Shown: positions 1 through 64,000 of the stretch, piece after piece | How the letters are laid out: each line of letters opens with the position of its first letter | Position numbering within the stretch: the first letter of the stretch is position 1 | From: Alitabrizicola rongguiensis | GTDB lineage: Bacteria; Pseudomonadota; Alphaproteobacteria; Rhodobacterales; Rhodobacteraceae | Assembly: GCF_021491355.1 (NCBI RefSeq) | Contig: NZ_JAKENF010000002.1 | Span: 1 to 64,000 of the forward strand | Reading direction: 5' to 3' | DNA: 64,000 nucleotides | Program-made: the position numbers and the translations under genes | Notes under the pieces: model-generated | Seen by the model: only the letters and a program-made list of their open reading frames with translations | What the model was told of the DNA's origin: nothing | Database searches by the model: none

Positions 1-278
1 AACTTCGCTCCAGAATTTCCCGCCGATTTCTGCGCTTGCGCGCTTCGTCCCGGCCACCGTTGCAGCGTCTGCCGCGTCGGTGAGGGGCTATTTACGGAGT
101 GGAGTCGGGGCCCGCAAGAGGAAAAAACACGAATTCTGTGGAAATCTGCGAGGGGCCCGATTTCGCCCAATGTTTGCAGGGGTTTTTCGAGTTCGGTGAC
201 CCTGCGTCACCTCTACCACTCGGCTTGGCCGCGCCCAGGTTGCGCGGCCAAGCCGATGGAATCACGCGATTCCCGCCC
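1..278. other. Left-edge non-coding stretch
   Basis: No gene is recognised here. The plus strand is open from the edge to about base 199 in one frame, but the translation is basic and low in complexity and matches no family I know, so I do not call a CDS. The right part holds the hairpin listed at 221-255. The rest could be the tail or leader of a gene outside the window. Confidence 0.4.
221..255 (-). terminator. 14-bp perfect hairpin after the amidohydrolase gene
   Basis: CGGCTTGGCCGCGC (221-234) pairs perfectly with 242-255 around a 7-nt loop. It lies 24 nt past the stop of the minus-strand amidohydrolase gene. There is no T-tract on either side, so it may be a weak or factor-assisted terminator or an mRNA 3'-end stabiliser. 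Confidence 0.5.
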
Positions 279-1943
279 TTACGCCGCCAGCGCCTCATGG
301 GTGATCCGCCCGCCGCATACGGTCAGCGCGATTCCGAGCCGGTCGATCTCGTCAGGCGCCACCGCCTCGATATTGCCGCCCAGAAGCACCAGATCGCCCG
401 CCAGCCCCGGCACGAGCCGACCCGTCACATGCTCGCGATGCGCGGCCCATGCCCCGCCAGCGGTATAGGCGCGCAGCGCCGTCATCAGGTCCACCCTCTC
501 GTCATCCGCCCCTTCATAGGGCTTGCGCGTCAATGCGGCCTTCAGGTTGCGCAGCACCGAGACATCGGTCACCGGCCAATCCGAGGCGTAGGCGAGTGGC
601 GCACCCGCCTCGACCAGCGACTTCACGAGGAAGCTGTCCTTCCAGCGGCTGCGGCCGACCTTGTGGATCGACGGCTCCAGCGGGAAATCCATCGCCCCTG
701 CCGGATGCGAGGGCTGAAGCGAGGCGACGATGCCAAGCTGCCCCAGCCGCGGCACGTCGGCCCGGTCGATCAGCTCGATATGCTCGATCCGGTTGCGCCG
801 GTCGCTGCGGCCATTGCGAAGCTGCGCAGCCTCATAGCCGTCGATGGTCGAGCGGACGGCCGCGTCACCAATGGCATGGACCGCGATCTGCAGGCCCCGA
901 CGGTCGATCTCGGTCGCGATGTCCTTGAACCGCTCCGGCTCGAACAACGGCACTGAGCGATGACCGGGCTGGCCGGGATAGTCGTCCAGCCGCCAGGCGG
1001 TACCGGAATCCATCACCCCGTCCATGAACATCTTCACGAAACCCGATTGCAGCCATTCGTCGTCGAAGTCGCGGGTCATCGCCTCGGCACGGTCAAGCTC
1101 GGACAGATCCATCTCCGGCTTGAAGTGGAACGGCACCTTGACCCGGGCCGTCAGCCGCCCTTCGTCCCGCATCTCGCGCAGAAGCTCGAGCGTGTAGCGG
1201 TTGCCGTCCATGTTCACCATCGAGGTGATGCCCTGCGCCGCGCAATGCGCGAGCCCATTGGCGATCTTGGCCTTGTCGATGGCGCGTTCGGCCGCACTCG
1301 GCCAGGGATCGGGCTCGGCCCCCTTGGCGATCGCCAGATAGAGCCGCAATTCGCCGCCAAGATCCTGAACCGGGGCGAAGGCCTCGAACTCCTGCAATTC
1401 CCCCGTGGCCAGCCCATCCGGACCCATCACCACGACATGTCCCTCTGGCAAGTCCCGACCATGCAGCAGACCCGCCGCCTCCAGCGCGGCCGTGTTGGCC
1501 CAGACGGTATGGTGGTCATAGGCGGTCATCGCGATCGGGCGATCGGCGATCACCGCATCCAGGTCATGGCGCGTGATCGGCCGCCCGCCGAACATCCCGT
1601 AATCGGCCCCTTGCGCCATGAGCAGCGGTTGGTCCGGGTGCTTGGCCGCATAACTGCGGAAGGCATGGGACAGCGCCTCGGCGCCATAGACACCGGACAG
1701 CTGAAGATGCGCCAGTTCCGCCCCGCCCATGACCAGATGCAGGTGGCTCTCGACAAACCCGGGCAGCAGCGTCCGCCCCTTGCCGTCAATCACCCGCGTC
1801 CCCTCGCCCGCCAGCGCCTCGATCTCGGCCCGGCTTCCGACGGCGAGAATCTTCCCTCCGGCCAGCGCCACGGCCTCGGCCCTCGGTTTCGCCTCGTCCA
1901 TGGTCAGGACACGCGCATTGGTCACGATCAGATCGGCTTTCAT
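279..1943 (-). CDS. Amidohydrolase family 3 (YtcJ-like) metal-dependent hydrolase
   Basis: This 554-aa cytosolic enzyme belongs to the YtcJ/amidohydrolase-3 group, which hydrolyses C-N bonds of unknown substrates. The N-terminus has the small beta-sandwich of composite-domain hydrolases (MKADLIVTNARVLTMD), then PGFVESHLHL with the metal-binding His-x-His near residue 70. The late ASDWPV segment carries the catalytic Asp. Three starts are possible: TTG 1970, ATG 1952 and ATG 1943. I chose 1943 because family members begin with this motif, though 1952 is only three codons longer. It lies 73 nt downstream of agmatinase on the same strand, so the two may be co-transcribed through the intervening hairpin element. 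The substrate is unknown. Confidence 0.8.
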   Translation of the reverse strand: MKADLIVTNARVLTMDEAKPRAEAVALAGGKILAVGSRAEIEALAGEGTRVIDGKGRTLLPGFVESHLHLVMGGAELAHLQLSGVYGAEALSHAFRSYAAKHPDQPLLMAQGADYGMFGGRPITRHDLDAVIADRPIAMTAYDHHTVWANTAALEAAGLLHGRDLPEGHVVVMGPDGLATGELQEFEAFAPVQDLGGELRLYLAIAKGAEPDPWPSAAERAIDKAKIANGLAHCAAQGITSMVNMDGNRYTLELLREMRDEGRLTARVKVPFHFKPEMDLSELDRAEAMTRDFDDEWLQSGFVKMFMDGVMDSGTAWRLDDYPGQPGHRSVPLFEPERFKDIATEIDRRGLQIAVHAIGDAAVRSTIDGYEAAQLRNGRSDRRNRIEHIELIDRADVPRLGQLGIVASLQPSHPAGAMDFPLEPSIHKVGRSRWKDSFLVKSLVEAGAPLAYASDWPVTDVSVLRNLKAALTRKPYEGADDERVDLMTALRAYTAGGAWAAHREHVTGRLVPGLAGDLVLLGGNIEAVAPDEIDRLGIALTVCGGRITHEALAA

Positions 1944-1949
1944 TTCTTC

Positions 1950-2018
1950 CATTCTTCTTCTTGGATCCAAATACCCCGGGGGTGAGGCGCCGGAGGCGCC
2001 GAGGGGGCAGCGCCCCCT
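1950..2018 (-). repeat. REP-like hairpin element, copy 1
   Basis: Read on the minus strand, a GGGGGC/GCCCCC hairpin (arms 2002-2008 and 2012-2018) is followed by a GGCGCC inverted repeat, then CACCCCCGGGGTATTTGG and a purine-rich AAGAAGAAG tail. The hairpin overlaps the agmatinase stop codon. The same design appears at 36903-36950 and, more degenerate, at 11548-11600, so I treat the three as a dispersed family of hairpin elements. Confidence 0.55.
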
Positions 2019-2979
2019 ACCCCGCCAGGCTCTCCGCGATGACGCAGAGCATCTCGAACATCAGCGTCACGCCAAGGAACGCCGTCGCCCCGGCCGGGTC
2101 GAAAGGCGGCGAAACCTCGACCAGATCGGCCCCCACCACCTTCACCCCGCGCAGGCCACGCGCGACCTCCAAGGCCTGATAGCTGTTCGGCCCGCCCACC
2201 TCCGGCGTCCCCGTCCCCGGCGCAAAGGCCGGATCGACGAAGTCGATGTCATAGCTCACATAGGTGTCGCCTGACCCGGCGCGGTCGCGCGCCTCTGCCA
2301 TGACGTCCTCGACACCGCGGGCAAAGAACTCCTCGATCGGGATCACCTTGATGCCGACCGAAACCGCAAAATCGCGGTCCTCGAAATCATAGGCCGGGCC
2401 GCGGATTCCGATCATCGTCACCCGCTTGGGGTCGAGCAGCCCCTCCTCGACCGCCCGGCGGAACGGCGTGCCATGCGTGTACATCGTGCCGTCGAAATAG
2501 CTGTGGAACAGGTCCGTATGACTGTCGAAATGGATCATCCCCAAGGGCCGGTCCTTGGCCAGCGCCCGCAGGATCGGCAGCGTGCAGAGGTGGTCGCCCC
2601 CGGCGGTCAGCGGTACGATCCCGGCCGCACGCACCCGGGAGTAGAAGGTCTCCATCCGCTTCAGCGAATCCATCAGGTCGCCGGGGTTCGGCCCCACATC
2701 GCCAAGATCGGCGCAGTTCACGAGGTCGAACGGACGCACCTTCGTCACCCCGTTCTGCGCCCGGATCATCGTAGAGAGGTCGCGCATTTGCCGCGGCCCG
2801 TGACGCGGACCTGGACGGTTGGTGGTGCCACCATCCCAGGGCGCACCGATCAGCCCGACCTGCACTTCGGCAATGCGCGGGTCGTCCACCGACACATGCG
2901 GCAGACGCATGAAGGTCGGGATGCCCGCGAAACGTGGCAGGTCCACGCCAGACACCGGTGTGAAGAAACCCCTCGTCAT
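2017..2979 (-). CDS. speB: Agmatinase / ureohydrolase
   Basis: This 320-aa manganese ureohydrolase of the arginase family probably hydrolyses agmatine, or a related guanidino acid, to putrescine (or the amine) and urea. All metal ligands are visible: GGDH (His130), FDSHTD (Asp152, His154, Asp156) and DIDFVDP (Asp244, Asp246). The DAHTD motif of most family members reads DSHTD here. The length is normal. The start at 2979 is fixed by an AGGAGG site 6 nt upstream; an in-frame upstream extension has no such support. The exact substrate (agmatine, guanidinobutyrate or guanidinopropionate) cannot be settled from motifs. Confidence 0.88.
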   Translation of the reverse strand: MTRGFFTPVSGVDLPRFAGIPTFMRLPHVSVDDPRIAEVQVGLIGAPWDGGTTNRPGPRHGPRQMRDLSTMIRAQNGVTKVRPFDLVNCADLGDVGPNPGDLMDSLKRMETFYSRVRAAGIVPLTAGGDHLCTLPILRALAKDRPLGMIHFDSHTDLFHSYFDGTMYTHGTPFRRAVEEGLLDPKRVTMIGIRGPAYDFEDRDFAVSVGIKVIPIEEFFARGVEDVMAEARDRAGSGDTYVSYDIDFVDPAFAPGTGTPEVGGPNSYQALEVARGLRGVKVVGADLVEVSPPFDPAGATAFLGVTLMFEMLCVIAESLAG

Positions 2980-3165
2980 TGCCGTCCTCCTGATTCCCGG
3001 CTGCATCAGACCATCCGCCCCAGTGAGAGTCACGCCCGTCCGCGACAGCAAAGCGGCGCCGAACGAACCTCTGTCGTCGCGGGCGGACTTGACCTTGCAG
3101 GGCCATTCGGCGTCTATCGCGCTGACAGTTTGCATATGGCCCGCGCGCGGGTGGAGGACTCGAAA

Positions 3166-3531
3166 ATGACCACGACCACAGCCGAACCCGCCGCCCGCAC
3201 CCCGGCCCGCACGCCCTCGGGCGGCCGCACGGTGCTTGCCGCCGACATCCGCCTCTCGGGCGACCTGACCTCGACCGGTACGGTCGAAATCCTGGGCGAG
3301 GTGAAGGGCGACGTCACCGCCCATACCCTGATCGTCGGCGCGGAAGGCCACCTGAAGGGGACTGTCTCGGCCGATGTGGTCGAGGTCCGCGGCCATCTCG
3401 ACGGCAAGGTCAGCTGCCTGACCTTCACCCTACGCAGCTCGGCCATCGTGGTGGCCGAAGTGAACTACGAAGCGCTCGTGATCGAAAGCGGCGCCCAGAT
3501 CGACGGTCGCTTCACCCACGCCAGCCGCTGA
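3166..3531 (+). CDS. Bactofilin (polymer-forming cytoskeletal protein)
   Basis: This 121-aa protein has a disordered Thr/Ala/Pro-rich N-terminus (about 30 residues). The bactofilin core follows: short repeats such as GTVEILGEVKGDVTAH and GHLKGTVSADVVEVRGHLDGKV, which build a right-handed beta-helix. Bactofilins polymerise without nucleotides and scaffold cell-wall enzymes or polar structures. ATG 3166 follows a GGAGG site with 8-nt spacing; the ATG at 3135 lacks one. It is divergent from agmatinase and convergent with the thioesterase gene. No partner peptidase lies beside it. Confidence 0.9.
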   Translation: MTTTTAEPAARTPARTPSGGRTVLAADIRLSGDLTSTGTVEILGEVKGDVTAHTLIVGAEGHLKGTVSADVVEVRGHLDGKVSCLTFTLRSSAIVVAEVNYEALVIESGAQIDGRFTHASR

Positions 3532-3537
3532 AGCGCG

Positions 3538-3957
3538 TCAGCGCGACGGCGGGATCGAATAAGTCATCGAGGCACGCGCAACCGGCTCGTCCCGCCCGTC
3601 CGAAAAGACCAGCGCATCGGCAACGGCCAGGGCGCGACCAAGCTTGAGAATGCGCACCCGGGCCAACAGATCGCGACCCGGCTCTGGCTTGCGAAGGAAG
3701 TCGATGCTTGCGCCCGTGGTCACCGCCAGCGCCACCGGCCCGATCCGCGACAGGATCGCCAGATAGATCGCCACATCCGCCAGACCAAAGATTGTCGGCC
3801 CTGAAACAGTGCCACCCGGGCGCAGGTGACGCTCGGTCACGGGCAGGCGCAACACGAAGTCGAGGCCATCGTGGCCCTCGATACGGAAGTCGGCTGCGGC
3901 CTGGGGGAACTCGGTCTCGAAGAAATGTTGCAGGGCCTCGGGCGTCATTTCCGTCAT
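3538..3957 (-). CDS. PaaI-type hotdog thioesterase
   Basis: This 139-aa single hotdog-fold protein looks like an acyl-CoA thioesterase of the PaaI/YdiI group. The segment ERHLRPGGTVSGPTIFGLADVAIYLAI corresponds to the family's active-site loop and helix, but with Ser-Gly-Pro where many members have G-x-x-x-x-x-D. ATG 3957 has a strong GAGGGGGGAA site. It is divergent from the crotonase gene, with 58 nt between starts, so the two may share a control region in acyl-CoA metabolism. The substrate is unknown. Confidence 0.8.
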   Translation of the reverse strand: MTEMTPEALQHFFETEFPQAAADFRIEGHDGLDFVLRLPVTERHLRPGGTVSGPTIFGLADVAIYLAILSRIGPVALAVTTGASIDFLRKPEPGRDLLARVRILKLGRALAVADALVFSDGRDEPVARASMTYSIPPSR

Positions 3958-4015
3958 AGCTTCCCCCCTCGCGGTCACGGGCGTAGAGTTCTGCTCAAAC
4001 AGGGGAGATGACAAG

Positions 4016-4807
4016 ATGACCGAGGCGATCCTGCTGCGCGAGGATGACAAAGGCATCGCAACCCTGACGTTGAACGACCCGGCGCGCCTTAATGCACTGT
4101 CCGATGCGATGCTGGCGGCGCTGTCCGCCGAGTTCGCGCGTCTGGCAAGCGACAGGACGGTTCGTGTGGTTGTGCTTCGCGGCGCCGGGCGCTGCTTCTG
4201 TGCGGGTCACGACCTGAAGGAGATGCAGGCAGGCCGCGCCGCCCCCGACAAGGGCAAGGCCTATTTCACCGATCTCTTCAACCGCTGCGCCGCCGTCATG
4301 CAGGCGATCCCTGCCCTGCCGCAGCCGGTGATTGCCCAGGTCCATGGTGTGGCGGTCGCCGCCGGCTGCCAGCTCGTCGCCTCCTGCGACATGGCGGTTG
4401 CAGCCTCGACAGCGCGGTTCGGGGTGAACGGGGTCAACATCGGTCTCTTCTGCGCGACCCCGATGGTCGCGCTGACCCGCAATGTCGCGCCCAAGGCCGC
4501 CTTCGAGCTTCTCACGACGGGCCGGCTGATCGAAGCGGACGAGGCGCAGTCGCTCGGGCTGGTGAACCGCATCGCCGATATGGAGGAACTCGAGGCCGAG
4601 ACGGCGGAACTGGCCCGCACCGTCGCTGCCAAGCTCAATCCCGCGATCCGCATTGGCAAGCGGGCCTTTTACGATCAGCTTGGCCTGAGTCTGGCCGAGG
4701 CCTACGCCCATGCCGGCGCCGTCATGGTCGAGAACATGCTCCTGCGTGACACCGACGAAGGGATCAGTGCCTTCCTCGAAAAGCGCAGCCCGGACTGGCA
4801 GGTATAG
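4016..4807 (+). CDS. Crotonase-fold protein (ECHDC3-like), catalytic Glu missing
   Basis: This 263-aa enoyl-CoA hydratase/isomerase superfamily protein keeps the oxyanion-hole loops (AGRCFCAGHDLKEM and HGVAVAAGCQLVASCDM), so acyl-CoA binding is likely. The two glutamates that hydrate the double bond in classical enoyl-CoA hydratase are absent: the usual GCEL is GCQL, and the QPE segment is replaced by VNGVNIGL. It probably acts as another type of acyl-CoA enzyme, as suggested for ECHDC3-like proteins, rather than as a beta-oxidation hydratase. An AGGGGAG ribosome site precedes ATG 4016. Confidence 0.85.
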   Translation: MTEAILLREDDKGIATLTLNDPARLNALSDAMLAALSAEFARLASDRTVRVVVLRGAGRCFCAGHDLKEMQAGRAAPDKGKAYFTDLFNRCAAVMQAIPALPQPVIAQVHGVAVAAGCQLVASCDMAVAASTARFGVNGVNIGLFCATPMVALTRNVAPKAAFELLTTGRLIEADEAQSLGLVNRIADMEELEAETAELARTVAAKLNPAIRIGKRAFYDQLGLSLAEAYAHAGAVMVENMLLRDTDEGISAFLEKRSPDWQV

Positions 4808-4811
4808 GTTC

Positions 4812-5981
4812 CTAGACCGCCCCGCGCGGTAGTCGTACCGCCAGCGCCAGCGCGGCAGCGGCCAGCGCCGTCGTGGCGGCAACCAGCAGCACCGCACCGC
4901 CCTGCGACAGCAGGAAGGCGCCCAGAACCGGCGCGGCAGCCGAGGCGAGCAGCGTCGGGATCGACATCAGGCCAGCCGTCGCGCCGTAGCCTTCCATGCC
5001 AAGGGTAGACGACACGATCACCGGGCGCAGGATGGTCATCGTCCCCATCGCCGCCCCTTGTGTCAGGGCGAAGGCAAAGGCGATCGGCGCAGCCAGACCG
5101 GCGGCTAACAGCATCAGCGACGCCACCACCACCGAGGCCAGGGTCAGCAGGGCCGCCGGTCGGGTGCCGATGCGCGCCTCGGCCCGCATCAGCGCAAACC
5201 GGCCCGCGACCTGGGCCGGACCGATGCAGGACGCCACGGCGACGGCCAGGGTCTCGCCCACGCCCTTCTCGTGCAGGACGGGGATAAGAAAGCTGACCAG
5301 CATCCAGTGGTTCAGGTTCAGCAGGGAAAAGAGCAGCGCCAGTTGCCAGAACCGACCGTCTCGCAGCCGGGAAAGAGCACCGATGCGACGGCCCGCGGAG
5401 GCTTGCAATGCCATACGATCCCCATCCAGCGTCCGCGCCCCGATCAGATGAAGGGGGGCGACGACAAGCAGCATTGTCCCCGCGGCCACCCAGACCGCTC
5501 CGCGCCAGCCGAAACTGGCGGAAAGCACCGCGGCTGCCGGGAAGGCGAGCGTCGAGGCAAGCCCGGCGACCAGCGTCACACGCGTGATTGCGGCGCGGGA
5601 CTCGGGCCCGAAGCGCCGGATCAGCACGGCAAAGCAGGTCTCGTAAAGCGACATCGCCTGTGCGACACCAAGCCCCAGCCAGGCCAGAAGATAGCTCTGG
5701 GGCGAGCGGGTCGTGGCAAGAACAGCCAGGAAGAGCGCACCAAGAAGCGCGCCGCCTGTCATCATCCAGGTTCCGAACCCGCGATCCACGGCGCGGCCGG
5801 CAAAAGGCGCACAGGCCGCAGAGACAAGGATCGCGAGGGTCGGGCCAAGGGCGAAGACCGAGTCAGACCAGCCAAGCTCGGCCCGCCAGCGGACGATCAA
5901 TGCCGCGAAGATGTAGAAAATGCAGGCATAGGCCAAGGTCTGGCCCAAGGCGAGCATCCAGACGGCCCGGGACACGGACAT
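4812..5981 (-). CDS. MFS transporter
   Basis: This 389-aa membrane protein has about 12 predicted helices in two six-helix halves, as in the major facilitator superfamily. The loop between helices 2 and 3 reads AGRAVDRGFG, the family's G-x-x-x-D-R signature. AGGAGG lies 9 nt before ATG 5981. It follows the M32 carboxypeptidase gene by 17 nt on the same strand, so co-transcription is likely; import of peptide products or export of a metabolite are both conceivable. The substrate is unknown. It converges on the crotonase gene with a 4-nt gap. Confidence 0.85.
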   Translation of the reverse strand: MSVSRAVWMLALGQTLAYACIFYIFAALIVRWRAELGWSDSVFALGPTLAILVSAACAPFAGRAVDRGFGTWMMTGGALLGALFLAVLATTRSPQSYLLAWLGLGVAQAMSLYETCFAVLIRRFGPESRAAITRVTLVAGLASTLAFPAAAVLSASFGWRGAVWVAAGTMLLVVAPLHLIGARTLDGDRMALQASAGRRIGALSRLRDGRFWQLALLFSLLNLNHWMLVSFLIPVLHEKGVGETLAVAVASCIGPAQVAGRFALMRAEARIGTRPAALLTLASVVVASLMLLAAGLAAPIAFAFALTQGAAMGTMTILRPVIVSSTLGMEGYGATAGLMSIPTLLASAAAPVLGAFLLSQGGAVLLVAATTALAAAALALAVRLPRGAV

Positions 5982-5998
5982 CTCCCGGGCCTCCTGCT

Positions 5999-7471
5999 TC
6001 AGATCCGGTAGAGATCCCGGAATTTCGCCTCGAGATAGTCCAGCAGCGGCCCCTCGTCGGGCTCGAACCCGCAGGCCTGCGCGATCACCTCGCGCGGGCG
6101 GTAAAGGCCGCCGTGGCGCTGGACCTTCTCGCGCAGCCAGCCGGTCGCCGGGGCGGTGTTGCCCGCCGCCAGTGCGGCGTCGAGATCGGGCAGATCGGCG
6201 CGCATGGCCTTGTGCAGGCATCCGGCATAGACGTTGCCGAGCGAGTAGGTCGGGAAATAGCCGAACAGGCCGACCGACCAATGCACATCCTGCAGCATCC
6301 CGTGGGCCGGACGGTCGACCGGCACGCCGAAATCGGCCTTGAAGCGGTCGTTCCAGGCGGCTTCCAGATCCTTGACTGCCAGATCGCCACGGATCAGCGC
6401 CCGCTCCAGATCGAAGCGCATCATGATGTGCAGGTTGTAATGCACCTCGTCGGCCTCGGTGCGGATGAAGCCTGACTGGACCCGGTTGACCGTGCCGTAA
6501 AAGGTCTCGCCATCCTCGATCCCGAAGGCGCCGAAGCGGTCGCGCATCTGCCCGAACAGCCAGCCGGTGAAGGCGCGGCTGCGCCCAAGCTGGTTCTCGT
6601 AGATCCGGCTCTGGCTTTCATGGACTCCCATCGACACGCCCTGCCCTAGCGGCGTCAGCGCATAGTCCGGGTCGATGCCAAGTTCGTAGCAGGCGTGGCC
6701 GACCTCGTGGATCGTCGAATAGATGCAGTTGAAGGGCTCGGTCTCGACCACGCGCGTGGTGATCCGCGCATCGGATCCCGACCCGGAGGAGAAAGGATGC
6801 ACGGCCAGATCCAGCCGTCCCCGCGTCCAGTCATAGCCGAAGGCGGTGGCAAGATCGCGTGCCAGCCGCAGTTGGCCGTCGGTGCCGAAATGGCCCTGCA
6901 GCGCCGGCGGCTGATGTGACGCACCCAGGACCGCCTCGCGCAGCGCCACAAGGCGCGGGCGCATCCGGTCGAACATCGCGCCGATGGTCGCGGCATTTGC
7001 GCCCGGCTCGTAGTCGTCCATCAGCGCATCATATAGGTCGCCGCCCTGCGCAAGGCAGGTCGCCTCGTCCTGGCGCAGGCGGATGACCTGCGACAGTACC
7101 GGCAGGAAGGCCGCGACATCGTCATTGGCCCGCGCCTCGGCCCAGATGCCCTGCGCCATCGAGGTGACGCGGGCGATCTCCTGCGCGAGGTCGCCCGGCA
7201 CCTTGACCATGCGTTCGTGGCTGCGGCGGATCTGGCGGATCTGCGCCTCTGCCTCTTCATCCTGCGGCTCGGCCGCGGCCAGCCAGTCGGCAATCTTCGG
7301 ATCGGTCCGGCGGGCGTGAAGGATGCCCTCCATCGCTGCCATCTCTTCCGACCGCTGCTCGGCCGCGCCGCGGGGCATCACTGTTTCCTGATCCCATCCC
7401 AGCCGTCCGGCCACTTGAGCCAGCGCCTCGGTCTGGCGCTGAAAGGCCATCAGCTTGTCGTAAGCGGTCAT
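5999..7471 (-). CDS. Carboxypeptidase Taq, M32 metallopeptidase
   Basis: This 490-aa cytosolic zinc carboxypeptidase trims single residues from peptide C-termini. The zinc motif TIHEVGHACYE is the HEXXH signature of family M32, and HPFSSG and GVHESQSR are further hallmarks. Length is normal for the family (about 490-500). The ATG overlaps the heme A synthase stop by 4 nt, so it is translationally coupled to that gene. A GGAAGGGAA site precedes it. The MFS gene follows at 17 nt. Confidence 0.92.
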   Translation of the reverse strand: MTAYDKLMAFQRQTEALAQVAGRLGWDQETVMPRGAAEQRSEEMAAMEGILHARRTDPKIADWLAAAEPQDEEAEAQIRQIRRSHERMVKVPGDLAQEIARVTSMAQGIWAEARANDDVAAFLPVLSQVIRLRQDEATCLAQGGDLYDALMDDYEPGANAATIGAMFDRMRPRLVALREAVLGASHQPPALQGHFGTDGQLRLARDLATAFGYDWTRGRLDLAVHPFSSGSGSDARITTRVVETEPFNCIYSTIHEVGHACYELGIDPDYALTPLGQGVSMGVHESQSRIYENQLGRSRAFTGWLFGQMRDRFGAFGIEDGETFYGTVNRVQSGFIRTEADEVHYNLHIMMRFDLERALIRGDLAVKDLEAAWNDRFKADFGVPVDRPAHGMLQDVHWSVGLFGYFPTYSLGNVYAGCLHKAMRADLPDLDAALAAGNTAPATGWLREKVQRHGGLYRPREVIAQACGFEPDEGPLLDYLEAKFRDLYRI

Positions 7472-8619
7472 GCAGTTCCCTTCCGGATCGACCCCGCAAC
7501 GGGGTATTGGCTCAGGTAGCGGGCGCGCAGGATCAGCACCCAGAGGATGACGGCGCCCAGTTGATGGGTGATGGCGACGTGCGGCGAGGCAGCGCTCAAG
7601 GCCGTGACGATGCCCAGGACGACCTGCCCGAACAGCATCACCGCCATCCAGTCGAAGGCGCGCCGCGTCACCAGATAGGCCGACGATCGCGACCGCCACC
7701 AGGTGAACAGGCCGAAGACGAACAGGAGGTAACCAACCATGCGGTGAATGAACTGGACGAGCCCCGGGTTTTCGAAGAACGCCGCCCAAGCCGGCCGCCC
7801 CGGCACATAGAAGGCGTCAGCAGGGAAGAACTGCCCGTTCATGTCGGGCCAGGTCGGAAAACCGCGACCGGCGTCGATGCCAGCCACAAGCGCGCCAAGG
7901 ACGATCTGCAGAAAGGCCAGATGCAACACGCCGGTCGCAAGACCGTTCAGCCGCTCCTCGCGTCCGCGCCGCGCCTGGAGAAGGTCGGTCTCGCTCCGCC
8001 CAAGCAGGAACACATACCAGGCGATGAAGCCGAGGATGGCAAAGGCGATGCCCAGATGCACGGCCAATCGATAGGAGGCGACCGAAACCATCCCGGCCTC
8101 GAGCCCCGAGGAGACCATCCACCACCCGATCGCGCCCTGCACGCCGCCGAGGACCCCGATCAGCAGCAGGCGCTGCGTCCAGCCCGTGGGGATTTTCCGC
8201 GCCAGCAGAAAGCCGAGGAACCCGACCGCCCAGACAAGGCCGATGACCCGGCCAAGCTGGCGATGGCCCCATTCCCACCAGTAGATCGATTTAAATTCCT
8301 CAACCGTCATGCCCTGGTTCATCAGCTGGTATTGCGGGCTCGCCTGATACTTGGCGAATTCGGCGGCCCAGCTTGCCTCGTCCATCGGCGGGATAGCCCC
8401 GGTCACCGGGCGCCATTCGGTGATCGACAAGCCGCTGTCGGTCAGGCGGGTAAGGCCACCGACGGTTATCATCAGGACGACGAGCAGGAACAGCTGGACC
8501 AGCCACAGGCGCATCGCGCTGCGCGCGCCACGGCTGCCCCGGTCGATCAGACCCGGCTGGGGGGACGCCACTTTCTCTGTGGTGGCGACCTCTTCGAAGA
8601 TGCTGCGCTTGCCGGCCAT
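7468..8619 (-). CDS. ctaA: Heme A synthase (COX15/CtaA)
   Basis: This 383-aa integral membrane protein converts heme O to heme A for aa3-type cytochrome oxidase. It has eight predicted membrane helices and the conserved heme-ligating histidines in WGHRQLGRVIGL, the YRLAVHLGIAFAI helix, QFIHRMVGYLL and AITHQLGAVIL. The family motif GGLTRLTDSGLSITEWRPVT is intact. This is the type 2 alphaproteobacterial/mitochondrial COX15 form. ATG 8619 has an AGGAG site. The M32 peptidase gene overlaps its end, which has no obvious link to heme metabolism. Confidence 0.94.
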   Translation of the reverse strand: MAGKRSIFEEVATTEKVASPQPGLIDRGSRGARSAMRLWLVQLFLLVVLMITVGGLTRLTDSGLSITEWRPVTGAIPPMDEASWAAEFAKYQASPQYQLMNQGMTVEEFKSIYWWEWGHRQLGRVIGLVWAVGFLGFLLARKIPTGWTQRLLLIGVLGGVQGAIGWWMVSSGLEAGMVSVASYRLAVHLGIAFAILGFIAWYVFLLGRSETDLLQARRGREERLNGLATGVLHLAFLQIVLGALVAGIDAGRGFPTWPDMNGQFFPADAFYVPGRPAWAAFFENPGLVQFIHRMVGYLLFVFGLFTWWRSRSSAYLVTRRAFDWMAVMLFGQVVLGIVTALSAASPHVAITHQLGAVILWVLILRARYLSQYPVAGSIRKGTA

Positions 8620-8785
8620 GACCCGCTCCTGTTTCGCGGGCGGAGACTAGGGCCCGGCCCGCCGGCCTTCAAGGCCCGCCGCGCGCGGCAGATTTGCCGG
8701 CCGACCGCCGTGGAATACCGAAGGGTCCATGCGCCAAAGGCAAAGACGCCCTAGCCGCCTCGGCGGCGCCCGCAATTTCGTGATG

Positions 8786-9037
8786 TCAGGCGATTTCGAC
8801 CGAGTATTTCTCGATCACGGTATTGGCGAGCAGCTTCTCGCACATCGCCTTGACCTCGGCCTCGGCGCTGGCCTTGTCGGTCGCGGCCAGATCCAGCTCG
8901 ATCACCTTGCCCTGCCGGACCGCCTCGACCCCGGTAAAGCCAAGCGTGCCAAGGGCGTGGCGCACCGCCTCGCCCTGCGGATCGAGGACGCCGTCCTTGA
9001 GCATGACATGGACGCGGGCCTTGAGGGGAGCGGGCAT
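8786..9037 (-). CDS. purS: Phosphoribosylformylglycinamidine synthase subunit PurS
   Basis: This 83-aa PurS is the small dimeric subunit that bridges PurL and PurQ in the three-part FGAM synthase of purine synthesis. It starts with ARVHVMLKDGVLDPQGEAVRHAL, typical of the family. It lies 12 nt downstream of purC on the same strand. purQ and purL are not in the window up to the COX15 gene, so they lie elsewhere. Confidence 0.93.
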   Translation of the reverse strand: MPAPLKARVHVMLKDGVLDPQGEAVRHALGTLGFTGVEAVRQGKVIELDLAATDKASAEAEVKAMCEKLLANTVIEKYSVEIA

Positions 9038-9049
9038 CGGCGGGGCCTT

Positions 9050-9799
9050 TCAGTTGATGAGCGTGGGCTTGGTCGTATGCGTGACATTCGAGGGCATGAC
9101 CCCCAGTCGCCGCGCGAGTTCGGTATACACATCGGTCATTTCTGCCGGCGGCGCATCGGGGCGTTCGACCTGGCGCATGTCCCACAGGCGACAGCTGTCG
9201 GGGCTGATCTCGTCAGCCACGATCAGGCGCATGAAGTCGCCCTCCCAGATCCGGCCAATCTCGAGCCGGAAATCGGCAAGACGGATGCCGACACCCATCA
9301 TCACACCCGACAGGAAGTCGTTCACCCGCAGCGCCAGCGCCACCATGTCGTCTAGGTCCTGCTGGCTGGCCCAGCCGAAGGCGATGATGTGCTCTTCGGC
9401 CACCATCGGGTTCGCGAGCTTGTCGTCCTTGTAGTAGTATTCGACGATCGGGCGCGGCAGCGGCGTGCCTTCGGGAATGCCAAGGCGTTCGGAGATCGGG
9501 CCCGCGGCGAAATTGCGCACCACGACCTCGATCGGGATGATTTCTGCCATGCGCACCAGCTGTTCGCGCATGTTGAGCCGGCGGATGAAATGCGTGGGCA
9601 CGCCGATCGAGTTCAGACCCGACATGAAGAATTCCGACAGGCGGTTGTTCAGGACACCCTTGCCTTCGACGCCAAGCCCCTCCTGGGGCGTTACGACCGC
9701 GACACCGTCATCCTTGAAGTACTGCACCAGCGTGCCCGGTTCCGGGCCTTCGTAGAGGATCTTCGCCTTGCCTTCGTAGATCTTCTTGCGGCGTGCCAT
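9050..9799 (-). CDS. purC: SAICAR synthetase
   Basis: This 249-aa enzyme makes SAICAR from CAIR, aspartate and ATP in purine synthesis. The start [18 protein letters not shown] and the motifs [24 protein letters not shown] and [28 protein letters not shown] are diagnostic. The start at 9799 has a GGAGC site. It is the first gene of a purC-purS pair. Upstream, and divergent, is the ATPase inhibitor gene with about 210 nt between the two starts. Confidence 0.95.
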
Positions 9800-10009
9800 G
9801 CGTGCTCCGATCGGGGACGGCGGCCTCACCGAAAAGGCCTCCGGTCTGGTCAACGGGAACCGGGGCCGGAACCATCCGATCCCGCCCCGTCCCGAAGTTG
9901 CGCAGCCTATACGGCAAGCTGCCGCGCCTCGCAAGGCTGGCCGGGTCTTGCGGCTTGCGCACACTATGGGCATATGGAGGACAAGCGCATGCAACGCGAG
10001 GGATCTGCC

Positions 10010-10324
10010 ATGACGACTTTCGACGATCGGGAACGGGGCTTCGAAGCGAAGTTCGCCAAGGACTCCGAGCTTCAGTTCCGGGCCGAGGCACGGCGCAACC
10101 ACATGCTCGGCATCTGGGCGGCGGGCCTTCTGGGCAAGTCCGGAGCAGAGGCTGAGGAATATGCGCTGAGCGTGGTCAAGTCCGACTTCGAAGAAGCCGG
10201 CAGCGACGACGTGGTGCGCAAGGTCGCGGGCGACCTGGTCGGCAAGGTGTCCGAGCAGGAGATTCGCTCGAAGCTGGTCGACTTCATGCAGAAGGCCAAG
10301 CAGCAGCTGATGAGCGGCACCTGA
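10010..10324 (+). CDS. F1-ATPase zeta inhibitor subunit (DUF1476)
   Basis: This 104-aa soluble helical protein matches the zeta subunit of alphaproteobacterial F1-ATPase, which blocks ATP hydrolysis by inserting its N-terminal helix at the catalytic interface. [18 protein letters not shown] is the inhibitory segment, followed by [16 protein letters not shown] and a four-helix core. ATG 10010 has a GAGGGA site. It is restricted to Alphaproteobacteria, so it supports the taxonomic call. A clear terminator follows it. Confidence 0.93.
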
Positions 10325-10358
10325 TCCGCAGACCCGGCGTTTCGCCGCAAATGTTCAG

Positions 10359-10386
10359 GGGCCGCTCCGTCAAGGGCGGCCCTTTT
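10359..10386 (+). terminator. Rho-independent terminator after the zeta gene
   Basis: GGGCCGC (10359-10365) pairs with GCGGCCC (10376-10382) and is followed by TTTT (10383-10386). Confidence 0.8.
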
Positions 10387-10510
10387 GCTTGCGGCCTCCA
10401 TCAGGCCGCATGAAGATCATGAACAGAATTGGCTTTGCCTGTCGGCTGCGGCCATGGCAGAGCTTCTTTCCAAGGGCCGGACTGACCGGCCGACCGTCAG
10501 GAAGACCCTC

Positions 10511-11524
10511 ATGACCGATGCACTTTCCCGGCTTCTTTCCACCCGCGACTGGCTAATGGCCGATGGCGCGACAGGAACCAACCTGTTCAACATGGGCCTC
10601 GCCTCGGGCGAGCCGCCCGAGATGTGGAACATCGACCATCCTGACCGCATCAAGACCCTGTATTCCGGTGCCGTCGGCGCCGGCTCCGACATCTTCCTGA
10701 CCAACTCATTCGGCGGAAATGCGAGTCGGCTGAAACTGCATGGCGCACAGGGGCAGGTGCGCGAGCTGAACCGCATCGCCGCCGCGATCGGCCGGGATGT
10801 CGCGGATGTCGCCGGCCGCCCGATTGTGGTGGCCGGTTCGGTCGGGCCGACCGGCGACATCTTCGAGCCGATGGGAACCATGACCCATGCGCTGGCCGTG
10901 GAGATCTTCCACGAGCAGGCCGAAGGGCTGAAAGAGGGCGGCGTAGACGTGCTCTGGGTCGAGACGATCTCGGCGCCTGAGGAGTTCAAGGCGGCAGCGG
11001 AGGCGGCGCAGCGGGCGAACATGCCCTGGTGCGGCACGATGAGCTTCGACACGGCAGGCCGCACGATGATGGGCGTCACCTCGGCCCAGTTCGCCGACCT
11101 CGTCGAGAAGCTGCCGAACCCGCCGATCGCCTTCGGCGCCAATTGCGGCGTGGGCGCGGCCGACCTCTTGCGCACCGTCCTGGGCTTTGTGGCGCATGGC
11201 ACCGAGCGCCCGATCATCGCCAAGGGCAATGCCGGAATCCCGAAATACCATGACGGACACATCCACTATGACGGCACGCCCGAGCTCATGGCCGAATATG
11301 CCGTGCTAGCCCGCGATGCCGGCGTGCGGATCATCGGCGGCTGCTGCGGGACGATGCCGGAGCATCTGAAGTCGATGCACGAGGCGCTAGAGACCCGCCC
11401 GAAAGGCCCCCGCCCCTCGCTCGAGACCATCGCGGCGGCGCTAGGCGGGTTTTCCTCGGCGTCTGATGGCACCGGCGATACCTCGGGCGAGCCAAGGCGC
11501 GAACGGCGCGGCCGCCGCGGCTGA
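10511..11524 (+). CDS. bmt: Homocysteine S-methyltransferase (Bmt/split MetH domain)
   Basis: This 337-aa TIM-barrel enzyme transfers a methyl group to homocysteine to make methionine. The zinc ligands are visible: GANCGVG near residue 213 and the late GGCCGTMPEHL cysteine pair. It is usually annotated betaine-homocysteine methyltransferase, but it equally resembles the homocysteine domain of cobalamin methionine synthase. The corrinoid protein at 12884 and DUF1638 at 13851 nearby favour a role in a split, B12-dependent system. ATG 11... start 10511 follows AGGAAG. The C-terminal ~25 residues are low-complexity, Arg/Gly-rich. The methyl donor cannot be read from the sequence. Confidence 0.85.
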   Translation: MTDALSRLLSTRDWLMADGATGTNLFNMGLASGEPPEMWNIDHPDRIKTLYSGAVGAGSDIFLTNSFGGNASRLKLHGAQGQVRELNRIAAAIGRDVADVAGRPIVVAGSVGPTGDIFEPMGTMTHALAVEIFHEQAEGLKEGGVDVLWVETISAPEEFKAAAEAAQRANMPWCGTMSFDTAGRTMMGVTSAQFADLVEKLPNPPIAFGANCGVGAADLLRTVLGFVAHGTERPIIAKGNAGIPKYHDGHIHYDGTPELMAEYAVLARDAGVRIIGGCCGTMPEHLKSMHEALETRPKGPRPSLETIAAALGGFSSASDGTGDTSGEPRRERRGRRG

Positions 11525-11547
11525 GGCGAGCCTGGCAGAATGCGGAA

Positions 11548-11600
11548 GCGGGGGACTTTACGTCCCCCGCACCCCCTGCAGGGTGTTTTCGCAAAGAAAA
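11548..11600 (+). terminator. Double hairpin between convergent genes
   Basis: GCGGGGGAC (11548-11556) pairs with GTCCCCCGC (11562-11570). Immediately after, CACCC/GGGTG (11570-11574/11581-11585) is followed by TTTT. It sits between the convergent bmt and radical SAM genes. The first hairpin plus ACCCCC resembles the REP-like family at 1950-2018 and 36903-36950. Confidence 0.6.
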
Positions 11601-11613
11601 AGCCCGAAAAGAC

Positions 11614-12702
11614 TCAGAACAGACTCAACTGATCCCCGGGCTTCGGCGGCAAGCGGAACAGGTCGGTCCGCATCGGCGGCAATTCCGCATCCAGCCCCAG
11701 CCGCTTTACCGCGATTTCGAACCGCCGCCCGATCAGGTTCGACCACAGCCCTTCGCCGCGCATCCGTCTGCCCCAGGCCGGATCGTAATCCTTGCCGCCA
11801 TGGGTCTCGCGCACCCGCGCCAGAACCTTGGCGGCGCGTGGGGCCGGCAACCGCGCTTCGAGCCATTCCTTGAACAGCGGCGCGACTTCGCCCGGCAGAC
11901 GCAGCATGATCCAGTTCGCGGCGACCGCGCCCGCCTCCTTCGCGGCTTCAAGGATCGGGTCGATCTCGGGGTCGGTCAGGCCGGGCACCACCGGCGCCAT
12001 CATCACCCGCACCGGAATACCGGCTTGCGATAAGCGGCGAATGGTTCCCAGCCTTCGGGCGGGAAGCGGAGCGCGGGGTTCCATCCGCCGGGACAGGTCG
12101 GGGTCGAGCGTGGTGACCGAGATCCCGACCCGTACCAACCCATCGGCCGCCATTGGCGCCAGGAGGTCGAGGTCGCGTTCGATCAGCGTGCCCTTGGTGA
12201 CGATGCCGACAGGATGACGATGCGCCGCCAGTACCTCGAGCACCTCGCGCATCACCCGGTACTCGGCCTCGATCGGCTGATAGGGGTCGGTATTGGTGCC
12301 AAGGGCAATGGTGGCGACTTTGTATCTCCGCGCTGCAAGCTCCCCCGCAAGCACCGCACCGATCCCCGGCCGTGCGATCAGCCTCGTCTCGAAGTCGAGC
12401 CCCGGCGAGAGGTTCAAGAAGGCATGGGTCGGGCGGGCGAAGCAGTAGATGCAGCCATGTTCGCAGCCGCGATAGGGATTGACGGACCGGTCGAAGGGCA
12501 GATCGGGCGACCGGTTGTAGGTCAACGCCGAACGCGGCTCCTCAAGCCGCACCTCGGTCCGGACAAGTCGCTCCTCTTCGTCGAGATCCCAACCGTCGTC
12601 CACGGCCTCGCGGCCGTGCGGCTCGAACCTCCCGGCGCGGTTCGAGCCTGCCCCGCGCGCTCGAAGTCTTTGTCCCGGAAGAAGTCCCTCGCCCTGTGTC
12701 AT
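11614..12702 (-). CDS. PA0069/Rv2578c-type radical SAM protein (SPL-like)
   Basis: This 362-aa radical SAM enzyme is related to spore photoproduct lyase. The [4Fe-4S] motif is CEHGCIYC (C-x3-C-x2-C, residues about 80-87), flanked by NPYRGCEHGCIYCFARPTH, typical of the PA0069 family. The reaction is not established; a DNA-repair role is suspected from the SPL relationship. The promoter supports this: a perfect GAAC-N7-GAAC LexA box lies 14 nt before the ATG. No Shine-Dalgarno site is visible and the predicted transcript start is almost at the ATG, so translation may be leaderless. Confidence 0.87.
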   Translation of the reverse strand: MTQGEGLLPGQRLRARGAGSNRAGRFEPHGREAVDDGWDLDEEERLVRTEVRLEEPRSALTYNRSPDLPFDRSVNPYRGCEHGCIYCFARPTHAFLNLSPGLDFETRLIARPGIGAVLAGELAARRYKVATIALGTNTDPYQPIEAEYRVMREVLEVLAAHRHPVGIVTKGTLIERDLDLLAPMAADGLVRVGISVTTLDPDLSRRMEPRAPLPARRLGTIRRLSQAGIPVRVMMAPVVPGLTDPEIDPILEAAKEAGAVAANWIMLRLPGEVAPLFKEWLEARLPAPRAAKVLARVRETHGGKDYDPAWGRRMRGEGLWSNLIGRRFEIAVKRLGLDAELPPMRTDLFRLPPKPGDQLSLF

Positions 12703-12739
12703 GCCGGCGAGAATAGAACATTACATGAACATTTGCCAA
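12703..12739 (-). promoter_or_regulatory. LexA-controlled promoter of the radical SAM gene
   Basis: On the minus strand, -35 TTGGCA (12734-12739) and -10 TATTCT (12710-12715) are 18 nt apart. The spacer contains a perfect GTTC-N7-GTTC SOS box (12716-12730), the alphaproteobacterial LexA site. Transcription would begin at about 12703, next to ATG 12702. Confidence 0.7.
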
Positions 12740-12883
12740 CCCACTTCCCGTTCAACCAACGCTCCGACCCCGCCCTGTCGGCTTTCGCTTGGCCCATGTC
12801 GCAATCCGGAAAGTCGGCCTTGCCCTTTGGTCGCATTCAGGCACCATAGCCTCGATGGGGCGCGCGAGCAGACGAGGGCAGTC

Positions 12884-13582
12884 ATGGCCGACGAAGACGA
12901 CATCATCCTTTCCGAGCTTTCCGACGACGAACTCGTCCTGCAGATGCACGACGACCTGTACGACGGTCTCAAAGAAGAGATCGAAGAGGGCGTCAACATC
13001 CTGCTCGAGCGCGGATGGGCCCCCTATGACGTGCTGACCAAGGCGCTCGTCGCCGGCATGACCATCGTCGGCGCCGACTTCCGTGACGGCATCCTGTTCG
13101 TGCCGGAAGTGCTGCTGGCCGCAAACGCGATGAAGGCGGGCATGGCGATCCTGAAGCCGCTTCTCGCCGAAACCGGTGCGCCGCGCATGGGCAAGATGGT
13201 GATCGGCACGGTGAAGGGCGACATCCACGACATCGGCAAGAACCTTGTCGCGATGATGATGGAAGGCGCCGGATTCGAGGTGCTGGACCTCGGCATCAAC
13301 AACTCGGTCGAGAAATACCTTGAGGCGCTGGAAAAAGAGCAGCCCGACATCCTCGGCATGTCGGCCCTTCTGACCACGACCATGCCCTACATGAAGGTCG
13401 TGATCGACACGATGAAGGAAAAGGGCCTGCGCGATGACTACATCGTTCTGGTCGGCGGCGCGCCGCTGAACGAGGAATTCGGCCGGGCGATCGGCGCCGA
13501 CGCCTATTGCCGTGACGCCGCCGTGGCGGTTGAGACAGCGAAGCAGTTCGTCGCTCGCAAGCATAACCAGTTGAACGGCTGA
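12884..13582 (+). CDS. Corrinoid protein (MtbC/MetH B12-domain type)
   Basis: This 232-aa methyl-carrier protein has a B12-binding helical cap (residues about 15-100) followed by a Rossmann B12 domain. The cobalt-ligating motif DIHDIGKN is present, with GMSALLTTTM (the SxL motif) and LVGGAPL. It would shuttle a methyl group to homocysteine, with the methyltransferase at 10511 as a likely partner and DUF1638 as a likely accessory. It has no fused catalytic or reactivation domain. ATG 12884 has a GAGGGCAG site. A strong terminator follows, so it is probably monocistronic. Confidence 0.9.
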   Translation: MADEDDIILSELSDDELVLQMHDDLYDGLKEEIEEGVNILLERGWAPYDVLTKALVAGMTIVGADFRDGILFVPEVLLAANAMKAGMAILKPLLAETGAPRMGKMVIGTVKGDIHDIGKNLVAMMMEGAGFEVLDLGINNSVEKYLEALEKEQPDILGMSALLTTTMPYMKVVIDTMKEKGLRDDYIVLVGGAPLNEEFGRAIGADAYCRDAAVAVETAKQFVARKHNQLNG

Positions 13583-13609
13583 CACGGTCAGGACCTTGCC
13601 TGCGACGAA

Positions 13610-13634
13610 GCCCCGGGCAAGGTCCGGGGCTTTT
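13610..13634 (+). terminator. Terminator after the corrinoid gene
   Basis: GCCCCGG (13610-13616) and CCGGGGC (13624-13630) form a stem followed by TTTT. Confidence 0.8.
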
Positions 13635-13698
13635 GCGTTTCGGCTCTGACTTGCCGGGGCCCTATCGCGTCCCCATTTGCCCAGAAGGAGGACCGAGC

Positions 13699-13854
13699 AT
13701 GCCATTCCGCCTCTTTGCCGCGATCCTGGCCGCCGTCATCGCCGCAGCCGGCCTGACCATTCTGGTCGCGCAGATGGTCAACCTGCCCCTTGCCATCCTC
13801 TCACTGGTCGCCATTGCCGCCGCCCTCGGCCTGCGCATGAGGCTGCGCGCATGA
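13699..13854 (+). CDS. 51-aa membrane protein upstream of DUF1638
   Basis: This tiny protein has two hydrophobic stretches (FAAILAAVIAAAGLTILVAQ and LPLAILSLVAIAAALGL) and a basic C-terminus (RMRLRA), so a two-helix membrane hairpin is likely. A near-perfect AGAAGGAGG site precedes ATG 13699. Its stop overlaps the ATG of the DUF1638 gene by 4 nt, so the two are translationally coupled. I do not recognise the family. It might anchor or assist the DUF1638 protein at the membrane. Confidence 0.75.
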   Translation: MPFRLFAAILAAVIAAAGLTILVAQMVNLPLAILSLVAIAAALGLRMRLRA

Positions 13855-14531
13855 CCGCAACGCTTCCCGAGGACCGGATTCTCGCCGAGGAAGGCCTGGC
13901 ACCGGAAGCGGCCGGACGGGTGCTGCTGATCGCCTGCGGCGCCCTGGCGCATGAGATCCTCGCCCTGAATCGCAAGAATGGCTGGCAACATATTGATCTG
14001 CAATGCCTTCCCGCGAATCTTCATCTCTGGCCGGACCGGATTCCCGATGCGGTCGAGGCGGCAGTCCACGAACACCGCGACCAGTACGATTCGATTTTCG
14101 TCGTCTATGCCGATTGCGGGACAGGGGGGCTCCTGAAGGCCCGCTGCGACACGCTTGGGGTGGAGATGGTCGAAGGTCCCCATTGCTATGCCTTCTTCGA
14201 AGGGGTCACGGCCTTTCTTGATCGAGCAGATACCGAGTTCGACGCCTTCTACCTGACCGATTTTCTGGTTCGCCAGTTTGATGCCTTCGTCTGGCGGCCA
14301 ATGGGCCTCGACCGCCATCCCGAGCTGAGGGACATGCTCTTTGGCAACTACAGCAAGCTCGTCTATCAGGCGCAGCTCGACGATGCCGCGCTGGATGCAA
14401 AGGCGCGCGACTGTGCCGAGCGCCTCGGTCTGTCCTACGAACGGCGTCTGACCGGCTACGGCGATCTTGAACCCGCCCTTGCGAAGGCCGCGCTAGGCGA
14501 GCGTTCTGCGAAACCGCCCGGGACCTTCTGA
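13851..14531 (+). CDS. DUF1638 protein
   Basis: This 226-aa DUF1638 protein contains LLIACGALAHEILAL, an early Cys, and VVYADCGTGG near residue 85. YAFFEGVTAFL and a mid-protein FYLTDFLVRQFDAFVWR also match the family. The family is often encoded next to corrinoid methyltransferases. As I recall, mutant-fitness data in a roseobacter linked it to split cobalamin methionine synthase; I could not check this. Here it follows the corrinoid gene by 270 nt and is coupled to a 51-aa membrane protein. A role in B12 reactivation or methyl transfer is inference. Confidence 0.82.
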   Translation: MTATLPEDRILAEEGLAPEAAGRVLLIACGALAHEILALNRKNGWQHIDLQCLPANLHLWPDRIPDAVEAAVHEHRDQYDSIFVVYADCGTGGLLKARCDTLGVEMVEGPHCYAFFEGVTAFLDRADTEFDAFYLTDFLVRQFDAFVWRPMGLDRHPELRDMLFGNYSKLVYQAQLDDAALDAKARDCAERLGLSYERRLTGYGDLEPALAKAALGERSAKPPGTF

Positions 14532-14549
14532 GTCTTCGTGGAAAATCGT

Positions 14550-14975
14550 TCAGGCAGCAGCGTCCGCCGCCGTCGCCCGTATGCGGCCGACCATTGCCCT
14601 GACCCCGTTCGAGCGCTGTGAGGACAGGTGCTGGTCAAGTCCCAGACGCGCCAGTTCCGACGGCGCATCGACCTGGCCAACCTCCTCGACCGTCAGCCCC
14701 GCATAAAGCGCATGCAGCACGGCGATCAGGCCACGGACGATCATCGCGTCACTGTCGCCCTGGAAATCGAAGCGCGCCTGGGCTCCCTGCCCTTCGATCC
14801 TGGGCACGATCCAGACTTGGCTTGCACAGCCCTGCACCTTTGTCGCGGGCACCCGCAACGACTCGTCCAGTTCCGGCATGGCCCGCCCAAGTTCGATCAC
14901 ATGGCGATACCGATCCTCCCAATCGTCGAGAAACTCGAAGGTGTCGGCGATCTCTTCAAAGGCGGGGGTGGCCAT
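14550..14975 (-). CDS. sufE: SufE cysteine desulfuration protein
   Basis: This 141-aa SufE accepts sulfur from the cysteine desulfurase SufS and passes it to the Suf scaffold for iron-sulfur assembly. The active cysteine lies in KVQGCASQVW near residue 50. The N-terminus is IADTFEFLDDWEDRYRHVIELGR. An AGGAG site precedes ATG 14975. The other suf genes are not nearby. It converges on DUF1638. Confidence 0.92.
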   Translation of the reverse strand: MATPAFEEIADTFEFLDDWEDRYRHVIELGRAMPELDESLRVPATKVQGCASQVWIVPRIEGQGAQARFDFQGDSDAMIVRGLIAVLHALYAGLTVEEVGQVDAPSELARLGLDQHLSSQRSNGVRAMVGRIRATAADAAA

Positions 14976-15093
14976 GGCGTGCTCCTGTGCAACGCCCTCG
15001 AGGTAAGCCTGCCCGGATCAAAGGTCCAGAGCGGCGGCGCTTTTCAAACGCCCCGGCCTGCGGTAACCGAGAGGAAACTGGAAGGAAGCCCCG

Positions 15094-15552
15094 ATGATCC
15101 GTGCCCGTCTTATCCCCCTTGCGCTGATCCTGGCCGTTTCGGCCTGCGGCTCTTCTCAGGCCCGCTGGTATAATCCGTTCAGTTGGTGGGGCAACTCGGA
15201 GGAGGTTGCGGGCTCGTACTCCGCCTTGCCATCGGCCGCGGACGATCCCCGCCCACTCGTGGCTCAGGTAACCTCCATGGCCGTCGAGTCCACCACTGAG
15301 GGCGTGATCGTGCGGGCGACCGGCCTGCCGGCGACGCAGGGCTACTGGGACGGCGCGCTTCTGACCGACGGCCCGATCGACGGCAAGCTCACCTACCGTT
15401 TCGTCCTGGTTCCGCCACCCGAACCCAAGCGGGTTTCGACCGAGCGGTCGCGCGAGGTCACCGTCGGCGCCTTCATCGGCAATATCGAACTTCAGGATGT
15501 GCGCGAGATTATCGTGCAGGGTGCAAACAACGCCCGCTCTTCGCGCCGTTGA
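15094..15552 (+). CDS. Putative lipoprotein, unknown family
   Basis: This 152-aa protein has a short signal ending in the lipobox LAVSAC (Cys18), so it is probably a lipidated envelope protein. The mature region has an aromatic patch (RWYNPFSWWGN), then a beta-rich region with TTEGVIVRATGLPATQGYWDGALL, which suggests a small periplasmic beta domain. The family is not identified. It converges on rnd with a 40-nt gap. Confidence 0.7.
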   Translation: MIRARLIPLALILAVSACGSSQARWYNPFSWWGNSEEVAGSYSALPSAADDPRPLVAQVTSMAVESTTEGVIVRATGLPATQGYWDGALLTDGPIDGKLTYRFVLVPPPEPKRVSTERSREVTVGAFIGNIELQDVREIIVQGANNARSSRR

Positions 15553-15592
15553 GAAATCCCGGCCCCGAGACTAGCCCCGAGACTGGGCCGGT

Positions 15593-16750
15593 TCAGATCT
15601 TGATGACCTTGACGGCGCTGCCCTTGGCTGACAGGGCGATCTCGCCGCGGCAGAGCCGCAGCGCATCCTCGCCGAAGGCTTCACGGCGCCAACCCTTGAG
15701 CGCATCCAGATCGCGCTCGCCGGCGGCGATGGCGTCGAGGTCCGCAGCCGAGGCGATGAGCTTGGCCGCGACGCCCAGTTCCTCGGCCTTTGCCTTCAGC
15801 AGAACGCGCAGAAGGTCCGCCAGCGCCGGATTGACCTGAAGCTGATCTCGCTCCTGATCGGCCTTCGGCAACTGGTCGTTCGGCATCTCCATTCCGGCCT
15901 TGACCGCGGCCAGGATACCGTCGGCGATATCGCCCCGGCGCCCCTCGCGCAGCAATAGCCGCGACCGGCCAAGTTCCTCGTGGTTGGTCGGCCGGGTCGA
16001 AGCGAGTTCAAGCAGAGCGTCGTCCTTGAACACCCGGCTGCGCGGCACGTTGTGGCTTTGCGCGTACTCCTCGCGGAAACGCGCCAGTTCCTTGACCATC
16101 GCCAGGAAGCGGCCCGAGGTGGTGCGGGTCTTTACCCGTTCCCAGGCCTCTTCGGGATGAACGGTATAGGTGGCCGGATCGGTCAGGATCGCCAGTTCCT
16201 CTTCCACCCATTTCTGCCGCCCGGTCTTGGCGATCTGGGCCGACAGGAATTCGTAGATCACCCGCAGGTGGGTGACATCGGCCAGCGCATACTCATTCTG
16301 CGCATCGCTCAGCGGCCGGCGGGACCAGTCGGTAAAGCGCGAGGTCTTGTCCAGCGGCTCGCGCGCGATCTTCTTGACCAGCGTCTCGTAGCCCACCTGT
16401 TCGCCAAAGCCGCAGACCATCGCCGCGACCTGGGTGTCGAACAGCGGGTTGGGAAAGACATGGCCCTCGACGAAGAAGATCTCGAGATCCTGCCGGGCGG
16501 CGTGGAACACCTTGACCGTCGCCTCGTGGCGGAACAGGTCGTAGAGCGGTTCCAGCGACATGTCCTCACCCTCGATCGGGTCGACGAGGACAGCTTCGCC
16601 GGTTTTGCCCGGAAGCGCCATCTGGATCAGGCAGAGCTTGGACCAGTAGGTCCGCTCGCGCAGGAATTCCGTGTCGATGGTGACGTAGGGGCCGGACTTG
16701 GCTTCCGCGCAAAAGGCGGCAAGCGCGTCGGTCGTTGTTATGGTTCTCAT
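15593..16750 (-). CDS. rnd: Ribonuclease D
   Basis: This 385-aa 3'-5' exoribonuclease of tRNA and small-RNA maturation has the DEDDy exonuclease residues: DTEFLRE near residue 28, HAARQDLEIF, DTQVAA and YALADVTHL. An HRDC helicase/RNaseD-C domain follows (about 205-385). I take ATG 16750; a GTG start at 16771 adds seven residues and has no better ribosome site. Confidence 0.92.
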   Translation of the reverse strand: MRTITTTDALAAFCAEAKSGPYVTIDTEFLRERTYWSKLCLIQMALPGKTGEAVLVDPIEGEDMSLEPLYDLFRHEATVKVFHAARQDLEIFFVEGHVFPNPLFDTQVAAMVCGFGEQVGYETLVKKIAREPLDKTSRFTDWSRRPLSDAQNEYALADVTHLRVIYEFLSAQIAKTGRQKWVEEELAILTDPATYTVHPEEAWERVKTRTTSGRFLAMVKELARFREEYAQSHNVPRSRVFKDDALLELASTRPTNHEELGRSRLLLREGRRGDIADGILAAVKAGMEMPNDQLPKADQERDQLQVNPALADLLRVLLKAKAEELGVAAKLIASAADLDAIAAGERDLDALKGWRREAFGEDALRLCRGEIALSAKGSAVKVIKI

Positions 16751-16849
16751 GGCGTCGCTACTAGGGGTCACGGGGGCATCCCGTCTGACCCCTATAGATT
16801 GCGGTCCGGTAAAAAGAAAGTGTGCCGCACCAATTGTGGGCAGAGCGGT

Positions 16850-17443
16850 TCAGGGAAGCCACACCGGCGTCCGGTCTCCTGCCGCGTAGCGCCGCAGGAC
16901 CGCGGGGTAAAGCCGGTGTTCCTCTCGCAGGACGCGGGCAGCCAGCGTCTCGGCGGTGTCGCCGGGTTCGACCGGAACCCGCGCCTGGCCCAGGATCGGG
17001 CCGTCATCCAGAACCGGCGTCACCTCGTGCACCGTGCAGCCCGCTTCGGCATCGCCCGCGTCGAGCGCCCGCTGATGGGTGTGCAGGCCGGGATACTTCG
17101 GCAGGAGCGAGGGATGGATGTTCAGCATCCGCCCCGAAAAGCGATGCACGAAGCCCGGCGTCAGCACCCGCATGAAGCCGGCAAGGCAGAGGATGTCGGC
17201 CCCGGAGGCCAGTATCGGGCGCAGCAACTCTGCCTCGAAGGCCTCGCGGTCCTTGGCAAAGGGCCGGTGATCCACCGCTGCGACCGGCACGCCAAGGGCG
17301 GAGGCCCGTTCCAGCCCAGCCGCCTTGGGATCGTTCGACAGGACAAGGACCGGCATCGCTGCATGCCCCGGCTGGGCCATGTCCCGCACCAGCGCCAGCA
17401 TGTTCGAGCCACCCCCGGAAATCAGGATGGCAACGCGCTTCAC
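16850..17443 (-). CDS. purN: Phosphoribosylglycinamide formyltransferase
   Basis: This 197-aa enzyme uses 10-formyl-THF to formylate GAR in purine synthesis. [10 protein letters not shown] is the phosphate loop, and [19 protein letters not shown] holds the catalytic Asn/His. ASP in [13 protein letters not shown] is the third catalytic residue. It begins with GTG at 17443, overlapping the purM stop by 4 nt, so it is translationally coupled. It lacks a strong independent ribosome site. Confidence 0.94.
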
Positions 17444-18486
17444 AGGAGCTTGCCCGTGTAGGTGACTCCCTGCCCGGGCTGGACATGGCCGAGGACCGCC
17501 ACCGTCTCGCCCGCCTGGCGCAACAGTCCGGCCAGCGCCTCGGCCCGGTCGGCGGCGACAACCGCGATCATGCCGATGCCGCAGTTGAAGGTCTTGAGCA
17601 GTTCCGGCTCGCTGATCCCCGATTGCCCGGCAAGCCAGCGGAAGACCGGCGGCAGGTCCCAGGCCGACAGGTCGATCCCGGCGCCCATCCCTTCGGGCAG
17701 GACGCGCGGCAGGTTCTCGGTCAGGCCACCGCCGGTGATATGGGCGAGCGCATGGACGCCGCCCGCGCGGATCGCGGCCAGTGCGGGCTTGACGTAAAGC
17801 CGGGTGGGCGCGAGCAGCGCCGCGCCGAGAGAGCCCGTCGAGAAGGGCGAAGCCGCATCCCAGCCAAGGCCCGACAGCTCGACCACCTTGCGCACAAAGG
17901 AATAACCGTTGGAATGGACCCCGTCCGAGGCGAGGCCCAGCAGCACATCGCCCGCGACCACGCCGCGCGGCAGGTCTGCGCCACGTTCCATCGCGCCGAC
18001 CGAGAAGCCGGCCAGATCGAAGTCGCCGCCGTGATACATCCCCGGCATCTCGGCAGTCTCGCCGCCAACCAGCGCACAGCCGGTCGCCGCGCAGGCCCGG
18101 GCGATGCCGTCGATGATGCGCACGCCCTGATCGACATCGAGCTTGCCGGTGGCGAAATAGTCGAGGAAGAACAGCGGCTCCGCCCCCTGGCAGACGAGGT
18201 CGTTGACGCACATGGCGACAAGGTCGATCCCGATCGTGTCCACGAGCCCGGTATCGATCGCGATCTTCAGCTTGGTGCCGACGCCATCGGTTGCCGCGAC
18301 AAGGATCGGGTCCGTGTAGCCCGCCGCCTTCAGGTCGAAGAGCGCGCCAAAGCCGCCGAGGCCCGCCATGGTGCCGGGCCGTTCGGTGCGCTTTGCAGCC
18401 GGCTTGATCCGCTCGACCAGCGTATTGCCGGCGTCGATATCGACCCCCGCCTGCGCATAGGTCAGCCCCTTGCCCGAAGTCGTCAT
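17440..18486 (-). CDS. purM: Phosphoribosylformylglycinamidine cyclo-ligase
   Basis: This 348-aa AIR synthetase closes the imidazole ring in step 5 of purine synthesis. The motifs [44 protein letters not shown] and [13 protein letters not shown] are typical of the PurM superfamily. ATG 18486 has a GGGGGTGGG site. It heads a purM-purN pair with a 4-nt overlap. Purine genes in this window are split into purMN and purCS. Confidence 0.95.
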
Positions 18487-18613
18487 GGCCCACCCCCGTT
18501 GCCGATTTGCCGCCGCCCGCATAGACGATCAGGCCGCCCGGCGCAACGCATGCACCGCACGCAAGATCGCGGGAAGCGGCCAGTCGGACAACGACTCTAC
18601 GGATCGGGGAGAT

Positions 18614-18689
18614 TGGTAGGCCCGGAGGGACTCGAACCCCCAACCAAGGCGTTATGAGCGCCCTGCTCTAACCATTGAGCTACAGGCCC
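18614..18689 (-). tRNA. tRNA with CAU anticodon (probably tRNA-Ile2)
   Basis: A full cloverleaf is seen on the minus strand: acceptor GGGCCTG, D-arm TAGCTCAATGGTTAGAGC, anticodon loop CTCATAA and T-arm GGGGGTTCGAGTCCCTC, with CCA encoded. The anticodon CAT could be Met or Ile2. The anticodon-arm and variable-loop pattern (CTTGGTTG) resembles E. coli tRNA-Ile2, which TilS modifies to lysidine. Confidence 0.85.
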
Positions 18690-18781
18690 GAAGCTCGGCT
18701 CCGGCTTACGCATTGCTCGGGCATGGGTCAAGCACCGCAGAATGCAGAAGAAAGGATGCTAAGGCTTTTGGGAGGTATCAG

Positions 18782-18858
18782 TGGTACAGCCTCCCCGGCT
18801 CGAACGGGGGACCCCCAGATCCACAATCTGGTGCTCTAACCAACTGAGCTAAGGCTGC
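18782..18858 (-). tRNA. tRNA-His (GTG), A73, no encoded G-1
   Basis: The minus strand gives acceptor GCAGCCT paired with AGGCTGT, anticodon loop TTGTGGA (GTG, His), T-arm CCCCGTTCGAGCCGGGG and encoded CCA. Position 73 is A. The base before position 1 is T, so no G-1 is encoded. Confidence 0.93.
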
Positions 18859-18920
18859 ACTGGCCGGCGATTTAGCTCCGGCGCGCGGGGAATGCAAGAC
18901 TTGGTTTCATCTCTTCGCCG

Positions 18921-19838
18921 TCATGTCAGCGGCCGCTCCCAGGTCTGCTCAACCACGTCCTGACCGAAGGACCGGGCGGGCCTGCTGTCGCTCAGCCGGA
19001 AGCCGTTGCGGGCATAGAGCCGGCCCGCCGCGCGGTGGCTTTCATGGGTCCAGAGCCGCATGTGGCGATAGCCGGCAGCGCGGGCGAAGGCCAGGCAGGC
19101 CTGGAGCATCGTCGTCGCCAGCCCGGTGCCCCGCGCCTCGGGCTCGACCAGGAACAGTCGCAGCTTGGCCACTTCGGGGCGGGCGGGGTCCTCGCCCACG
19201 CAGAAGATGCTGCCCAGCCGCTCCCCCTCCTGCCCCTCGGCGATCCAGCCGCGTTCGCGCGCCGGGTCGTGGCGGCGCAGGAAGCCCGCGACAATCTCGG
19301 CGACGAGGGCCTCGAAACTGCTGTCGAACCCCTCGTCCCGGGCATAGAGCGCGCCATGGCGGCTTATGATCCAACCGGCATCGCCCGGTTGCAGATCGCG
19401 CAGCCGCGGTTCTGCCGCTTCCGGCTGCAAGAGGCGCCGGGCCCGATCGAGCGCCTCTGCGAGGTCCTGCCGCTGCGCAGGAGAGAGCGCGGCCAGACGG
19501 TCGCCGACCGCGGCCCGCGACGCCTGCCGGAGCGAGTCGAGCTCCTTCCTCCCCGCATCGGTCAGGGCAATGGGCCGCTCGCGCGCATCGGCTTTGCTGC
19601 GCCCCCGCTCGATCCAACCACGACGGGCGAATCCGCCCAGAACCCGGCTCAGATAGCCTTCGTCAATGCCGAGAAGTTGCGCGATCTGGCGCGCGGTGAC
19701 CGCTTCGGGGCCGTCGAGGTCGTGCAGGATGCGCACCTCGGTCATCCCCAGGCCTGATCCGAGATAGCTGCGCGACAGAAGCCCAAGCTGCCCCGTATAG
19801 GTCCGGCTGAAGGCGCGGATGCGGTCAATCTCGTCCAT
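18921..19838 (-). CDS. MarR regulator fused to GNAT acetyltransferase
   Basis: This 305-aa two-domain protein has an N-terminal MarR-type winged helix (residues about 1-140; recognition region RQIAQLLGIDEGYLSRVLGGFARRGWIER) and a C-terminal GNAT domain. The acetyl-CoA loop of the latter is VEPEARGTGLATTMLQACL, followed by YARNGFRL. Such fusions may acetylate a small molecule that also acts as an effector, but the ligand is unknown. An ACTTGA-N5-TCAAGT inverted repeat 34 nt upstream of the ATG suggests autoregulation. Confidence 0.9.
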   Translation of the reverse strand: MDEIDRIRAFSRTYTGQLGLLSRSYLGSGLGMTEVRILHDLDGPEAVTARQIAQLLGIDEGYLSRVLGGFARRGWIERGRSKADARERPIALTDAGRKELDSLRQASRAAVGDRLAALSPAQRQDLAEALDRARRLLQPEAAEPRLRDLQPGDAGWIISRHGALYARDEGFDSSFEALVAEIVAGFLRRHDPARERGWIAEGQEGERLGSIFCVGEDPARPEVAKLRLFLVEPEARGTGLATTMLQACLAFARAAGYRHMRLWTHESHRAAGRLYARNGFRLSDSRPARSFGQDVVEQTWERPLT

Positions 19839-19871
19839 GATGGTCCCCCTTCAACGGACGGTTCCCGATTT

Positions 19872-19888
19872 ACTTGATTCCGTCAAGT
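19872..19888. promoter_or_regulatory. Candidate MarR operator
   Basis: A perfect inverted repeat, ACTTGA (19872-19877) and TCAAGT (19883-19888) with a 5-nt centre, lies between the MarR-GNAT gene and DUF6324. TTGA/TCAA half-sites are common in MarR-family operators. Confidence 0.6.
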
Positions 19889-19954
19889 GTTCCGCGCTTG
19901 CGTCAGGCGCAGCAAAAGTCTAGGCGCAGAAATCATCAGGGTCGGAGGGCAGAC

Positions 19955-20188
19955 ATGAGCATCGACAAGCAAAGCGACATCGCGGCGAACCTTCAGATCG
20001 GTCCGACCAGCCTGGGAATGGTGCGCATCTATATCGAGGCCGAGGGCGTCGAACTGCCGCTCGACTTCGATCCTGAAGAGGCCGAGGAGATCGCCGAGGA
20101 ACTGCTCGCCGCGGCCGAACGGGCGCGGGCGATGGGCCAGCCGGCGCAGGGCGGCAAGCCTAAAGGCCCGAAAGGCCGGAAGGGCTGA
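19955..20188 (+). CDS. DUF6324-like small protein
   Basis: This 77-aa acidic protein, MSIDKQSDIAANLQIGPTSLG at its start, has a short beta hairpin (MVRIYIEAEGVELPLDFD) and an acidic helix (EEAEEIAEELLAAAERAR). It ends in a basic Gly/Lys/Pro tail. It resembles the DUF6324 family of Rhodobacterales, whose function is unknown. ATG 19955 has a GGAGGGCAG site. Its last 29 nt overlap the 3' end of mmcB on the opposite strand. Confidence 0.8.
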   Translation: MSIDKQSDIAANLQIGPTSLGMVRIYIEAEGVELPLDFDPEEAEEIAEELLAAAERARAMGQPAQGGKPKGPKGRKG

Positions 20189-20633
20189 GGCCGGGGTCGC
20201 GCAACGCCTGGAGGCGCAGGGCGGCGTGACGGGCGAACTTCTGTACCAGCATCTTGCGCCGGGCGCCTGCAAGCGGGGTTTCCGGCCCCATGCGCAGGAT
20301 TTCGGCGTCATAGCTGTCGGCTAGGATCAGGCCCGTGCCATCAGGCAGCAGCTCGGTCGGGAAATCGGCATCGACCGCCCAGAAGAAGCGGTCGCACCAG
20401 TCGAGATAGCCCTGCCATTTCCGGTCGGTCATGAAATCCGTCCGGCTTGACTTGCACTCGATCACCCAGACCTCGCCCTTCGGTCCAAGCGCCATGACAT
20501 CGACCCTAAGGCCGGGCGTTGGCACAACCTCTTCCAGCGTCACGAAATCATGGCTGAGCAGATGGCGGCACACGCCCCGGGCCAGCAACTGGCCGGGCAT
20601 CAGGCGCGGGGCGAGGTCGGACACGAGTGTCAT
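20160..20633 (-). CDS. mmcB: MmcB family DNA-repair protein
   Basis: This 157-aa protein matches MmcB, an SOS-induced gene needed for mitomycin C resistance in Caulobacter. The core VWVIECKSSRTDFMTDRKWQGYLDWCDRFFWA has the E-x-K pair and fold of restriction-like nucleases, with an upstream Asp in GLRVDVMALGPKG. The promoter carries a perfect LexA box 13 nt before the ATG, which supports the identity. There is no strong Shine-Dalgarno site. The gene tail overlaps DUF6324 tail-to-tail by 29 nt. Confidence 0.85.
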   Translation of the reverse strand: MTLVSDLAPRLMPGQLLARGVCRHLLSHDFVTLEEVVPTPGLRVDVMALGPKGEVWVIECKSSRTDFMTDRKWQGYLDWCDRFFWAVDADFPTELLPDGTGLILADSYDAEILRMGPETPLAGARRKMLVQKFARHAALRLQALRDPGLSPSGLSGL

Positions 20634-20640
20634 GCCGCCA

Positions 20641-20669
20641 GATATGAACGAAAGATGAACATCGCGCAA
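20641..20669 (-). promoter_or_regulatory. LexA-controlled mmcB promoter
   Basis: On the minus strand, -35 TTGCGC (20664-20669) and -10 CATATC (20641-20646) are 17 nt apart. A perfect GTTC-N7-GTTC LexA box (20646-20660) fills the spacer. The transcript start would fall close to ATG 20633. Confidence 0.7.
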
Positions 20670-20672
20670 GAC

Positions 20673-20701
20673 TTGCGCGAACCCGGGGGGCGACCTATGT
20701 C
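20673..20701 (+). promoter_or_regulatory. Promoter of the 6S-like RNA
   Basis: -35 TTGCGC (20673-20678), a 17-nt spacer and -10 TATGTC (20696-20701) predict a start near 20707. The -35 is the mirror image of the mmcB -35, and the two form the palindrome TCGCGCAAGACTTGCGCGA at 20662-20680. Both tRNA-Glu promoters in the window use the same TTGCG(C/A)-N17 pattern. Confidence 0.6.
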
Positions 20702-20703
20702 TT

Positions 20704-20886
20704 GAGGCGGCGGGTTCTGCCCCTCTCGTGTGAGGCACATTTTCCAGTGGCCGATAAGCACTTCCGAGGGAGCTGGCTCTGCCAGGATCCTGGTCCTGGT
20801 ATCTGGCGCCCACCTGGTCAACCAGGCTCTCGGGAAAACACACGTCTCCACGGCTGCCGCGGTTCCCGCCACTTTCCGCCGCCACA
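20704..20886 (+). ncRNA. ssrS: 6S-like RNA
   Basis: This roughly 183-nt intergenic stretch lacks a convincing ORF and can fold as a long rod. The ends pair (GGCGGCGG at 20706-20713 with CCGCCGCC at 20876-20883), then CGTGTG/CACACG, TTTTCC/GGAAAA and CCGAGGG/CTCTCGG pair in order, leaving a large 5' bulge containing GGCCGATAAGC. Size, rod shape with internal bulge, and a good sigma70 promoter fit 6S RNA, which sequesters the housekeeping RNA polymerase. The alternative is another structured sRNA. I could not run a covariance search. Confidence 0.55.
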
Positions 20887-20894
20887 AATGAAAA

Positions 20895-20912
20895 GGCCCG
20901 CCTAGGCGGGCC
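20895..20912. terminator. Perfect palindrome terminator
   Basis: GGCCCGCCTAGGCGGGCC is an 18-nt perfect palindrome. On the minus strand it is followed by TTTT, so it terminates the small membrane gene at 20942. It may also end the 6S-like RNA on the plus strand, though no T-tract is present there. Confidence 0.65.
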
Positions 20913-20941
20913 CGAAGCATATCGTCTGCAGTCAGAAGACC

Positions 20942-21265
20942 TCAGCGCTTGCGCATCAGCATCGTACGGGCCGATTTTGCCTCGACCTTGACCGGTACCG
21001 GAACCATCGACCGCATTGGTGTTCCGCCGCGGGGGCCATCGCCAGTCTCGGCCATCTGCATCACGGCGATAGCGAACTGGGCGCCGGCAAAGACGATCCC
21101 GTTCGAAACGACCAGCATCAGGAAAGCCAGCCAGCCCATTTCCGTTTCGAGCACAAGATGACCGATATTCGCCACGTTGAACCATACAAGCGCCGCCACG
21201 AACCCCAAGGCCAAGGCAAAGCCGATGGCGACGTTCACGATGTACAGGCGGATCAGCTTCGGCAT
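20942..21265 (-). CDS. Small two-helix membrane protein, unknown
   Basis: This 107-aa protein has two hydrophobic helices (about residues 8-28, IVNVAIGFALALGFVAALVWF, and 41-62, GWLAFLMLVVSNGIVFAGAQFA). A Met-rich cytoplasmic tail follows, ending VEAKSARTMLMRKR. ATG 21265 has a GAGGAG site. It sits alone between nusB and the 6S-like RNA with its own AT-richer upstream region. I do not recognise the family. Confidence 0.75.
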   Translation of the reverse strand: MPKLIRLYIVNVAIGFALALGFVAALVWFNVANIGHLVLETEMGWLAFLMLVVSNGIVFAGAQFAIAVMQMAETGDGPRGGTPMRSMVPVPVKVEAKSARTMLMRKR

Positions 21266-21502
21266 TCGGGCGGCTCCTCTCGTCGCAACAAACATACTCT
21301 TGCTTCTGCATGTTACCAGAGCAAAGAGCATCACAATTTGTCGCATGTTGGGCAACATACTCACGACATTTCATTACCCTGACAAATAAAATTCGTGATT
21401 TCAATGACATATCGACACATCTGCAATCAGCGCAAGACGACCGCGCCGCAGAATTTTTTCGCTGCGGCGCATCCTGATGCAGATTCTTCAGGCGAAGGAC
21501 GG
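21266..21502. promoter_or_regulatory. AT-rich regulatory region
   Basis: This 237-bp gap is clearly more AT-rich than its neighbours. It holds the palindrome ATGTTGGGCAACAT (21345-21358) upstream of the small membrane gene. A 9-bp hairpin (GCGCCGCAG/CTGCGGCGC, 21443-21451/21462-21470) with a T-rich loop lies past the nusB stop. No gene is seen. Confidence 0.45.
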
Positions 21503-21964
21503 TCAGAAGGCCTCGGGCCGCGCCTCTCGGGCCATATGGTCGAGTACGGCGTTAACGAATTTCGACTCTTTGCCATCGGGAAAGAAGGCTTTGGCGATGT
21601 CGACAAACTCGGTGATGACGACCTTGGGCGGTGTGCCTTCGGCCAGCATCTCGCCCCCTGCAGCGCGGAACAGGGCGCGCAGCACAGGATCGATCCGGTC
21701 GATCGGCCATTTCGCCACCAGCGCCCGGTCGGTCATCTGGTCGATCTTCGCCTGCCAGTTCACGGCCTGGTCGACCAGCTTGCGGAAATGGTCGACATCG
21801 CCCTCAACCATCTCGTCCTCGTCATACACGGCACCAAAGCGATGGGTCTCGAACTCGCGGGTCACCGACTCGACCGTCTGGCCCGAGGATTCCATCTGGA
21901 AAAGCGCCTGCACGGCGTAAAGCCGGGCGGCGGATTTCATCTGGCGGCGGTCGGGCTTGGTCAT
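21503..21964 (-). CDS. nusB: Transcription antitermination factor NusB
   Basis: This 153-aa all-helical protein binds boxA RNA with NusE/S10 for rRNA antitermination. RQMKSAARLYAVQALFQMESSG is the N-terminal RNA-binding helix, and PPKVVITEFVDIAKAFFPDGKESKFVNAVLD is the conserved C-terminus. The ATG overlaps the ribH stop by 4 nt; the ribH-nusB pair is a widely conserved arrangement. Confidence 0.95.
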   Translation of the reverse strand: MTKPDRRQMKSAARLYAVQALFQMESSGQTVESVTREFETHRFGAVYDEDEMVEGDVDHFRKLVDQAVNWQAKIDQMTDRALVAKWPIDRIDPVLRALFRAAGGEMLAEGTPPKVVITEFVDIAKAFFPDGKESKFVNAVLDHMAREARPEAF

Positions 21965-22476
21965 TGGGCGGCCCCCGCGGGACGGAAACCGATCCCTTTC
22001 GTCGAGCCCGTCCATTTCCGGGCCAGCGCGATCAGGTGCAAGGCAGCCGCCGCGGCACCACCGCCCTTGTCCTGACCGTTCGGGTCGGCGCGAACCTCGG
22101 CCTGGGCGCGGGTCTCGACCGTCAGGATGCCGTTGCCGATGCAGGCGCCCTGCAGTCCCAGCAGGGACAGGGCGCGCGAGCTGTCGTTGCACACGGTGTC
22201 GTAATGGGTCGTCTCGCCACGGATCACGCAACCGAGGGCGACATAGCCGTCATACTTGGCCAGCCGTTCGGCCATTGCGACCGCTGTCGGCACCTCGAGC
22301 GCGCCCGGCACTTCGATCAAATCGACCTCAGCCCCCGCCTTGGCCGCCGTGGCGCGCGCGCCTGCGATCAGATTATCGGCGATGTCGCGGTAGTAAGGCG
22401 CGACCACGATCAGCAGCTTTACCGGCTTGTCGAAGCTCGGCAGCGGCAGGGTGTAATGGCTTTCGTTGCCCGCCAT
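21961..22476 (-). CDS. ribH: 6,7-dimethyl-8-ribityllumazine synthase
   Basis: This 171-aa lumazine synthase condenses the ribityl-pyrimidine with dihydroxybutanone phosphate. IVVAPYYRDIADNL, VPGALEVPTAV and CVIRGETTHYDTVCNDSS carry the active-site residues. It is near the usual length of about 155-180. It follows ribBX by 3 nt and is coupled to nusB. The C-terminal ~12 residues look disordered. Confidence 0.95.
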   Translation of the reverse strand: MAGNESHYTLPLPSFDKPVKLLIVVAPYYRDIADNLIAGARATAAKAGAEVDLIEVPGALEVPTAVAMAERLAKYDGYVALGCVIRGETTHYDTVCNDSSRALSLLGLQGACIGNGILTVETRAQAEVRADPNGQDKGGGAAAAALHLIALARKWTGSTKGIGFRPAGAAQ

Positions 22477-22479
22477 GTC

Positions 22480-23586
22480 TCAGGCCTCCGGAATCGGGCG
22501 CGTGCCCGTGATGTTGAGGCCGTAGCCTTCCAGCCCGATAACCTTGGGCGCCTGTGAATTGGTGACCAGCGTGATATCGGTCAGCCCAAGCGAGGTCAGG
22601 ATCTGCGCGCCGACCCCGTATTGGCGCAGCGTCTGCGGCGACGCCTCGCCATCGGCCACCAGCTTCATGGTCACGTCGCGCAGCAGAACGACCACGCCGC
22701 GGCCCTCATCCGCGATGACGCGCATCGCACCGTGCAGGTCATGGGCCGAGGTGTTGCCGATGCCGAGCACGTCTTCCAGCGGATTGAGCGCATGCATCCG
22801 CACCAGCACAGGGGCCGAGGTGGTGATGTCGCCCTTTGTCAGAACGATGTGCTCGGCGCCTTGGATCTGGTCGCTGAAGACCCGCATCAGCCAGTCACCG
22901 CCATGCGCCGACCGGACCGACTTGACGTTGGTTTCGGCCACGAGATTGTCATGGCGGCGACGGTAGGCGATCAGGTCGGAAATCGTACCGATCTTGATGT
23001 TGTGCTTCTGGCCGAAGGCGATCAGGTCGGGTAGCCGAGCCATGGTGCCGTCGTCGTTCATCACCTCGCAGATCACGCCCGAGGGGTTCAGCCCAGCCAG
23101 GCGTGACACGTCGACCGCAGCCTCGGTATGCCCCGCCCGCATCAGCACGCCACCGTCGCGCGCGCGAAGCGGGAAGACATGGCCGGGCGAGGCGATATCG
23201 GCCGGGCCCTTGGTCGGGTCGATGGCAACAGCGACCGTGCGGGCGCGGTCGGCGGCAGAGATGCCAGTCGACACGCCTTCGCGTGCCTCGATCGACAGGG
23301 TGAAGGCCGTCTCATGCCGGCTGGAGTTCTTGGGGCTCATCAGCGGCAGGCCAAGCGCGTCGATCCGCTCGCCCGGCAGGGCAAGGCAGATCAGGCCACG
23401 GCCATGGGTCGCCATGAAGTTGATATCCGCCGGCGTGCACATCTGCGCCGGAATGATGATATCGCCCTCGTTCTCGCGATCCTCGTGGTCGACAAGGATG
23501 TACATCTTGCCGTTGCGGGCGTCCTCGATGATTTCCTCGATGGAGGAGATCGCTCCGGAAAATTCGCTATCAGCCTTGGCCGTCAT
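22480..23586 (-). CDS. ribB: DHBP synthase with degenerate GTP cyclohydrolase II domain (RibBX type)
   Basis: This 368-aa protein has an active N-terminal DHBP synthase (residues about 1-215) with VDHEDRENEGDII, ATHGRGLICLAL and RAGHTEAAVDVSRLAG. The C-terminal half aligns in shape with GTP cyclohydrolase II, but the three zinc cysteines are absent: the usual C-x-x-GD...C-x-C is replaced by ALNPLEDVLGIGNTSAHDLHGA. It should therefore make the four-carbon unit only. This matches the RibBX variant known in Proteobacteria. A separate ribA must exist elsewhere. It is followed by ribH at 3 nt. Confidence 0.92.
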   Translation of the reverse strand: MTAKADSEFSGAISSIEEIIEDARNGKMYILVDHEDRENEGDIIIPAQMCTPADINFMATHGRGLICLALPGERIDALGLPLMSPKNSSRHETAFTLSIEAREGVSTGISAADRARTVAVAIDPTKGPADIASPGHVFPLRARDGGVLMRAGHTEAAVDVSRLAGLNPSGVICEVMNDDGTMARLPDLIAFGQKHNIKIGTISDLIAYRRRHDNLVAETNVKSVRSAHGGDWLMRVFSDQIQGAEHIVLTKGDITTSAPVLVRMHALNPLEDVLGIGNTSAHDLHGAMRVIADEGRGVVVLLRDVTMKLVADGEASPQTLRQYGVGAQILTSLGLTDITLVTNSQAPKVIGLEGYGLNITGTRPIPEA

Positions 23587-23672
23587 GGTTTCCCCCAGAA
23601 TTTGGGCGTCCGAATATCGCGGCGTTGCGCCAAAGGCCAGAGCAACCGGGTGCAGACCTGCACAGGGCCTGT

Positions 23673-24245
23673 TCAGCGCGCCGCCGAAAGCGAGGAGAAA
23701 TAACGCTCGGCCGGCAGATACCCCGCGAGCCTGCCTGCGACGCTCCAGTCGCGCTCCAGCGACATGTCTCCGATCAGAACGACGCCATCGCGGGGAAAAC
23801 CCTGATGGGCGGCGGCGATTGCCTCGCGCAGGGCGGGAAACGGCGCAAGGGGATAGGGTGCCGGATGGGCCCGGTCGATCACTCCCTGCCCCGCTTGCAT
23901 CGCCGCCTCGGGGGCAAGCTGGCCCTGGACCAGCGCGATGCGTCCGCAGCCGCTGAGCGATGCCAGCCGGGCCTGCCGATCCTCGGGCAAGGCGGGAACG
24001 GGAGGCAGCAGCCGAAGCGCGTTCGAGGAAAACAGGAAGGCCACGACGTCATGCCCACTGGCGGCGCGGACCGAGGCATAGGTGCGGTAGTCAAGGCCCA
24101 GCTCGGCCGCCCGCCTGACCCGCAGGCGCACGACCTCGACCGGCAGATGCGGCAACAGGTTTTCCCGCGCCTGGCGCCAGCAATGCCGCCGCCAGCCTTC
24201 GCCGCCCTCCATCGTCGGGCCGCCGTTATGCCCCGGCCTGCTCAC
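23673..24245 (-). CDS. Conserved unknown protein in the rib operon
   Basis: This 190-aa protein begins with GTG at 24245, overlapping the ribE stop by 4 nt. The N-terminus SRPGHNGGPTMEGGEGW is a pattern I associate with a Rhodobacterales family; RHCWRQARENLLPHLPVEVVRLRVRRAAELGLDYRTYASVRAASGHDVVAFLFSSNALRLL is the main conserved block by eye. It is soluble and has no recognised catalytic motif. A later ATG (24212) would drop the HNGGP motif. Coupling to ribE and its place before ribBX suggest a flavin-linked role, but that is inference. Confidence 0.8.
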   Translation of the reverse strand: MSRPGHNGGPTMEGGEGWRRHCWRQARENLLPHLPVEVVRLRVRRAAELGLDYRTYASVRAASGHDVVAFLFSSNALRLLPPVPALPEDRQARLASLSGCGRIALVQGQLAPEAAMQAGQGVIDRAHPAPYPLAPFPALREAIAAAHQGFPRDGVVLIGDMSLERDWSVAGRLAGYLPAERYFSSLSAAR

Positions 24246-24841
24246 GCATTCCACTCGCGCAGGCGGGCGACATAGCGCGCCATCGTATCGACCTCGAGGT
24301 TGACGACCTGCCCCTCGTGCACCGCACCCCATGTGGTGTGGGTTTGCGTATGGGGAATGAAGTTCACGCCGAAATCCGCGCCGTTGACTTCGTTCACCGT
24401 CAACGAGGTGCCGTTCAGGGCAATCGATCCCTTTTGAGCAATGAAGCCCGCAAGCTGCAGCGGCGCGCGGAAGGTCACGCGCAGGCTATCCCCCTCGGGC
24501 ATGACAGAGATGACCTGGGCCATGCCATCGACATGGCCTGATACGATATGGCCGCCCAGCTCATCGCCAACCTTCAGCGCGCGCTCGAGGTTCACGCGAT
24601 GCCCGGCGACCCAACTGCCGAGCGTGGTCTTCGAGAGGGTTTCGGCCGATACGTCGACATCGAACCAGTTCTGCGGCTCAGAGCCCAGGGCGACCACCGT
24701 CAGGCAGACACCGTCGCAGGCGATCGAGGCGCCAAGATCGATTCTCTCGACATCGTAGCGGGTTGCAATCCTGACGCGCAGATCGCCACGCTGATCAACC
24801 GAAAGGACATGCCCGACGTCGCTGATGATCCCGGTGAACAC
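24242..24841 (-). CDS. ribE: Riboflavin synthase alpha subunit
   Basis: This 199-aa enzyme dismutates lumazine to riboflavin. It has two lumazine-binding repeats: FTGIISDVG...GASIACDGVCLTVV and GGHIVSGHVDG...GSIALNGTSLTVNEV. It begins with GTG at 24841 behind a strong AGGAGGGG site; longer upstream frames lack this support. It is the first gene of ribE-unknown-ribBX-ribH-nusB. Confidence 0.94.
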   Translation of the reverse strand: MFTGIISDVGHVLSVDQRGDLRVRIATRYDVERIDLGASIACDGVCLTVVALGSEPQNWFDVDVSAETLSKTTLGSWVAGHRVNLERALKVGDELGGHIVSGHVDGMAQVISVMPEGDSLRVTFRAPLQLAGFIAQKGSIALNGTSLTVNEVNGADFGVNFIPHTQTHTTWGAVHEGQVVNLEVDTMARYVARLREWNA

Positions 24842-25012
24842 AGATCCCCTCCTGTCCAAAGGCCGATGAACCGACGTAGCCCCCCAAATCCGCCCGTTCA
24901 AGCCCGTGATTTGGCGTGAAGCTGCTGTAATTTCGCCAAGCTGAAGAATAACCATTTACCGAGGATCAGCATTTCCGCGCCAGAACGGAAGAACAGTCGC
25001 TTCGGATCGAGC

Positions 25013-26302
25013 ATGACCATTACAGGCAAGGGCAAGGTCTTTCTCTTCCTACAGGGTCCGCACGGGCCCTGGTTCAAGCTTTTGGGCAGGATGATCGGGC
25101 GTTCAGGCGCCGAGGTCTGGCGCGTCGGGTTCAACCTTGGCGACGAATTCTTCTGGCCCGACACCAGCCGCTACATCCCCTGGCATGGCGCGGTCGAGGC
25201 GTGGCCCGCAGAGCTCGCGCGGATATTTGCCGAGAAACGCGTGACCGACATCGTGCTCTATGGCGATACTCGACCCGTCCACGCGATTGCCGTGGAGCAG
25301 GCGCGCAAGGCCGGGATCACTGTCCATGTCTTTGAGGAAGGCTATCTGCGCCCGCACTGGATCACCTACGAACGGGGCGGATCGAATGGCCATTCGCGCC
25401 TGACGGAACTGACCCTTCCCGAGATGACGCGGGCGCTGGCTGACCGTGACGCCGAACTGCCCGACGCCCCGGCGCGATGGGGCGACATGCGCGAGCATGT
25501 CTTCTACGGCGCGCTCTACCACGGCCTCGTTCTGGCTGGCGGCGGGCGTTACCCGGCCTTCCGTTCGCACCGCGATGTTTCGGGCTGGGCCGAGTTCCGA
25601 CTGTACCTGCGGCGGCTGGCGCTGATGCCCTGGCACCGGCTGGAGCGGATGATCGCCACCGGGCGCATCCGCCGCGGCGGTTTTCCCTATTTCCTCGCTC
25701 TGCTGCAGCTGGAACATGACGCCAGCTTCCGCAGCCACGGGCCCTTCGCCAGCCAGGTGGACTTTGCCGCGCTTTGCATTGAGGGCTTCGCCAAGGGCGC
25801 GCCGCCGCACCACCATCTGGTGTTCAAGGCCCACCCGCTCGAGGATGGCCGCACGCCGCTGGCCCGAGAGATCCGTCGTCTGGCGCAGGAATCCGGCATC
25901 GCAGATCGCGTGCATTTCGTCCGCGGCGGCAAGCTCGCCAGGCTTCTCAACGATGCGCGTGGCGCCGTGACGGTGAACTCAACCGCTGCACAGCAGGTTC
26001 TGTGGCGCGGATTGCCGCTGAAGATCTTTGGCCGGGCCGTCTATGGAAAGCCCGAGTTCGTGTCGTCCCAGCCGATCGCCGAATTCTTCGCGCGACCGAC
26101 ACGGCCTGACAGCCGCGCCTACCGCGATTTCCGCCGCTACCTGCTGGAAACCAGCCAGGTTCCGGGCGGTTTCTACTCGACGCGCGGCCGCCGCGCCCTG
26201 CTGCGGCAGGTCGTCGACATGATGCTGGCAGCGGAAGATCCCTATGATGCGCTGACGATGGGAACAGCGACTCCACGGCAACAGTTGCGGCTCGTTACCT
26301 GA
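25013..26302 (+). CDS. kpsS: Capsule beta-Kdo transferase KpsS-like
   Basis: This 429-aa protein resembles KpsS/LipB, which adds a beta-linked Kdo to the lipid carrier in group 2-type capsule synthesis. FLQGPHGPWFKLLGRMIGR at the N-terminus, the VFEEGYLRPHWITYERGG block near residue 115 and the late HHHLVFKAHPLEDGRTPLAREI (a family substrate-binding region) support it. It leads a three-gene unit with an OPX lipoprotein and KpsC. Confidence 0.88.
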   Translation: MTITGKGKVFLFLQGPHGPWFKLLGRMIGRSGAEVWRVGFNLGDEFFWPDTSRYIPWHGAVEAWPAELARIFAEKRVTDIVLYGDTRPVHAIAVEQARKAGITVHVFEEGYLRPHWITYERGGSNGHSRLTELTLPEMTRALADRDAELPDAPARWGDMREHVFYGALYHGLVLAGGGRYPAFRSHRDVSGWAEFRLYLRRLALMPWHRLERMIATGRIRRGGFPYFLALLQLEHDASFRSHGPFASQVDFAALCIEGFAKGAPPHHHLVFKAHPLEDGRTPLAREIRRLAQESGIADRVHFVRGGKLARLLNDARGAVTVNSTAAQQVLWRGLPLKIFGRAVYGKPEFVSSQPIAEFFARPTRPDSRAYRDFRRYLLETSQVPGGFYSTRGRRALLRQVVDMMLAAEDPYDALTMGTATPRQQLRLVT

Positions 26303-26391
26303 GCAATTGCCGTCAAGCTGGCTATTTCACCGGCGTTTCTGTAGTTTTGGCACCAAAATACACGCAAGCTTCCGACAGAGGAGCCCGAGCA

Positions 26392-27531
26392 GTGCCGTCA
26401 AGAAAATTCCGGGGGGCCAGAAAACTGGTCCTTCTTGCCGTTGTCGCCGCAACCGCGTCCTGCGGCTTGCCGCGCACGGGTCCGACCAAATCGGAAATCT
26501 TCGCCGGATCGGTGGAAAAGCAGGGCGACGCCTTCATCGTCACCGTCAACGACCGCGTGACCCGCGCCACGTCAGTTGTGCCCTCCTACGGCTTCGGTCC
26601 GGGCTTCGAGAAGCAGGCCGTGCTCGCCTCGGACCTGATCGCACCGGGTGACCTTCTGTCGATCACTGTCTTTGAAAACGTCAAGGACGACCCGCTTCTT
26701 GGCAATACCGGTCAGCGCGTGACACCCCTGACCGATGTACAGGTCGATGGCGAGGGCTTCATCTTCGTGCCCTATGCCGGACGTCTCAAGGCGGCGGGCA
26801 TGACACCCGAAGGGCTGCGTGACCTCATCACTTCGAAGCTCGACCAGCAGACCCCCGACCCGCAGATCAGCGTGACCCGCGCTGCGGGCGACGGCTCGAC
26901 TGTCTCGGTCTCGGGCAGCGTCGCCGGTCAGGGCGTCTTCCCGATCGAGCGCCCGACCCGGACGCTGATGGCGATGCTGGCAAAGGCCGGCGGCGTGACC
27001 ATCGAACCGCAGGCGGCACTGGTGACGGTGACCCGAAACGGCAAGACCGGCAAGGTCTGGTTGCAGGATCTCTACGACAATCCAAGGCTCGACATCGCGC
27101 TCCGCCCCGGCGACCGCATCGTGGTCGAGCGCGACCGCCGGTCTTTCGTAGCACTCGGCGCCACCGGATCGCAAAGCCGCATCCCGTTCGACACCCAGAC
27201 CGTCTCGGCGATCGAAGCGCTGGCCCAGGTCGGCGGCCTGAACACCGCGCTGGCCGATCCGACGGGTATCTTCGTGTTCCGCAACGAGCCGCAGGAAATC
27301 GCCAATGCCGTTCTGGGCCGCAACGACCTGCGGGGGACGCAGCGTTTCGCCTATGTCCTGAACCTGACCGAACCGAACGGCGTGTTCCTGGCCCGCGATT
27401 TCGTCATCCGCGACGGCGACACGATCTATGTGACCGAGGCGCCCTTCGTGCAGTGGACCAAGACGCTGGCAGCCTTCAACGGCACGGCGACGGCGGTCGA
27501 CTCGACGGCGAACCTCGCGGGCGGGCCGTGA
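26392..27531 (+). CDS. Outer-membrane polysaccharide export lipoprotein (OPX/KpsD-like)
   Basis: This 379-aa OPX family lipoprotein has a signal ending in the lipobox ATASC, a Poly_export (PES) domain (LIAPGDLLSITVFENVKDD...VDGEGFIFVPYAGRLKAAG) and two SLBB domains (SVSGSVAGQGVFPIERPTRTLMAMLAKAGG and a later ATGSQSRIPFDTQTVSAIEALAQVGG). It should form the outer-membrane exit for capsule. GTG 26392 follows AGAGGAG. The periplasmic co-polymerase and ABC transporter are not in the window. Confidence 0.9.
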   Translation: MPSRKFRGARKLVLLAVVAATASCGLPRTGPTKSEIFAGSVEKQGDAFIVTVNDRVTRATSVVPSYGFGPGFEKQAVLASDLIAPGDLLSITVFENVKDDPLLGNTGQRVTPLTDVQVDGEGFIFVPYAGRLKAAGMTPEGLRDLITSKLDQQTPDPQISVTRAAGDGSTVSVSGSVAGQGVFPIERPTRTLMAMLAKAGGVTIEPQAALVTVTRNGKTGKVWLQDLYDNPRLDIALRPGDRIVVERDRRSFVALGATGSQSRIPFDTQTVSAIEALAQVGGLNTALADPTGIFVFRNEPQEIANAVLGRNDLRGTQRFAYVLNLTEPNGVFLARDFVIRDGDTIYVTEAPFVQWTKTLAAFNGTATAVDSTANLAGGP

Positions 27532-27544
27532 CACTCGGGCCAGC

Positions 27545-29569
27545 GTGACTCTGACCGACACGTCCGGCGAGCAGCGCCAGTCGCGGCTTTACGCCTTCAA
27601 CGCCGGCCTCCTGAAGCCCGGCCGAGCGCGGCGCATCCTGACACTCGCGGGCCTGCCGCCGCATCTGGGCCGCCCGGGACCCGACGACCTGATCGCCGTC
27701 TGGGGCCGCAGCCCCTATGCCGCACGAGGCGAGGCGATGGCGGCCCGCAGCGGTGCGGCGCTTCTGCGGATCGAGGACGCGTTCCTGCGTTCGCTCCGAC
27801 CGGGGCGCAGCGGCGATGCGACGATGGGCCTGATCCTCGACCGGCGCGGGGTGCATTTCGACGCCTCTGCGCCAAGCGATCTGGAACATATCCTCTCAAC
27901 CGACCGGTTCGAGGATCACTCGCTGATCGCCCGCGCCCGCGACGGCATTGCTCGCCTTCAGGCGCTCGACATCTCGAAATACAGCGGATACGCTCCGAAT
28001 GCCGCCCTGCCCCAGCCCGGCTATGTGCTGGTCGTCGACCAGTTGCAGGGCGATGCCTCGGTCCGCCACGGCGGCCTGACACCCCAGAGCTTTCGCGAGA
28101 TGCTGGTGCGCGCGCAGGAAGAGCATCCTGGCCGGCGCGTGGTGGTCAAGCTGCATCCCGAAACCGTCCTTGGCCTGCGCCCCGGCCATTACGGCCCCGC
28201 CGATGCCTCGGAGCGGGTCACGCTGCTGACGGAAAATGTATCGCCCTGGAGGCTGCTCGAGGGCGCGATCGCGGTCTATGTCGGCTCGTCGCAACTTGGG
28301 TTCGAGGCGATCCTTGCAGGCCACCGCCCGCATGTCTTCGGCCAGCCCTTCTACGCGGGCTGGGGCCTCAGCGAGGATGAGGCGGCGTTTCCCCGCCGCC
28401 GCCGCAAGCTGACCAAGGTGCAACTCTTCGCCGGAGCGATGCTGCTCGCGCCCACATGGTACGATCCTTGCCGCGATCGTCTGGCCAGTTTCGAAGAGGT
28501 GGTCGATCAGCTTGAGGCAGAGCTTCGCCCCTTCCGCGAGGACGTCCAAGGCCATGTGGCGATGGGCATGCGGCTGTGGAAGCGCCGGACGCTCCAGCAC
28601 TTCTTCGGGCGCAGGCGGCCGTTGCGCTTTGCCAATGATCCGGCGAAGGCGGCCGCACTTGCCGTTCGCGAGGGGCGTGGCGTGATCGCCTGGGGCATGA
28701 CTGCGCCCGAAGGGTTCCCCCTGCCCGTCCGACGGATCGAGGATGGCTTCCTGCGCTCGCGTGGACTGGGCGCAAGCTTGGTGCCGCCCCTGTCACTCGT
28801 GGCCGACGACCTCGGCCTCTACTACGACCCGAGCCGGGAAAGCCGCCTTGACCGGCTGATCTCAAGCCCGGCGATCGCAGGCGGCGAGGCGCGCGCGGCG
28901 AGGCTGGTCGAGCGGATCGTGGGCAGCGGGCTATCGAAATACAATCTCGGACAGGCCCTGTCCGATCTGCCGGAAGGCCATCGCATTCTCGTCCCGGGAC
29001 AGGTGGAAGACGATGCTTCGATCCGCTTCGGCGCGCCGGGCATCCGCACCAACCTCGACCTTCTGCGCCATGTCCGCGCCGAAAATCCGGGTGCGGTGAT
29101 CCTGTACAAGCCGCATCCGGACGTGGAAGCAGGTCTGCGCCCTGGCCGGGTTGTGGATGCCGAGATCGATGGCCTTGCCGATGCGGTCCTGCCGAACAGC
29201 GACCCGGCCGCGTTGCTGCCCCTTGTGCAGGAGGTCTGGACAATGACCTCGCTTCTGGGGTTCGAGGCTCTCTTGCGTGGGGTACCGGTCACCTGCCTTG
29301 GCCTGCCGTTCTATGCGGGCTGGGGCTTGACCCGCGACGTCTTTCCCGCACCGCGGTGGCGGCGGGGACGGCCCACCCTTATGGCACTGGCCCATGCGGC
29401 GCTGATCGCCTATCCGCGCTATCTCGATCCGGTGACGGGGCGGCCCTGCCCGCCCGAGGTGATCGTGGACCGCCTGATCGAGGGCTACACCGGAAGCGGC
29501 GGGCTTGGCCTCGGCCTTTTATCCCGCCTTCAGGGTCTGCTGGCCGGCCAGTCGCATCTCTGGCGCTGA
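27545..29569 (+). CDS. kpsC: Capsule beta-Kdo transferase KpsC (tandem)
   Basis: This 674-aa protein has two tandem KpsC glycosyltransferase halves. Each half repeats RIEDAFLRS/RIEDGFLRS, a KYS/KYN segment, VDQLQGDASVR/VPGQVEDDASIR, KLHPETVLGLRPG/KPHPDVEAGLRPG and QPFYAGWGL/LPFYAGWGL. Such proteins build the poly-beta-Kdo linker on the lipid acceptor. It begins with GTG at 27545, 13 nt after the OPX stop, with only a weak ribosome site, so it is probably coupled. Length is typical. Confidence 0.92.
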   Translation: MTLTDTSGEQRQSRLYAFNAGLLKPGRARRILTLAGLPPHLGRPGPDDLIAVWGRSPYAARGEAMAARSGAALLRIEDAFLRSLRPGRSGDATMGLILDRRGVHFDASAPSDLEHILSTDRFEDHSLIARARDGIARLQALDISKYSGYAPNAALPQPGYVLVVDQLQGDASVRHGGLTPQSFREMLVRAQEEHPGRRVVVKLHPETVLGLRPGHYGPADASERVTLLTENVSPWRLLEGAIAVYVGSSQLGFEAILAGHRPHVFGQPFYAGWGLSEDEAAFPRRRRKLTKVQLFAGAMLLAPTWYDPCRDRLASFEEVVDQLEAELRPFREDVQGHVAMGMRLWKRRTLQHFFGRRRPLRFANDPAKAAALAVREGRGVIAWGMTAPEGFPLPVRRIEDGFLRSRGLGASLVPPLSLVADDLGLYYDPSRESRLDRLISSPAIAGGEARAARLVERIVGSGLSKYNLGQALSDLPEGHRILVPGQVEDDASIRFGAPGIRTNLDLLRHVRAENPGAVILYKPHPDVEAGLRPGRVVDAEIDGLADAVLPNSDPAALLPLVQEVWTMTSLLGFEALLRGVPVTCLGLPFYAGWGLTRDVFPAPRWRRGRPTLMALAHAALIAYPRYLDPVTGRPCPPEVIVDRLIEGYTGSGGLGLGLLSRLQGLLAGQSHLWR

Positions 29570-29647
29570 GACAGCCCGGTCAGGCTTGCCGATTTCGAAC
29601 AATTCTCTGGCATGGTTTGTGCCATTTCCGCCCACACCTTTCAGCAT

Positions 29648-30754
29648 TCAATCCTTCCGGCGGCTTTGCCAGCGTGTGACCACATCACCGCCAACTGTGG
29701 CGGTTTCCACAAGATCGAAGCTTTTGGCCTCGGCCAGATGCCCGACGGCCATGGTCCCTACCGCCGGCACGCCTTCGCCACCGATGACCTTTCCCGCAGT
29801 GAAGGCGACCAGGTCGGTCACCAGATCGGCCGCCAGCAAGGCCGCCGCCAACTGCCCTCCGCCCTCGCAGAAGACCCGCGTCAGCCCTTCGCCGGCAAGC
29901 GCCGACAAGGCAGCGACGGGGTCGAGATGCCCTTCCGTTTCCGCGCAGGGGATCAGCCTTGCACCAGTCGCCTGCCAGGCCCTGCGCGCAGTCTCGTTGG
30001 CCGAGGGGCCATGACAAATCCAGACCGGCACGTCGCGCGCGCTGCGCCCCAGTCGGCTGTCCGGCGACAGGGAGAGGCGGCTGTCGAAGACGACACGGAC
30101 CGGCTGCCGCACCGCGCCAAGATCGCGCACCGTCAGGTCAGGGTCATCGGCGCGGGCTGTCCCCGACCCGACCAGCACCGCATCATGCGACAGTCGCAGC
30201 GCGTGGACCATGCGTCGCGCCGCCGGACCGGTGATCCAGCGGCTTTCCCCTGATGCCGTCGCGATACGCCCATCCAGTGTCGCGGCAAGTTTCAGCGTGA
30301 CCATCGGCAGGCCACGCGTCACCCGGCGGAGAAACCCGGCATTCAGCTCCCGCGCCCCCGCGGCCTCGACCCCCTCGACCACTTCGATCCCCGCCGCTCG
30401 CAGGATTTCGTGCCCACGCCCCGCCACCCGCGGGTCAGGGTCCATCAGCGCGCTGACGACCCGCGCCACGCCCGCCGCCACCAGCGCCTCGGCACAGGGC
30501 GGCGTCTTGCCGTGATGGGCGCAGGGTTCGAGCGTGACATAGGCCGTAGCCCCGCGCGCAGCCAGGCCGGCCTGCGCCAGTGCCACGACCTCGGCATGGG
30601 GCCGACCGCCCGGCTGGGTCCAGCCCCGCCCGACGATCCGGCGATCCTTGAGGATCACACAACCGACGGCCGGGTTCGGCCAGACATTGCCCAGCCCCCG
30701 CTGCGCCAGAGCCAGCGCGTGGCGCATGTGGCGGCGGTCGTCCTCGGCGCTCAC
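29648..30754 (-). CDS. ribD: Bifunctional riboflavin deaminase/reductase
   Basis: This 368-aa enzyme carries out the deaminase and reductase steps after GTP cyclohydrolase II. The N-terminal CMP/dCMP-type deaminase has HAEVVAL and [11 protein letters not shown] for zinc, and the C-terminal half is the reductase ([31 protein letters not shown]). It begins with GTG at 30754, overlapping the nrdR stop by 4 nt. nrdR-ribD coupling is common. It lies 5 kb from the ribE operon, in the same orientation. Confidence 0.94.
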
Positions 30755-31218
30755 TCGTCGGCGGTGGGATGCGGGCGGAGTTCGGAGACGAACTTGTCGA
30801 AATCGTCCGCCGCCTGGAAGTTCTTGTAAACGCTGGCAAACCGCACGTAGGCGACGGTGTCGATCCTCGCCAGCGTCTCCATCACGATCTCGCCGATGAC
30901 CTTCGAGGGGATGTCGGTTTCGCCCAGGCTTTCCAGACGCCGCACGATGCCCGAGATCATCTGGTCGATGCGTTCGGGCTCGATCGGGCGCTTCTGCATG
31001 GCGATGCGGATCGAGCGTTCCAGCTTCGAGCGGTCGAAATCCTCGCGTTTCCCGCTGGACTTGATGACGACGAGGTCGCGCAGCTGTACCCGTTCATAGG
31101 TTGTGAAACGACCGCCGCAGGCCGGGCAGAACCGCCGCCGCCGGATCGAGACATGATCCTCGGCCGGACGGGAATCCTTCACCTGCGTGTCGATGTTTCC
31201 GCAAAACGGGCAGCGCAT
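30751..31218 (-). CDS. nrdR: NrdR transcriptional repressor
   Basis: This 155-aa repressor of ribonucleotide reductase genes has an N-terminal zinc ribbon (CPFCGN near the start and CPACGGRF near residue 32) and an ATP-cone domain ([23 protein letters not shown]) that senses ATP/dATP. ATG 31218 has a GAGGGGGAGGGG site. It is coupled to ribD. Confidence 0.96.
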
Positions 31219-31394
31219 CGCCCCTCCCCCTCGTTGCCTCTGTCGGGCCTTCCGCGATGACTATAGGCGGGCCGCAACAGTTTGGGTAGCGGAAAGGTCG
31301 GTCTCAAGATGTTGGGGAATCACCTGTGGCGCGGCTGCACAAAGAGCCGCGACAGAGGCGTGCATTTCGTCATCGTCGTGTTACAGTTTCCTGC

Positions 31395-31688
31395 ATGACA
31401 GCCCGACTCATCCTGTGCCTCGCCCTGCTCTCACCGCTTCCCTCCCTGGCGGACAGCCCTATTGCCGAGGTGGTCTGCGCCCCCAAAGCCGAGATGGATC
31501 AACGTCTGGCCATTCACTTCGGTTCTTCGCGCGCAGCAACCGGCCTGCGCGACCCCGAGACGGTGCTGGAGGTCTGGACGTCTCCCCAGGGCCGCTGGAC
31601 GCTGGTTCAAAGCCATGCGAACGGCCAGTCCTGCATCGTGGCTATGGGCGAGAACTGGGATATGCCGCTTTCGGGCCAGAAGAGTTGA
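31395..31688 (+). CDS. Small exported protein, unknown
   Basis: This 97-aa protein has a signal peptide (LILCLALLSPLPSLADS) and a mature part of about 78 residues. Two cysteines (VVCAPKAEM and SCIVAMGENW) could form a disulfide. VLEVWTSPQGRWTLVQSHANGQSCIVAMG recalls small roseobacter periplasmic proteins of unknown function. No strong ribosome site precedes ATG 31395. It converges on the next gene with a 1-nt gap. Confidence 0.7.
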   Translation: MTARLILCLALLSPLPSLADSPIAEVVCAPKAEMDQRLAIHFGSSRAATGLRDPETVLEVWTSPQGRWTLVQSHANGQSCIVAMGENWDMPLSGQKS

Positions 31689-31689
31689 G

Positions 31690-32280
31690 CTAGCGCCCGC
31701 CCGGGCGCACCTCCTGGACGAACAGACCCAGATCGGTCCCGTAGCCCTTGATCGTAACGGCGGAGCCGGGTGCGAGGGCGTCCACGATGTTATCCTCGGT
31801 TCCGCAGACCGAGTTGATGATGAAGGGCAATCGCTGCAGCTCGATCTTGTTGCGGCAGAGCGTGCTGTAGCTTTTTCGGGCAGTGTCGACGTGAAAGACC
31901 ATCGAGGTCGGCTGCCCCGCCCAGATGGTGCGCAGCATCGGATATCCCATCGAGATCAATGCGCTACCGAGAAACCAGAAAAACACTGGGAGGAACAGGA
32001 TCATCCCGATATTGCCAAGCGTCCCGATCCGCTCGCCGCGTTGCACCATGTCGACCGCGAACAGGATCGTCGCCAGCACCGCCGCACCGAAGCAGAAGGT
32101 CGAGGCGAAGCCTTCGGTCTGCGTGATCCAGGCCTCGCTCGGAAGGAAGTCGACGTGGAACTTCTTCACCGCGATCGGGATCGCACCAAGGAAGAAGACG
32201 GCGGCCAGCCCCACCCACAAAACCCGGGCAACGCCCCTCGGGCGGGATTCGGGTTCGCGGGCAGGGCTGGGGTTCGACAT
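31690..32280 (-). CDS. Membrane protein, unknown
   Basis: This 196-aa protein has three predicted membrane helices (about 18-38, 60-83 and 90-112). A C-terminal region follows with two cysteines (TLCRNKIELQ and NSVCGTEDNI), probably outside the membrane. The family is not recognised. An AGGAG lies 15 nt before ATG 32280, wider spacing than usual. Confidence 0.65.
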   Translation of the reverse strand: MSNPSPAREPESRPRGVARVLWVGLAAVFFLGAIPIAVKKFHVDFLPSEAWITQTEGFASTFCFGAAVLATILFAVDMVQRGERIGTLGNIGMILFLPVFFWFLGSALISMGYPMLRTIWAGQPTSMVFHVDTARKSYSTLCRNKIELQRLPFIINSVCGTEDNIVDALAPGSAVTIKGYGTDLGLFVQEVRPGGR

Positions 32281-32331
32281 TACGCTGATCGGATGCTCCT
32301 TCGTCTCGTGAAATCCTCACCTATTCCATCG

Positions 32332-32828
32332 CTAATGTCGAAGGTTTGCGAAAGGCAGGCGTCCATGCTGCGCCACAAATTCCGCCAGCAATCTGGATTC
32401 AACCGCCTCGCATCCGTCGGGAACATCCATCCAGCAGAAAACCAACTCAGCACTTTGGCGGATCTGCAAAATGTAGCGTCCGCCTCTATGAGCGGTTGGC
32501 CTTCCCTGTCCAAACAGCAGGAACTCCGAAAGCCGCTTGCGCAAGCCTCGTCGCCCACTTACCCCGCCCGCCGCCTTGCCAAGATAGACGACATCGGATG
32601 TCGGCACCCAATTGGCACTCAGAGTTTGGCGACCTACGTTGGGATCACGACCATTGTACCAGCCGCCTGTGCCCGCTTCGACGAAGTCAGGGATTTCTGA
32701 CGCGGTCCAAAGGACCGCGTAGACCCCAGGATCTTCAGGAATGGCGGAGCGATCTTCGATCAGGTCTGCAACTGTGTGAAAGCCCTGGAACCCCAGGGCC
32801 TCCAAATCCGCACAGGTGCGCAACGAGT

Positions 32829-32832
<4 letters not shown>
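32332..32832 (-). CDS. GIY-YIG-like protein overlapping rpoD
   Basis: This 166-aa protein begins with GTG at 32832, overlapping the rpoD stop by 4 nt. The order of motifs resembles the GIY-YIG nuclease fold: DPGVYAVLW near residue 35, [10 protein letters not shown] near 80, the basic [16 protein letters not shown] helix, a Glu in [10 protein letters not shown] and LPFANLRH at the end with the conserved Asn. The arginine and glutamate of the active site are therefore plausible. A nuclease or a non-catalytic role are both possible. Confidence 0.65.
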
Positions 32833-34823
<1,991 letters not shown>

Positions 34824-34916
34824 GTATGCTCCTCGGTCGGTCATCAGCGCAGGCTGGCCGAATCATTTGGCCGCGTCACGAATCAATAGCGCGAATCACG
34901 GCAGGGGGAAGGCGGA

Positions 34917-36851
34917 TCAACCTCTTTTCTTGACCCAGATCTGGCTGTCGATGAGGCTTTGAAGATGCGCCGACAGCGCCGCGCGATCTTCGCCCATTTC
35001 AGTTGCACCCTCGAGATGGCCGCGTCCGGCACTGTTCACGGCCTCGGCCGCCTTCGACAGGCGCCATGTCAGCCCCTCGTCCACCAGCCCCGTCAGGTCG
35101 TGGATCGCCTCCTCAACCTCGCGACGAGCGCCCCGTCGGGCGTCCAGCTTGGCGAGCCCCTCGGCAACGCACATCACGGCCAATTCGTCATCCTCGCGGT
35201 TCTGTACCGGCGGCGCCGAGCGGACATGGCTGCGCGCGAAGAGCGTTTCAAGAAGATCGCCCGCCGCGCCCGTGATTTTTTCCGCCCTTGCTTCCGGTTC
35301 GGCATGGGCCGCGTGAAGGAGCGCCCGGCGGATGCGATCATGCTCCTCGAGCGTCAGGTCGAGCATTTCCAGATCGCTTTCGAAGCGGGTGATGAGTGAC
35401 GGGTGGGTGGCGAGCGTTGCCAGAACCACGGCTTCGAGCACTTGTTCCTCGACCGGGGTCGGCCCGCTGGCCGCCAGGGCCGAGGTCTTGGTCGATGGCA
35501 AAGGCGCCATCGGGGGCGGCGGAAAGCGACCGGGCCGCTTGCCCGGGCGGAAAGCCTCCGGCCTGGCGGGTGTGAACAGGTCCTGCCGGAGCCGCTTGAC
35601 CTCTTCGCCATAATGACCGCGGATCGACGGGTCCTTGATCCGCATCAGCGCGGCGCGGAGAGTCTTGTCGAGCGCGGCCTTCCGCTCGGGACTGTCAAAG
35701 ACGCGACCTTCCGTCTCCCGCCGCCAGAGCAGGTTGACCATCGGCTGGGCCTCGTCGAGGACCTTCTGCATCGCCGGCGCACCCTGCGCCTTGATGAGGT
35801 CGTCGGGATCAAGCCCCTGCGGCAGAAGGGCGAAGCGCAGACCCTGCCCCGCCTCGAGCATCGGCAGCGCGAGGTCGATCACCCGGAGCGCGGCGTTGAA
35901 CCCGGCCTTGTCGCCGTCGAGCGAGATGATCGGCTCGGGGAGGATGCGCCAGAGGAGCCGCAACTGGTCCTCGGTCACCGCCGTGCCGAGGGGGGCGACC
36001 ACCGCCTTGAACCCGGCCTCGGAGAGCGCGATCACGTCCATGTAGCCTTCGGCCACGATCAGCGGCTGTCCCTTGCCGGCCGCCTCGCGCGCCGGGCCGA
36101 TGTTGTAGAGGTTCCGGCCCTTGTCAAACAGCTCGGTCTCGGGACCGTTGAGGTATTTGGCGCGCGCATTCGGGTCCATCGCCCGCCCGCCAAGGCTGAT
36201 CGCCCGGCCGCGCGCATCGCGGATCGGGAAGATGATCCGGCCCCGGAAGCGGTCATAGGGCGGACCGCCATCATCGGGTTTCGCGCAGAGGCCCGCGGCC
36301 ACGATCATGTCGGGCGCGATGCCCTTCTGGTTCAGCGCATGGAACAAGCCCTGCCGCTGGTCGGGGGCAAAGCCGATCTCCCACCGGTCCTGCGCCTCCG
36401 GTGACATGCGGCGGCGGTCGAGATAGTCACGCGCCGGGGCGGCGGCGGAGGTGCGCAGTTGCAGGCGGAACCACTTCACCGCCTCTTCCATCACCTCGGC
36501 CAGCTGCGTGCGCCGGTCGGCCTTCTGCGCGGCCTGCGGGTCGCGGGCGGGCATCGGCATCCCGGCCTCGCGGGCGAGGATTTCCACGGCTTCGATGAAG
36601 GAGACGTTTTCGGTCTCCTTCACGAAGGTCAGCGCATCGCCCTTCGCGTGGCAGCCGAAGCAGTAATAGAAGCCCTTGCGGTCATCGACATGGAAGCTTG
36701 CCGACTTTTCCTGATGGAAGGGGCACGGCGCCCACATGTCGCCCTTGCCCTGGTTCGACTTGCGCAGGTCCCAGGTGACCTTGCGGCCCACGACCTGGGA
36801 CAGCGAGATCCGGGTGCGGAGTTCGTCGAGGAAACCGGGGGGAAGACTCAT
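34917..36851 (-). CDS. dnaG: DNA primase
   Basis: This 644-aa primase makes RNA primers for replication. The N-terminal zinc finger is CPFH...CFGC (residues about 46-69), followed by the catalytic core. VAEGYMDVIAL and SLDGDKAG are the TOPRIM acidic motifs. The C-terminus is the DnaB-binding domain. I take ATG 36851; the ribosome site is weak (GAACGG). The upstream TTG at 36860 is less likely. Confidence 0.95.
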   Translation of the reverse strand: MSLPPGFLDELRTRISLSQVVGRKVTWDLRKSNQGKGDMWAPCPFHQEKSASFHVDDRKGFYYCFGCHAKGDALTFVKETENVSFIEAVEILAREAGMPMPARDPQAAQKADRRTQLAEVMEEAVKWFRLQLRTSAAAPARDYLDRRRMSPEAQDRWEIGFAPDQRQGLFHALNQKGIAPDMIVAAGLCAKPDDGGPPYDRFRGRIIFPIRDARGRAISLGGRAMDPNARAKYLNGPETELFDKGRNLYNIGPAREAAGKGQPLIVAEGYMDVIALSEAGFKAVVAPLGTAVTEDQLRLLWRILPEPIISLDGDKAGFNAALRVIDLALPMLEAGQGLRFALLPQGLDPDDLIKAQGAPAMQKVLDEAQPMVNLLWRRETEGRVFDSPERKAALDKTLRAALMRIKDPSIRGHYGEEVKRLRQDLFTPARPEAFRPGKRPGRFPPPPMAPLPSTKTSALAASGPTPVEEQVLEAVVLATLATHPSLITRFESDLEMLDLTLEEHDRIRRALLHAAHAEPEARAEKITGAAGDLLETLFARSHVRSAPPVQNREDDELAVMCVAEGLAKLDARRGARREVEEAIHDLTGLVDEGLTWRLSKAAEAVNSAGRGHLEGATEMGEDRAALSAHLQSLIDSQIWVKKRG

Positions 36852-36902
36852 GCCGTTCAATATCGGCGCTAGGGGGGCGTTCGTCCAGTGGCGAGGTCGG
36901 AA

Positions 36903-36950
36903 GCGGGGGCCAGCCCCCGCACCCCCGGAATATTTGGGAGCAGGAAATGG
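36903..36950 (+). repeat. REP-like hairpin element, copy 2
   Basis: GCGGGGGC (36903-36910) pairs perfectly with GCCCCCGC (36913-36920). It is followed by ACCCCCGGAATATTTGGGAG and a purine-rich tail. The ACCCCCGG-n2-TATTTGG motif matches copy 1 at 1950-2018, there on the minus strand. It lies between dnaG and soxG. Confidence 0.6.
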
Positions 36951-36956
36951 GGCGGG

Positions 36957-37499
36957 TCAGGTCAGTCGTTGACGCGCCGCGAGGGCCGTCATCGCGGCTT
37001 CCACCTCATGCCAGGCCGTGCGGGCCATCGAGCGGAAGACGAGGATATCGACCGTCTGCGCGCCCGTCCGCATCAGGACCGCGTTCATGTGATTGAAGGC
37101 GGTGCGGAGCGCGGCGCCTTCCGGGAAGGCGGCGAGGCGGATATCCACGGGCACGATCCGGGCCAGCGCCGCCTCGGTGCCGGGGCCATCGAGGCGAAGC
37201 GCAGCCCAGCCGTCGGATTGGTCGGTCAGGGCGGCGATCCCGGCCAGTCCCTTAGGCGTCGGCGAGCCGATCAGGAAGTATTGCCCGCGCCCCGTCCAGA
37301 CGAGGCGGGCGCCCTTGGCCTCGGCAAAGCGGTTCGGCGCGGGCAGCACGAGGCCGAGCGCCTTGGCCACGGCGGCGTCCTGACCGCTGAAGGGCGCGAT
37401 CGAGGTGATCGGATCGAGCGCGATTTCGGACAGTGTCACGCCGGCGAGTGTCAGCGGGGCATGTCCGGCCAGGGCGGATTTGGCGATGAGGTCAGCCAC
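36957..37499 (-). CDS. soxG: Sarcosine oxidase gamma subunit
   Basis: This 180-aa gamma subunit of heterotetrameric sarcosine oxidase begins with GTG at 37499, inside the last 8 nt of soxA. Motifs such as ARLVWTGRGQYFLIG and a late TAFNHMNAVLMRTG fit the family, which is structurally related to the GcvT C-terminal region. It ends the operon, 7 nt past the REP-like element on the other strand. Confidence 0.9.
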   Translation of the reverse strand: MADLIAKSALAGHAPLTLAGVTLSEIALDPITSIAPFSGQDAAVAKALGLVLPAPNRFAEAKGARLVWTGRGQYFLIGSPTPKGLAGIAALTDQSDGWAALRLDGPGTEAALARIVPVDIRLAAFPEGAALRTAFNHMNAVLMRTGAQTVDILVFRSMARTAWHEVEAAMTALAARQRLT

Positions 37500-40422
37500 G
37501 GAGCTTTGCCCCTTCCTTGTCGTGGAACACCGGATCGGAGACCGTGCAGAGCACGTCATGGCCGCGCAATCCATCGACCATGCGGATCACCTCGCCATGC
37601 CGGGCACGACCGTTCTTCAGGAAGCCGAGGCCCAGCCAGCGGTTGAGCGTCGGCGACCAGCCGACCGAGGTGACATAGCCCTGATCGTTGACCCGCGTCG
37701 CCTCGGCGCCCTTGGCATAGAGATGCGCGCCCGACGTCAGGACGCCTTCGCCCACGGGAGTCAGGCCCACCATCTGCTCGCGCTCGGGGCCAGAGAGACC
37801 GGGGCGTTGCGACGCGCCCTTGCCGATGCAATCCTTCTTGCCGCTCACCATCTTTTCCATGCCGATGTCGAAGGCAGTCACCCGGCCGTGGATCTCGGCA
37901 TGGGTGATGAAGCCCTTCTCGATACGCAGGACGTTCAGCGCCTCCATCCCGTACGGGCCGCCGCCGAGAAGTTCGGCGCGGGCGAGCAGGTCGCGGAACA
38001 GCGCCTCGCCATAGCGGGTCGGCACGGCGATCTCGTAGCCCTCTTCGCCCGAGAAGGAGATGCGGAACAAACGCCCCTGCACATTCCCGATCCGGACCGG
38101 CGCGACGCCCATGAAGGGTAGGTCGATCTCTGTGCCGAGATAGCTCGACAGAAGTTGCCGCGCCAGCGGGCCGGCAACGGCGAATTGCGCCCAGCTTTCG
38201 GTGACCGAGATGGTGCGCACATCCCAACCGGCGCAGAAGGCCTGCTGGACGAAGTCGAGATGGCGCATGACGAGGCCGGCTGCTGCGGTCGTTGTCGTCA
38301 TCAGGAAACGGTCCTCAGCGAGGCGCGCCGAGGTGCCGTCATCCAGCACCATCCCATCCTCGCGCAGCATTAGGCCATAGCGGGTGCGGCCCACGGGCAG
38401 GGTCGAGAAGGTGTTGGTGTAGACGAGATCGAGGAAGCGCGCGGCGTCCTTCCCCTGGATGTCGATCTTGCCGAGGGTCGAGACATCGGCCACGCCGACG
38501 GTCGAGCGCACCATGTTGACCTCGCGGTCGCAGGCCTCTTTCCAGGTCGTCTCGCCCGGTTTCGGGAAATAGCTCGGGCGGTACCACAGGCCCGCTTCGA
38601 TCATCGGCGCGCCGCGGTCGCGGCTGGCCTGGTCCGAGGTCAGGAAGCGTTGCGGCGCAAACCCTGCAGCGCGGCCCCCGGCGCCCATGGCGGCAATGGA
38701 CACAGGGGTAAAGGGTGGGCGGAACGTGGTCGTGCCGGTCTCGGGGATGGCGCGGCCGGTCACATCGGCCAGAAGCGCCAGCGCGGCGACGTTGGAGTTC
38801 TTGCCCTGATCCGGCGCCATGCCCTGCGTCGTATAGCGCTTCATGTGCTCGACCGACCGGAAGCCCTCCTGCGCAGACAGCTTCACGTCCTTGGTCGTCA
38901 CGTCATTGGCGAAATCGAGCCAGGCGCGGTTCCACAGACCGGGCTTGGTCGGGATATGCCAGAGGGCCTCGGTCGCCGGGTTCTCGTCGGCGGCGGCGGG
39001 AATGTCGGCTATCGGGGCCTTGAGGCCAAGCGCCTCGATCGCGACCGCCGCAGCGGCGGCGCCTTCGGCAAGGCAGGCGGCGGTCGAGAATGTGCCCTTT
39101 GCCGATCCGGCGGCGATCAGGCCGGGCACGGCATTCTCGGCCGGAACGAAGGCGGCGATGGCGTCGTCCCATACCGGGCGGCCGTTCAGGTGGCAGGTCA
39201 GATGGACCGTCGGGTTCCAGCCGCCCGAAAGCCCGAGCGCATCCGCCTCGACCTTGAACTCGCGGCTGCCTTGCCGGACGGTGACCGATGTCAGACCGTG
39301 GCGGCCGGCGGTGTCGCTAACGACGGCCCCGGCATGAACCGGGAAAGGCTCGTCGGTCGAGGCGCCCTCGCGGCTGTCGATCAGCGCGGCGATACGGACG
39401 CCCGCCGCATGCAGGTCGCGGGCCGTCGTACGGGCGCTGTCGTTGTTGGCAAAGAGCGCGATCCGCTGACCGGGAACGACGCCGTAGCGGTTGAGATAGG
39501 TCCGGAGTGCCGAGGCAAGCATGATGCCGGGCCGGTCGTTGTTCTGGAAGGCGATCGGGCGTTCCAGCGCGCCCGCTGCCAAAACCGCGCGTTTCGTCAC
39601 GATCCGCCAGAAGCATTCGCGCGGCAGGTCGGCCTTCGGCGCGACATGCAGGCCCACCCGCTCGAGCGCGCCGTATGTGCCATCGTCATAGGCCCCTGTG
39701 ACGGTCGTCCGCGTCATCAGCCGGACATTGGGCATCGAGGCAAGCTCGGTCAGCACCGAAGCCGCCCAGTCCGCCGACCCCTGCCCGCCGATCTGGCCCA
39801 TATCGGACAGAAGCGCCCCGCCCATGCGTGCACCCTCATCGGCGAGGATGACATCTGCCCCGGCCCGCGCGGCGGTCAGCGCCGCCATCAGGCCGGTCGG
39901 CCCTGCCCCGATCACCAGAAGGTCGCAATAGGCCCAGGCCTTTTCGTAGGTCGCCTCGTCATGCCGGCCAGAAAGGCGGCCAAGACCGGCGGCCCGGCGA
40001 ATGGCCGGTTCATAAAGCCGCTCCCAGAAGGCGCGCGGCCACATGAAGGTCTTGTAGTAGAAGCCCGCCCCGAAGAAGGGCGCGGCGAGGTCGTTCACCG
40101 CCAGCAGGTCGAACTTCAGCGAAGGTGCGCGGTTCTGGCTTTGCACCGCCAGACCCTCATACACCTCCTGCACCGTGGCGCGGACGTTCGGGGTCTGTTG
40201 GCCGTCTTCCAGCACCTCGATCAGCGCGTTCGGCTCTTCCGATCCGGCGGTCAGCACCCCGCGCGGACGGTGATACTTGAAGCTGCGGCCGACAAGCTTC
40301 ACCCCGTTCGCCATCAGCGCCGAGGCGACCGTGTCGCCGGGATGGCCGGAATACTCGCTGCCATCGAAGCGGAAGGTCAGCGCCTTGGTTCGGTCGATCA
40401 GGCCCTTGCCGGGGATTCTCAC
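37492..40422 (-). CDS. soxA: Sarcosine oxidase alpha subunit
   Basis: This 976-aa alpha subunit has an N-terminal ferredoxin-like segment, then an FAD/NAD domain (LLVIGAGPTGLMAALTAARAGADVILADE near residue 170). The C-terminal half (about 600-976) is a GcvT-like aminomethyltransferase domain that binds folate and turns the iminium product into methylene-THF. Length is typical (about 960-1000). It overlaps soxD by 4 nt at the start and soxG by 8 nt at the end. Confidence 0.95.
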   Translation of the reverse strand: MRIPGKGLIDRTKALTFRFDGSEYSGHPGDTVASALMANGVKLVGRSFKYHRPRGVLTAGSEEPNALIEVLEDGQQTPNVRATVQEVYEGLAVQSQNRAPSLKFDLLAVNDLAAPFFGAGFYYKTFMWPRAFWERLYEPAIRRAAGLGRLSGRHDEATYEKAWAYCDLLVIGAGPTGLMAALTAARAGADVILADEGARMGGALLSDMGQIGGQGSADWAASVLTELASMPNVRLMTRTTVTGAYDDGTYGALERVGLHVAPKADLPRECFWRIVTKRAVLAAGALERPIAFQNNDRPGIMLASALRTYLNRYGVVPGQRIALFANNDSARTTARDLHAAGVRIAALIDSREGASTDEPFPVHAGAVVSDTAGRHGLTSVTVRQGSREFKVEADALGLSGGWNPTVHLTCHLNGRPVWDDAIAAFVPAENAVPGLIAAGSAKGTFSTAACLAEGAAAAAVAIEALGLKAPIADIPAAADENPATEALWHIPTKPGLWNRAWLDFANDVTTKDVKLSAQEGFRSVEHMKRYTTQGMAPDQGKNSNVAALALLADVTGRAIPETGTTTFRPPFTPVSIAAMGAGGRAAGFAPQRFLTSDQASRDRGAPMIEAGLWYRPSYFPKPGETTWKEACDREVNMVRSTVGVADVSTLGKIDIQGKDAARFLDLVYTNTFSTLPVGRTRYGLMLREDGMVLDDGTSARLAEDRFLMTTTTAAAGLVMRHLDFVQQAFCAGWDVRTISVTESWAQFAVAGPLARQLLSSYLGTEIDLPFMGVAPVRIGNVQGRLFRISFSGEEGYEIAVPTRYGEALFRDLLARAELLGGGPYGMEALNVLRIEKGFITHAEIHGRVTAFDIGMEKMVSGKKDCIGKGASQRPGLSGPEREQMVGLTPVGEGVLTSGAHLYAKGAEATRVNDQGYVTSVGWSPTLNRWLGLGFLKNGRARHGEVIRMVDGLRGHDVLCTVSDPVFHDKEGAKLRG

Positions 40423-40718
40423 GATGCTTTCCTCCGGCCTTTCGGGGCAGGTTTGCCCTGCCCTTCCCCGGCGACGAGTTCGGCGCCGAGGATTTCATGG
40501 GTCACGGTATTGCGGGTCACGACCAGCCAGGAAGTGCAGCCGGTCTCATGATACCACAGGTCGCGCGTCACGCCCGCCGGGTTGTCGCGCAGGTGCAGAT
40601 AGGCGTCCCAGGCCTCTGGCGCGGCGCCCTCACCGGGGCGATGCAGATAGTCGTCGGACCCGTAGTAATAGAACTCGCGCCGGTCGCGCAGGCCGCAGAG
40701 CGGGCATGGGATGCGCAT
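40419..40718 (-). CDS. soxD: Sarcosine oxidase delta subunit
   Basis: This 99-aa zinc-binding delta subunit starts MRIPCPLCGLRDRREFYYYG. The zinc ligands are CPLC, His in YHETGCTSWL, and that Cys. The Lys/Arg/Gly-rich C-terminal tail looks disordered. It overlaps both neighbours (TGATG and ATGA), so it is tightly coupled. Confidence 0.93.
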   Translation of the reverse strand: MRIPCPLCGLRDRREFYYYGSDDYLHRPGEGAAPEAWDAYLHLRDNPAGVTRDLWYHETGCTSWLVVTRNTVTHEILGAELVAGEGQGKPAPKGRRKAS

Positions 40719-41095
40719 CAGTTCACCTCTTCGCAGGACGTGATGGTGGCAAGGGTCTTGCCGTTCAGCAAATAGGCCACCTGCCCGCCTCGCATGATGA
40801 GAGCGGACAGGGGCGGCTCGCCGCAGGCCAAGCGGGCAAAGCCGTCCCCGTCGGGCAGTCGGAGGTCGGCCGCGACCATAAGGTCAAGCTGCACCTGTGG
40901 GCCGCCCTGCGACGCACCCATGACCCGGATGCCGGGCGCGATCTCACGCGGCAGGCTTTTCGCCAGTGCATCAGCCGTGCCCTTTGCAGCGGCGCAGATG
41001 TCCCCTCCGCCCGCGCCTGCGCAGGGGTTCTTGACCGGGTTCATCTGGGCCATCGCGGGGGTCGTCATCAGGGCAAGGATCAGGAGCGCACGCAT
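40718..41095 (-). CDS. Small exported protein within the sox operon
   Basis: This 125-aa protein has a signal peptide (MRALLILALMTTPAMAQ) and a mature part with four cysteines (NPCAGAGGGDICAAAKG, RLACGEPP and the last TSCEEVN), likely two disulfides. It is embedded between soxB and soxD with 1-nt TGATG overlaps at both ends, so expression is coupled to a cytosolic enzyme although the product is exported. I do not recognise the family. Confidence 0.8.
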   Translation of the reverse strand: MRALLILALMTTPAMAQMNPVKNPCAGAGGGDICAAAKGTADALAKSLPREIAPGIRVMGASQGGPQVQLDLMVAADLRLPDGDGFARLACGEPPLSALIMRGGQVAYLLNGKTLATITSCEEVN

Positions 41096-42345
41096 CAGTG
41101 CAGGTTGTGCTGGGAGCCGGTGCCTTCCTCGTCGAGGAGGTGGCCGGTGGCGAAGCGGTCGAGGCGGAAGCGGCGGGCAACCTCGTGCGGCTGGCCGGTG
41201 GCCATGAGGTGCGCCATGCACCAGCCCGATGCCGGCACGGCCTTGAAGCCGCCGTAGTTCCAGCCGCAGTCGATGAACAGGCCGTCGACATGGGTCTTGT
41301 CGATGATGGGCGAGCCATCGGGCGACATGTCCATGATCCCGCCCCAGGAGCGCAGCACCTTGGCGCGGCCGATCATTGGCATCAGCGTCATGCCCGCCTC
41401 CATCACATGCTCGACCATCGGCAGGTTCCCCCGCGCCGCGTAGCTCGCGTAGAAGTCGAGGTCGCCGCCGAAGACGAGCCCACCCTTGTCGGACTGGCTG
41501 ATGTAGAAGTGGCCCATGCCGAAGCTGATGACATGGTCGATGACCGGCTTCAGCCCCTCGCTGACGAAGGCCTGCAGGATGTGGCTCTCGATCGGCAGGC
41601 GCATGCCCGCCATCGCCGCCACCTGCCCCGAGCGTCCGGCAACGACGATGCCGACCTTCTTCGCCCGGATCGCACCGCGCGTGGTCTGCACGCCCTTCAC
41701 CACGCCATTCTCGATGTCGATCCCCGTCACTTCGCAGTTCTGGATCAGGTCGACGCCACGCCGGTCGGCGCCGCGGGCATAGCCCCAGGCGACCGCGTCG
41801 TGTCGGGCCGAGCCGCCGCGCGGGTGATAGAGGCCGCCATAGATCGGGAAACGGGTCTGCTCGAAATCGAGATAGGGCAGATGTTCGCGCACGCCCTCGC
41901 GGTCGAGCAGGATCGCGTCGTCGCCCTGGCTCAGCATCATGTTGCCGCGCCGGGCGAAGGCGTCGCGCTGGCCGTCGGAGTGGAACAGGTTGATGAGGCC
42001 GCGCTGCGAATGCATGACGTTGTAGTTCAGCTCGGACTCAAGACCTTCCCACAACTTCAGGGAATGGCTGTAGAATTCGCTGTTGCCCTGCAGGAAGTAG
42101 TTCGCGCGCACGATGGTTGTGTTGCGCCCGATATTGCCCGATCCGAGATAGCCCTTCTCCAGTACTGCGACATTGGTGATGCCGTGGTTCTTGGCCAGGT
42201 AATAGGCCGTCGACAGGCCGTGGCCACCGCCACCGATGATGATGACGTCATATTCGGCTTTCGGCTGCGGGTCGCGCCAAGCGGGGGTCCAGCCCTTGTT
42301 GCCGAAAAGGCCCTCCGTAAAGACCTTCAGACCCGAATAGCGCAT
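41095..42345 (-). CDS. soxB: Sarcosine oxidase beta subunit
   Basis: This 416-aa flavoprotein subunit oxidises sarcosine to glycine, passing electrons between FAD and FMN. The FAD motif is DVIIIGGGGHGLSTAYYLAKN (GxGxxG), near residue 33. The segment RHDAVAWGYARGAD (His about 182) corresponds to the region of the covalent FMN histidine in characterised enzymes. It is the first gene of soxB-(unknown)-D-A-G and is divergent from the DMG-demethylase-like gene. Confidence 0.95.
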   Translation of the reverse strand: MRYSGLKVFTEGLFGNKGWTPAWRDPQPKAEYDVIIIGGGGHGLSTAYYLAKNHGITNVAVLEKGYLGSGNIGRNTTIVRANYFLQGNSEFYSHSLKLWEGLESELNYNVMHSQRGLINLFHSDGQRDAFARRGNMMLSQGDDAILLDREGVREHLPYLDFEQTRFPIYGGLYHPRGGSARHDAVAWGYARGADRRGVDLIQNCEVTGIDIENGVVKGVQTTRGAIRAKKVGIVVAGRSGQVAAMAGMRLPIESHILQAFVSEGLKPVIDHVISFGMGHFYISQSDKGGLVFGGDLDFYASYAARGNLPMVEHVMEAGMTLMPMIGRAKVLRSWGGIMDMSPDGSPIIDKTHVDGLFIDCGWNYGGFKAVPASGWCMAHLMATGQPHEVARRFRLDRFATGHLLDEEGTGSQHNLH

Positions 42346-42429
42346 TGCAGAACTCCCATCGCGGCAGGGAAAGGCGGACCATGCCGCGCTGCAATATTCA
42401 ATGGCTGGCGGTCAATTCCTTGTCCGCGC

Positions 42430-42446
42430 GCGACACGACGTGTCGC
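42430..42446. promoter_or_regulatory. Palindrome between soxB and the DMG-demethylase-like gene
   Basis: GCGACAC (42430-42436) and GTGTCGC (42440-42446) form a 7-bp inverted repeat with a 3-nt centre. It sits 85 nt before the soxB ATG and 74 nt before ATG 42520 in a divergent region, so it is a good candidate operator for joint control of methylglycine catabolism. Confidence 0.55.
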
Positions 42447-42519
42447 ATATGCCATCGGCACTGCCATTGACGGGTGTCAGGTCAGAGCGGCAGTCTGTCG
42501 CAGAACCCAGGAGAGTGAC

Positions 42520-44556
42520 ATGACCGACACCCGCGACCCGCGCTTTGACATCCTGTTCCAGCCGCTGAAGATCGGCCCGGTCACTGCGCCGAACCGCTTC
42601 TGGCAGGTGCCGCATTGCACGGGCATGGGCAATCTCTATCCCCGCACGCTGGCGACGATGCGCGGCATCAAGGCCGAGGGCGGCTGGGGTGTGGTGAACA
42701 CCGAATACTGCTCGATCCATCCAAGCTCGGACGACACCCCTGCGCCCTATGCGTCGCTCTGGGACGAGGGCGACGTGGCGAACATGGCGGCGATGACCGA
42801 GGCCGTTCATGCCCATGGGGCGCTGGCTGGGGTGGAACTGTGGCACGGCGGTCTGCGCTCGAAGAATGTCCTGAGCCGCGCTGGCTCGCTCGCGCCGGTC
42901 AGCCTGCCGGCGGAGGGGGCGCCCTGGCAAGCCCGGCGGATGGACCGGCAGGACAGGGCCGACCTGCGTGATTGGCACCGCCTGGCGGTTGACCGCGCGG
43001 TGCGGGCCGGGTTCGACGTCATCTATGTCTATGCCGCCCATACTTACCTCCTGTCGCAGTTCCTTGACCCTGCGCTGAACCCCGAAGGCGGCGCGTCGCT
43101 GCTGGAACGGGGGCGGATCGTCGCAGACCTGATTGCCGAGGCCCGCGAGACGGCCGGCGACAGTGCCGCCATCGCCATCCGCATCGAGGTGACCGATGAA
43201 GATGGCGGCGGGGCCGAGGCGCGGGCGGAGTTCCTCGCCTCGATCGCACCGATGGTCGATGTCTTCGACGTGACAATCCCGGACTACGCGGTTGAGATGG
43301 GCCCCTCGCGCTTCGTCCGCGAGGCGGCGCTTCGGGATCACGTCGCCCATGTGAAAGCGGCGACAGGCAAACCCGTGGTGGCGGTGGGCCGTTTCACCAG
43401 CCCCGAGACGATGCTGGCCGAGATCCGGCAGGGGCGGCTCGATTTCATCGGTGCCGCCCGTCCCTCGATCGCGGACCCCTTCCTGCCCGAGAAGATCCGC
43501 ACGGGCCGGTTCGACGACATCCGCGAATGCATCGGCTGCAACATCTGTTATGCACATGACGGCCTCGGGGCGCCAATCCGCTGCACCCAGAACCCTGCCA
43601 TGGGCGAAGAGTGGCGGCGCGGCTGGCATCCGGAGCGGGTTCCGGCGGTGACGGGCCGGGTCGAGCCGGTTCTGGTCATCGGCGGCGGTCCGGCTGGGCT
43701 CGAGTCGGCCCTGACTCTGGGCCGCCGTGGGGTGCCGGTGATGCTGGCCGAGGCGGAAGAGACGCTCGGCGGGCGGGTGACGCTGGAAAGCCGCCTGCCC
43801 GGCCTGTCGGAATGGGCACGGGTGCGCGACTGGCGGCTGCACCAGATCGGCAAGCTTGCGAATGTCGAAGTCTTCCCGGCCAGCCGGATGACGGTGGACG
43901 ATGTGCTGGCAACCGGTGCGCCGCATGTGATCTGCGCGACCGGCAGCCGCTGGCGGGTGGATGGCCGGGGACGCTCCTTCCCCGGAGGCATGGCCAGCTA
44001 CACCGATCCGCGGACCCTTTCGCCGGAGGCTGTGCTGTCGGGCGCGCGGCCTGCGGGGCCGGTCGTGATCTTCGACGACGACAACTACCACGTTGCGGCG
44101 GGGCTTGCGGATCTTCTCGCGTCAGAGGGGATGGCGGTGACCTATGTGACCACCGAGGGCCGGGTGGCCGAATGGGCGGGCTACACCGTGGAGCAGGCAG
44201 GCCTGCACCGCCGCCTGCTTGAGCGCGGCGTGACCATCCTCACGGGCCATACCGTGGCGGCGTTGGAACCGGGGGAAGCACGGCTCGACTGCATCTATAC
44301 CGGCAGAAGCCAGCGCATCCCCTGCGAGGGCTTCGTTCCGGTCACGTCACGCGAGCCGCAGGATGCGCTCTGGTCGGACTTGCAGGAGAAGGGGCTGAAG
44401 ACCCTTCTGCGCATCGGCGACGCGGCCGCACCCGGCCTCATCGCCCATGCCGTCCATGACGGACACCGCGCGGCACAGGAGATGTTCGGCGGCGAGACGG
44501 CCGTGCTGCGGGAACGGGTGGTCCTCACCCCGCCTGGCGGCAGAGGCGTGGGCTAG
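42520..44556 (+). CDS. DMG/N-methyl demethylase-like flavoprotein (DgcA/TMADH family)
   Basis: This 678-aa protein has an old-yellow-enzyme type FMN barrel (about 1-360), a [4Fe-4S] site in [12 protein letters not shown] with the fourth Cys in IRCTQNP, and a C-terminal FAD/NAD domain ([21 protein letters not shown]). This layout is that of trimethylamine dehydrogenase and dimethylglycine demethylase DgcA. Its place opposite the sarcosine oxidase operon supports dimethylglycine as substrate, though other N-methyl compounds (for example stachydrine derivatives) are possible. ATG 42520 has an AGGAG site. Confidence 0.85.
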
Positions 44557-44993
44557 GCTGCCCCGGCCGCGCCGATCTCCCCCGCCTGCATGGCCCGACC
44601 GATCAGGTCCATGTCTGATGCGGGGACCTCGAACAGTCCGAAACGCAGCATGTATCCCCAGTTCTGGCGCCCGGCGGTGAAGGACAGAAGCGGCAGCAGC
44701 GGATGGATCGATGCCGGTTCCGCCGCGAACCAGTCGACATCCCGCCGCCAGGGCGTGAAGCCACCGCCCATCACCCCTTGGTAAACCTCGCCCGCGCGCA
44801 CGCGGCCAAGGGCAGTGAAACTCTGCAATGGCGTTCGCGTGCCAAAGACCTCGACCGGTGAGTAATAGGCCACAAGATCCCCCGGACGTATCCGCCTGAG
44901 CGGTGACGCCTTGCCGTGGTTGACCTGCATGAATCCCTCGGCCCGCCCGATGGCAACGTGATTGGCCGAGGCGACCGCTATCCAGAACCGCAT
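44553..44993 (-). CDS. EVE domain protein (UPF0310)
   Basis: This 146-aa EVE/PUA-like protein begins [46 protein letters not shown]. This is typical of UPF0310 proteins, which bind modified bases or RNA by structural analogy. The middle [14 protein letters not shown] and late [12 protein letters not shown] agree. Its stop overlaps the end of the upstream-facing flavoprotein gene by 4 nt (convergent). Its ligand is unknown. Confidence 0.88.
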
Positions 44994-45093
44994 GAGGCCC
45001 CCATTCTTGGCTACAGGGTCAGCATGAGCCAGCCTTGCTGCCAGTTTCCGTCAGCAGAGGACTTCTTGCGGTTTTCGGGTCCGAACAGGAATA

Positions 45094-45117
45094 GGGCGGG
45101 GTGCGATGCCCCCGCCC
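45094..45117 (-). terminator. Terminator hairpin after the TadG-like gene
   Basis: GGGCGGGG (45094-45101) pairs with CCCCGCCC (45110-45117) around an 8-nt loop, 21 nt past the stop of the minus-strand gene. Only TATT follows on the minus strand. Confidence 0.6.
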
Positions 45118-45137
45118 ACTGCGCCCGACCATGCTTT

Positions 45138-46454
45138 TCAGAGAGCAAGCTTGAAGTATTCGGCCTCGTAGTTGGCTTCCATTCCGGTTCCGCAGAAGGC
45201 CATGTTCATGTTGCTGGTGCCAGAGATCGAGCCTCCCGCAACCATCGCCGCCCCCTCAATCCCGTTGGCGTTGGCGGCGAACTCGATGTTGCCCTTGGCG
45301 AGCAGCTGGCCACCGAACATCTTCAGGTCAGAGGGGAAGCTGATGTCACCCATGGTCAGAAGCTGGGCACCGCCGCCGGCCGCGCAATGGTCGTCCTTGC
45401 CGATCTGGACGCCCGACGCACTGGTGATGGAGGTGTTCTTGGTCGTGCTGGTGGTGCCGATGACCACGTCTTCCAGGATCACGCCCTGCTCGAATTTCAC
45501 ATCGCAACTGGTGATGATCGCAACCTTCGACAGCTTGACGCTGTTCTTGATGGTCAGCGTGTTGTTCCCCTTGTTGCAGGTATAAGTGTAAAGCGTGCCT
45601 GACGTCACGTCGGTCTGGTAGACCGTGTTCTTGGTGAAGGTCTTCGTCGTGGCATTGGTGATGTAGCTCGGCAGGTACATCGGATCGCGGTTCTTGATCC
45701 CGGTGATGATCGCGTTGATCCGCTGCACGATCCGGATATTCCACGACCCCTCGCGCAGCGCCGCCTCGAGGCCGACGTTGGTCTTGTAGCCGGAGTTCGG
45801 CAGTTCCAGATCATCAAGGTCGGGCATCGACACGACCGTGCCCGGTTCGAAGTAGTTGTTGCTGTTCAGCGAGACGTAGTTGTTCGAATGGATGCAGAAG
45901 CCGTTCGAGTAGCTGTTGTTGCTTTGGAGATCGACATAGTCCTGCGCCACGAAGCCTTCGCGCAGGCAGGTCGGATAATAGGTCACGAAGACCGAGGACG
46001 TGACCACGTCCCAGTCATCCAGCCCGACGAGTTTCAGAAAATAGGTCGGGATCTGGTTTTCGTAGGCGTGGTTGCGCTGTGTGCTGACCTGCACTGCGCT
46101 GCGCGATCCGGATTTGGGTGTAAAGGTGCGGGTGTCGGGATCCCAGGTGCCGAAGTCGATATCGTCGGCCGTCAACACCTTGCCATAGACCGACTCCGGC
46201 ATGTTGAGGGCCGCGACTTCCAGAGCCTTGGTCTTCGCGTCGGCCTCGGTGTGCAATTCGCGCTGCAGCAGGGCCGCATGCGCGGTCGCGTCGGCAGCGA
46301 CCTGCAGCCGGGTTCTTGCGGTGACGAGATTGCCGATGTCGATTGCATAGCCGGCAAGAGCAAGGCAGGCGACCGTCATGAACAGGCTGAAGGCCGTTAC
46401 CGAGCCTTTTTCGTCTCTGGCAAAGGTCAAGAGCTTCGAAGGAAACACTGGCAT
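45138..46454 (-). CDS. TadG-like pilus-associated protein with beta-helix body
   Basis: This 438-aa protein has an N-terminal TadG-like prepilin segment: EKGSVTAFSLFMTVACLALAGYAIDIGNLVTARTRLQVAADATAHAALL. It lacks a von Willebrand domain. The rest is Asn/Ser/Thr-rich with repeated short strands (QSNNSYSNGFCIHSNNYVSLNSNNY, NSVKLSKVAIITSCDVKFEQGVILEDVVIGT, then MGDISFPSDLKMFGGQLLAKGNIEF), which suggests a right-handed beta-helix. It probably sits on or near a Tad/Flp pilus. It is 2 nt from the TadE-like gene, in an operon. Confidence 0.82.
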   Translation of the reverse strand: MPVFPSKLLTFARDEKGSVTAFSLFMTVACLALAGYAIDIGNLVTARTRLQVAADATAHAALLQRELHTEADAKTKALEVAALNMPESVYGKVLTADDIDFGTWDPDTRTFTPKSGSRSAVQVSTQRNHAYENQIPTYFLKLVGLDDWDVVTSSVFVTYYPTCLREGFVAQDYVDLQSNNSYSNGFCIHSNNYVSLNSNNYFEPGTVVSMPDLDDLELPNSGYKTNVGLEAALREGSWNIRIVQRINAIITGIKNRDPMYLPSYITNATTKTFTKNTVYQTDVTSGTLYTYTCNKGNNTLTIKNSVKLSKVAIITSCDVKFEQGVILEDVVIGTTSTTKNTSITSASGVQIGKDDHCAAGGGAQLLTMGDISFPSDLKMFGGQLLAKGNIEFAANANGIEGAAMVAGGSISGTSNMNMAFCGTGMEANYEAEYFKLAL

Positions 46455-46456
46455 CT

Positions 46457-46870
46457 TCAGGCCTCCGACAAGTGCTGGGCGGTAACGGTGACGGACAGGT
46501 TGTCGAAAGCGCCGACCATTCCGGTCGCTTCGAGATCGCTGATCGGCATCACGACATCGGTGCGGATAATTCCCGTCGAGGTGTCAACTGTCGTATCCAC
46601 CGCCGCGTTCGGGCTGATGGACGCAATCGCAGCCTTGATGCGATCTTCGGTTGCGGTTTCGTCGGTCTGCCCGATCGACATGGCGCGGTTGGCGTCCTGG
46701 ACGATGCGCAGGACCTGCGCCTGATCGCTGAAGATGATCGCCGTGTCGGCAATCAGGAAGAAGATGAACATGAACAGCGGGGTCCAGATCACCACTTCGA
46801 CCGAGGCCGAGCCATCGGACGAGCGCAGGAAACCGCGGATTGCCCTTACGAATGCGTCAAACCCAGCCAT
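46457..46870 (-). CDS. TadE-like minor pseudopilin
   Basis: This 137-aa pseudopilin has the TadE motif and helix GSASVEVVIWTPLFMFIFFLIADTAIIF followed by a mixed C-terminal domain. TadE-type proteins are processed by the prepilin peptidase and act as minor pilins of Flp pili. It is first in a pair with the TadG-like gene at 45138. A separate promoter is needed, because the gdhA terminator lies upstream. Confidence 0.85.
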   Translation of the reverse strand: MAGFDAFVRAIRGFLRSSDGSASVEVVIWTPLFMFIFFLIADTAIIFSDQAQVLRIVQDANRAMSIGQTDETATEDRIKAAIASISPNAAVDTTVDTSTGIIRTDVVMPISDLEATGMVGAFDNLSVTVTAQHLSEA

Positions 46871-46953
46871 GTCTTCACCCCTTGAGCGTCGGGCCGCCGC
46901 AGATACGGCCCGGATTCACCCTTATTCGGACAAAGATTGCTAGGACTTGAGGC

Positions 46954-47014
46954 AGGATTGTGACGACGCCCGGGCGACTTGGTGTCCATTCCGCCCGGGC
47001 AGGGAAACAATCCT
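46954..47014 (-). terminator. Two-tier hairpin terminator of gdhA
   Basis: An inner 9-bp stem (GCCCGGGCG 46968-46976 / CGCCCGGGC 46992-47000) is nested within an outer 8-bp pair (AGGATTGT 46954-46961 / ACAATCCT 47007-47014). The outer arm overlaps the gdhA stop codon. Confidence 0.6.
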
Positions 47015-48443
47015 ACAGGCCTTTCGACACATAGGTCGCAGCGACGCGGCTGATCGAGACGATATAGGCCGCGACGCGCAGATCCTCGACATCGTCGCGA
47101 CCGTGCCAGATGGCGCGCATCGCCTGGTAAGCGCCCCGCATCGTGTCGTCCAGACCAGAGCGTACCAGTTCCAGCTCGCCCGCCCCCTTCAGGTATTGCT
47201 CCTTGAAGCCCGGTGACAGGGTCCAGTCCAGTCCCTTGTCCGCCGCAAGGCGCTCCAGCTCGTCCACCAGCAGGATATGCCGGGCCTCTTCCGCGCGCCT
47301 CTGCATCCGGCCGAAGCGGATATGGCTGAGGTTCTTGACCCATTCAAAGTAGCTGACGGTCACCCCGCCGGCATTGGCATACATGTCGGGAATGATGACC
47401 GTCCCCTTCTGGCGAAGGATTTCGTCGGCGCCGAAGGTGATCGGACCGTTCGCGGCTTCGATGATGAGCGGCGCCTTGATCTGCGCGGCGTTGCCCATGT
47501 GGATGACACCCTCCATCGCCGCCGGGATCAGGATGTCGCAGTCAAGCTCCAGAAGCTTCGCCCCATCGTCGACGAAGTTCGCGTCCGGGTAGCCCTTGAT
47601 CGTACCGTGCTTGGCGATCCATTGCTTCACGGTCTCGACGTGGAGACCGTCCTCGTTATGCAATGCGCCGTCACGCTCGATGATGGCGATGATCTTTGCC
47701 CCGTCCTCTTCCGAGATGAACTTGGCAGCGTGATAGCCCACATTGCCAAGGCCCTGCACCACGACCCGCTTGCCGTCGAGATCGCCCGTCAGATGCGCCT
47801 TCGCCACATCCTCCGGATAGCGGAAGAACTCACGCAGGGCATATTGCACGCCCCGGCCCGTCGCCTCGACCCGGCCCTGGATGCCGCCGGCATGGGGCGG
47901 CTTGCCGGTGACGCAGGCCTTGGCGTTGATGTCGGTGGTGTTCATCCGCGCATACTGGTCGGCGATCCAGGCCATCTCGCGCTCGCCGGTGCCCATGTCG
48001 GGGGCGGGCACGTTCTGCGCCGGGTTGATGAGGTCGCGCTTGATGAGTTCGTAGGCGAAGCGGCGGGTGATCTGTTCCAGCTCATGCGGTTCCCAGGCGC
48101 GGGGATCGATGCAGAGCCCCCCTTTTGATCCGCCGAAGGGCGTTTCCACCAGCGCGCACTTGTAGGTCATCAGCGCCGCCAGCGCCTCGACCTCGTCCTG
48201 GTTCACGCTCATCGCATAGCGGATGCCGCCCTTGACCGGCTCCATATGCTCGGAATGGACCGAGCGGTAGCCCACGAACGTTTCGATCTTGCCCCGCAGC
48301 CGCACGCCGAAGCGCACGGTGTAGGTCGAGTTGCAGACCCGGATCTTCTGCTCCAGCCCCGGGCTCAGGTCCATGAGCGCGACCGCCCGGTTGAACATCA
48401 GATCGACGGATTCCCGAAAGCTCGGTTCGCCTGCGACAGCCAT
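47013..48443 (-). CDS. gdhA: Glutamate dehydrogenase
   Basis: This 476-aa Glu/Leu/Phe/Val dehydrogenase deaminates glutamate to 2-oxoglutarate or the reverse. The substrate-binding block PVKGGIRYAMSVNQDEVEALAALMTYKCALVETPFGGSKGG holds the catalytic Lys, and VVVQGLGNVGYHAAKF is the nucleotide-binding loop. Length is a little over the usual 420-450. ATG 48443 has a GAGGAGG site. It lies between two Tad minor-pilin operons. Cofactor preference (NAD or NADP) is not clear by eye. Confidence 0.93.
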   Translation of the reverse strand: MAVAGEPSFRESVDLMFNRAVALMDLSPGLEQKIRVCNSTYTVRFGVRLRGKIETFVGYRSVHSEHMEPVKGGIRYAMSVNQDEVEALAALMTYKCALVETPFGGSKGGLCIDPRAWEPHELEQITRRFAYELIKRDLINPAQNVPAPDMGTGEREMAWIADQYARMNTTDINAKACVTGKPPHAGGIQGRVEATGRGVQYALREFFRYPEDVAKAHLTGDLDGKRVVVQGLGNVGYHAAKFISEEDGAKIIAIIERDGALHNEDGLHVETVKQWIAKHGTIKGYPDANFVDDGAKLLELDCDILIPAAMEGVIHMGNAAQIKAPLIIEAANGPITFGADEILRQKGTVIIPDMYANAGGVTVSYFEWVKNLSHIRFGRMQRRAEEARHILLVDELERLAADKGLDWTLSPGFKEQYLKGAGELELVRSGLDDTMRGAYQAMRAIWHGRDDVEDLRVAAYIVSISRVAATYVSKGL

Positions 48444-48847
48444 GAATTTCCTCCTCTGGACGGCACACCCCACCCTTCCGCGGGAGGTGCGCGCTAAGCC
48501 TAGGCTCCCTTTGTAAAGGATTCCATGCACAATCTTTGGGCAGATTGCGAAGCGGAACCGGCCGATTCGAATCGGATCTCCGAGACCCGCACCCCTTTAC
48601 CCGTAGTTCGGGCGCGCGACTGGACCACACAACTCAGTGGCGAGTCCCGGTTCGTTAATTGTGGGGCCATGATGAACAGTCGCGAAGTTCGGCTCGCGAC
48701 CGTTTCCGCGGTAGCCGGATAACGCCCTCAGGCCGCAATTCGTGCCTCATTTTTGCCTTATCTCAGGGGATATTGGGGCATTGGTTATTATTTCGGCTGC
48801 CCTGCGGAGACCCCCTGCAGCGCTTCCGAGGATAGAGGACAGAGTTC
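48444..48847. other. Divergent intergenic region of 404 bp
   Basis: No gene is seen. It must hold the gdhA promoter (minus) and the promoter of the TadG-like gene at 48848 (plus). A perfect 14-nt palindrome CCGATTCGAATCGG lies at 48562-48575. The right part, 48740-48800, is AT-richer (TTTTTGCC, GGTTATTATTTCGG), as expected for a promoter, but I cannot assign hexamers with confidence. Confidence 0.45.
48562..48575. promoter_or_regulatory. Perfect palindrome upstream of gdhA
   Basis: CCGATTCGAATCGG is a 14-nt perfect dyad, 119 nt before the gdhA ATG. Candidate operator; the regulator is unknown. Confidence 0.4.
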
Positions 48848-50431
48848 ATGCGCGGAAAACTCAGACTTCCCGCAAAAGGTGAATCGCTCAAGCGCTTCCT
48901 CCAGCAGGAAGACGGCAACATAATTGTGCTCGGCCTCAACTTTCTTGTTCTCATGCTCATGATGGGCGGCATGGCGGTCGACCTGATGCGCTACGAAGTA
49001 CGGCGCACCGAGTTGCAGCAGACCACCGACCGGGCTGCGCTAGCGGCAGCCGCCCTGAACCAAGACTTGGATGCCGAAGCAGTCGTCCGCGACTATTTCA
49101 CGAAGGCCGGCCTGATCGACAAACTGGTCGATGTGGACGTGATCGAAGGGTTCAACTCGAAATCGGTCGAGGTCGATGCCCGATCCGACCTGCAGCCGTT
49201 CTTCATGCACATGATGGGCGTGACAGACTTGCAGGCCCCGGCCAACAGCATGGCGATCGAGCGCATCTCGGATGTCGAAGTTTCTCTCGTGCTCGATATC
49301 TCCGGCTCGATGAACTCCTACAGCCGGATCACGAACCTCAAGAAGGCGGCCAAGGAATTCATCGACGCGATGTACCCGACAAACACGTCGGGGGCCGCCG
49401 CCGCCGGGCATACGACGATCACGATCGTTCCCTACAGCGGCCAGGTGAACCTGGGCACAACCCTGATGTCACAGTTCAACGTGACGCGGAACCACACCTA
49501 CTCATCTTGTGTCGATCTGCCGAGCAGCGCATTCAACAGCACGACCCAGTCGACAACGACGTCGATCCCCCATGCCGGCAGCTTCGACCCCTTCACCAAC
49601 AGCCGCACGCCGAGCACGATCTTTTGCCCGCCACAGACGGGAAACACCATCACGCCAGTGAACGACGACAAGACCTATCTCAAGAACCGTATCGACGCGC
49701 TTGTCGCCGACGGCAACACCTCGATCGACATCGGCGTGAAATGGGGTGCCCTCTTCCTCGATCCGGGGTCAAACGGCATCGTTCAGAACCTCGTCAGCGC
49801 CGGAGCGGTTAAGTCCGACTACAACAACCGCCCGCTCGACGCGACCACGACCGATGTGCTGAAGATCATGGTGGTCATGTCCGACGGTGAGAACACGACC
49901 CAGTACACGCTGCTGGATCCCTACCGCACCGGCACCTCGAACATCTATCGCCAGACCAGTTCGGGCAAGCTTGCGGTCTACTTCGACCGCTCGGGAACGA
50001 CCTCGGACTACTACATGCCCGACAACTCGTCCTCGACCCGCTGGCAGACCAAGCCGTTCAACAGCTCGACCGGCTGGACCCAGCTGACTTGGCCCGAAGT
50101 GTGGAATACCGCGAGCATCAACTATGTGGCGGCCTCGCTCTATGCACCGGCCTCGCCACTTGGCTACTCCTCGTCGAAATGGCAGGGCATCTTCCGATCG
50201 ACGACGGCTGACACTACCAAGAACACGCGGCTCCAGTCGATCTGCACGGCCGCCAAGAACAAGGGTTTCACCATCTTCACGATCGGCTTCGAAGCGCCGA
50301 CCAACGGCAAGGCCCAACTTCTGGCCTGCGCCTCGTCCGCCGGGCACTACTACGACGTAACCGGGATACAGATCTCGCAAGCTTTCCTGTCGATTGCGAG
50401 CCAGATCAGCCATCTGAGGCTTACCCAATGA
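48848..50431 (+). CDS. TadG-like protein with von Willebrand A domain
   Basis: This 527-aa protein begins with a TadG-type prepilin helix (QEDGNIIVLGLNFLVLMLMMGGMAVDLMRYEVRRTELQQTTDRAALAAAAL). A VWA domain follows from about residue 145, with the MIDAS motif VLDISGSMNSYSR. KIMVVMSDGENT is the second MIDAS region. A Ser/Thr-rich insertion separates the two. It probably is a Tad pilus or adhesion component, anchored in the inner membrane. It overlaps the next gene by 4 nt. Confidence 0.88.
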   Translation: MRGKLRLPAKGESLKRFLQQEDGNIIVLGLNFLVLMLMMGGMAVDLMRYEVRRTELQQTTDRAALAAAALNQDLDAEAVVRDYFTKAGLIDKLVDVDVIEGFNSKSVEVDARSDLQPFFMHMMGVTDLQAPANSMAIERISDVEVSLVLDISGSMNSYSRITNLKKAAKEFIDAMYPTNTSGAAAAGHTTITIVPYSGQVNLGTTLMSQFNVTRNHTYSSCVDLPSSAFNSTTQSTTTSIPHAGSFDPFTNSRTPSTIFCPPQTGNTITPVNDDKTYLKNRIDALVADGNTSIDIGVKWGALFLDPGSNGIVQNLVSAGAVKSDYNNRPLDATTTDVLKIMVVMSDGENTTQYTLLDPYRTGTSNIYRQTSSGKLAVYFDRSGTTSDYYMPDNSSSTRWQTKPFNSSTGWTQLTWPEVWNTASINYVAASLYAPASPLGYSSSKWQGIFRSTTADTTKNTRLQSICTAAKNKGFTIFTIGFEAPTNGKAQLLACASSAGHYYDVTGIQISQAFLSIASQISHLRLTQ

Positions 50432-50991
50432 TCGCGCACATATTCCACGGCCTGCGTCACAAACTGCGCAGCTATCGCAAAGGCGAAGACGGCACAGCCT
50501 CGCTGGAATTCGTCTTCATGATCCCGGCCTTCATGACGATCTTCATGGGGTCTTTCGAGTCCGGTCTGCTCATGACGCGGTACGTCATGGTCGAAAGGGC
50601 ACTCGACATCACTGTGCGCGACCTGCGTCTGGGCAACTTCGTCGCCCCAACTCACGGGACGCTCAAGGCAGCGATCTGCGCAAACACAGTCATCTATCCT
50701 GATTGCAACACCTCAATGATACTAGAGCTGATCCCCGTCGATCAGTCCGCCTGGAACCTTCCCAGCTCTGAGGCGCCATGCGTCAATCGCTCGGCAACGG
50801 TCCAGCCTGTAACCGACGAAACCGTGATTGACCCTGGCCAGCAGAACGAACTGATGCTGATCAGGGTCTGTGCGATCTTCGATCCGCTGTTCCCTACCAC
50901 CGGTCTCGGTCTGCGGCTGAACCGTAGCCAACAGGGCGGTGGCTATGCTCTCGTCGCCGCATCTGCTTTCGTCAACGAACCGCAGAGTTGA
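50428..50991 (+). CDS. TadE-like minor pseudopilin
   Basis: This 187-aa pseudopilin has GEDGTASLEFVFMIPAFMTIFMGSFESGLLMTRYVMVERALDI, the TadE processing region and helix. The C-terminal domain has four cysteines (AICANTVIYPDCN, EAPCVNRS and RVCAIFD), probably disulfide bonded. Its ATG overlaps the VWA gene stop by 4 nt, and the next gene starts 2 nt later, so the three form an operon. Confidence 0.88.
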   Translation: MIAHIFHGLRHKLRSYRKGEDGTASLEFVFMIPAFMTIFMGSFESGLLMTRYVMVERALDITVRDLRLGNFVAPTHGTLKAAICANTVIYPDCNTSMILELIPVDQSAWNLPSSEAPCVNRSATVQPVTDETVIDPGQQNELMLIRVCAIFDPLFPTTGLGLRLNRSQQGGGYALVAASAFVNEPQS

Positions 50992-50993
50992 TC

Positions 50994-51617
50994 ATGCGTA
51001 TCCATTTGAAACCACGCCTTAAGCGCTTCACGTCGGAAGAAAGTGGATCCATGATCGCCGAGGCGGTCATCATGCTTCCTTTGCTCCTTTGGGCCTATCT
51101 TGCGATGTTCATCTACTGGGATGCGTATCGCTCGGAAACCACGGCCGTGAAGGCGAGCTATACCCTCGCCGACATGGTCAGCCGCAACGACGAGGTCGAT
51201 ACGGCCTACCTGTCCGGACTTCACGATGTCTTCGACTATCTGATGAACAACAGCGTCGAAACGGCGATGGTCGTTTCGAGCATTGTCTGGGACAAGACCG
51301 ACAACCGTTACGAAGTCCTGTGGTCGGAAGCCTACGGCGAAGGGATGCTCGCGCTGAATACGACGCGCGTCGCACAAATTGCTGACCGTCTTCCAATCAT
51401 GTCAGACGGCGACTCGGTCATTCTCGTGCAATCGCGCATCGAGTATGTCCCTTCAATCGACGTCGGTGTGCCCGATTTCTTCTATCGGCAGTTCATTGTG
51501 ACCCGCCCCCGCTTGTCGGCAGGCAAAATCGAGTGCACGGATTGCAGGGTCGGCGGCTTGGCTGATGACTCTAACGGCGTGATCGACGTCCAGACCGACG
51601 ATATCGACGCTTGGTAA
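50994..51617 (+). CDS. TadE/TadF-like minor pseudopilin
   Basis: This 207-aa pseudopilin has SEESGSMIAEAVIMLPLLLWAYLAMFIYWDAYRSETTAVKASYTLADMVSRN, a variant prepilin helix, then a globular region ending in CTDCRVGG. It is the last gene of the plus-strand Tad trio. ATG 50994 sits 2 nt past the previous stop. The main Flp pilin and the TadA ATPase are not in the window. Confidence 0.84.
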   Translation: MRIHLKPRLKRFTSEESGSMIAEAVIMLPLLLWAYLAMFIYWDAYRSETTAVKASYTLADMVSRNDEVDTAYLSGLHDVFDYLMNNSVETAMVVSSIVWDKTDNRYEVLWSEAYGEGMLALNTTRVAQIADRLPIMSDGDSVILVQSRIEYVPSIDVGVPDFFYRQFIVTRPRLSAGKIECTDCRVGGLADDSNGVIDVQTDDIDAW

Positions 51618-51691
51618 GAGCCGCTCGGGCACGGTAAGTCCATCGGACCGCTCGGGTTGCGGGTTTCTGCTGGCCCGCCTATTCTTCCACC

Positions 51692-51988
51692 ATGCCCTCG
51701 TTCGAAAGACCGACAGCCCTGATGCTGCTCCTCGCCGCCGCCCTGCCCGGCTGCGAGGCGCCGCATTTCCCCGGCGAGCATCGGACACCCACCGCAGATC
51801 CCGCACCCCAGATTGCCCCCTTGCAGGAGGTTCTGGCTGTTGGCAGCGCCCCGACAATCGAGCCCGAGGATCCTGCGGCGCTTCAGGCGCGTGCCGAACA
51901 GCTCAGGGCGCGGACTGGCGCGCTCGCGCTTGAGACCACGGATGAGGCCGAACGCGCCCGGCTGCTGCAGGCCGCCGGGGGCGATTGA
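51692..51988 (+). CDS. Small lipoprotein, unknown
   Basis: This 98-aa protein has an N-terminal hydrophobic segment ending in ALPGC, a plausible lipobox (Cys21). A Pro-rich linker (EHRTPTADPAPQIAP) and a C-terminal helix (DPAALQARAEQLRARTGALAL) follow. The function is unknown. It lies before hom; no strong ribosome site was noted. Confidence 0.65.
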   Translation: MPSFERPTALMLLLAAALPGCEAPHFPGEHRTPTADPAPQIAPLQEVLAVGSAPTIEPEDPAALQARAEQLRARTGALALETTDEAERARLLQAAGGD

Positions 51989-52069
51989 CGCGAATCCCGT
52001 AAGAGGGCCGCGTTGCAAGCCGCCGTCCAAGCCGCTAACAGGGCGCGAGAGCTAAGAACGGAGTGTCCC

Positions 52070-53356
52070 ATGCCTGCCCCCCTGCGCCTTGGTCTTGCCG
52101 GTCTCGGCACGGTTGGCATCGGCGTGGTGAAGATCGTCCAGACCCATGCAGCGCTCCTTGCCGCCCGCACCGGCCGACCGATCGAGATCGTTGCCGTCTC
52201 GGCCCGGGACCGCTCGCGCAACCGCGATGCTGACCTGTCGGGATATGCCTGGGAAAGCGATCCCGTCGCCCTTGCCCGTCGCAGCGACATCGACGTCTTC
52301 GTCGAGGTGATGGGCGGTCATGACGGCGCGGCCAAGGACGCGACCGAAGCGGCGCTGGCCACGGGCAAGGATGTGGTCACCGCCAACAAGGCCCTTCTTG
52401 CGCATCACGGCCAAGCACTTGCGCTGGCCGCCGAACAGGCGGGCCGCATCATCCGCTTCGAGGCCGCGGTGGCCGGCGGCATACCGGCGATCAAGGCCCT
52501 GACCGAAGGGCTTGCAGGCAACCGCATGAAGCGGGTCATGGGGGTGATGAACGGCACCTGCAACTACATCCTGACCCGGATGGAAAGCGCAGGGCTTCCC
52601 TATGAGACGGTCTTCGAAGAGGCCCGCCAGCTCGGCTATCTCGAGGCCGATCCGAACCTCGATGTCGGGGGGATCGACGCAGGCCACAAGCTGAGCCTTC
52701 TGGCCGCCATCGCCTTCGGCACCAAGGTGAGCTTCGACGCGGTAGAGCTTGAAGGCATTGGCAAGATCTCGATCGAGGACATCCGCCTTGCCGCCGACAT
52801 GGGCTATCGCATCAAGCTGCTTGGCGTCGCGCAGATGACCGGCCGGGGGCTGGAGCAGCGGATGACGCCCTGCCTCGTGCCCGCCGACAGCCCGCTCGGC
52901 CAGTTGCAGGGCGGAACGAACATGGTCGTGCTGGAAGGCGACAGCGTCGGCCAGATCGTTCTGCGTGGCCCCGGCGCCGGCCAGGGTCCGACCGCGAGCG
53001 CGGTGATGTCCGACGTGATCGACCTCGCGCGTGGCAGCCGCATCCCGACCTTCGGCCAGCCGGCCGCGACGCTGGCAGAGGCGACGCCGGCCGCCTCGGC
53101 GACGCCGGCCGCGCATTACCTGCGCATGACGCTGCTCGACAAGCCCGGCGCTCTGGCCAAGATCGCCACCGTGATTGGCGAGGCGGGAATCTCGATCGAC
53201 CGGATGCACCAATACGGCCATTCCGACGCCCACGCACCGGTGCTCATCGTGACCCACCGCGCTGCACCGCAGGACATCGCCCATGCGCTGAGCCGCTTCG
53301 CCGCGACCGGCGTGCTGGTGGGAGAGCCCGTGGCCCTGAGGATCGAGGAGATCTGA
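52070..53356 (+). CDS. hom: Homoserine dehydrogenase
   Basis: This 428-aa enzyme reduces aspartate semialdehyde to homoserine for Thr and Met synthesis. The NAD(P) motif is LGLAGLGTVGIGVV; DVVTANKALL, MNGTCNYILTRM and QLGYLEADPNLDVGGIDAGHKLSLLA are the catalytic region. A C-terminal ACT domain (about 345-428, MTLLDKPGALAKIATVIGEAGISIDRMHQYG) gives feedback control. ATG 52070 has a GGAG site. Confidence 0.95.
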   Translation: MPAPLRLGLAGLGTVGIGVVKIVQTHAALLAARTGRPIEIVAVSARDRSRNRDADLSGYAWESDPVALARRSDIDVFVEVMGGHDGAAKDATEAALATGKDVVTANKALLAHHGQALALAAEQAGRIIRFEAAVAGGIPAIKALTEGLAGNRMKRVMGVMNGTCNYILTRMESAGLPYETVFEEARQLGYLEADPNLDVGGIDAGHKLSLLAAIAFGTKVSFDAVELEGIGKISIEDIRLAADMGYRIKLLGVAQMTGRGLEQRMTPCLVPADSPLGQLQGGTNMVVLEGDSVGQIVLRGPGAGQGPTASAVMSDVIDLARGSRIPTFGQPAATLAEATPAASATPAAHYLRMTLLDKPGALAKIATVIGEAGISIDRMHQYGHSDAHAPVLIVTHRAAPQDIAHALSRFAATGVLVGEPVALRIEEI

Positions 53357-53359
53357 AAG

Positions 53360-54043
53360 TTGGACTGGACCGCCGCCGTAGACATCTACTGCGAGCGGAT
53401 CGGGCCTGGTTTCTGGGCGGAACCTGTCAATGCCCTGACGAACCTGGCTTTTCCCCTCGCGGCGGCATGGGCTGCCGCGACGGCGCTCCAGAGGAGCATC
53501 CGCGACCCGATCGTCTGGGCGCTCATCATTCTCGCGGGTCTGATAGGCATCGGTTCGTTTCTTTTCCATAGCTACGCGACCCGCTGGTCAGAGCTGGTTG
53601 ATACCGTTCCGATCTGGGGATTCGTCGGCTTGTTCATCGTGGCCGCCCTGCGTTTCCTGTCCGGCATCAGCGCGCCGGGGATCATGCTTGCCGGGGCCGG
53701 CGTGATGGCGGGCGCAGGACTGGTCGCCTTTCTTGCGACCGGCGAAGGTCCGTCCGGCACCGACTGGGCGAACGGATCCTACCAGTATGCCCCCGCCCTG
53801 CTGGCGCTGTTGGTTTTCGCGGCCATCGCGTATCGCCGCCGGCATCCTTCCGCCCCGTGGATCACCCTGGCTGTGCTCGTTTTCGCGGCGTCGCTCGGGT
53901 TCCGCACGCTTGACCGGGACATCTGCGCAAGTTTTCCGCAGGGGACGCATTTCCTCTGGCACCTCCTGAATGCTTTGGTCGTCGGCCTGCTGTTGCAAAT
54001 GCTCATCAGGACCGGAGGCTTTGCGTCCCACGCAGACCGTTAG
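53360..54043 (+). CDS. Ceramidase-fold membrane protein (CREST)
   Basis: This 227-aa protein with about seven helices belongs to the ceramidase/CREST membrane hydrolase superfamily. IYCERIGPGFWAEPVNALTNLAF, SFLFHSYATRWSELVDTVPIWGF and GTHFLWHLLNALVVG hold the conserved Ser, Asp and His metal-site residues. The start is TTG at 53360 with GAGGAG nearby, 3 nt after the hom stop, so it is co-transcribed. Substrate may be a ceramide-like or other amide lipid; not known. Confidence 0.85.
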   Translation: MDWTAAVDIYCERIGPGFWAEPVNALTNLAFPLAAAWAAATALQRSIRDPIVWALIILAGLIGIGSFLFHSYATRWSELVDTVPIWGFVGLFIVAALRFLSGISAPGIMLAGAGVMAGAGLVAFLATGEGPSGTDWANGSYQYAPALLALLVFAAIAYRRRHPSAPWITLAVLVFAASLGFRTLDRDICASFPQGTHFLWHLLNALVVGLLLQMLIRTGGFASHADR

Positions 54044-54115
54044 CGCCACCGTGCTTGCCGGTTTCACGACCCTGGGTTAACCCAATCGGGAAAACAGGTT
54101 CCAAGGGATGATCGC

Positions 54116-55081
54116 ATGGCCGACGCCACTGAATTTCATGACCGAATGCTTTCGCTCGGCCTCGCGCGGGTCTCAGAGGCGGCGGCCCTTGCCTCGGCCA
54201 GCCTGATCGGGCGCGGCGACGAGAAGGCCGCCGACCAGGCCGCCGTCAACGCCATGCGCGACCAGCTCAACCTGCTCGACATTGCGGGCGTCGTGGTGAT
54301 CGGCGAAGGCGAACGCGACGAGGCGCCGATGCTCTACATCGGGGAAGAGGTCGGCACCGGCAAAGGACCGGCGGTGGACATCGCGCTTGACCCGCTGGAA
54401 GGTACGACGCTGACCGCCAAGGACATGCCGAACGCCCTGACCGTGATCGCCATGGCCCCGCGTGGGACGCTCCTGCATGCGCCCGACGTCTACATGGACA
54501 AGCTCGCCATCGGTCCCGGCTTCAAGCCCGGCACCGTGACGATGACCATGTCGCCGTCGGAGCGGGTCTCGGCACTGGCTGCGGCCAAGGGTGTCTCGAC
54601 CGAGAACATCACTGTTTGCGTGCTGGAACGGCCGCGGCACGAGGATCTCATCAAGGAGATCCGCTCCACCGGTGCCTCGATCCGCCTCATCACCGATGGC
54701 GATGTTGCCGGCGTCATGCACTGCGCCGAACCGGAAAAGACCGGGATCGACATGTACATGGGCTCGGGCGGCGCGCCCGAGGGGGTGCTGGCGGCCGCCG
54801 CGCTCAAATGCATGGGCGGGCAGTTCTTCGGCAAGCTCCTCTTCCGCAATGAAGACGAAAAGGCGCGGGCCCGAAAGGCCGGCATCTCCAATTTCGATCG
54901 GGTTTATACCCGCGACGACCTCGTGCGCGCCGACGTGATCTTCGCCGCGACCGGCGTCACCAGCGGCTCGCTCCTGCACGGCATCCGCCGCGAGCCGGGC
55001 TGGGTGACGATGGAGACGATCCTGATGCGGTCCAAGACCGGCTCGGTCCGCCGCATCGAATACCGCGCGCCGGTTAAGTAA
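54116..55081 (+). CDS. glpX: Class II fructose-1,6-bisphosphatase
   Basis: This 321-aa GlpX-type enzyme hydrolyses fructose 1,6-bisphosphate in gluconeogenesis (and sedoheptulose bisphosphate in some autotrophs). VVVIGEGERDEAPMLYIGEEVG and VDIALDPLEGTTL are the metal-binding blocks, and ITDGDVAGVM and YMGSGGAPEGVLAAAALKCMGG bind sugar phosphate. Length is typical. No carbon-fixation genes are nearby. It converges on the LysR gene with a 3-nt gap. Confidence 0.95.
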   Translation: MADATEFHDRMLSLGLARVSEAAALASASLIGRGDEKAADQAAVNAMRDQLNLLDIAGVVVIGEGERDEAPMLYIGEEVGTGKGPAVDIALDPLEGTTLTAKDMPNALTVIAMAPRGTLLHAPDVYMDKLAIGPGFKPGTVTMTMSPSERVSALAAAKGVSTENITVCVLERPRHEDLIKEIRSTGASIRLITDGDVAGVMHCAEPEKTGIDMYMGSGGAPEGVLAAAALKCMGGQFFGKLLFRNEDEKARARKAGISNFDRVYTRDDLVRADVIFAATGVTSGSLLHGIRREPGWVTMETILMRSKTGSVRRIEYRAPVK

Positions 55082-55084
55082 GTC

Positions 55085-55999
55085 TCACGACGCAGAAAGG
55101 TCCGGTTCCGACCGGGCCTTTCTGGCCAGGAAGGCAACGAAGGCCTTCACCCGCTGCGCGATCAGACGGTTGTCGGGATAGACCGCGTGCAGCGGCACCT
55201 TGCCCGGCGACCAGTCGGTCAGGATCGGCACCAGACGGCCCTTTGCGATGTCGTCGCCCACGACGAAGCCGGGCAGTTGGCAGATGCCTGCCCCTTCCAG
55301 CGCCGCCAGCCGCAGCGCCCAGCCGTCGTTCAACTCCAGCCGAGGCGCGATCGGTACCTCGACCAACTCGGCCCCGCGGGTCATCGTCCAGATGCGACCT
55401 TTACGCAGGTGGCCGAAGTGCAGCAGGTCATGGCCGACCATCTCCATCGGATCCTGCGGTGTGCCGCGCCTTTCCAGGTAATCGGGGCGCGCCACCGTCC
55501 AGAGCGGCGAAAGCCCGATCTGCCGGGTGACGAGGTTCGGCTCCACGGCCAGCGTTCCTCGGATCGCAAGATCAAGGCGTTGTTCGATCAGGTTCTTGGC
55601 CTGGTTCGACAGGTCCAGCTCGATGCTGATCGCCGGATGCAGCGCCAGGAATTCCGCCACCCAGGGCACGAGAAAGCGCTGGCACAGATCCGGTGGCGCG
55701 GTCACGCGCAACCTGCCTTCCGGCGCCGTCTGCTCGGCCCGCGCCGCCCGTTCGGCCACGTTGACCCGTTCAGGCAAATCCGCCAACCGGTCTCGGAAGG
55801 CCTGCCCTGCGGGGGTCAACCGAACCACACGGGTGGATCGGTGCAGGAGCCGCACGCCCAGCCGGTCCTCGAGGTCGGCCACCTGCGCGCTGACGGTCGC
55901 GCGGGTGAGGCCGAGCCGCCCGGCAGCGCCGGTGAAGCTTTGCTGTTCGGCGACGGCAAGGAAGGCCGAGAGGCCCAGCATCGGATCAACGCTCTTCAT
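55085..55999 (-). CDS. LysR-type regulator
   Basis: This 304-aa LTTR has an N-terminal winged helix (GLSAFLAVAEQQSFTGAAGRLGLTRATVSAQVADLEDRLG, about residues 8-47) and a type 2 periplasmic-like effector domain of the CrgA-like group. It is divergent from the cupin gene. A CTGACA-N4-TGTCAG inverted repeat 14 nt upstream of its ATG probably is its binding site. Confidence 0.9.
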   Translation of the reverse strand: MKSVDPMLGLSAFLAVAEQQSFTGAAGRLGLTRATVSAQVADLEDRLGVRLLHRSTRVVRLTPAGQAFRDRLADLPERVNVAERAARAEQTAPEGRLRVTAPPDLCQRFLVPWVAEFLALHPAISIELDLSNQAKNLIEQRLDLAIRGTLAVEPNLVTRQIGLSPLWTVARPDYLERRGTPQDPMEMVGHDLLHFGHLRKGRIWTMTRGAELVEVPIAPRLELNDGWALRLAALEGAGICQLPGFVVGDDIAKGRLVPILTDWSPGKVPLHAVYPDNRLIAQRVKAFVAFLARKARSEPDLSAS

Positions 56000-56012
56000 T
56001 CGTCAAACCATT

Positions 56013-56028
56013 CTGACAATCCTGTCAG
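56013..56028. promoter_or_regulatory. LysR operator candidate
   Basis: CTGACA (56013-56018) and TGTCAG (56023-56028) form a perfect inverted repeat with a 4-nt centre between the divergent LysR and cupin genes. Confidence 0.6.
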
Positions 56029-56107
56029 ATCCGACCGGATTATCGTCCTGATGTCGAGAGGCTATAGCGGCGCCACTTCAAATCCCTTCCCCTGAATGGA
56101 GCAAAAG

Positions 56108-56566
56108 ATGACAACATTCGACAAGGCGGCCTATTCCCACGCAAACGCCGGCGCCATAACCGAAGCCTTCGGTCGCCACATCATCCGCATTACCGCAGAA
56201 CAAACCGGGGGCCGTCTCGGCTGCTTCGAGGCTGCTGTCCCCGCCGGCGAAGGCCCGCCGCCCCATATCCACGAGGCCGAGGACGAATTCTTCCGGGTGC
56301 TGTCGGGTACCTTCGGGTTCTGGTGCAACGACGACTACGTCGAACTCGAGACAGACGGAACGATCTGCGTCCCGCGCGGATCGGTCCACCGGTTCCAGAA
56401 CATCGGCAGCGACGAGGGGCGGCTGATGGTCGTGATGACCCCGGGCGGGTTCGAGGGCTTCTTCCCCGCCGTAGCCGCCGAGCGCCCGGTGACGCCGGCG
56501 GAGATCGACCGGATCGCCGCCCGGTTCCATCTGCGCTTCGTGCTCGAGGCCCAGCAGGCCGCCTGA
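56108..56566 (+). CDS. Cupin domain protein
   Basis: This 152-aa single-domain cupin has motif 1 PPPHIHEAEDEFFRVLSG, with His-x-His and Glu for metal, and motif 2 GSVHRFQNIGSDEGRLM, with the fourth ligand His. Function is unknown; probably a small-molecule dioxygenase, isomerase or quercetinase-like protein. I chose ATG 56108 because GGAG lies 6 nt before it; ATG 56096 has no site. It is probably the target of the LysR regulator. Confidence 0.86.
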   Translation: MTTFDKAAYSHANAGAITEAFGRHIIRITAEQTGGRLGCFEAAVPAGEGPPPHIHEAEDEFFRVLSGTFGFWCNDDYVELETDGTICVPRGSVHRFQNIGSDEGRLMVVMTPGGFEGFFPAVAAERPVTPAEIDRIAARFHLRFVLEAQQAA

Positions 56567-56582
56567 CGCTGACAGGACCGGG

Positions 56583-56609
56583 AAAGGGCGGGCGATGGCC
56601 TGCCCTTTT
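56583..56609 (+). terminator. Terminator after the cupin gene
   Basis: AAAGGGC-g-GGC (56583-56593) pairs with GCC-t-GCCCTTT (56598-56608) around GATG, with a further T following. Confidence 0.8.
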
Positions 56610-56646
56610 GCTTGCCAAGCCCGGCCTGAGCAGACAGAACCGGCGC

Positions 56647-58386
56647 ATGGCTGCATTCCTGAATGTCGAACACTCGCTGACCGGCCGGCGCTGGATCGGA
56701 CCTTCCGCAGAGGAGGATCGGCTGGCCGAGGCGATGGCCCAGCATACCCGCCTGCCCCTGCCTCTCTGCCGCACGCTTGTCAGGCGCGGCGTGACGGCTG
56801 AGGAAGCCGAGCGCTTTCTTGCGCCGCAACTGCGTGATCTCCTGCCCGACCCGCTGTCGCTGCGTGACATGGGGATCGCCGCCGAACGCCTGATCCGGGC
56901 GGTGAAGGATCGCCAGCGGATCGCGGTCTTCGGCGATTATGACGTCGATGGAGGTTCGGCCTCGGCGCTGCTTCTCACCTGGCTGCGGGCGATGGGGCGG
57001 GATGCGACGCTCTACATCCCCGACCGCATCGACGAAGGCTATGGCCCGAACGTGCCGGCCATGGCGGGCCTGGCGCACGAGCATGACCTGATCCTCTGCG
57101 TCGATTGCGGCACGCTCAGCCACGAACCGATCGCGGCGGCGAAGGGGGCAGATGTGGTGGTGCTGGACCATCACCTCGGGGCAGAGACGCTGCCCCCGGC
57201 GCTTGCGGTCGTGAACCCGAACCGTCAGGACGAGGATGGCGCGCTCGGGCATCTCTGCGCGGCCTCGGTCGTGTTCCTGCTGCTGGTCGAGGTCAACCGC
57301 AGGCTCCGCGCCGAGGGGGTTCAGGGGCCGGATCTGATGGCGATGCTCGACCTTGTGGCGCTGGCGACGGTGGCCGATGTCGCGCCGCTGATCGGGGTCA
57401 ACCGGGCGCTGGTGCGGCAGGGACTGAAGGTGATGGCGCGGCGCGAACGGCCCGGCCTGGTGGCGCTGGCCGATATCGCCCGGATGGACCAGGCGCCGAA
57501 CAGCTATGCGCTCGGCTTCCTGCTGGGTCCACGCGTCAATGCCGGCGGGCGGATCGGCCGCGCGGATCTGGGTGCGCGGCTGCTGAGCACCGAAGACGCG
57601 CAGGAAGCCGCGAGCCTCGCGGCGCGGCTTGACCAGCTCAACACCGAACGGCGCGAGATCGAGATGCGCGTTCGGGACGAGGCGATGGCACAGGCCGAGG
57701 CGCGCGGTCTTGACGGCCCGCTCGTCTGGGCCGCGGCACCGGGCTGGCATCCGGGCGTGGTCGGCATCGTCGCCGCGCGGCTGAAAGAGGCGACGAACCG
57801 GCCCGCAATCGTGATCGGCATCGACGGGGCCGAGGGCAAGGGGTCGGGCCGGTCGATCTCGGGCGTCGACCTTGGCGCGTCGATCCAGCGGGTGGCGGCG
57901 GAGGGGCTTCTCATCAAGGGCGGTGGTCACAAGATGGCTGCGGGTCTGACCGTGGCCCACGACCGGATCGAAGCGGCGATGGAGCGGCTGGGAGAGCTTC
58001 TTGCCCGCCAAGGGGCAGGTGCATCCGGCCCGGCGGACCTGAAGCTCGACGGCCTCCTGATGCCCGGAGCGGCGACCCCGCAATTCGTCGAGCAGGTGGA
58101 AGCGGCCGGCCCCTTTGGGGCCGCGGCCCCTGCTCCGCGTTTCGCCTTCGCCGCGCAGGCGGTCAGCGCCCGGCGGATGGGCGAAAGCCACCTGCGCCTG
58201 AGCTTCGGCATCGAGGATGGGGGGCGGCTGGAGGCTGTGGCCTTCGGTGCCTTCGACGGCCCGCTTGGCCCGGCGCTGGAAAATCCGGGCGCGAACCGCT
58301 TCCATCTGGCAGGCCGGCTCGAGATGAACCACTGGCGCGGCCAGAGCAAGGTCCAGCTTCGGCTCGAGGATGCCGCGCGCGCCTGA
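56647..58386 (+). CDS. recJ: Single-stranded-DNA exonuclease RecJ
   Basis: This 579-aa DHH-family exonuclease degrades ssDNA 5' to 3' in recombination and mismatch repair. IAVFGDYDVDGGSASALL is motif I, CVDCGT and VVVLDHHLG the next acidic/DHH blocks, and IKGGGHKMAAGLT the DHHA1 nucleotide-binding motif. A C-terminal OB domain follows. It is close to the usual 570-590. There is no strong ribosome site before ATG 56647. Confidence 0.94.
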   Translation: MAAFLNVEHSLTGRRWIGPSAEEDRLAEAMAQHTRLPLPLCRTLVRRGVTAEEAERFLAPQLRDLLPDPLSLRDMGIAAERLIRAVKDRQRIAVFGDYDVDGGSASALLLTWLRAMGRDATLYIPDRIDEGYGPNVPAMAGLAHEHDLILCVDCGTLSHEPIAAAKGADVVVLDHHLGAETLPPALAVVNPNRQDEDGALGHLCAASVVFLLLVEVNRRLRAEGVQGPDLMAMLDLVALATVADVAPLIGVNRALVRQGLKVMARRERPGLVALADIARMDQAPNSYALGFLLGPRVNAGGRIGRADLGARLLSTEDAQEAASLAARLDQLNTERREIEMRVRDEAMAQAEARGLDGPLVWAAAPGWHPGVVGIVAARLKEATNRPAIVIGIDGAEGKGSGRSISGVDLGASIQRVAAEGLLIKGGGHKMAAGLTVAHDRIEAAMERLGELLARQGAGASGPADLKLDGLLMPGAATPQFVEQVEAAGPFGAAAPAPRFAFAAQAVSARRMGESHLRLSFGIEDGGRLEAVAFGAFDGPLGPALENPGANRFHLAGRLEMNHWRGQSKVQLRLEDAARA

Positions 58387-58395
58387 AGATTCGGC

Positions 58396-58424
58396 TTGCG
58401 CGGCCCCCTCGCCTCGCCTAAATA
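58396..58424 (+). promoter_or_regulatory. Promoter of tRNA-Glu copy 1
   Basis: -35 TTGCGC (58396-58401), a 17-nt spacer and -10 TAAATA (58419-58424) lie 16 nt before the tRNA. Confidence 0.65.
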
Positions 58425-58440
58425 CCCCGCCAGACCGCGT

Positions 58441-58515
58441 GGCCCGTTCGTCTATCGGTTAGGACACCAGGTTTTCAACCTGGGAAGAGGGGTTCGACTC
58501 CCCTACGGGCTGCCA
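58441..58515 (+). tRNA. tRNA-Glu (TTC), copy 1
   Basis: A full cloverleaf: acceptor GGCCCGT/ACGGGCT, anticodon loop TTTTCAA (TTC, Glu) within stem CCAGG/CCTGG, T-arm GGGGTTCGACTCCCC, discriminator G and encoded CCA. It is identical to the copy at 62882. Confidence 0.96.
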
Positions 58516-58553
58516 GGTCCGCCGCAAAGGCGGACCCGCGAAACTCCTAAAAA

Positions 58554-59006
58554 TCAGGCCTTCTCCGGCGCCCAGTCCAGGAACAGACCGACATCTCCCG
58601 GCATGCCGCCCGGGAAGTTGATGATCGCGGCCTTGAGCTTGAAACCCTGCGGCTTCGCGACTTTTTCATAGGCGTCGTAGAGTTCCTTCGCCTTGCCCTG
58701 CAGCGTCTCGGGCCAGTGCGGCTGGCGGTTGTTGATGGCCCGTCCGCTATCGGTGCAAAGGTCCGAAGGGAAGGAATAGACCAGCGCCTCGAACTTGCCG
58801 TTGTTGACGGCACTCAGCACCAGCTTGCGGATCATCGCCCGCTCATCATCCGAAATGTGATCGTGCAGGAAGCTGTCGGTGAAGTCATGCAGCTGCTTTT
58901 CCTTGTCGGCCTTTGCGGCCTCCTGCCTCGACATCTCCTCCATCTCCTTCTGGAGGATCTTCATCCGGAGGTCTTCGGCAGTGATGCTGTTGGCGGGCTC
59001 GGTCAT
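58554..59006 (-). CDS. Unknown protein paired with DUF3141
   Basis: This 150-aa protein has a charged N-terminal coiled coil (EDLRMKILQKEMEEMSRQEAAKADKEKQLHDFTDSFLHDHI), then a compact C-terminal domain (KFEALVYSFPSDLCTDSGRAINN, GFKLKAAIINFPGGMPGDVGLFLDW). ATG 59006 follows AGGAG by 6 nt. It lies 40 nt downstream of the DUF3141 gene in one operon. The family is not recognised; it could be a small partner of the hydrolase or a granule protein. Confidence 0.72.
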   Translation of the reverse strand: MTEPANSITAEDLRMKILQKEMEEMSRQEAAKADKEKQLHDFTDSFLHDHISDDERAMIRKLVLSAVNNGKFEALVYSFPSDLCTDSGRAINNRQPHWPETLQGKAKELYDAYEKVAKPQGFKLKAAIINFPGGMPGDVGLFLDWAPEKA

Positions 59007-59046
59007 CTTCATCTCCTTTGATTTGACATGGGTGTGCAGCGGATCG

Positions 59047-61239
59047 TCAGGATGGCGCCCGGCCACTGCGCCGCTTCGGGGCTGACTGCAGGGAAACGGG
59101 GGCCTCTGGCAGGTGGAACATGCGTTCGACGGTCTGCAGGCGCGCTTCGACCTCGGGCTCGATGGGGCCGGAGGCGCCAAGGACCGTCCGGATTGCCGAT
59201 ACCGCCATCGCCCGCGCCGGCTCGTCCACGGCCAGAAGGTCCGGCAGCGCCGCCATTGCAGCGTCTTCGTCGATCAGCAGCATCAGGTATTGCTCGCGGA
59301 CAAGCTGCTTGAACTCGGCCAGTGACAGTGTCGACTTGCCCGTTTCGGTCCGGCGGAAACGGCGGATCGCCTCGAACCCCCGTTCGTCCACGCCACCCCG
59401 GCTCCGTCCGGCGTAGATCAGAGCCCGAAGGGTCGCCTCGCGCAGTCCGCCCTTGCCGAAGGCAGCGCGCAGTTCGCCGATCCGCCGCTCGACCAGTTGC
59501 CGGTGGAGCAGACGCTTCGGGGCGTGACGTGGCTCGACCGGGCTTTCCGGATCGACGCCGACCGCCTTCTGCAGCATCTCGTTGCCGTAGACGGCAAGGA
59601 AGGTGTCTTCTGACAGCTTCTCGACCGCCTCGCGCCAGGCCTCCAGCCCCTCGACGATCTTTTCCGAGGCGGCTTTCTGCCAGTCGAGCAGCGGATTGCC
59701 TTCCTCTGCCTCATGGCGGTTCTCGCGCAGCTTCTCGGCTGCGGGCTGCACCCAGGCCATGAACGGGTTCTGCGAGGCAAACAGTTCGTAGCCCAGCCGC
59801 AGCGGGTGCAGCTTGCGCATCGCCTCGGCCATCTGCGGATTGGAGATAGCCTTTACCCAGGGCTGGGCGAAGGTACGGTACAGGGCAAGGTTCATCTCCG
59901 ACACCTTTGCCGCCGCCTCGAACCGCTTTTCGTCCTCCAGCGTGTTGCCGCCCAGGGCGCGGATGTCATCAAGCGTGCGCGCCTCGACGCGCATCACCCA
60001 GTCGCCATGGATGAACTCGTCCTCGCCCGCCTCGGCGCGCGGCGTGAAGACGGCTTCGTACAGGCCGGGGGGCAGCACGTCGATCAGATCGATGTTCGAG
60101 GCGAATTCGTCATGCTCCTTCCGGGCAACGCCGGCTGAGACGAAGATACCCAGATGCCCGATCGTGTCATGGATGGCATAGACGATGGTCTGGCCGTTCG
60201 CCCGGATGTCATCAACGCTGTCATAGAGGTCGAGGATCCAGTCCAGCGCCTGCTGCGGCGGGGTGATGTTGTCCCCCCGCGAGCAGAAGCAGACGATGGG
60301 CGAGGCGATGTTGCGCAGATCTATCTCGGTCCCGTCCCTGCCGCGGATCTCTCCTGCGGCGAGGTGATTGCCGACGAACAGTTCGTCGACGATGAACTGC
60401 ATCTCTTCTGCGTTCAGCGTTACGTGGCCGCCCCACCACTTCTCGAACCCGAGATAGCGGTCGGCCTCGGTATCGACGTTGGCCCAGAGATTGTACTGCT
60501 TGGACCAGAGCGTGTTGGCCGGGTTCTGGTTCTCGAAGTTCTGCACAAGCCAGGCGCCGTCGAAGATGCCGCCGCCCAGATCGCCGGTCAGCGCGGTCAG
60601 CCAAGACCCGCCCAACAGCCCGCCCGAATAGCGCATTGGATAGCGTCCGCGCACGCCGCCCCAATAGGACAACGGGGTGCCGGCCAGAATGACCGGCCCG
60701 AAAAGCTCCGGGCGAAGCGAGGCCAGCATCATCACCGACCAGCCAGCCTGGCAGTTCCCGATCACGCAAGGCTTGCCCTCGGCCCGCGGATGGCTGGCGA
60801 TCACGGTCTCGAGGAACGCCGCCCAGGCATCGAGAATGTCGAGAATGGTCTGTCCGGGCTCGGGCTTCGGACGGAACCCGATGAAATAGCAGGGATGCCC
60901 GGCCTTCAGCGCCACGCCGATCTCGCTGTCGGCCTTGAAGCCACCGATGCCGGGGCCATGCCCAGCCCGCGGATCGACGATCACGAAGGGACATTTCAGA
61001 GGGTCGACGGCAACGCCTTCCGGCGGCCTGATCCGCAACAGGAAATAGTTGCAGGGGCGCTTCAGATCGCGGCCGTCCAGCACAAGGTCGTGGTCATAGT
61101 CCAGAACCGTCGGCAGTTTCTCCGCCGCATGGGCAAGATACTGGTCGGCCCGCTGACGCAGCACGTCAAGGAACAGAATATTGCGCTGCGCGGCATCCAC
61201 GGCGTAATCGGCCATGTCTTTGGCGGTCGGAATGCTCAT
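59047..61239 (-). CDS. DUF3141 PHA-synthase-like alpha/beta hydrolase
   Basis: This 730-aa DUF3141 protein has an alpha/beta hydrolase core related to PHA synthase. The nucleophile elbow is IGNCQAGWSVMMLASLRPELFGPVILAGTPL (G-x-C-x-G with Cys near residue 183); ASPIVCFCSRGDNITPPQQALDW is the Asp region and HDTIGHLGIFVS the catalytic His. The N-terminus (AAQRNILFLDVLRQRADQYLAHAAEKLP) is phasin-like. A long helical C-terminal part (about 480-730) is unusual for PhaC. AGGAGG lies before ATG 61239. Activity is unproved. Confidence 0.86.
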   Translation of the reverse strand: MSIPTAKDMADYAVDAAQRNILFLDVLRQRADQYLAHAAEKLPTVLDYDHDLVLDGRDLKRPCNYFLLRIRPPEGVAVDPLKCPFVIVDPRAGHGPGIGGFKADSEIGVALKAGHPCYFIGFRPKPEPGQTILDILDAWAAFLETVIASHPRAEGKPCVIGNCQAGWSVMMLASLRPELFGPVILAGTPLSYWGGVRGRYPMRYSGGLLGGSWLTALTGDLGGGIFDGAWLVQNFENQNPANTLWSKQYNLWANVDTEADRYLGFEKWWGGHVTLNAEEMQFIVDELFVGNHLAAGEIRGRDGTEIDLRNIASPIVCFCSRGDNITPPQQALDWILDLYDSVDDIRANGQTIVYAIHDTIGHLGIFVSAGVARKEHDEFASNIDLIDVLPPGLYEAVFTPRAEAGEDEFIHGDWVMRVEARTLDDIRALGGNTLEDEKRFEAAAKVSEMNLALYRTFAQPWVKAISNPQMAEAMRKLHPLRLGYELFASQNPFMAWVQPAAEKLRENRHEAEEGNPLLDWQKAASEKIVEGLEAWREAVEKLSEDTFLAVYGNEMLQKAVGVDPESPVEPRHAPKRLLHRQLVERRIGELRAAFGKGGLREATLRALIYAGRSRGGVDERGFEAIRRFRRTETGKSTLSLAEFKQLVREQYLMLLIDEDAAMAALPDLLAVDEPARAMAVSAIRTVLGASGPIEPEVEARLQTVERMFHLPEAPVSLQSAPKRRSGRAPS

Positions 61240-61337
61240 TGCATCCTCCTTGATCCTGTCGGCGAGGCGTCACTAACTGATACGGATCCTGCAGCTTCCA
61301 CCGCAGGATAACCTTGATCCAGGTCAGTCGGCCTGGA

Positions 61338-61811
61338 TCAGAAGAGGGCGCTCAACACGAGGCCAAGGCCGATCCCGGCAACAAAGGCGACCGCGATCTG
61401 GCCAAGACGCAGCATATCGCGACCGGCCTCCTCAGACGTCAGATCCGTGGGTTCGGTCTGGTCCGGCATCTGCCGGAACACCGCTCCCGGCGGCTGAAAC
61501 TGAACGACGACCCCCCGTTCGGGCGAAGGTTCGGCAGGACGGGTGACGACTGGCACTGCCGGCTCGAGCGGCGGGAGACGGTCCTGCCGGCTGACGCGCT
61601 GCGCCGCCGCGGGACGGAAGACCGGGGCCGAGACCGGGCGCTGCTTCTGGGCCAGTATCTTTTTGCGTGACTGGCGCGCCTCTTCGAGGCGACGGGTCCA
61701 GGTCTCGGAATTCAGCAGGCGGATGATCGCCGCGTGATCGCTTTCCACCGGCTCGGAGACGGCCTGATGACCGGCCTCGACCGGCGTCTGGTCTCCCTGC
61801 ATGTCCCGCAT
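61338..61811 (-). CDS. Tail-anchored protein, unknown
   Basis: This roughly 157-aa protein has a Gln/Glu-rich N-terminus, a helical stretch (HAAIIRLLNSETWTRRLEEARQSRKKILAQK), a Pro-rich middle and one C-terminal membrane helix (MLRLGQIAVAFVAGIGLGLVLSALF), so it is probably a C-tail-anchored membrane protein. The start is uncertain (61811 or 61802). It is upstream of and in line with DUF3141, but 98 nt and an inverted repeat separate them. Confidence 0.6.
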   Translation of the reverse strand: MRDMQGDQTPVEAGHQAVSEPVESDHAAIIRLLNSETWTRRLEEARQSRKKILAQKQRPVSAPVFRPAAAQRVSRQDRLPPLEPAVPVVTRPAEPSPERGVVVQFQPPGAVFRQMPDQTEPTDLTSEEAGRDMLRLGQIAVAFVAGIGLGLVLSALF

Positions 61812-62020
61812 GGCTGAAGCCCCCCCGAACCCGCCATCCGGACCCCGGCCGGCGGTTTCGCCTGCCCCGAGTCCGATCCCCGAATTTGGAGCGATGCTAG
61901 CGCCGATTCCCGTGCGCGTGGAGTCCCTTCCTTGGCCGGAGCTACGACTTTTCCGCCGCTTGCCTCTTGCCGCCGCGCAACTCCCCCATAAACTGCGCAA
62001 AACCTATTTGGAGATCGAGA

Positions 62021-62818
62021 TTGCGCACGTCCCTTGCCCTAGCCGCCGCCGTCGCCACCTTCCTTTGCGCGCCGGCGTTTGCCCAGGAATGCGGCAACAC
62101 CTCGTCCGGGTTCGAGGCGTGGAAGGTTGATTTCGTCCCGGTCGCCAAGTCAGCGGGCGTCGGAAAGAAGGGGATCGCGGCACTGAAGGGCGCCAGCTAT
62201 TCGACCAAGACGATCAGCGCCGATCGCGGGCAGAAGAGCTTCAAGTACTCGCTCGAGAAGTTCATGCAGGTCCGGGGCGCGGATGTGATCGTGGCGCAGG
62301 GCCGCAAGCGCAAGGCCAAGAACCCCGATTTCTACGCTTCGCTGGAACGGCAATATGGCGTACCGGCCGGGGTGATCCTTGCGATCCACGGCATGGAGAC
62401 GGGCTTCGGCGCGGTGATGGGAGACACGCAGGTGGTTTCTGCCATCGCGACGCTGACCTATGACTGCCGCCGGTCGGAGTTCTTCGAGCCGCATCTTCTG
62501 GCGGCGCTGGTGCTGGTGGACCGGGGAGAAATCACCTCCTCGACGATAGGCGCACGGCATGGTGAGTTGGGTCACACCCAGTTCCTGCCCGGCAACGCGC
62601 TCGCCTACGGCGTGGACGGCGACGGCGACGGGCAGATCGACTTCGCCGACTTGGCCGATGCTCTGACCTCGACGGCGAATTTCTTCGCGCAGAAGGGATG
62701 GAAACCCGGCAAGGGCTATCAGCCGGGCGAACCGAACTTCGAAGTCATCAAGCAGTGGAACGCGGCTTCGGTCTACCAACAGGCGATCGCCATCATGGCG
62801 GCGCAGATCGATCGCTGA
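62021..62818 (+). CDS. Lytic murein transglycosylase (MltB type)
   Basis: This 265-aa periplasmic enzyme cleaves peptidoglycan glycan strands. A signal peptide (MRTSLALAAAVATFLCAPAFA) is followed by the SLT_2 domain. ILAIHGMETGFGAVMGDTQVVSAIATLTYD carries the catalytic Glu, and HGELGHTQFLPGNALAYGVDGDGDG is the conserved family block. I chose TTG at 62021 because GGAG lies 7 nt upstream and it gives a clean signal peptide. Confidence 0.88.
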   Translation: MRTSLALAAAVATFLCAPAFAQECGNTSSGFEAWKVDFVPVAKSAGVGKKGIAALKGASYSTKTISADRGQKSFKYSLEKFMQVRGADVIVAQGRKRKAKNPDFYASLERQYGVPAGVILAIHGMETGFGAVMGDTQVVSAIATLTYDCRRSEFFEPHLLAALVLVDRGEITSSTIGARHGELGHTQFLPGNALAYGVDGDGDGQIDFADLADALTSTANFFAQKGWKPGKGYQPGEPNFEVIKQWNAASVYQQAIAIMAAQIDR

Positions 62819-62834
62819 GCCGCGATTTTCCCTC

Positions 62835-62863
62835 TTGCGAGTCGTCGGGCTGTCGCCTAGACA
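62835..62863 (+). promoter_or_regulatory. Promoter of tRNA-Glu copy 2
   Basis: -35 TTGCGA (62835-62840), 17-nt spacer and -10 TAGACA (62858-62863) lie 18 nt before the tRNA. Confidence 0.65.
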
Positions 62864-62881
62864 CCGCTCCACGCCAAGCGC

Positions 62882-62956
62882 GGCCCGTTCGTCTATCGGT
62901 TAGGACACCAGGTTTTCAACCTGGGAAGAGGGGTTCGACTCCCCTACGGGCTGCCA
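62882..62956 (+). tRNA. tRNA-Glu (TTC), copy 2
   Basis: This is identical over all 75 nt, including CCA, to the tRNA at 58441-58515. Flanking sequences differ, so it is a gene duplicate rather than part of a longer repeat. Confidence 0.96.
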
Positions 62957-63028
62957 GGCGACCTCCCCGAAATTACGGCAAGTTCAATTGCTTGAGAGGC
63001 GATGTTCAAGCGATGCGCCAGCGGGGCC

Positions 63029-64000
63029 TCAGCCCCGCTTCGATGCTGTCGCTGGACGCCCCTTCAGGCCGATATCCGACCATTTCAACTGGGTGTTCCG
63101 CGTGACCGCACGGGTCAGGCGCTGCCCCACCACCAGATCGAAGTCGTAACCCGCGATCTCGCCCGAACCGGGGCGGCGCGCCCAGATGTCGGCCTCGGCA
63201 ATCATATGGCCCTCTGGCAGGTCGCGGTCGGCAACGACACTGGCGCGGGCAAAGCGATAGACTGGCTCTTCGGCCTGGGTCCGCTGCTTGGGATTGTTCG
63301 CGGCAATCCAGATCTCGCGCGAACGGTCGATCAGGAAGCGCAGTTCGGCCGGATCCATCGAGTTGATGATGTCCGGACCGATCCGGTAACGGGTGTCGGT
63401 ATAATGCCGCTCCAGAATGCAGGCCCCGAGCGCGACCGAGGCAAGCGCCATTTCCGGCCCGATCGAATGGTCCGAGAAGCCGACCACGGCCTTCGGGAAC
63501 GCCGCCTTGAGGTCGGTCACGCCCTGCAGGCTGACGATCTCGGGCGGCGACGGGTAGAGGTTCGTGCATTCCAGAAGCGCATAGTCCACGCCCGAGGCAT
63601 CAAGGATCGCAACCGACTCGCGGATCGTCTCGATCGTCTGCATGCCGGTCGACAGGATCACCGGCTTGCCCTTGCGGGCGATGTGGCGGATCAGCGGGAG
63701 GTTGTCCGCCTCGCCCGAGCCGATCTTGAAGGCCGGCACACCGATTTCCTCAAGGAAATCCGAGGCTTTCCGGCTGAACGGGGTCGAGATGTAGATGAGC
63801 CCGAGGGACTCGGTGTAGTCCTTCAGCTTCACCTCGTCCTCGGCCGAGAGCGCACAGCGCGCCATCACCTCCCAGATCGAGACATCGGCATTGGGCGGGA
63901 AGATCGACTTCGCCTCGTCCGTCATCTCATCGTCAAGGAAATGGGTCTGGTGCTTGATGCATTCGCAGCCCGCCAGATGCGCCAGCCGGACCATCTCCTT
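63029..64000 (-). CDS. neuB: N-acetylneuraminate synthase family protein (NeuB), N-terminus cut by window
   Basis: This is the C-terminal 320-plus residues of a sialic-acid-type synthase, which condenses phosphoenolpyruvate with a hexosamine-type sugar (neuraminic, legionaminic or pseudaminic). The barrel motifs AGCECIKHQTHFLDDE, PAFKIGSGEADNLPLIRHIA, VILSTGMQTIETI and VGFSDHSIGPEMALASVALGACILERHYT are visible, followed by an SAF/antifreeze-like domain at the C-terminus (SVVADRDLPEGHMIAEADIW). Roughly 20-30 N-terminal residues lie outside the window. The product sugar cannot be read from this part. Confidence 0.9.
   Translation of the reverse strand, partial: KEMVRLAHLAGCECIKHQTHFLDDEMTDEAKSIFPPNADVSIWEVMARCALSAEDEVKLKDYTESLGLIYISTPFSRKASDFLEEIGVPAFKIGSGEADNLPLIRHIARKGKPVILSTGMQTIETIRESVAILDASGVDYALLECTNLYPSPPEIVSLQGVTDLKAAFPKAVVGFSDHSIGPEMALASVALGACILERHYTDTRYRIGPDIINSMDPAELRFLIDRSREIWIAANNPKQRTQAEEPVYRFARASVVADRDLPEGHMIAEADIWARRPGSGEIAGYDFDLVVGQRLTRAVTRNTQLKWSDIGLKGRPATASKRG

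Follow-up and report, generated by a model that had tools for sequence, protein, structure and literature searches.

A gene for a radical SAM protein of the PA0069 family lies on the minus strand of the window, the 64-kb stretch of Alitabrizicola rongguiensis DNA that was analysed, directly behind an apparent LexA box. The family is common in non-sporulating bacteria, and we know of no proven reaction for it; to our knowledge, spore photoproduct lyase (SPL) is the only radical SAM enzyme proven to reverse DNA damage directly. PA0069 and Rv2578c belong to the SOS regulons of Pseudomonas and mycobacteria, respectively, and our search of the open-access literature found no SOS paper on either. 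The locus raises the question of whether the gene is indeed under SOS control and, if so, whether DNA is what its enzyme would act on. The features that bear on this question are listed below.

12734–12739, minus strand: −35 hexamer TTGGCA (promoter scan and 44 aligned Rhodobacteraceae loci)
12716–12730, minus strand: LexA box GTTC-N7-GTTC, GTTCATGTAATGTTC (exact match; pattern shared by 155 of 177 alphaproteobacterial orthologue loci)
12710–12715, minus strand: −10 hexamer TATTCT, abutting the box (promoter scan and 44 aligned Rhodobacteraceae loci)
12702–12703, minus strand: predicted transcription start, at the A of the ATG or one base earlier (from the −10 position and the kept −10/ATG distance)
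11614–12702, minus strand: gene for the PA0069-family radical SAM protein, 362 amino acids, stop codon included (NF033668, PF04055)
12442–12465, minus strand: codons of CEHGCIYC with Cys80, Cys84, and Cys87 (Cys in 117 of 117 orthologues)
11617–11631, minus strand: codons of the C-terminal QLSLF, a putative β-clamp-binding motif (orthologue tails and the PMC9690074 consensus)

LexA box and promoter at the locus

Read on the minus strand from 12739 to 12700, the sequence is TTGGCA-AAT-GTTCATGTAATGTTC-TATTCT-CGCCGGC-ATG. The spacer between TTGGCA and TATTCT is 18 nt long and is filled by the LexA box, and TTGGCA-N18-TATTCT is the sole promoter-like match in 12500–13000 (mean 0.0, s.d. 0.2 in shuffles). 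The original prediction had claimed a perfect GTTC-N7-GTTC box at 12716–12730 of the minus strand and its role as the spacer of this promoter; the match at that position is exact, and the promoter scan returned just that site.

The position of the start codon should be noted. The first ATG, GTG, or TTG behind the upstream in-frame stop codon is ATG 12702, and the next candidate start is 33 codons on. Three residues that precede this next candidate (R16, N21, and R25) are at least 97% conserved (n = 117), so that the start at ATG 12702 is well supported. GGAG, GAGG, AGGA, and AAGG are all absent at −15 to −4 of this ATG, which agrees with the claim that it has no Shine-Dalgarno (SD) site.

GTTC-N7-GTTC occurs twice in the window against a mean of 1.69 in shuffles, which is chance level. 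Genome-wide, the pattern occurs 126 times against 96 for the reversed pattern, and boxes with an A/T-rich centre number 15 against 4 in the control. These counts are near those of the controls, and we rejected box frequency, in the window or the genome, as evidence. We take the significance of the box to derive from its position and conservation, not from its frequency.

The same genome encodes both LexA (TIGR00498, 192 bits, cut-off 110.95) and RecA (TIGR02012, 571.8 bits, cut-off 325.3). Two overlapping GAAC-N7-GAAC boxes precede lexA and one precedes recA, and boxes with an A/T-rich centre are also found before ruvB- and uvrA-like frames (named by eye). The second LexA box in the window, GTTCATCTTTCGTTC (20646–20660, minus strand), lies 12 nt before ATG 20633 of an mmcB-like gene (PF06319), a distance nearly equal to that at the radical SAM gene. 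At locus L053, the box GTTCCGGTAATGTTC (G000:C7:125679–125693) lies 6 nt before an oppositely oriented frame that resembles an MFS transporter by eye and is an unexpected candidate for SOS control.

Box and start geometry among relatives

The full set of loci comprised 60 from Rhodobacteraceae, 117 from other Alphaproteobacteria, and 40 from other proteobacterial classes; L015, a fragment with no motif, and L140, from the same genome as L162, were left out. The loci are mostly the top-scoring ones of each search and not a random sample, and 60 class-level loci come from lower in the ranking. A perfect GTTC-N7-GTTC is present upstream in 54 of the 60 Rhodobacteraceae loci and 101 of the 117 other alphaproteobacterial ones, and in 0 of the 40 from other classes. 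Control spacers of N4, N5, N6, N8, N9, and N10 are found in 4, 2, 0, 3, 2, and 1 of the 177 alphaproteobacterial loci, respectively, and the reversed pattern is found in 7. In a first set of 36 usable loci from the genus and the family, with the window's own locus counted, 35 had a perfect upstream box, and the exception (L018) has a box with one mismatch. When a slightly longer stretch is considered, the 177 loci divide into 156 with a perfect GTTC box, 5 with the other orientation, 12 with one mismatch, and 4 with nothing, where shuffled upstream regions contain a box with at most one mismatch 9% of the time. L085, counted as a miss, has its box farther upstream.

Conservation of the box argues that the match is real and beyond chance, and LexA control of the radical SAM gene, as originally claimed, is supported by the 155 of 177 loci against 0–4 for the control spacings. 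That the box is a chance match before a constitutive gene would suit the chance-level count in the window, but this explanation is rejected by the conservation and the spacing controls, and its probability is close to nil.

Four Rhodobacteraceae loci (L063, L064, L072, and L081) carry the flipped box, GAAC-N7-GAAC, 2–4 nt before the ATG, and account for four of the six misses in this family. The operator would have moved and flipped in these loci and would still cover the start. No match to the radical SAM gene was found in 75 of 295 family genomes, so the gene is dispensable in some members of the family.

The distance from the box to the ATG takes two registers. In Rhodobacteraceae, the ATG follows the box by 11–13 nt in 44 of 54 loci; in the other Alphaproteobacteria, it follows by 22–26 nt in 67 of 101. 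When the 44 Rhodobacteraceae loci are aligned on the box, the bases before it are conserved as T at −8 (43), T (31) or G (11) at −7, G at −6 (37), and C at −5 (32), and T-A-n-n-n-T follows directly after it (T 35, A 42, and last T 33). With these −35-like bases before it and the TAnnnT right after it, the box forms the promoter spacer in Rhodobacteraceae. In the other Alphaproteobacteria, the common form of the box is GTTCTTGATTTGTTC, whose centre contains a TTGATT-like −35 element, with TAnnnT about 17 bp downstream. On this reading of the aligned sequences, the centre of the box itself would supply the −35 element.

TAnnnT is found 3–15 nt before the ATG in 29 of the 44 Rhodobacteraceae loci and 45 of the 67 others, and the gap to the ATG is 5–7 nt for 27 and 42 hits, respectively. 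The controls gave 0 and 0 hits within the gene, and 4 and 4 at 100 nt upstream. In both registers, the −10 element and the ATG are about 6 nt apart. An SD-like 4-mer precedes the start in 1 of the 44 Rhodobacteraceae loci (0.5 in shuffles) and 13 of the 67 others (4.7 in shuffles), while the divergent corrinoid gene of the Rhodobacteraceae loci, taken for comparison, has one at 29 of 45 starts. Since 13 of 67 is above the shuffled value, some mRNAs of the other Alphaproteobacteria may have short leaders. We infer that a leaderless mRNA is conserved in Rhodobacteraceae and is usual but not universal in other Alphaproteobacteria, and that the operator is offset between the two groups by about one helical turn (~12 bp) with the −10/ATG geometry kept. 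The nearly leaderless promoter of the original prediction is supported, still as a prediction, by the ATG distance and the scarcity of SD-like 4-mers in Rhodobacteraceae. The comparison of box and spacing among relatives, proposed along with it, finds the box and the promoter layout kept in most orthologues.

The start site at the locus is itself predicted from promoter geometry, and a main promoter farther upstream would also account for the SD-like 4-mers at 13 of 67 starts in other Alphaproteobacteria; the mRNA would then have a leader, and LexA would act as a roadblock. This arrangement is quite improbable. Only one promoter-like site is present in 12500–13000, and TAnnnT keeps its 5–7 nt gap to the ATG in two registers. 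In addition, when Rhodobacteraceae loci are divided by box-to-ATG distance, an SD-like 4-mer is found in 3 of 5 at 18 nt or more versus 2 of 47 at 17 nt or less.

Neighbouring genes were considered as well. A divergent corrinoid-protein gene and a DUF1638 gene occupy 12883–14531 of the window. The corrinoid gene adjoins the radical SAM gene in 50 of the 60 Rhodobacteraceae loci, an arrangement that is stable but shows no evident functional connection. Among 57 longer loci from other Alphaproteobacteria (L083–L139), an RNase HII frame is located downstream in 41 and a CcrM-like DNA methylase frame, from a 15-locus cluster, in 12; one member of each of the two clusters was named by Pfam. RNase HII might be co-induced in the SOS response. 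A conserved operon was rejected as an explanation of function, the corrinoid gene giving no hint and the RNase HII and methylase frames being suggestive only.

Relatives outside the Alphaproteobacteria carry other boxes. CTGT-N8-ACAG, described in the available parts of PMC3323433 as the LexA motif of most beta- and gammaproteobacteria, is present in 28 of the 40 loci of other proteobacterial classes (0–1 for control spacers), and its perfect form is missing in 12. GAAC-N4-GTTC is present in 43 and, as a perfect match, missing in 37 of 80 actinobacterial relatives, which are the best 80 of 592 and come from named genomes; spacers of 1–3 and 5–8 occur in 0–2 of them. An earlier motif pattern missed 17 of 83 actinobacterial loci, and the count quoted here uses all 80. 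Among the named examples, a box is present at the loci of Paracoccus denitrificans (L241, where GTTCTCTAAATGTTC ends 12 nt ahead of the ATG), Sinorhizobium meliloti pSymB (L242), Aeromonas caviae (L243), Streptomyces sp. (L244), and Sphingomonas parapaucimobilis (L246), and absent from the Tsukamurella locus (L245). Because related enzymes appear to be controlled through three unrelated boxes, the use of the enzyme is probably tied to DNA damage.

Two further patterns were seen in loci of this comparison. L204, L208, L217, and L218, which have no CTGT box, have in common TGAGAC-N6-GGCGTA (GCGCTA in L217) just before the ATG, as judged by eye; it is possibly a different control site or a promoter site. 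L201 and L206 have TTAG-N6-TACTA upstream of the gene. This pattern fits the Xanthomonadales LexA motif and may be a fourth box type for the same gene.

SOS regulation of such a gene is not new in itself. In the parts of PMC3323433 covered, GTTC-N7-GTTC is named as the alphaproteobacterial LexA motif and LexA control is predicted for splB, a predicted photolyase, in alpha- and betaproteobacteria that include Paracoccus denitrificans and Rhodobacter sphaeroides. The LexA sites upstream of this SplB-like gene resemble ours; no leaderless layout or clamp tail is described in these parts. According to excerpts of PMC8565304, SOS regulons of Bacteroidetes include SplB (COG1533), and according to excerpts of PMC7739468, those of Gram-positives and Balneolaeota include a radical SAM protein; these radical SAM repair proteins are likewise under LexA with further box types. 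The former are likened here by description, COG1533 being broader than the PA0069 family. The LexA ChIP-seq table excerpted from PMC9380542 lists the mitomycin-induced radical SAM gene vnz_31145 of Streptomyces venezuelae, which is similar in being LexA-bound and damage-induced, differs in having the actinobacterial box type, and is likened by description and not by family assignment. SplB-like proteins are linked to ImuB-C in the available text of PMC3765255. The terms "radical SAM" and "photoproduct" are absent from the parts covered of PMC6473078, on LexA sites of Dinoroseobacter, and PMC1839093, on repair genes of Caulobacter. Relative to the portions of the open-access literature that were searched, the leaderless layout conserved in two registers is new.

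Family, cysteines, and predicted fold

The protein matches NF033668 over profile positions 1–348 of 348 with 479.6 bits (cut-off 360). Its score for the Rv2578c family (NF038135) is 243.8 bits, under the cut-off of 430, and membership in that family is not reached. The resemblance lies in this weaker match and in the actinobacterial relatives, retrieved with this protein as part of the query alignment, of which 43 of 80 (best 80 of 592) have SOS boxes; the differences are the sub-threshold score and the looser C-terminal motif of the actinobacterial proteins. Radical SAM mobile pair protein B is a weaker NCBIfam match. NCBIfam gave six hits at E 0.001, with no spore-lyase model among them. Three viral-contig relatives and ten phage records were also considered, none of which covers 80% of the query, and a phage or viral source was rejected. 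Separately, the Acidianus two-tailed viruses have a distant radical SAM relative with 27.2% identity over 51% of the query.

An AlphaFold2 model was obtained with a mean pLDDT of 79.1 and a pTM of 0.82. Its six best structural matches are all entries of SPL (VIA Z 16.7–17.2; 14.0 for the next family), and Foldseek against SPL gives TM values of up to 0.54 by query length. A search of the solved structures with the single protein was set aside, having no credible match (best E 0.32), and a profile search returned SPL weakly (E 0.0047). In the closest comparison, with SplB (PDB 4fhc and mutants), the two share the radical SAM fold (Z 17.2, rmsd 3.7, 270 aligned residues) at 10% identity. The overall fold of the model is that of SPL.

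Two sequence marks of SPL, however, are missing. The motif CEHGCIYC presumably holds the [4Fe-4S] cluster, as in radical SAM enzymes generally. Outside its three cysteines, no fourth conserved Cys column is found among the 117 orthologues, the best column having Cys in 26; in A2, a mostly actinobacterial alignment, residue 231 is Cys in 28 of 45. The residue following the third cluster Cys is Phe88, while SPL has Tyr98 at this position (wild-type and Y98F chains were compared). Cys140 and Tyr98 are catalytic in SPL, and Cys140 is essential. The solved lyase entries include three kinds with Cys140 mutations, plus Tyr98 mutants. Neither a conserved non-cluster Cys nor a counterpart of Tyr98 thus marks the window protein as a lyase of this type. 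Lacking a fourth conserved Cys and having Phe for Tyr98, it is probably an enzyme other than SPL, from which its clamp-type tail and SOS box also set it apart.

These residues bear on a rival explanation, an SOS-controlled lyase of the genuine spore-photoproduct type that would reverse the spore photoproduct (SP) or a different thymine dimer, in line with the "photoreactivation" view of PMC3323433. In its favour, no solved fold is closer than SPL, and this 2012 paper, as far as its text was available, gives the gene the name splB and describes it as a predicted photolyase. Against it stand the missing spore-lyase model among the NCBIfam hits, the conservation of just three cluster cysteines (26 of 117 for the next Cys column, versus Cys140 in SPL), and Phe88 in place of Tyr98. 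According to the excerpts of PMC4929162, moreover, SP is found exclusively in UV-irradiated spores. We regard such a lyase as unlikely.

C-terminal tail and proposed role

The last five residues of the window protein are QLSLF. In the parts of PMC9690074 covered, the bacterial β-clamp-binding motif is a C-terminal QL(S/D)LF, to which this pentapeptide fits; the consensus may vary more. The pattern Q[LMIVF]x[LMI][FLYWI] is found in the last 20 residues of 109 of the 117 full-length orthologues, at the very end in 96, and has no match at the other 40,966 positions of these proteins. The 96 terminal motifs all have Q at −5 and L at −2, and they end in F (71) or L (25); F at −14, P at −11, and G at −7 recur frequently as well. 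Among the 40 proteins of other proteobacterial classes, 21 fit the strict tail pattern and the remaining 19 have Q-x-x-L-F (18) or QMGLDF (1) at most one residue from the end, as judged by eye. Of the actinobacterial proteins (best 80 of 592), 63 of 80 end in Qxx[LMIF][FLMI]. The confidence of the model falls at the tail, with a mean pLDDT of 67 for residues 351–360 and 47 for the last two. This short motif, looser outside the Alphaproteobacteria, suggests that the QLSLF tail may bind the β clamp (DnaN). The original prediction did not report the tail; among the open-access papers listed, none links a bacterial radical SAM repair protein to a clamp motif.

The tail also bears on the possibility of genuine LexA control over an enzyme with a different target that becomes important after damage, such as RNA, the nucleotide pool, or a protein, with QLSLF not binding the clamp. 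Radical SAM enzymes are versatile, and we know of no DNA role for the weaker relative, radical SAM mobile pair protein B. The invariance of Q at −5 and L at −2 in the 96 orthologues ending in the motif, and the recurrence of the tail, in looser form, in classes with different LexA box types, argue against this possibility, which we consider rather unlikely. That SOS control is a hint of DNA-lesion repair, as originally proposed, gains from both the SOS boxes of three kinds and the clamp-type motif at the C terminus.

The best reading is a LexA-repressed, clamp-docked DNA-repair radical SAM enzyme, to which we assign a probability of roughly 0.68. It builds on the box, promoter layout, conservation, family, tail, and predicted fold found directly. 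We infer the steps from LexA binding and the start site to clamp binding and repair chemistry as follows. In undamaged cells, LexA on GTTC-N7-GTTC between the −35 and −10 elements would keep RNA polymerase off. Upon DNA damage, RecA would trigger the self-cleavage of LexA and the promoter would open. Transcription would start at the ATG or one base before it to give a leaderless mRNA. The product would be a radical SAM enzyme with the SPL fold, whose C-terminal QLSLF would dock it on the β sliding clamp and so bring it to replicating or repaired DNA. The 5′-deoxyadenosyl radical may then serve to reverse or otherwise process a lesion in DNA, perhaps a crosslink, but not the spore photoproduct.

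A parallel is found in Archaea. According to the excerpts of PMC4929162, archaeal SplB-like genes sometimes adjoin nreB, and a role in crosslink repair has been speculated; NreA, a relative of NreB, binds PCNA and acts in mitomycin repair. The two systems are alike in that gene order links the archaeal SplB-like genes to a family with a sliding-clamp-binding repair factor. They differ in the carrier of the clamp motif, which is NreA (less clearly NreB) in Archaea and the radical SAM protein itself here.

The analysis adds three points: a predicted leaderless architecture that takes two registers, a C-terminal clamp-type motif, and the absence of residues expected of SPL. On a broader view, PA0069/Rv2578c proteins would form an overlooked class of DNA-repair enzymes tethered to the replication clamp. 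Their SOS induction would depend on three or more unrelated LexA boxes in two phyla, their mRNAs would be leaderless in many Alphaproteobacteria, and they would reverse or unhook a DNA crosslink or another bulky lesion by a radical chemistry other than that of SPL. We offer this combined proposal tentatively, at somewhat short of even odds. The locus and its relatives provide a natural case in which the operator is shifted by about 12 bp between two groups while the geometry from the −10 element to the ATG is unchanged, and the conserved damage control and the clamp-type tail tell when and where the enzyme would act.
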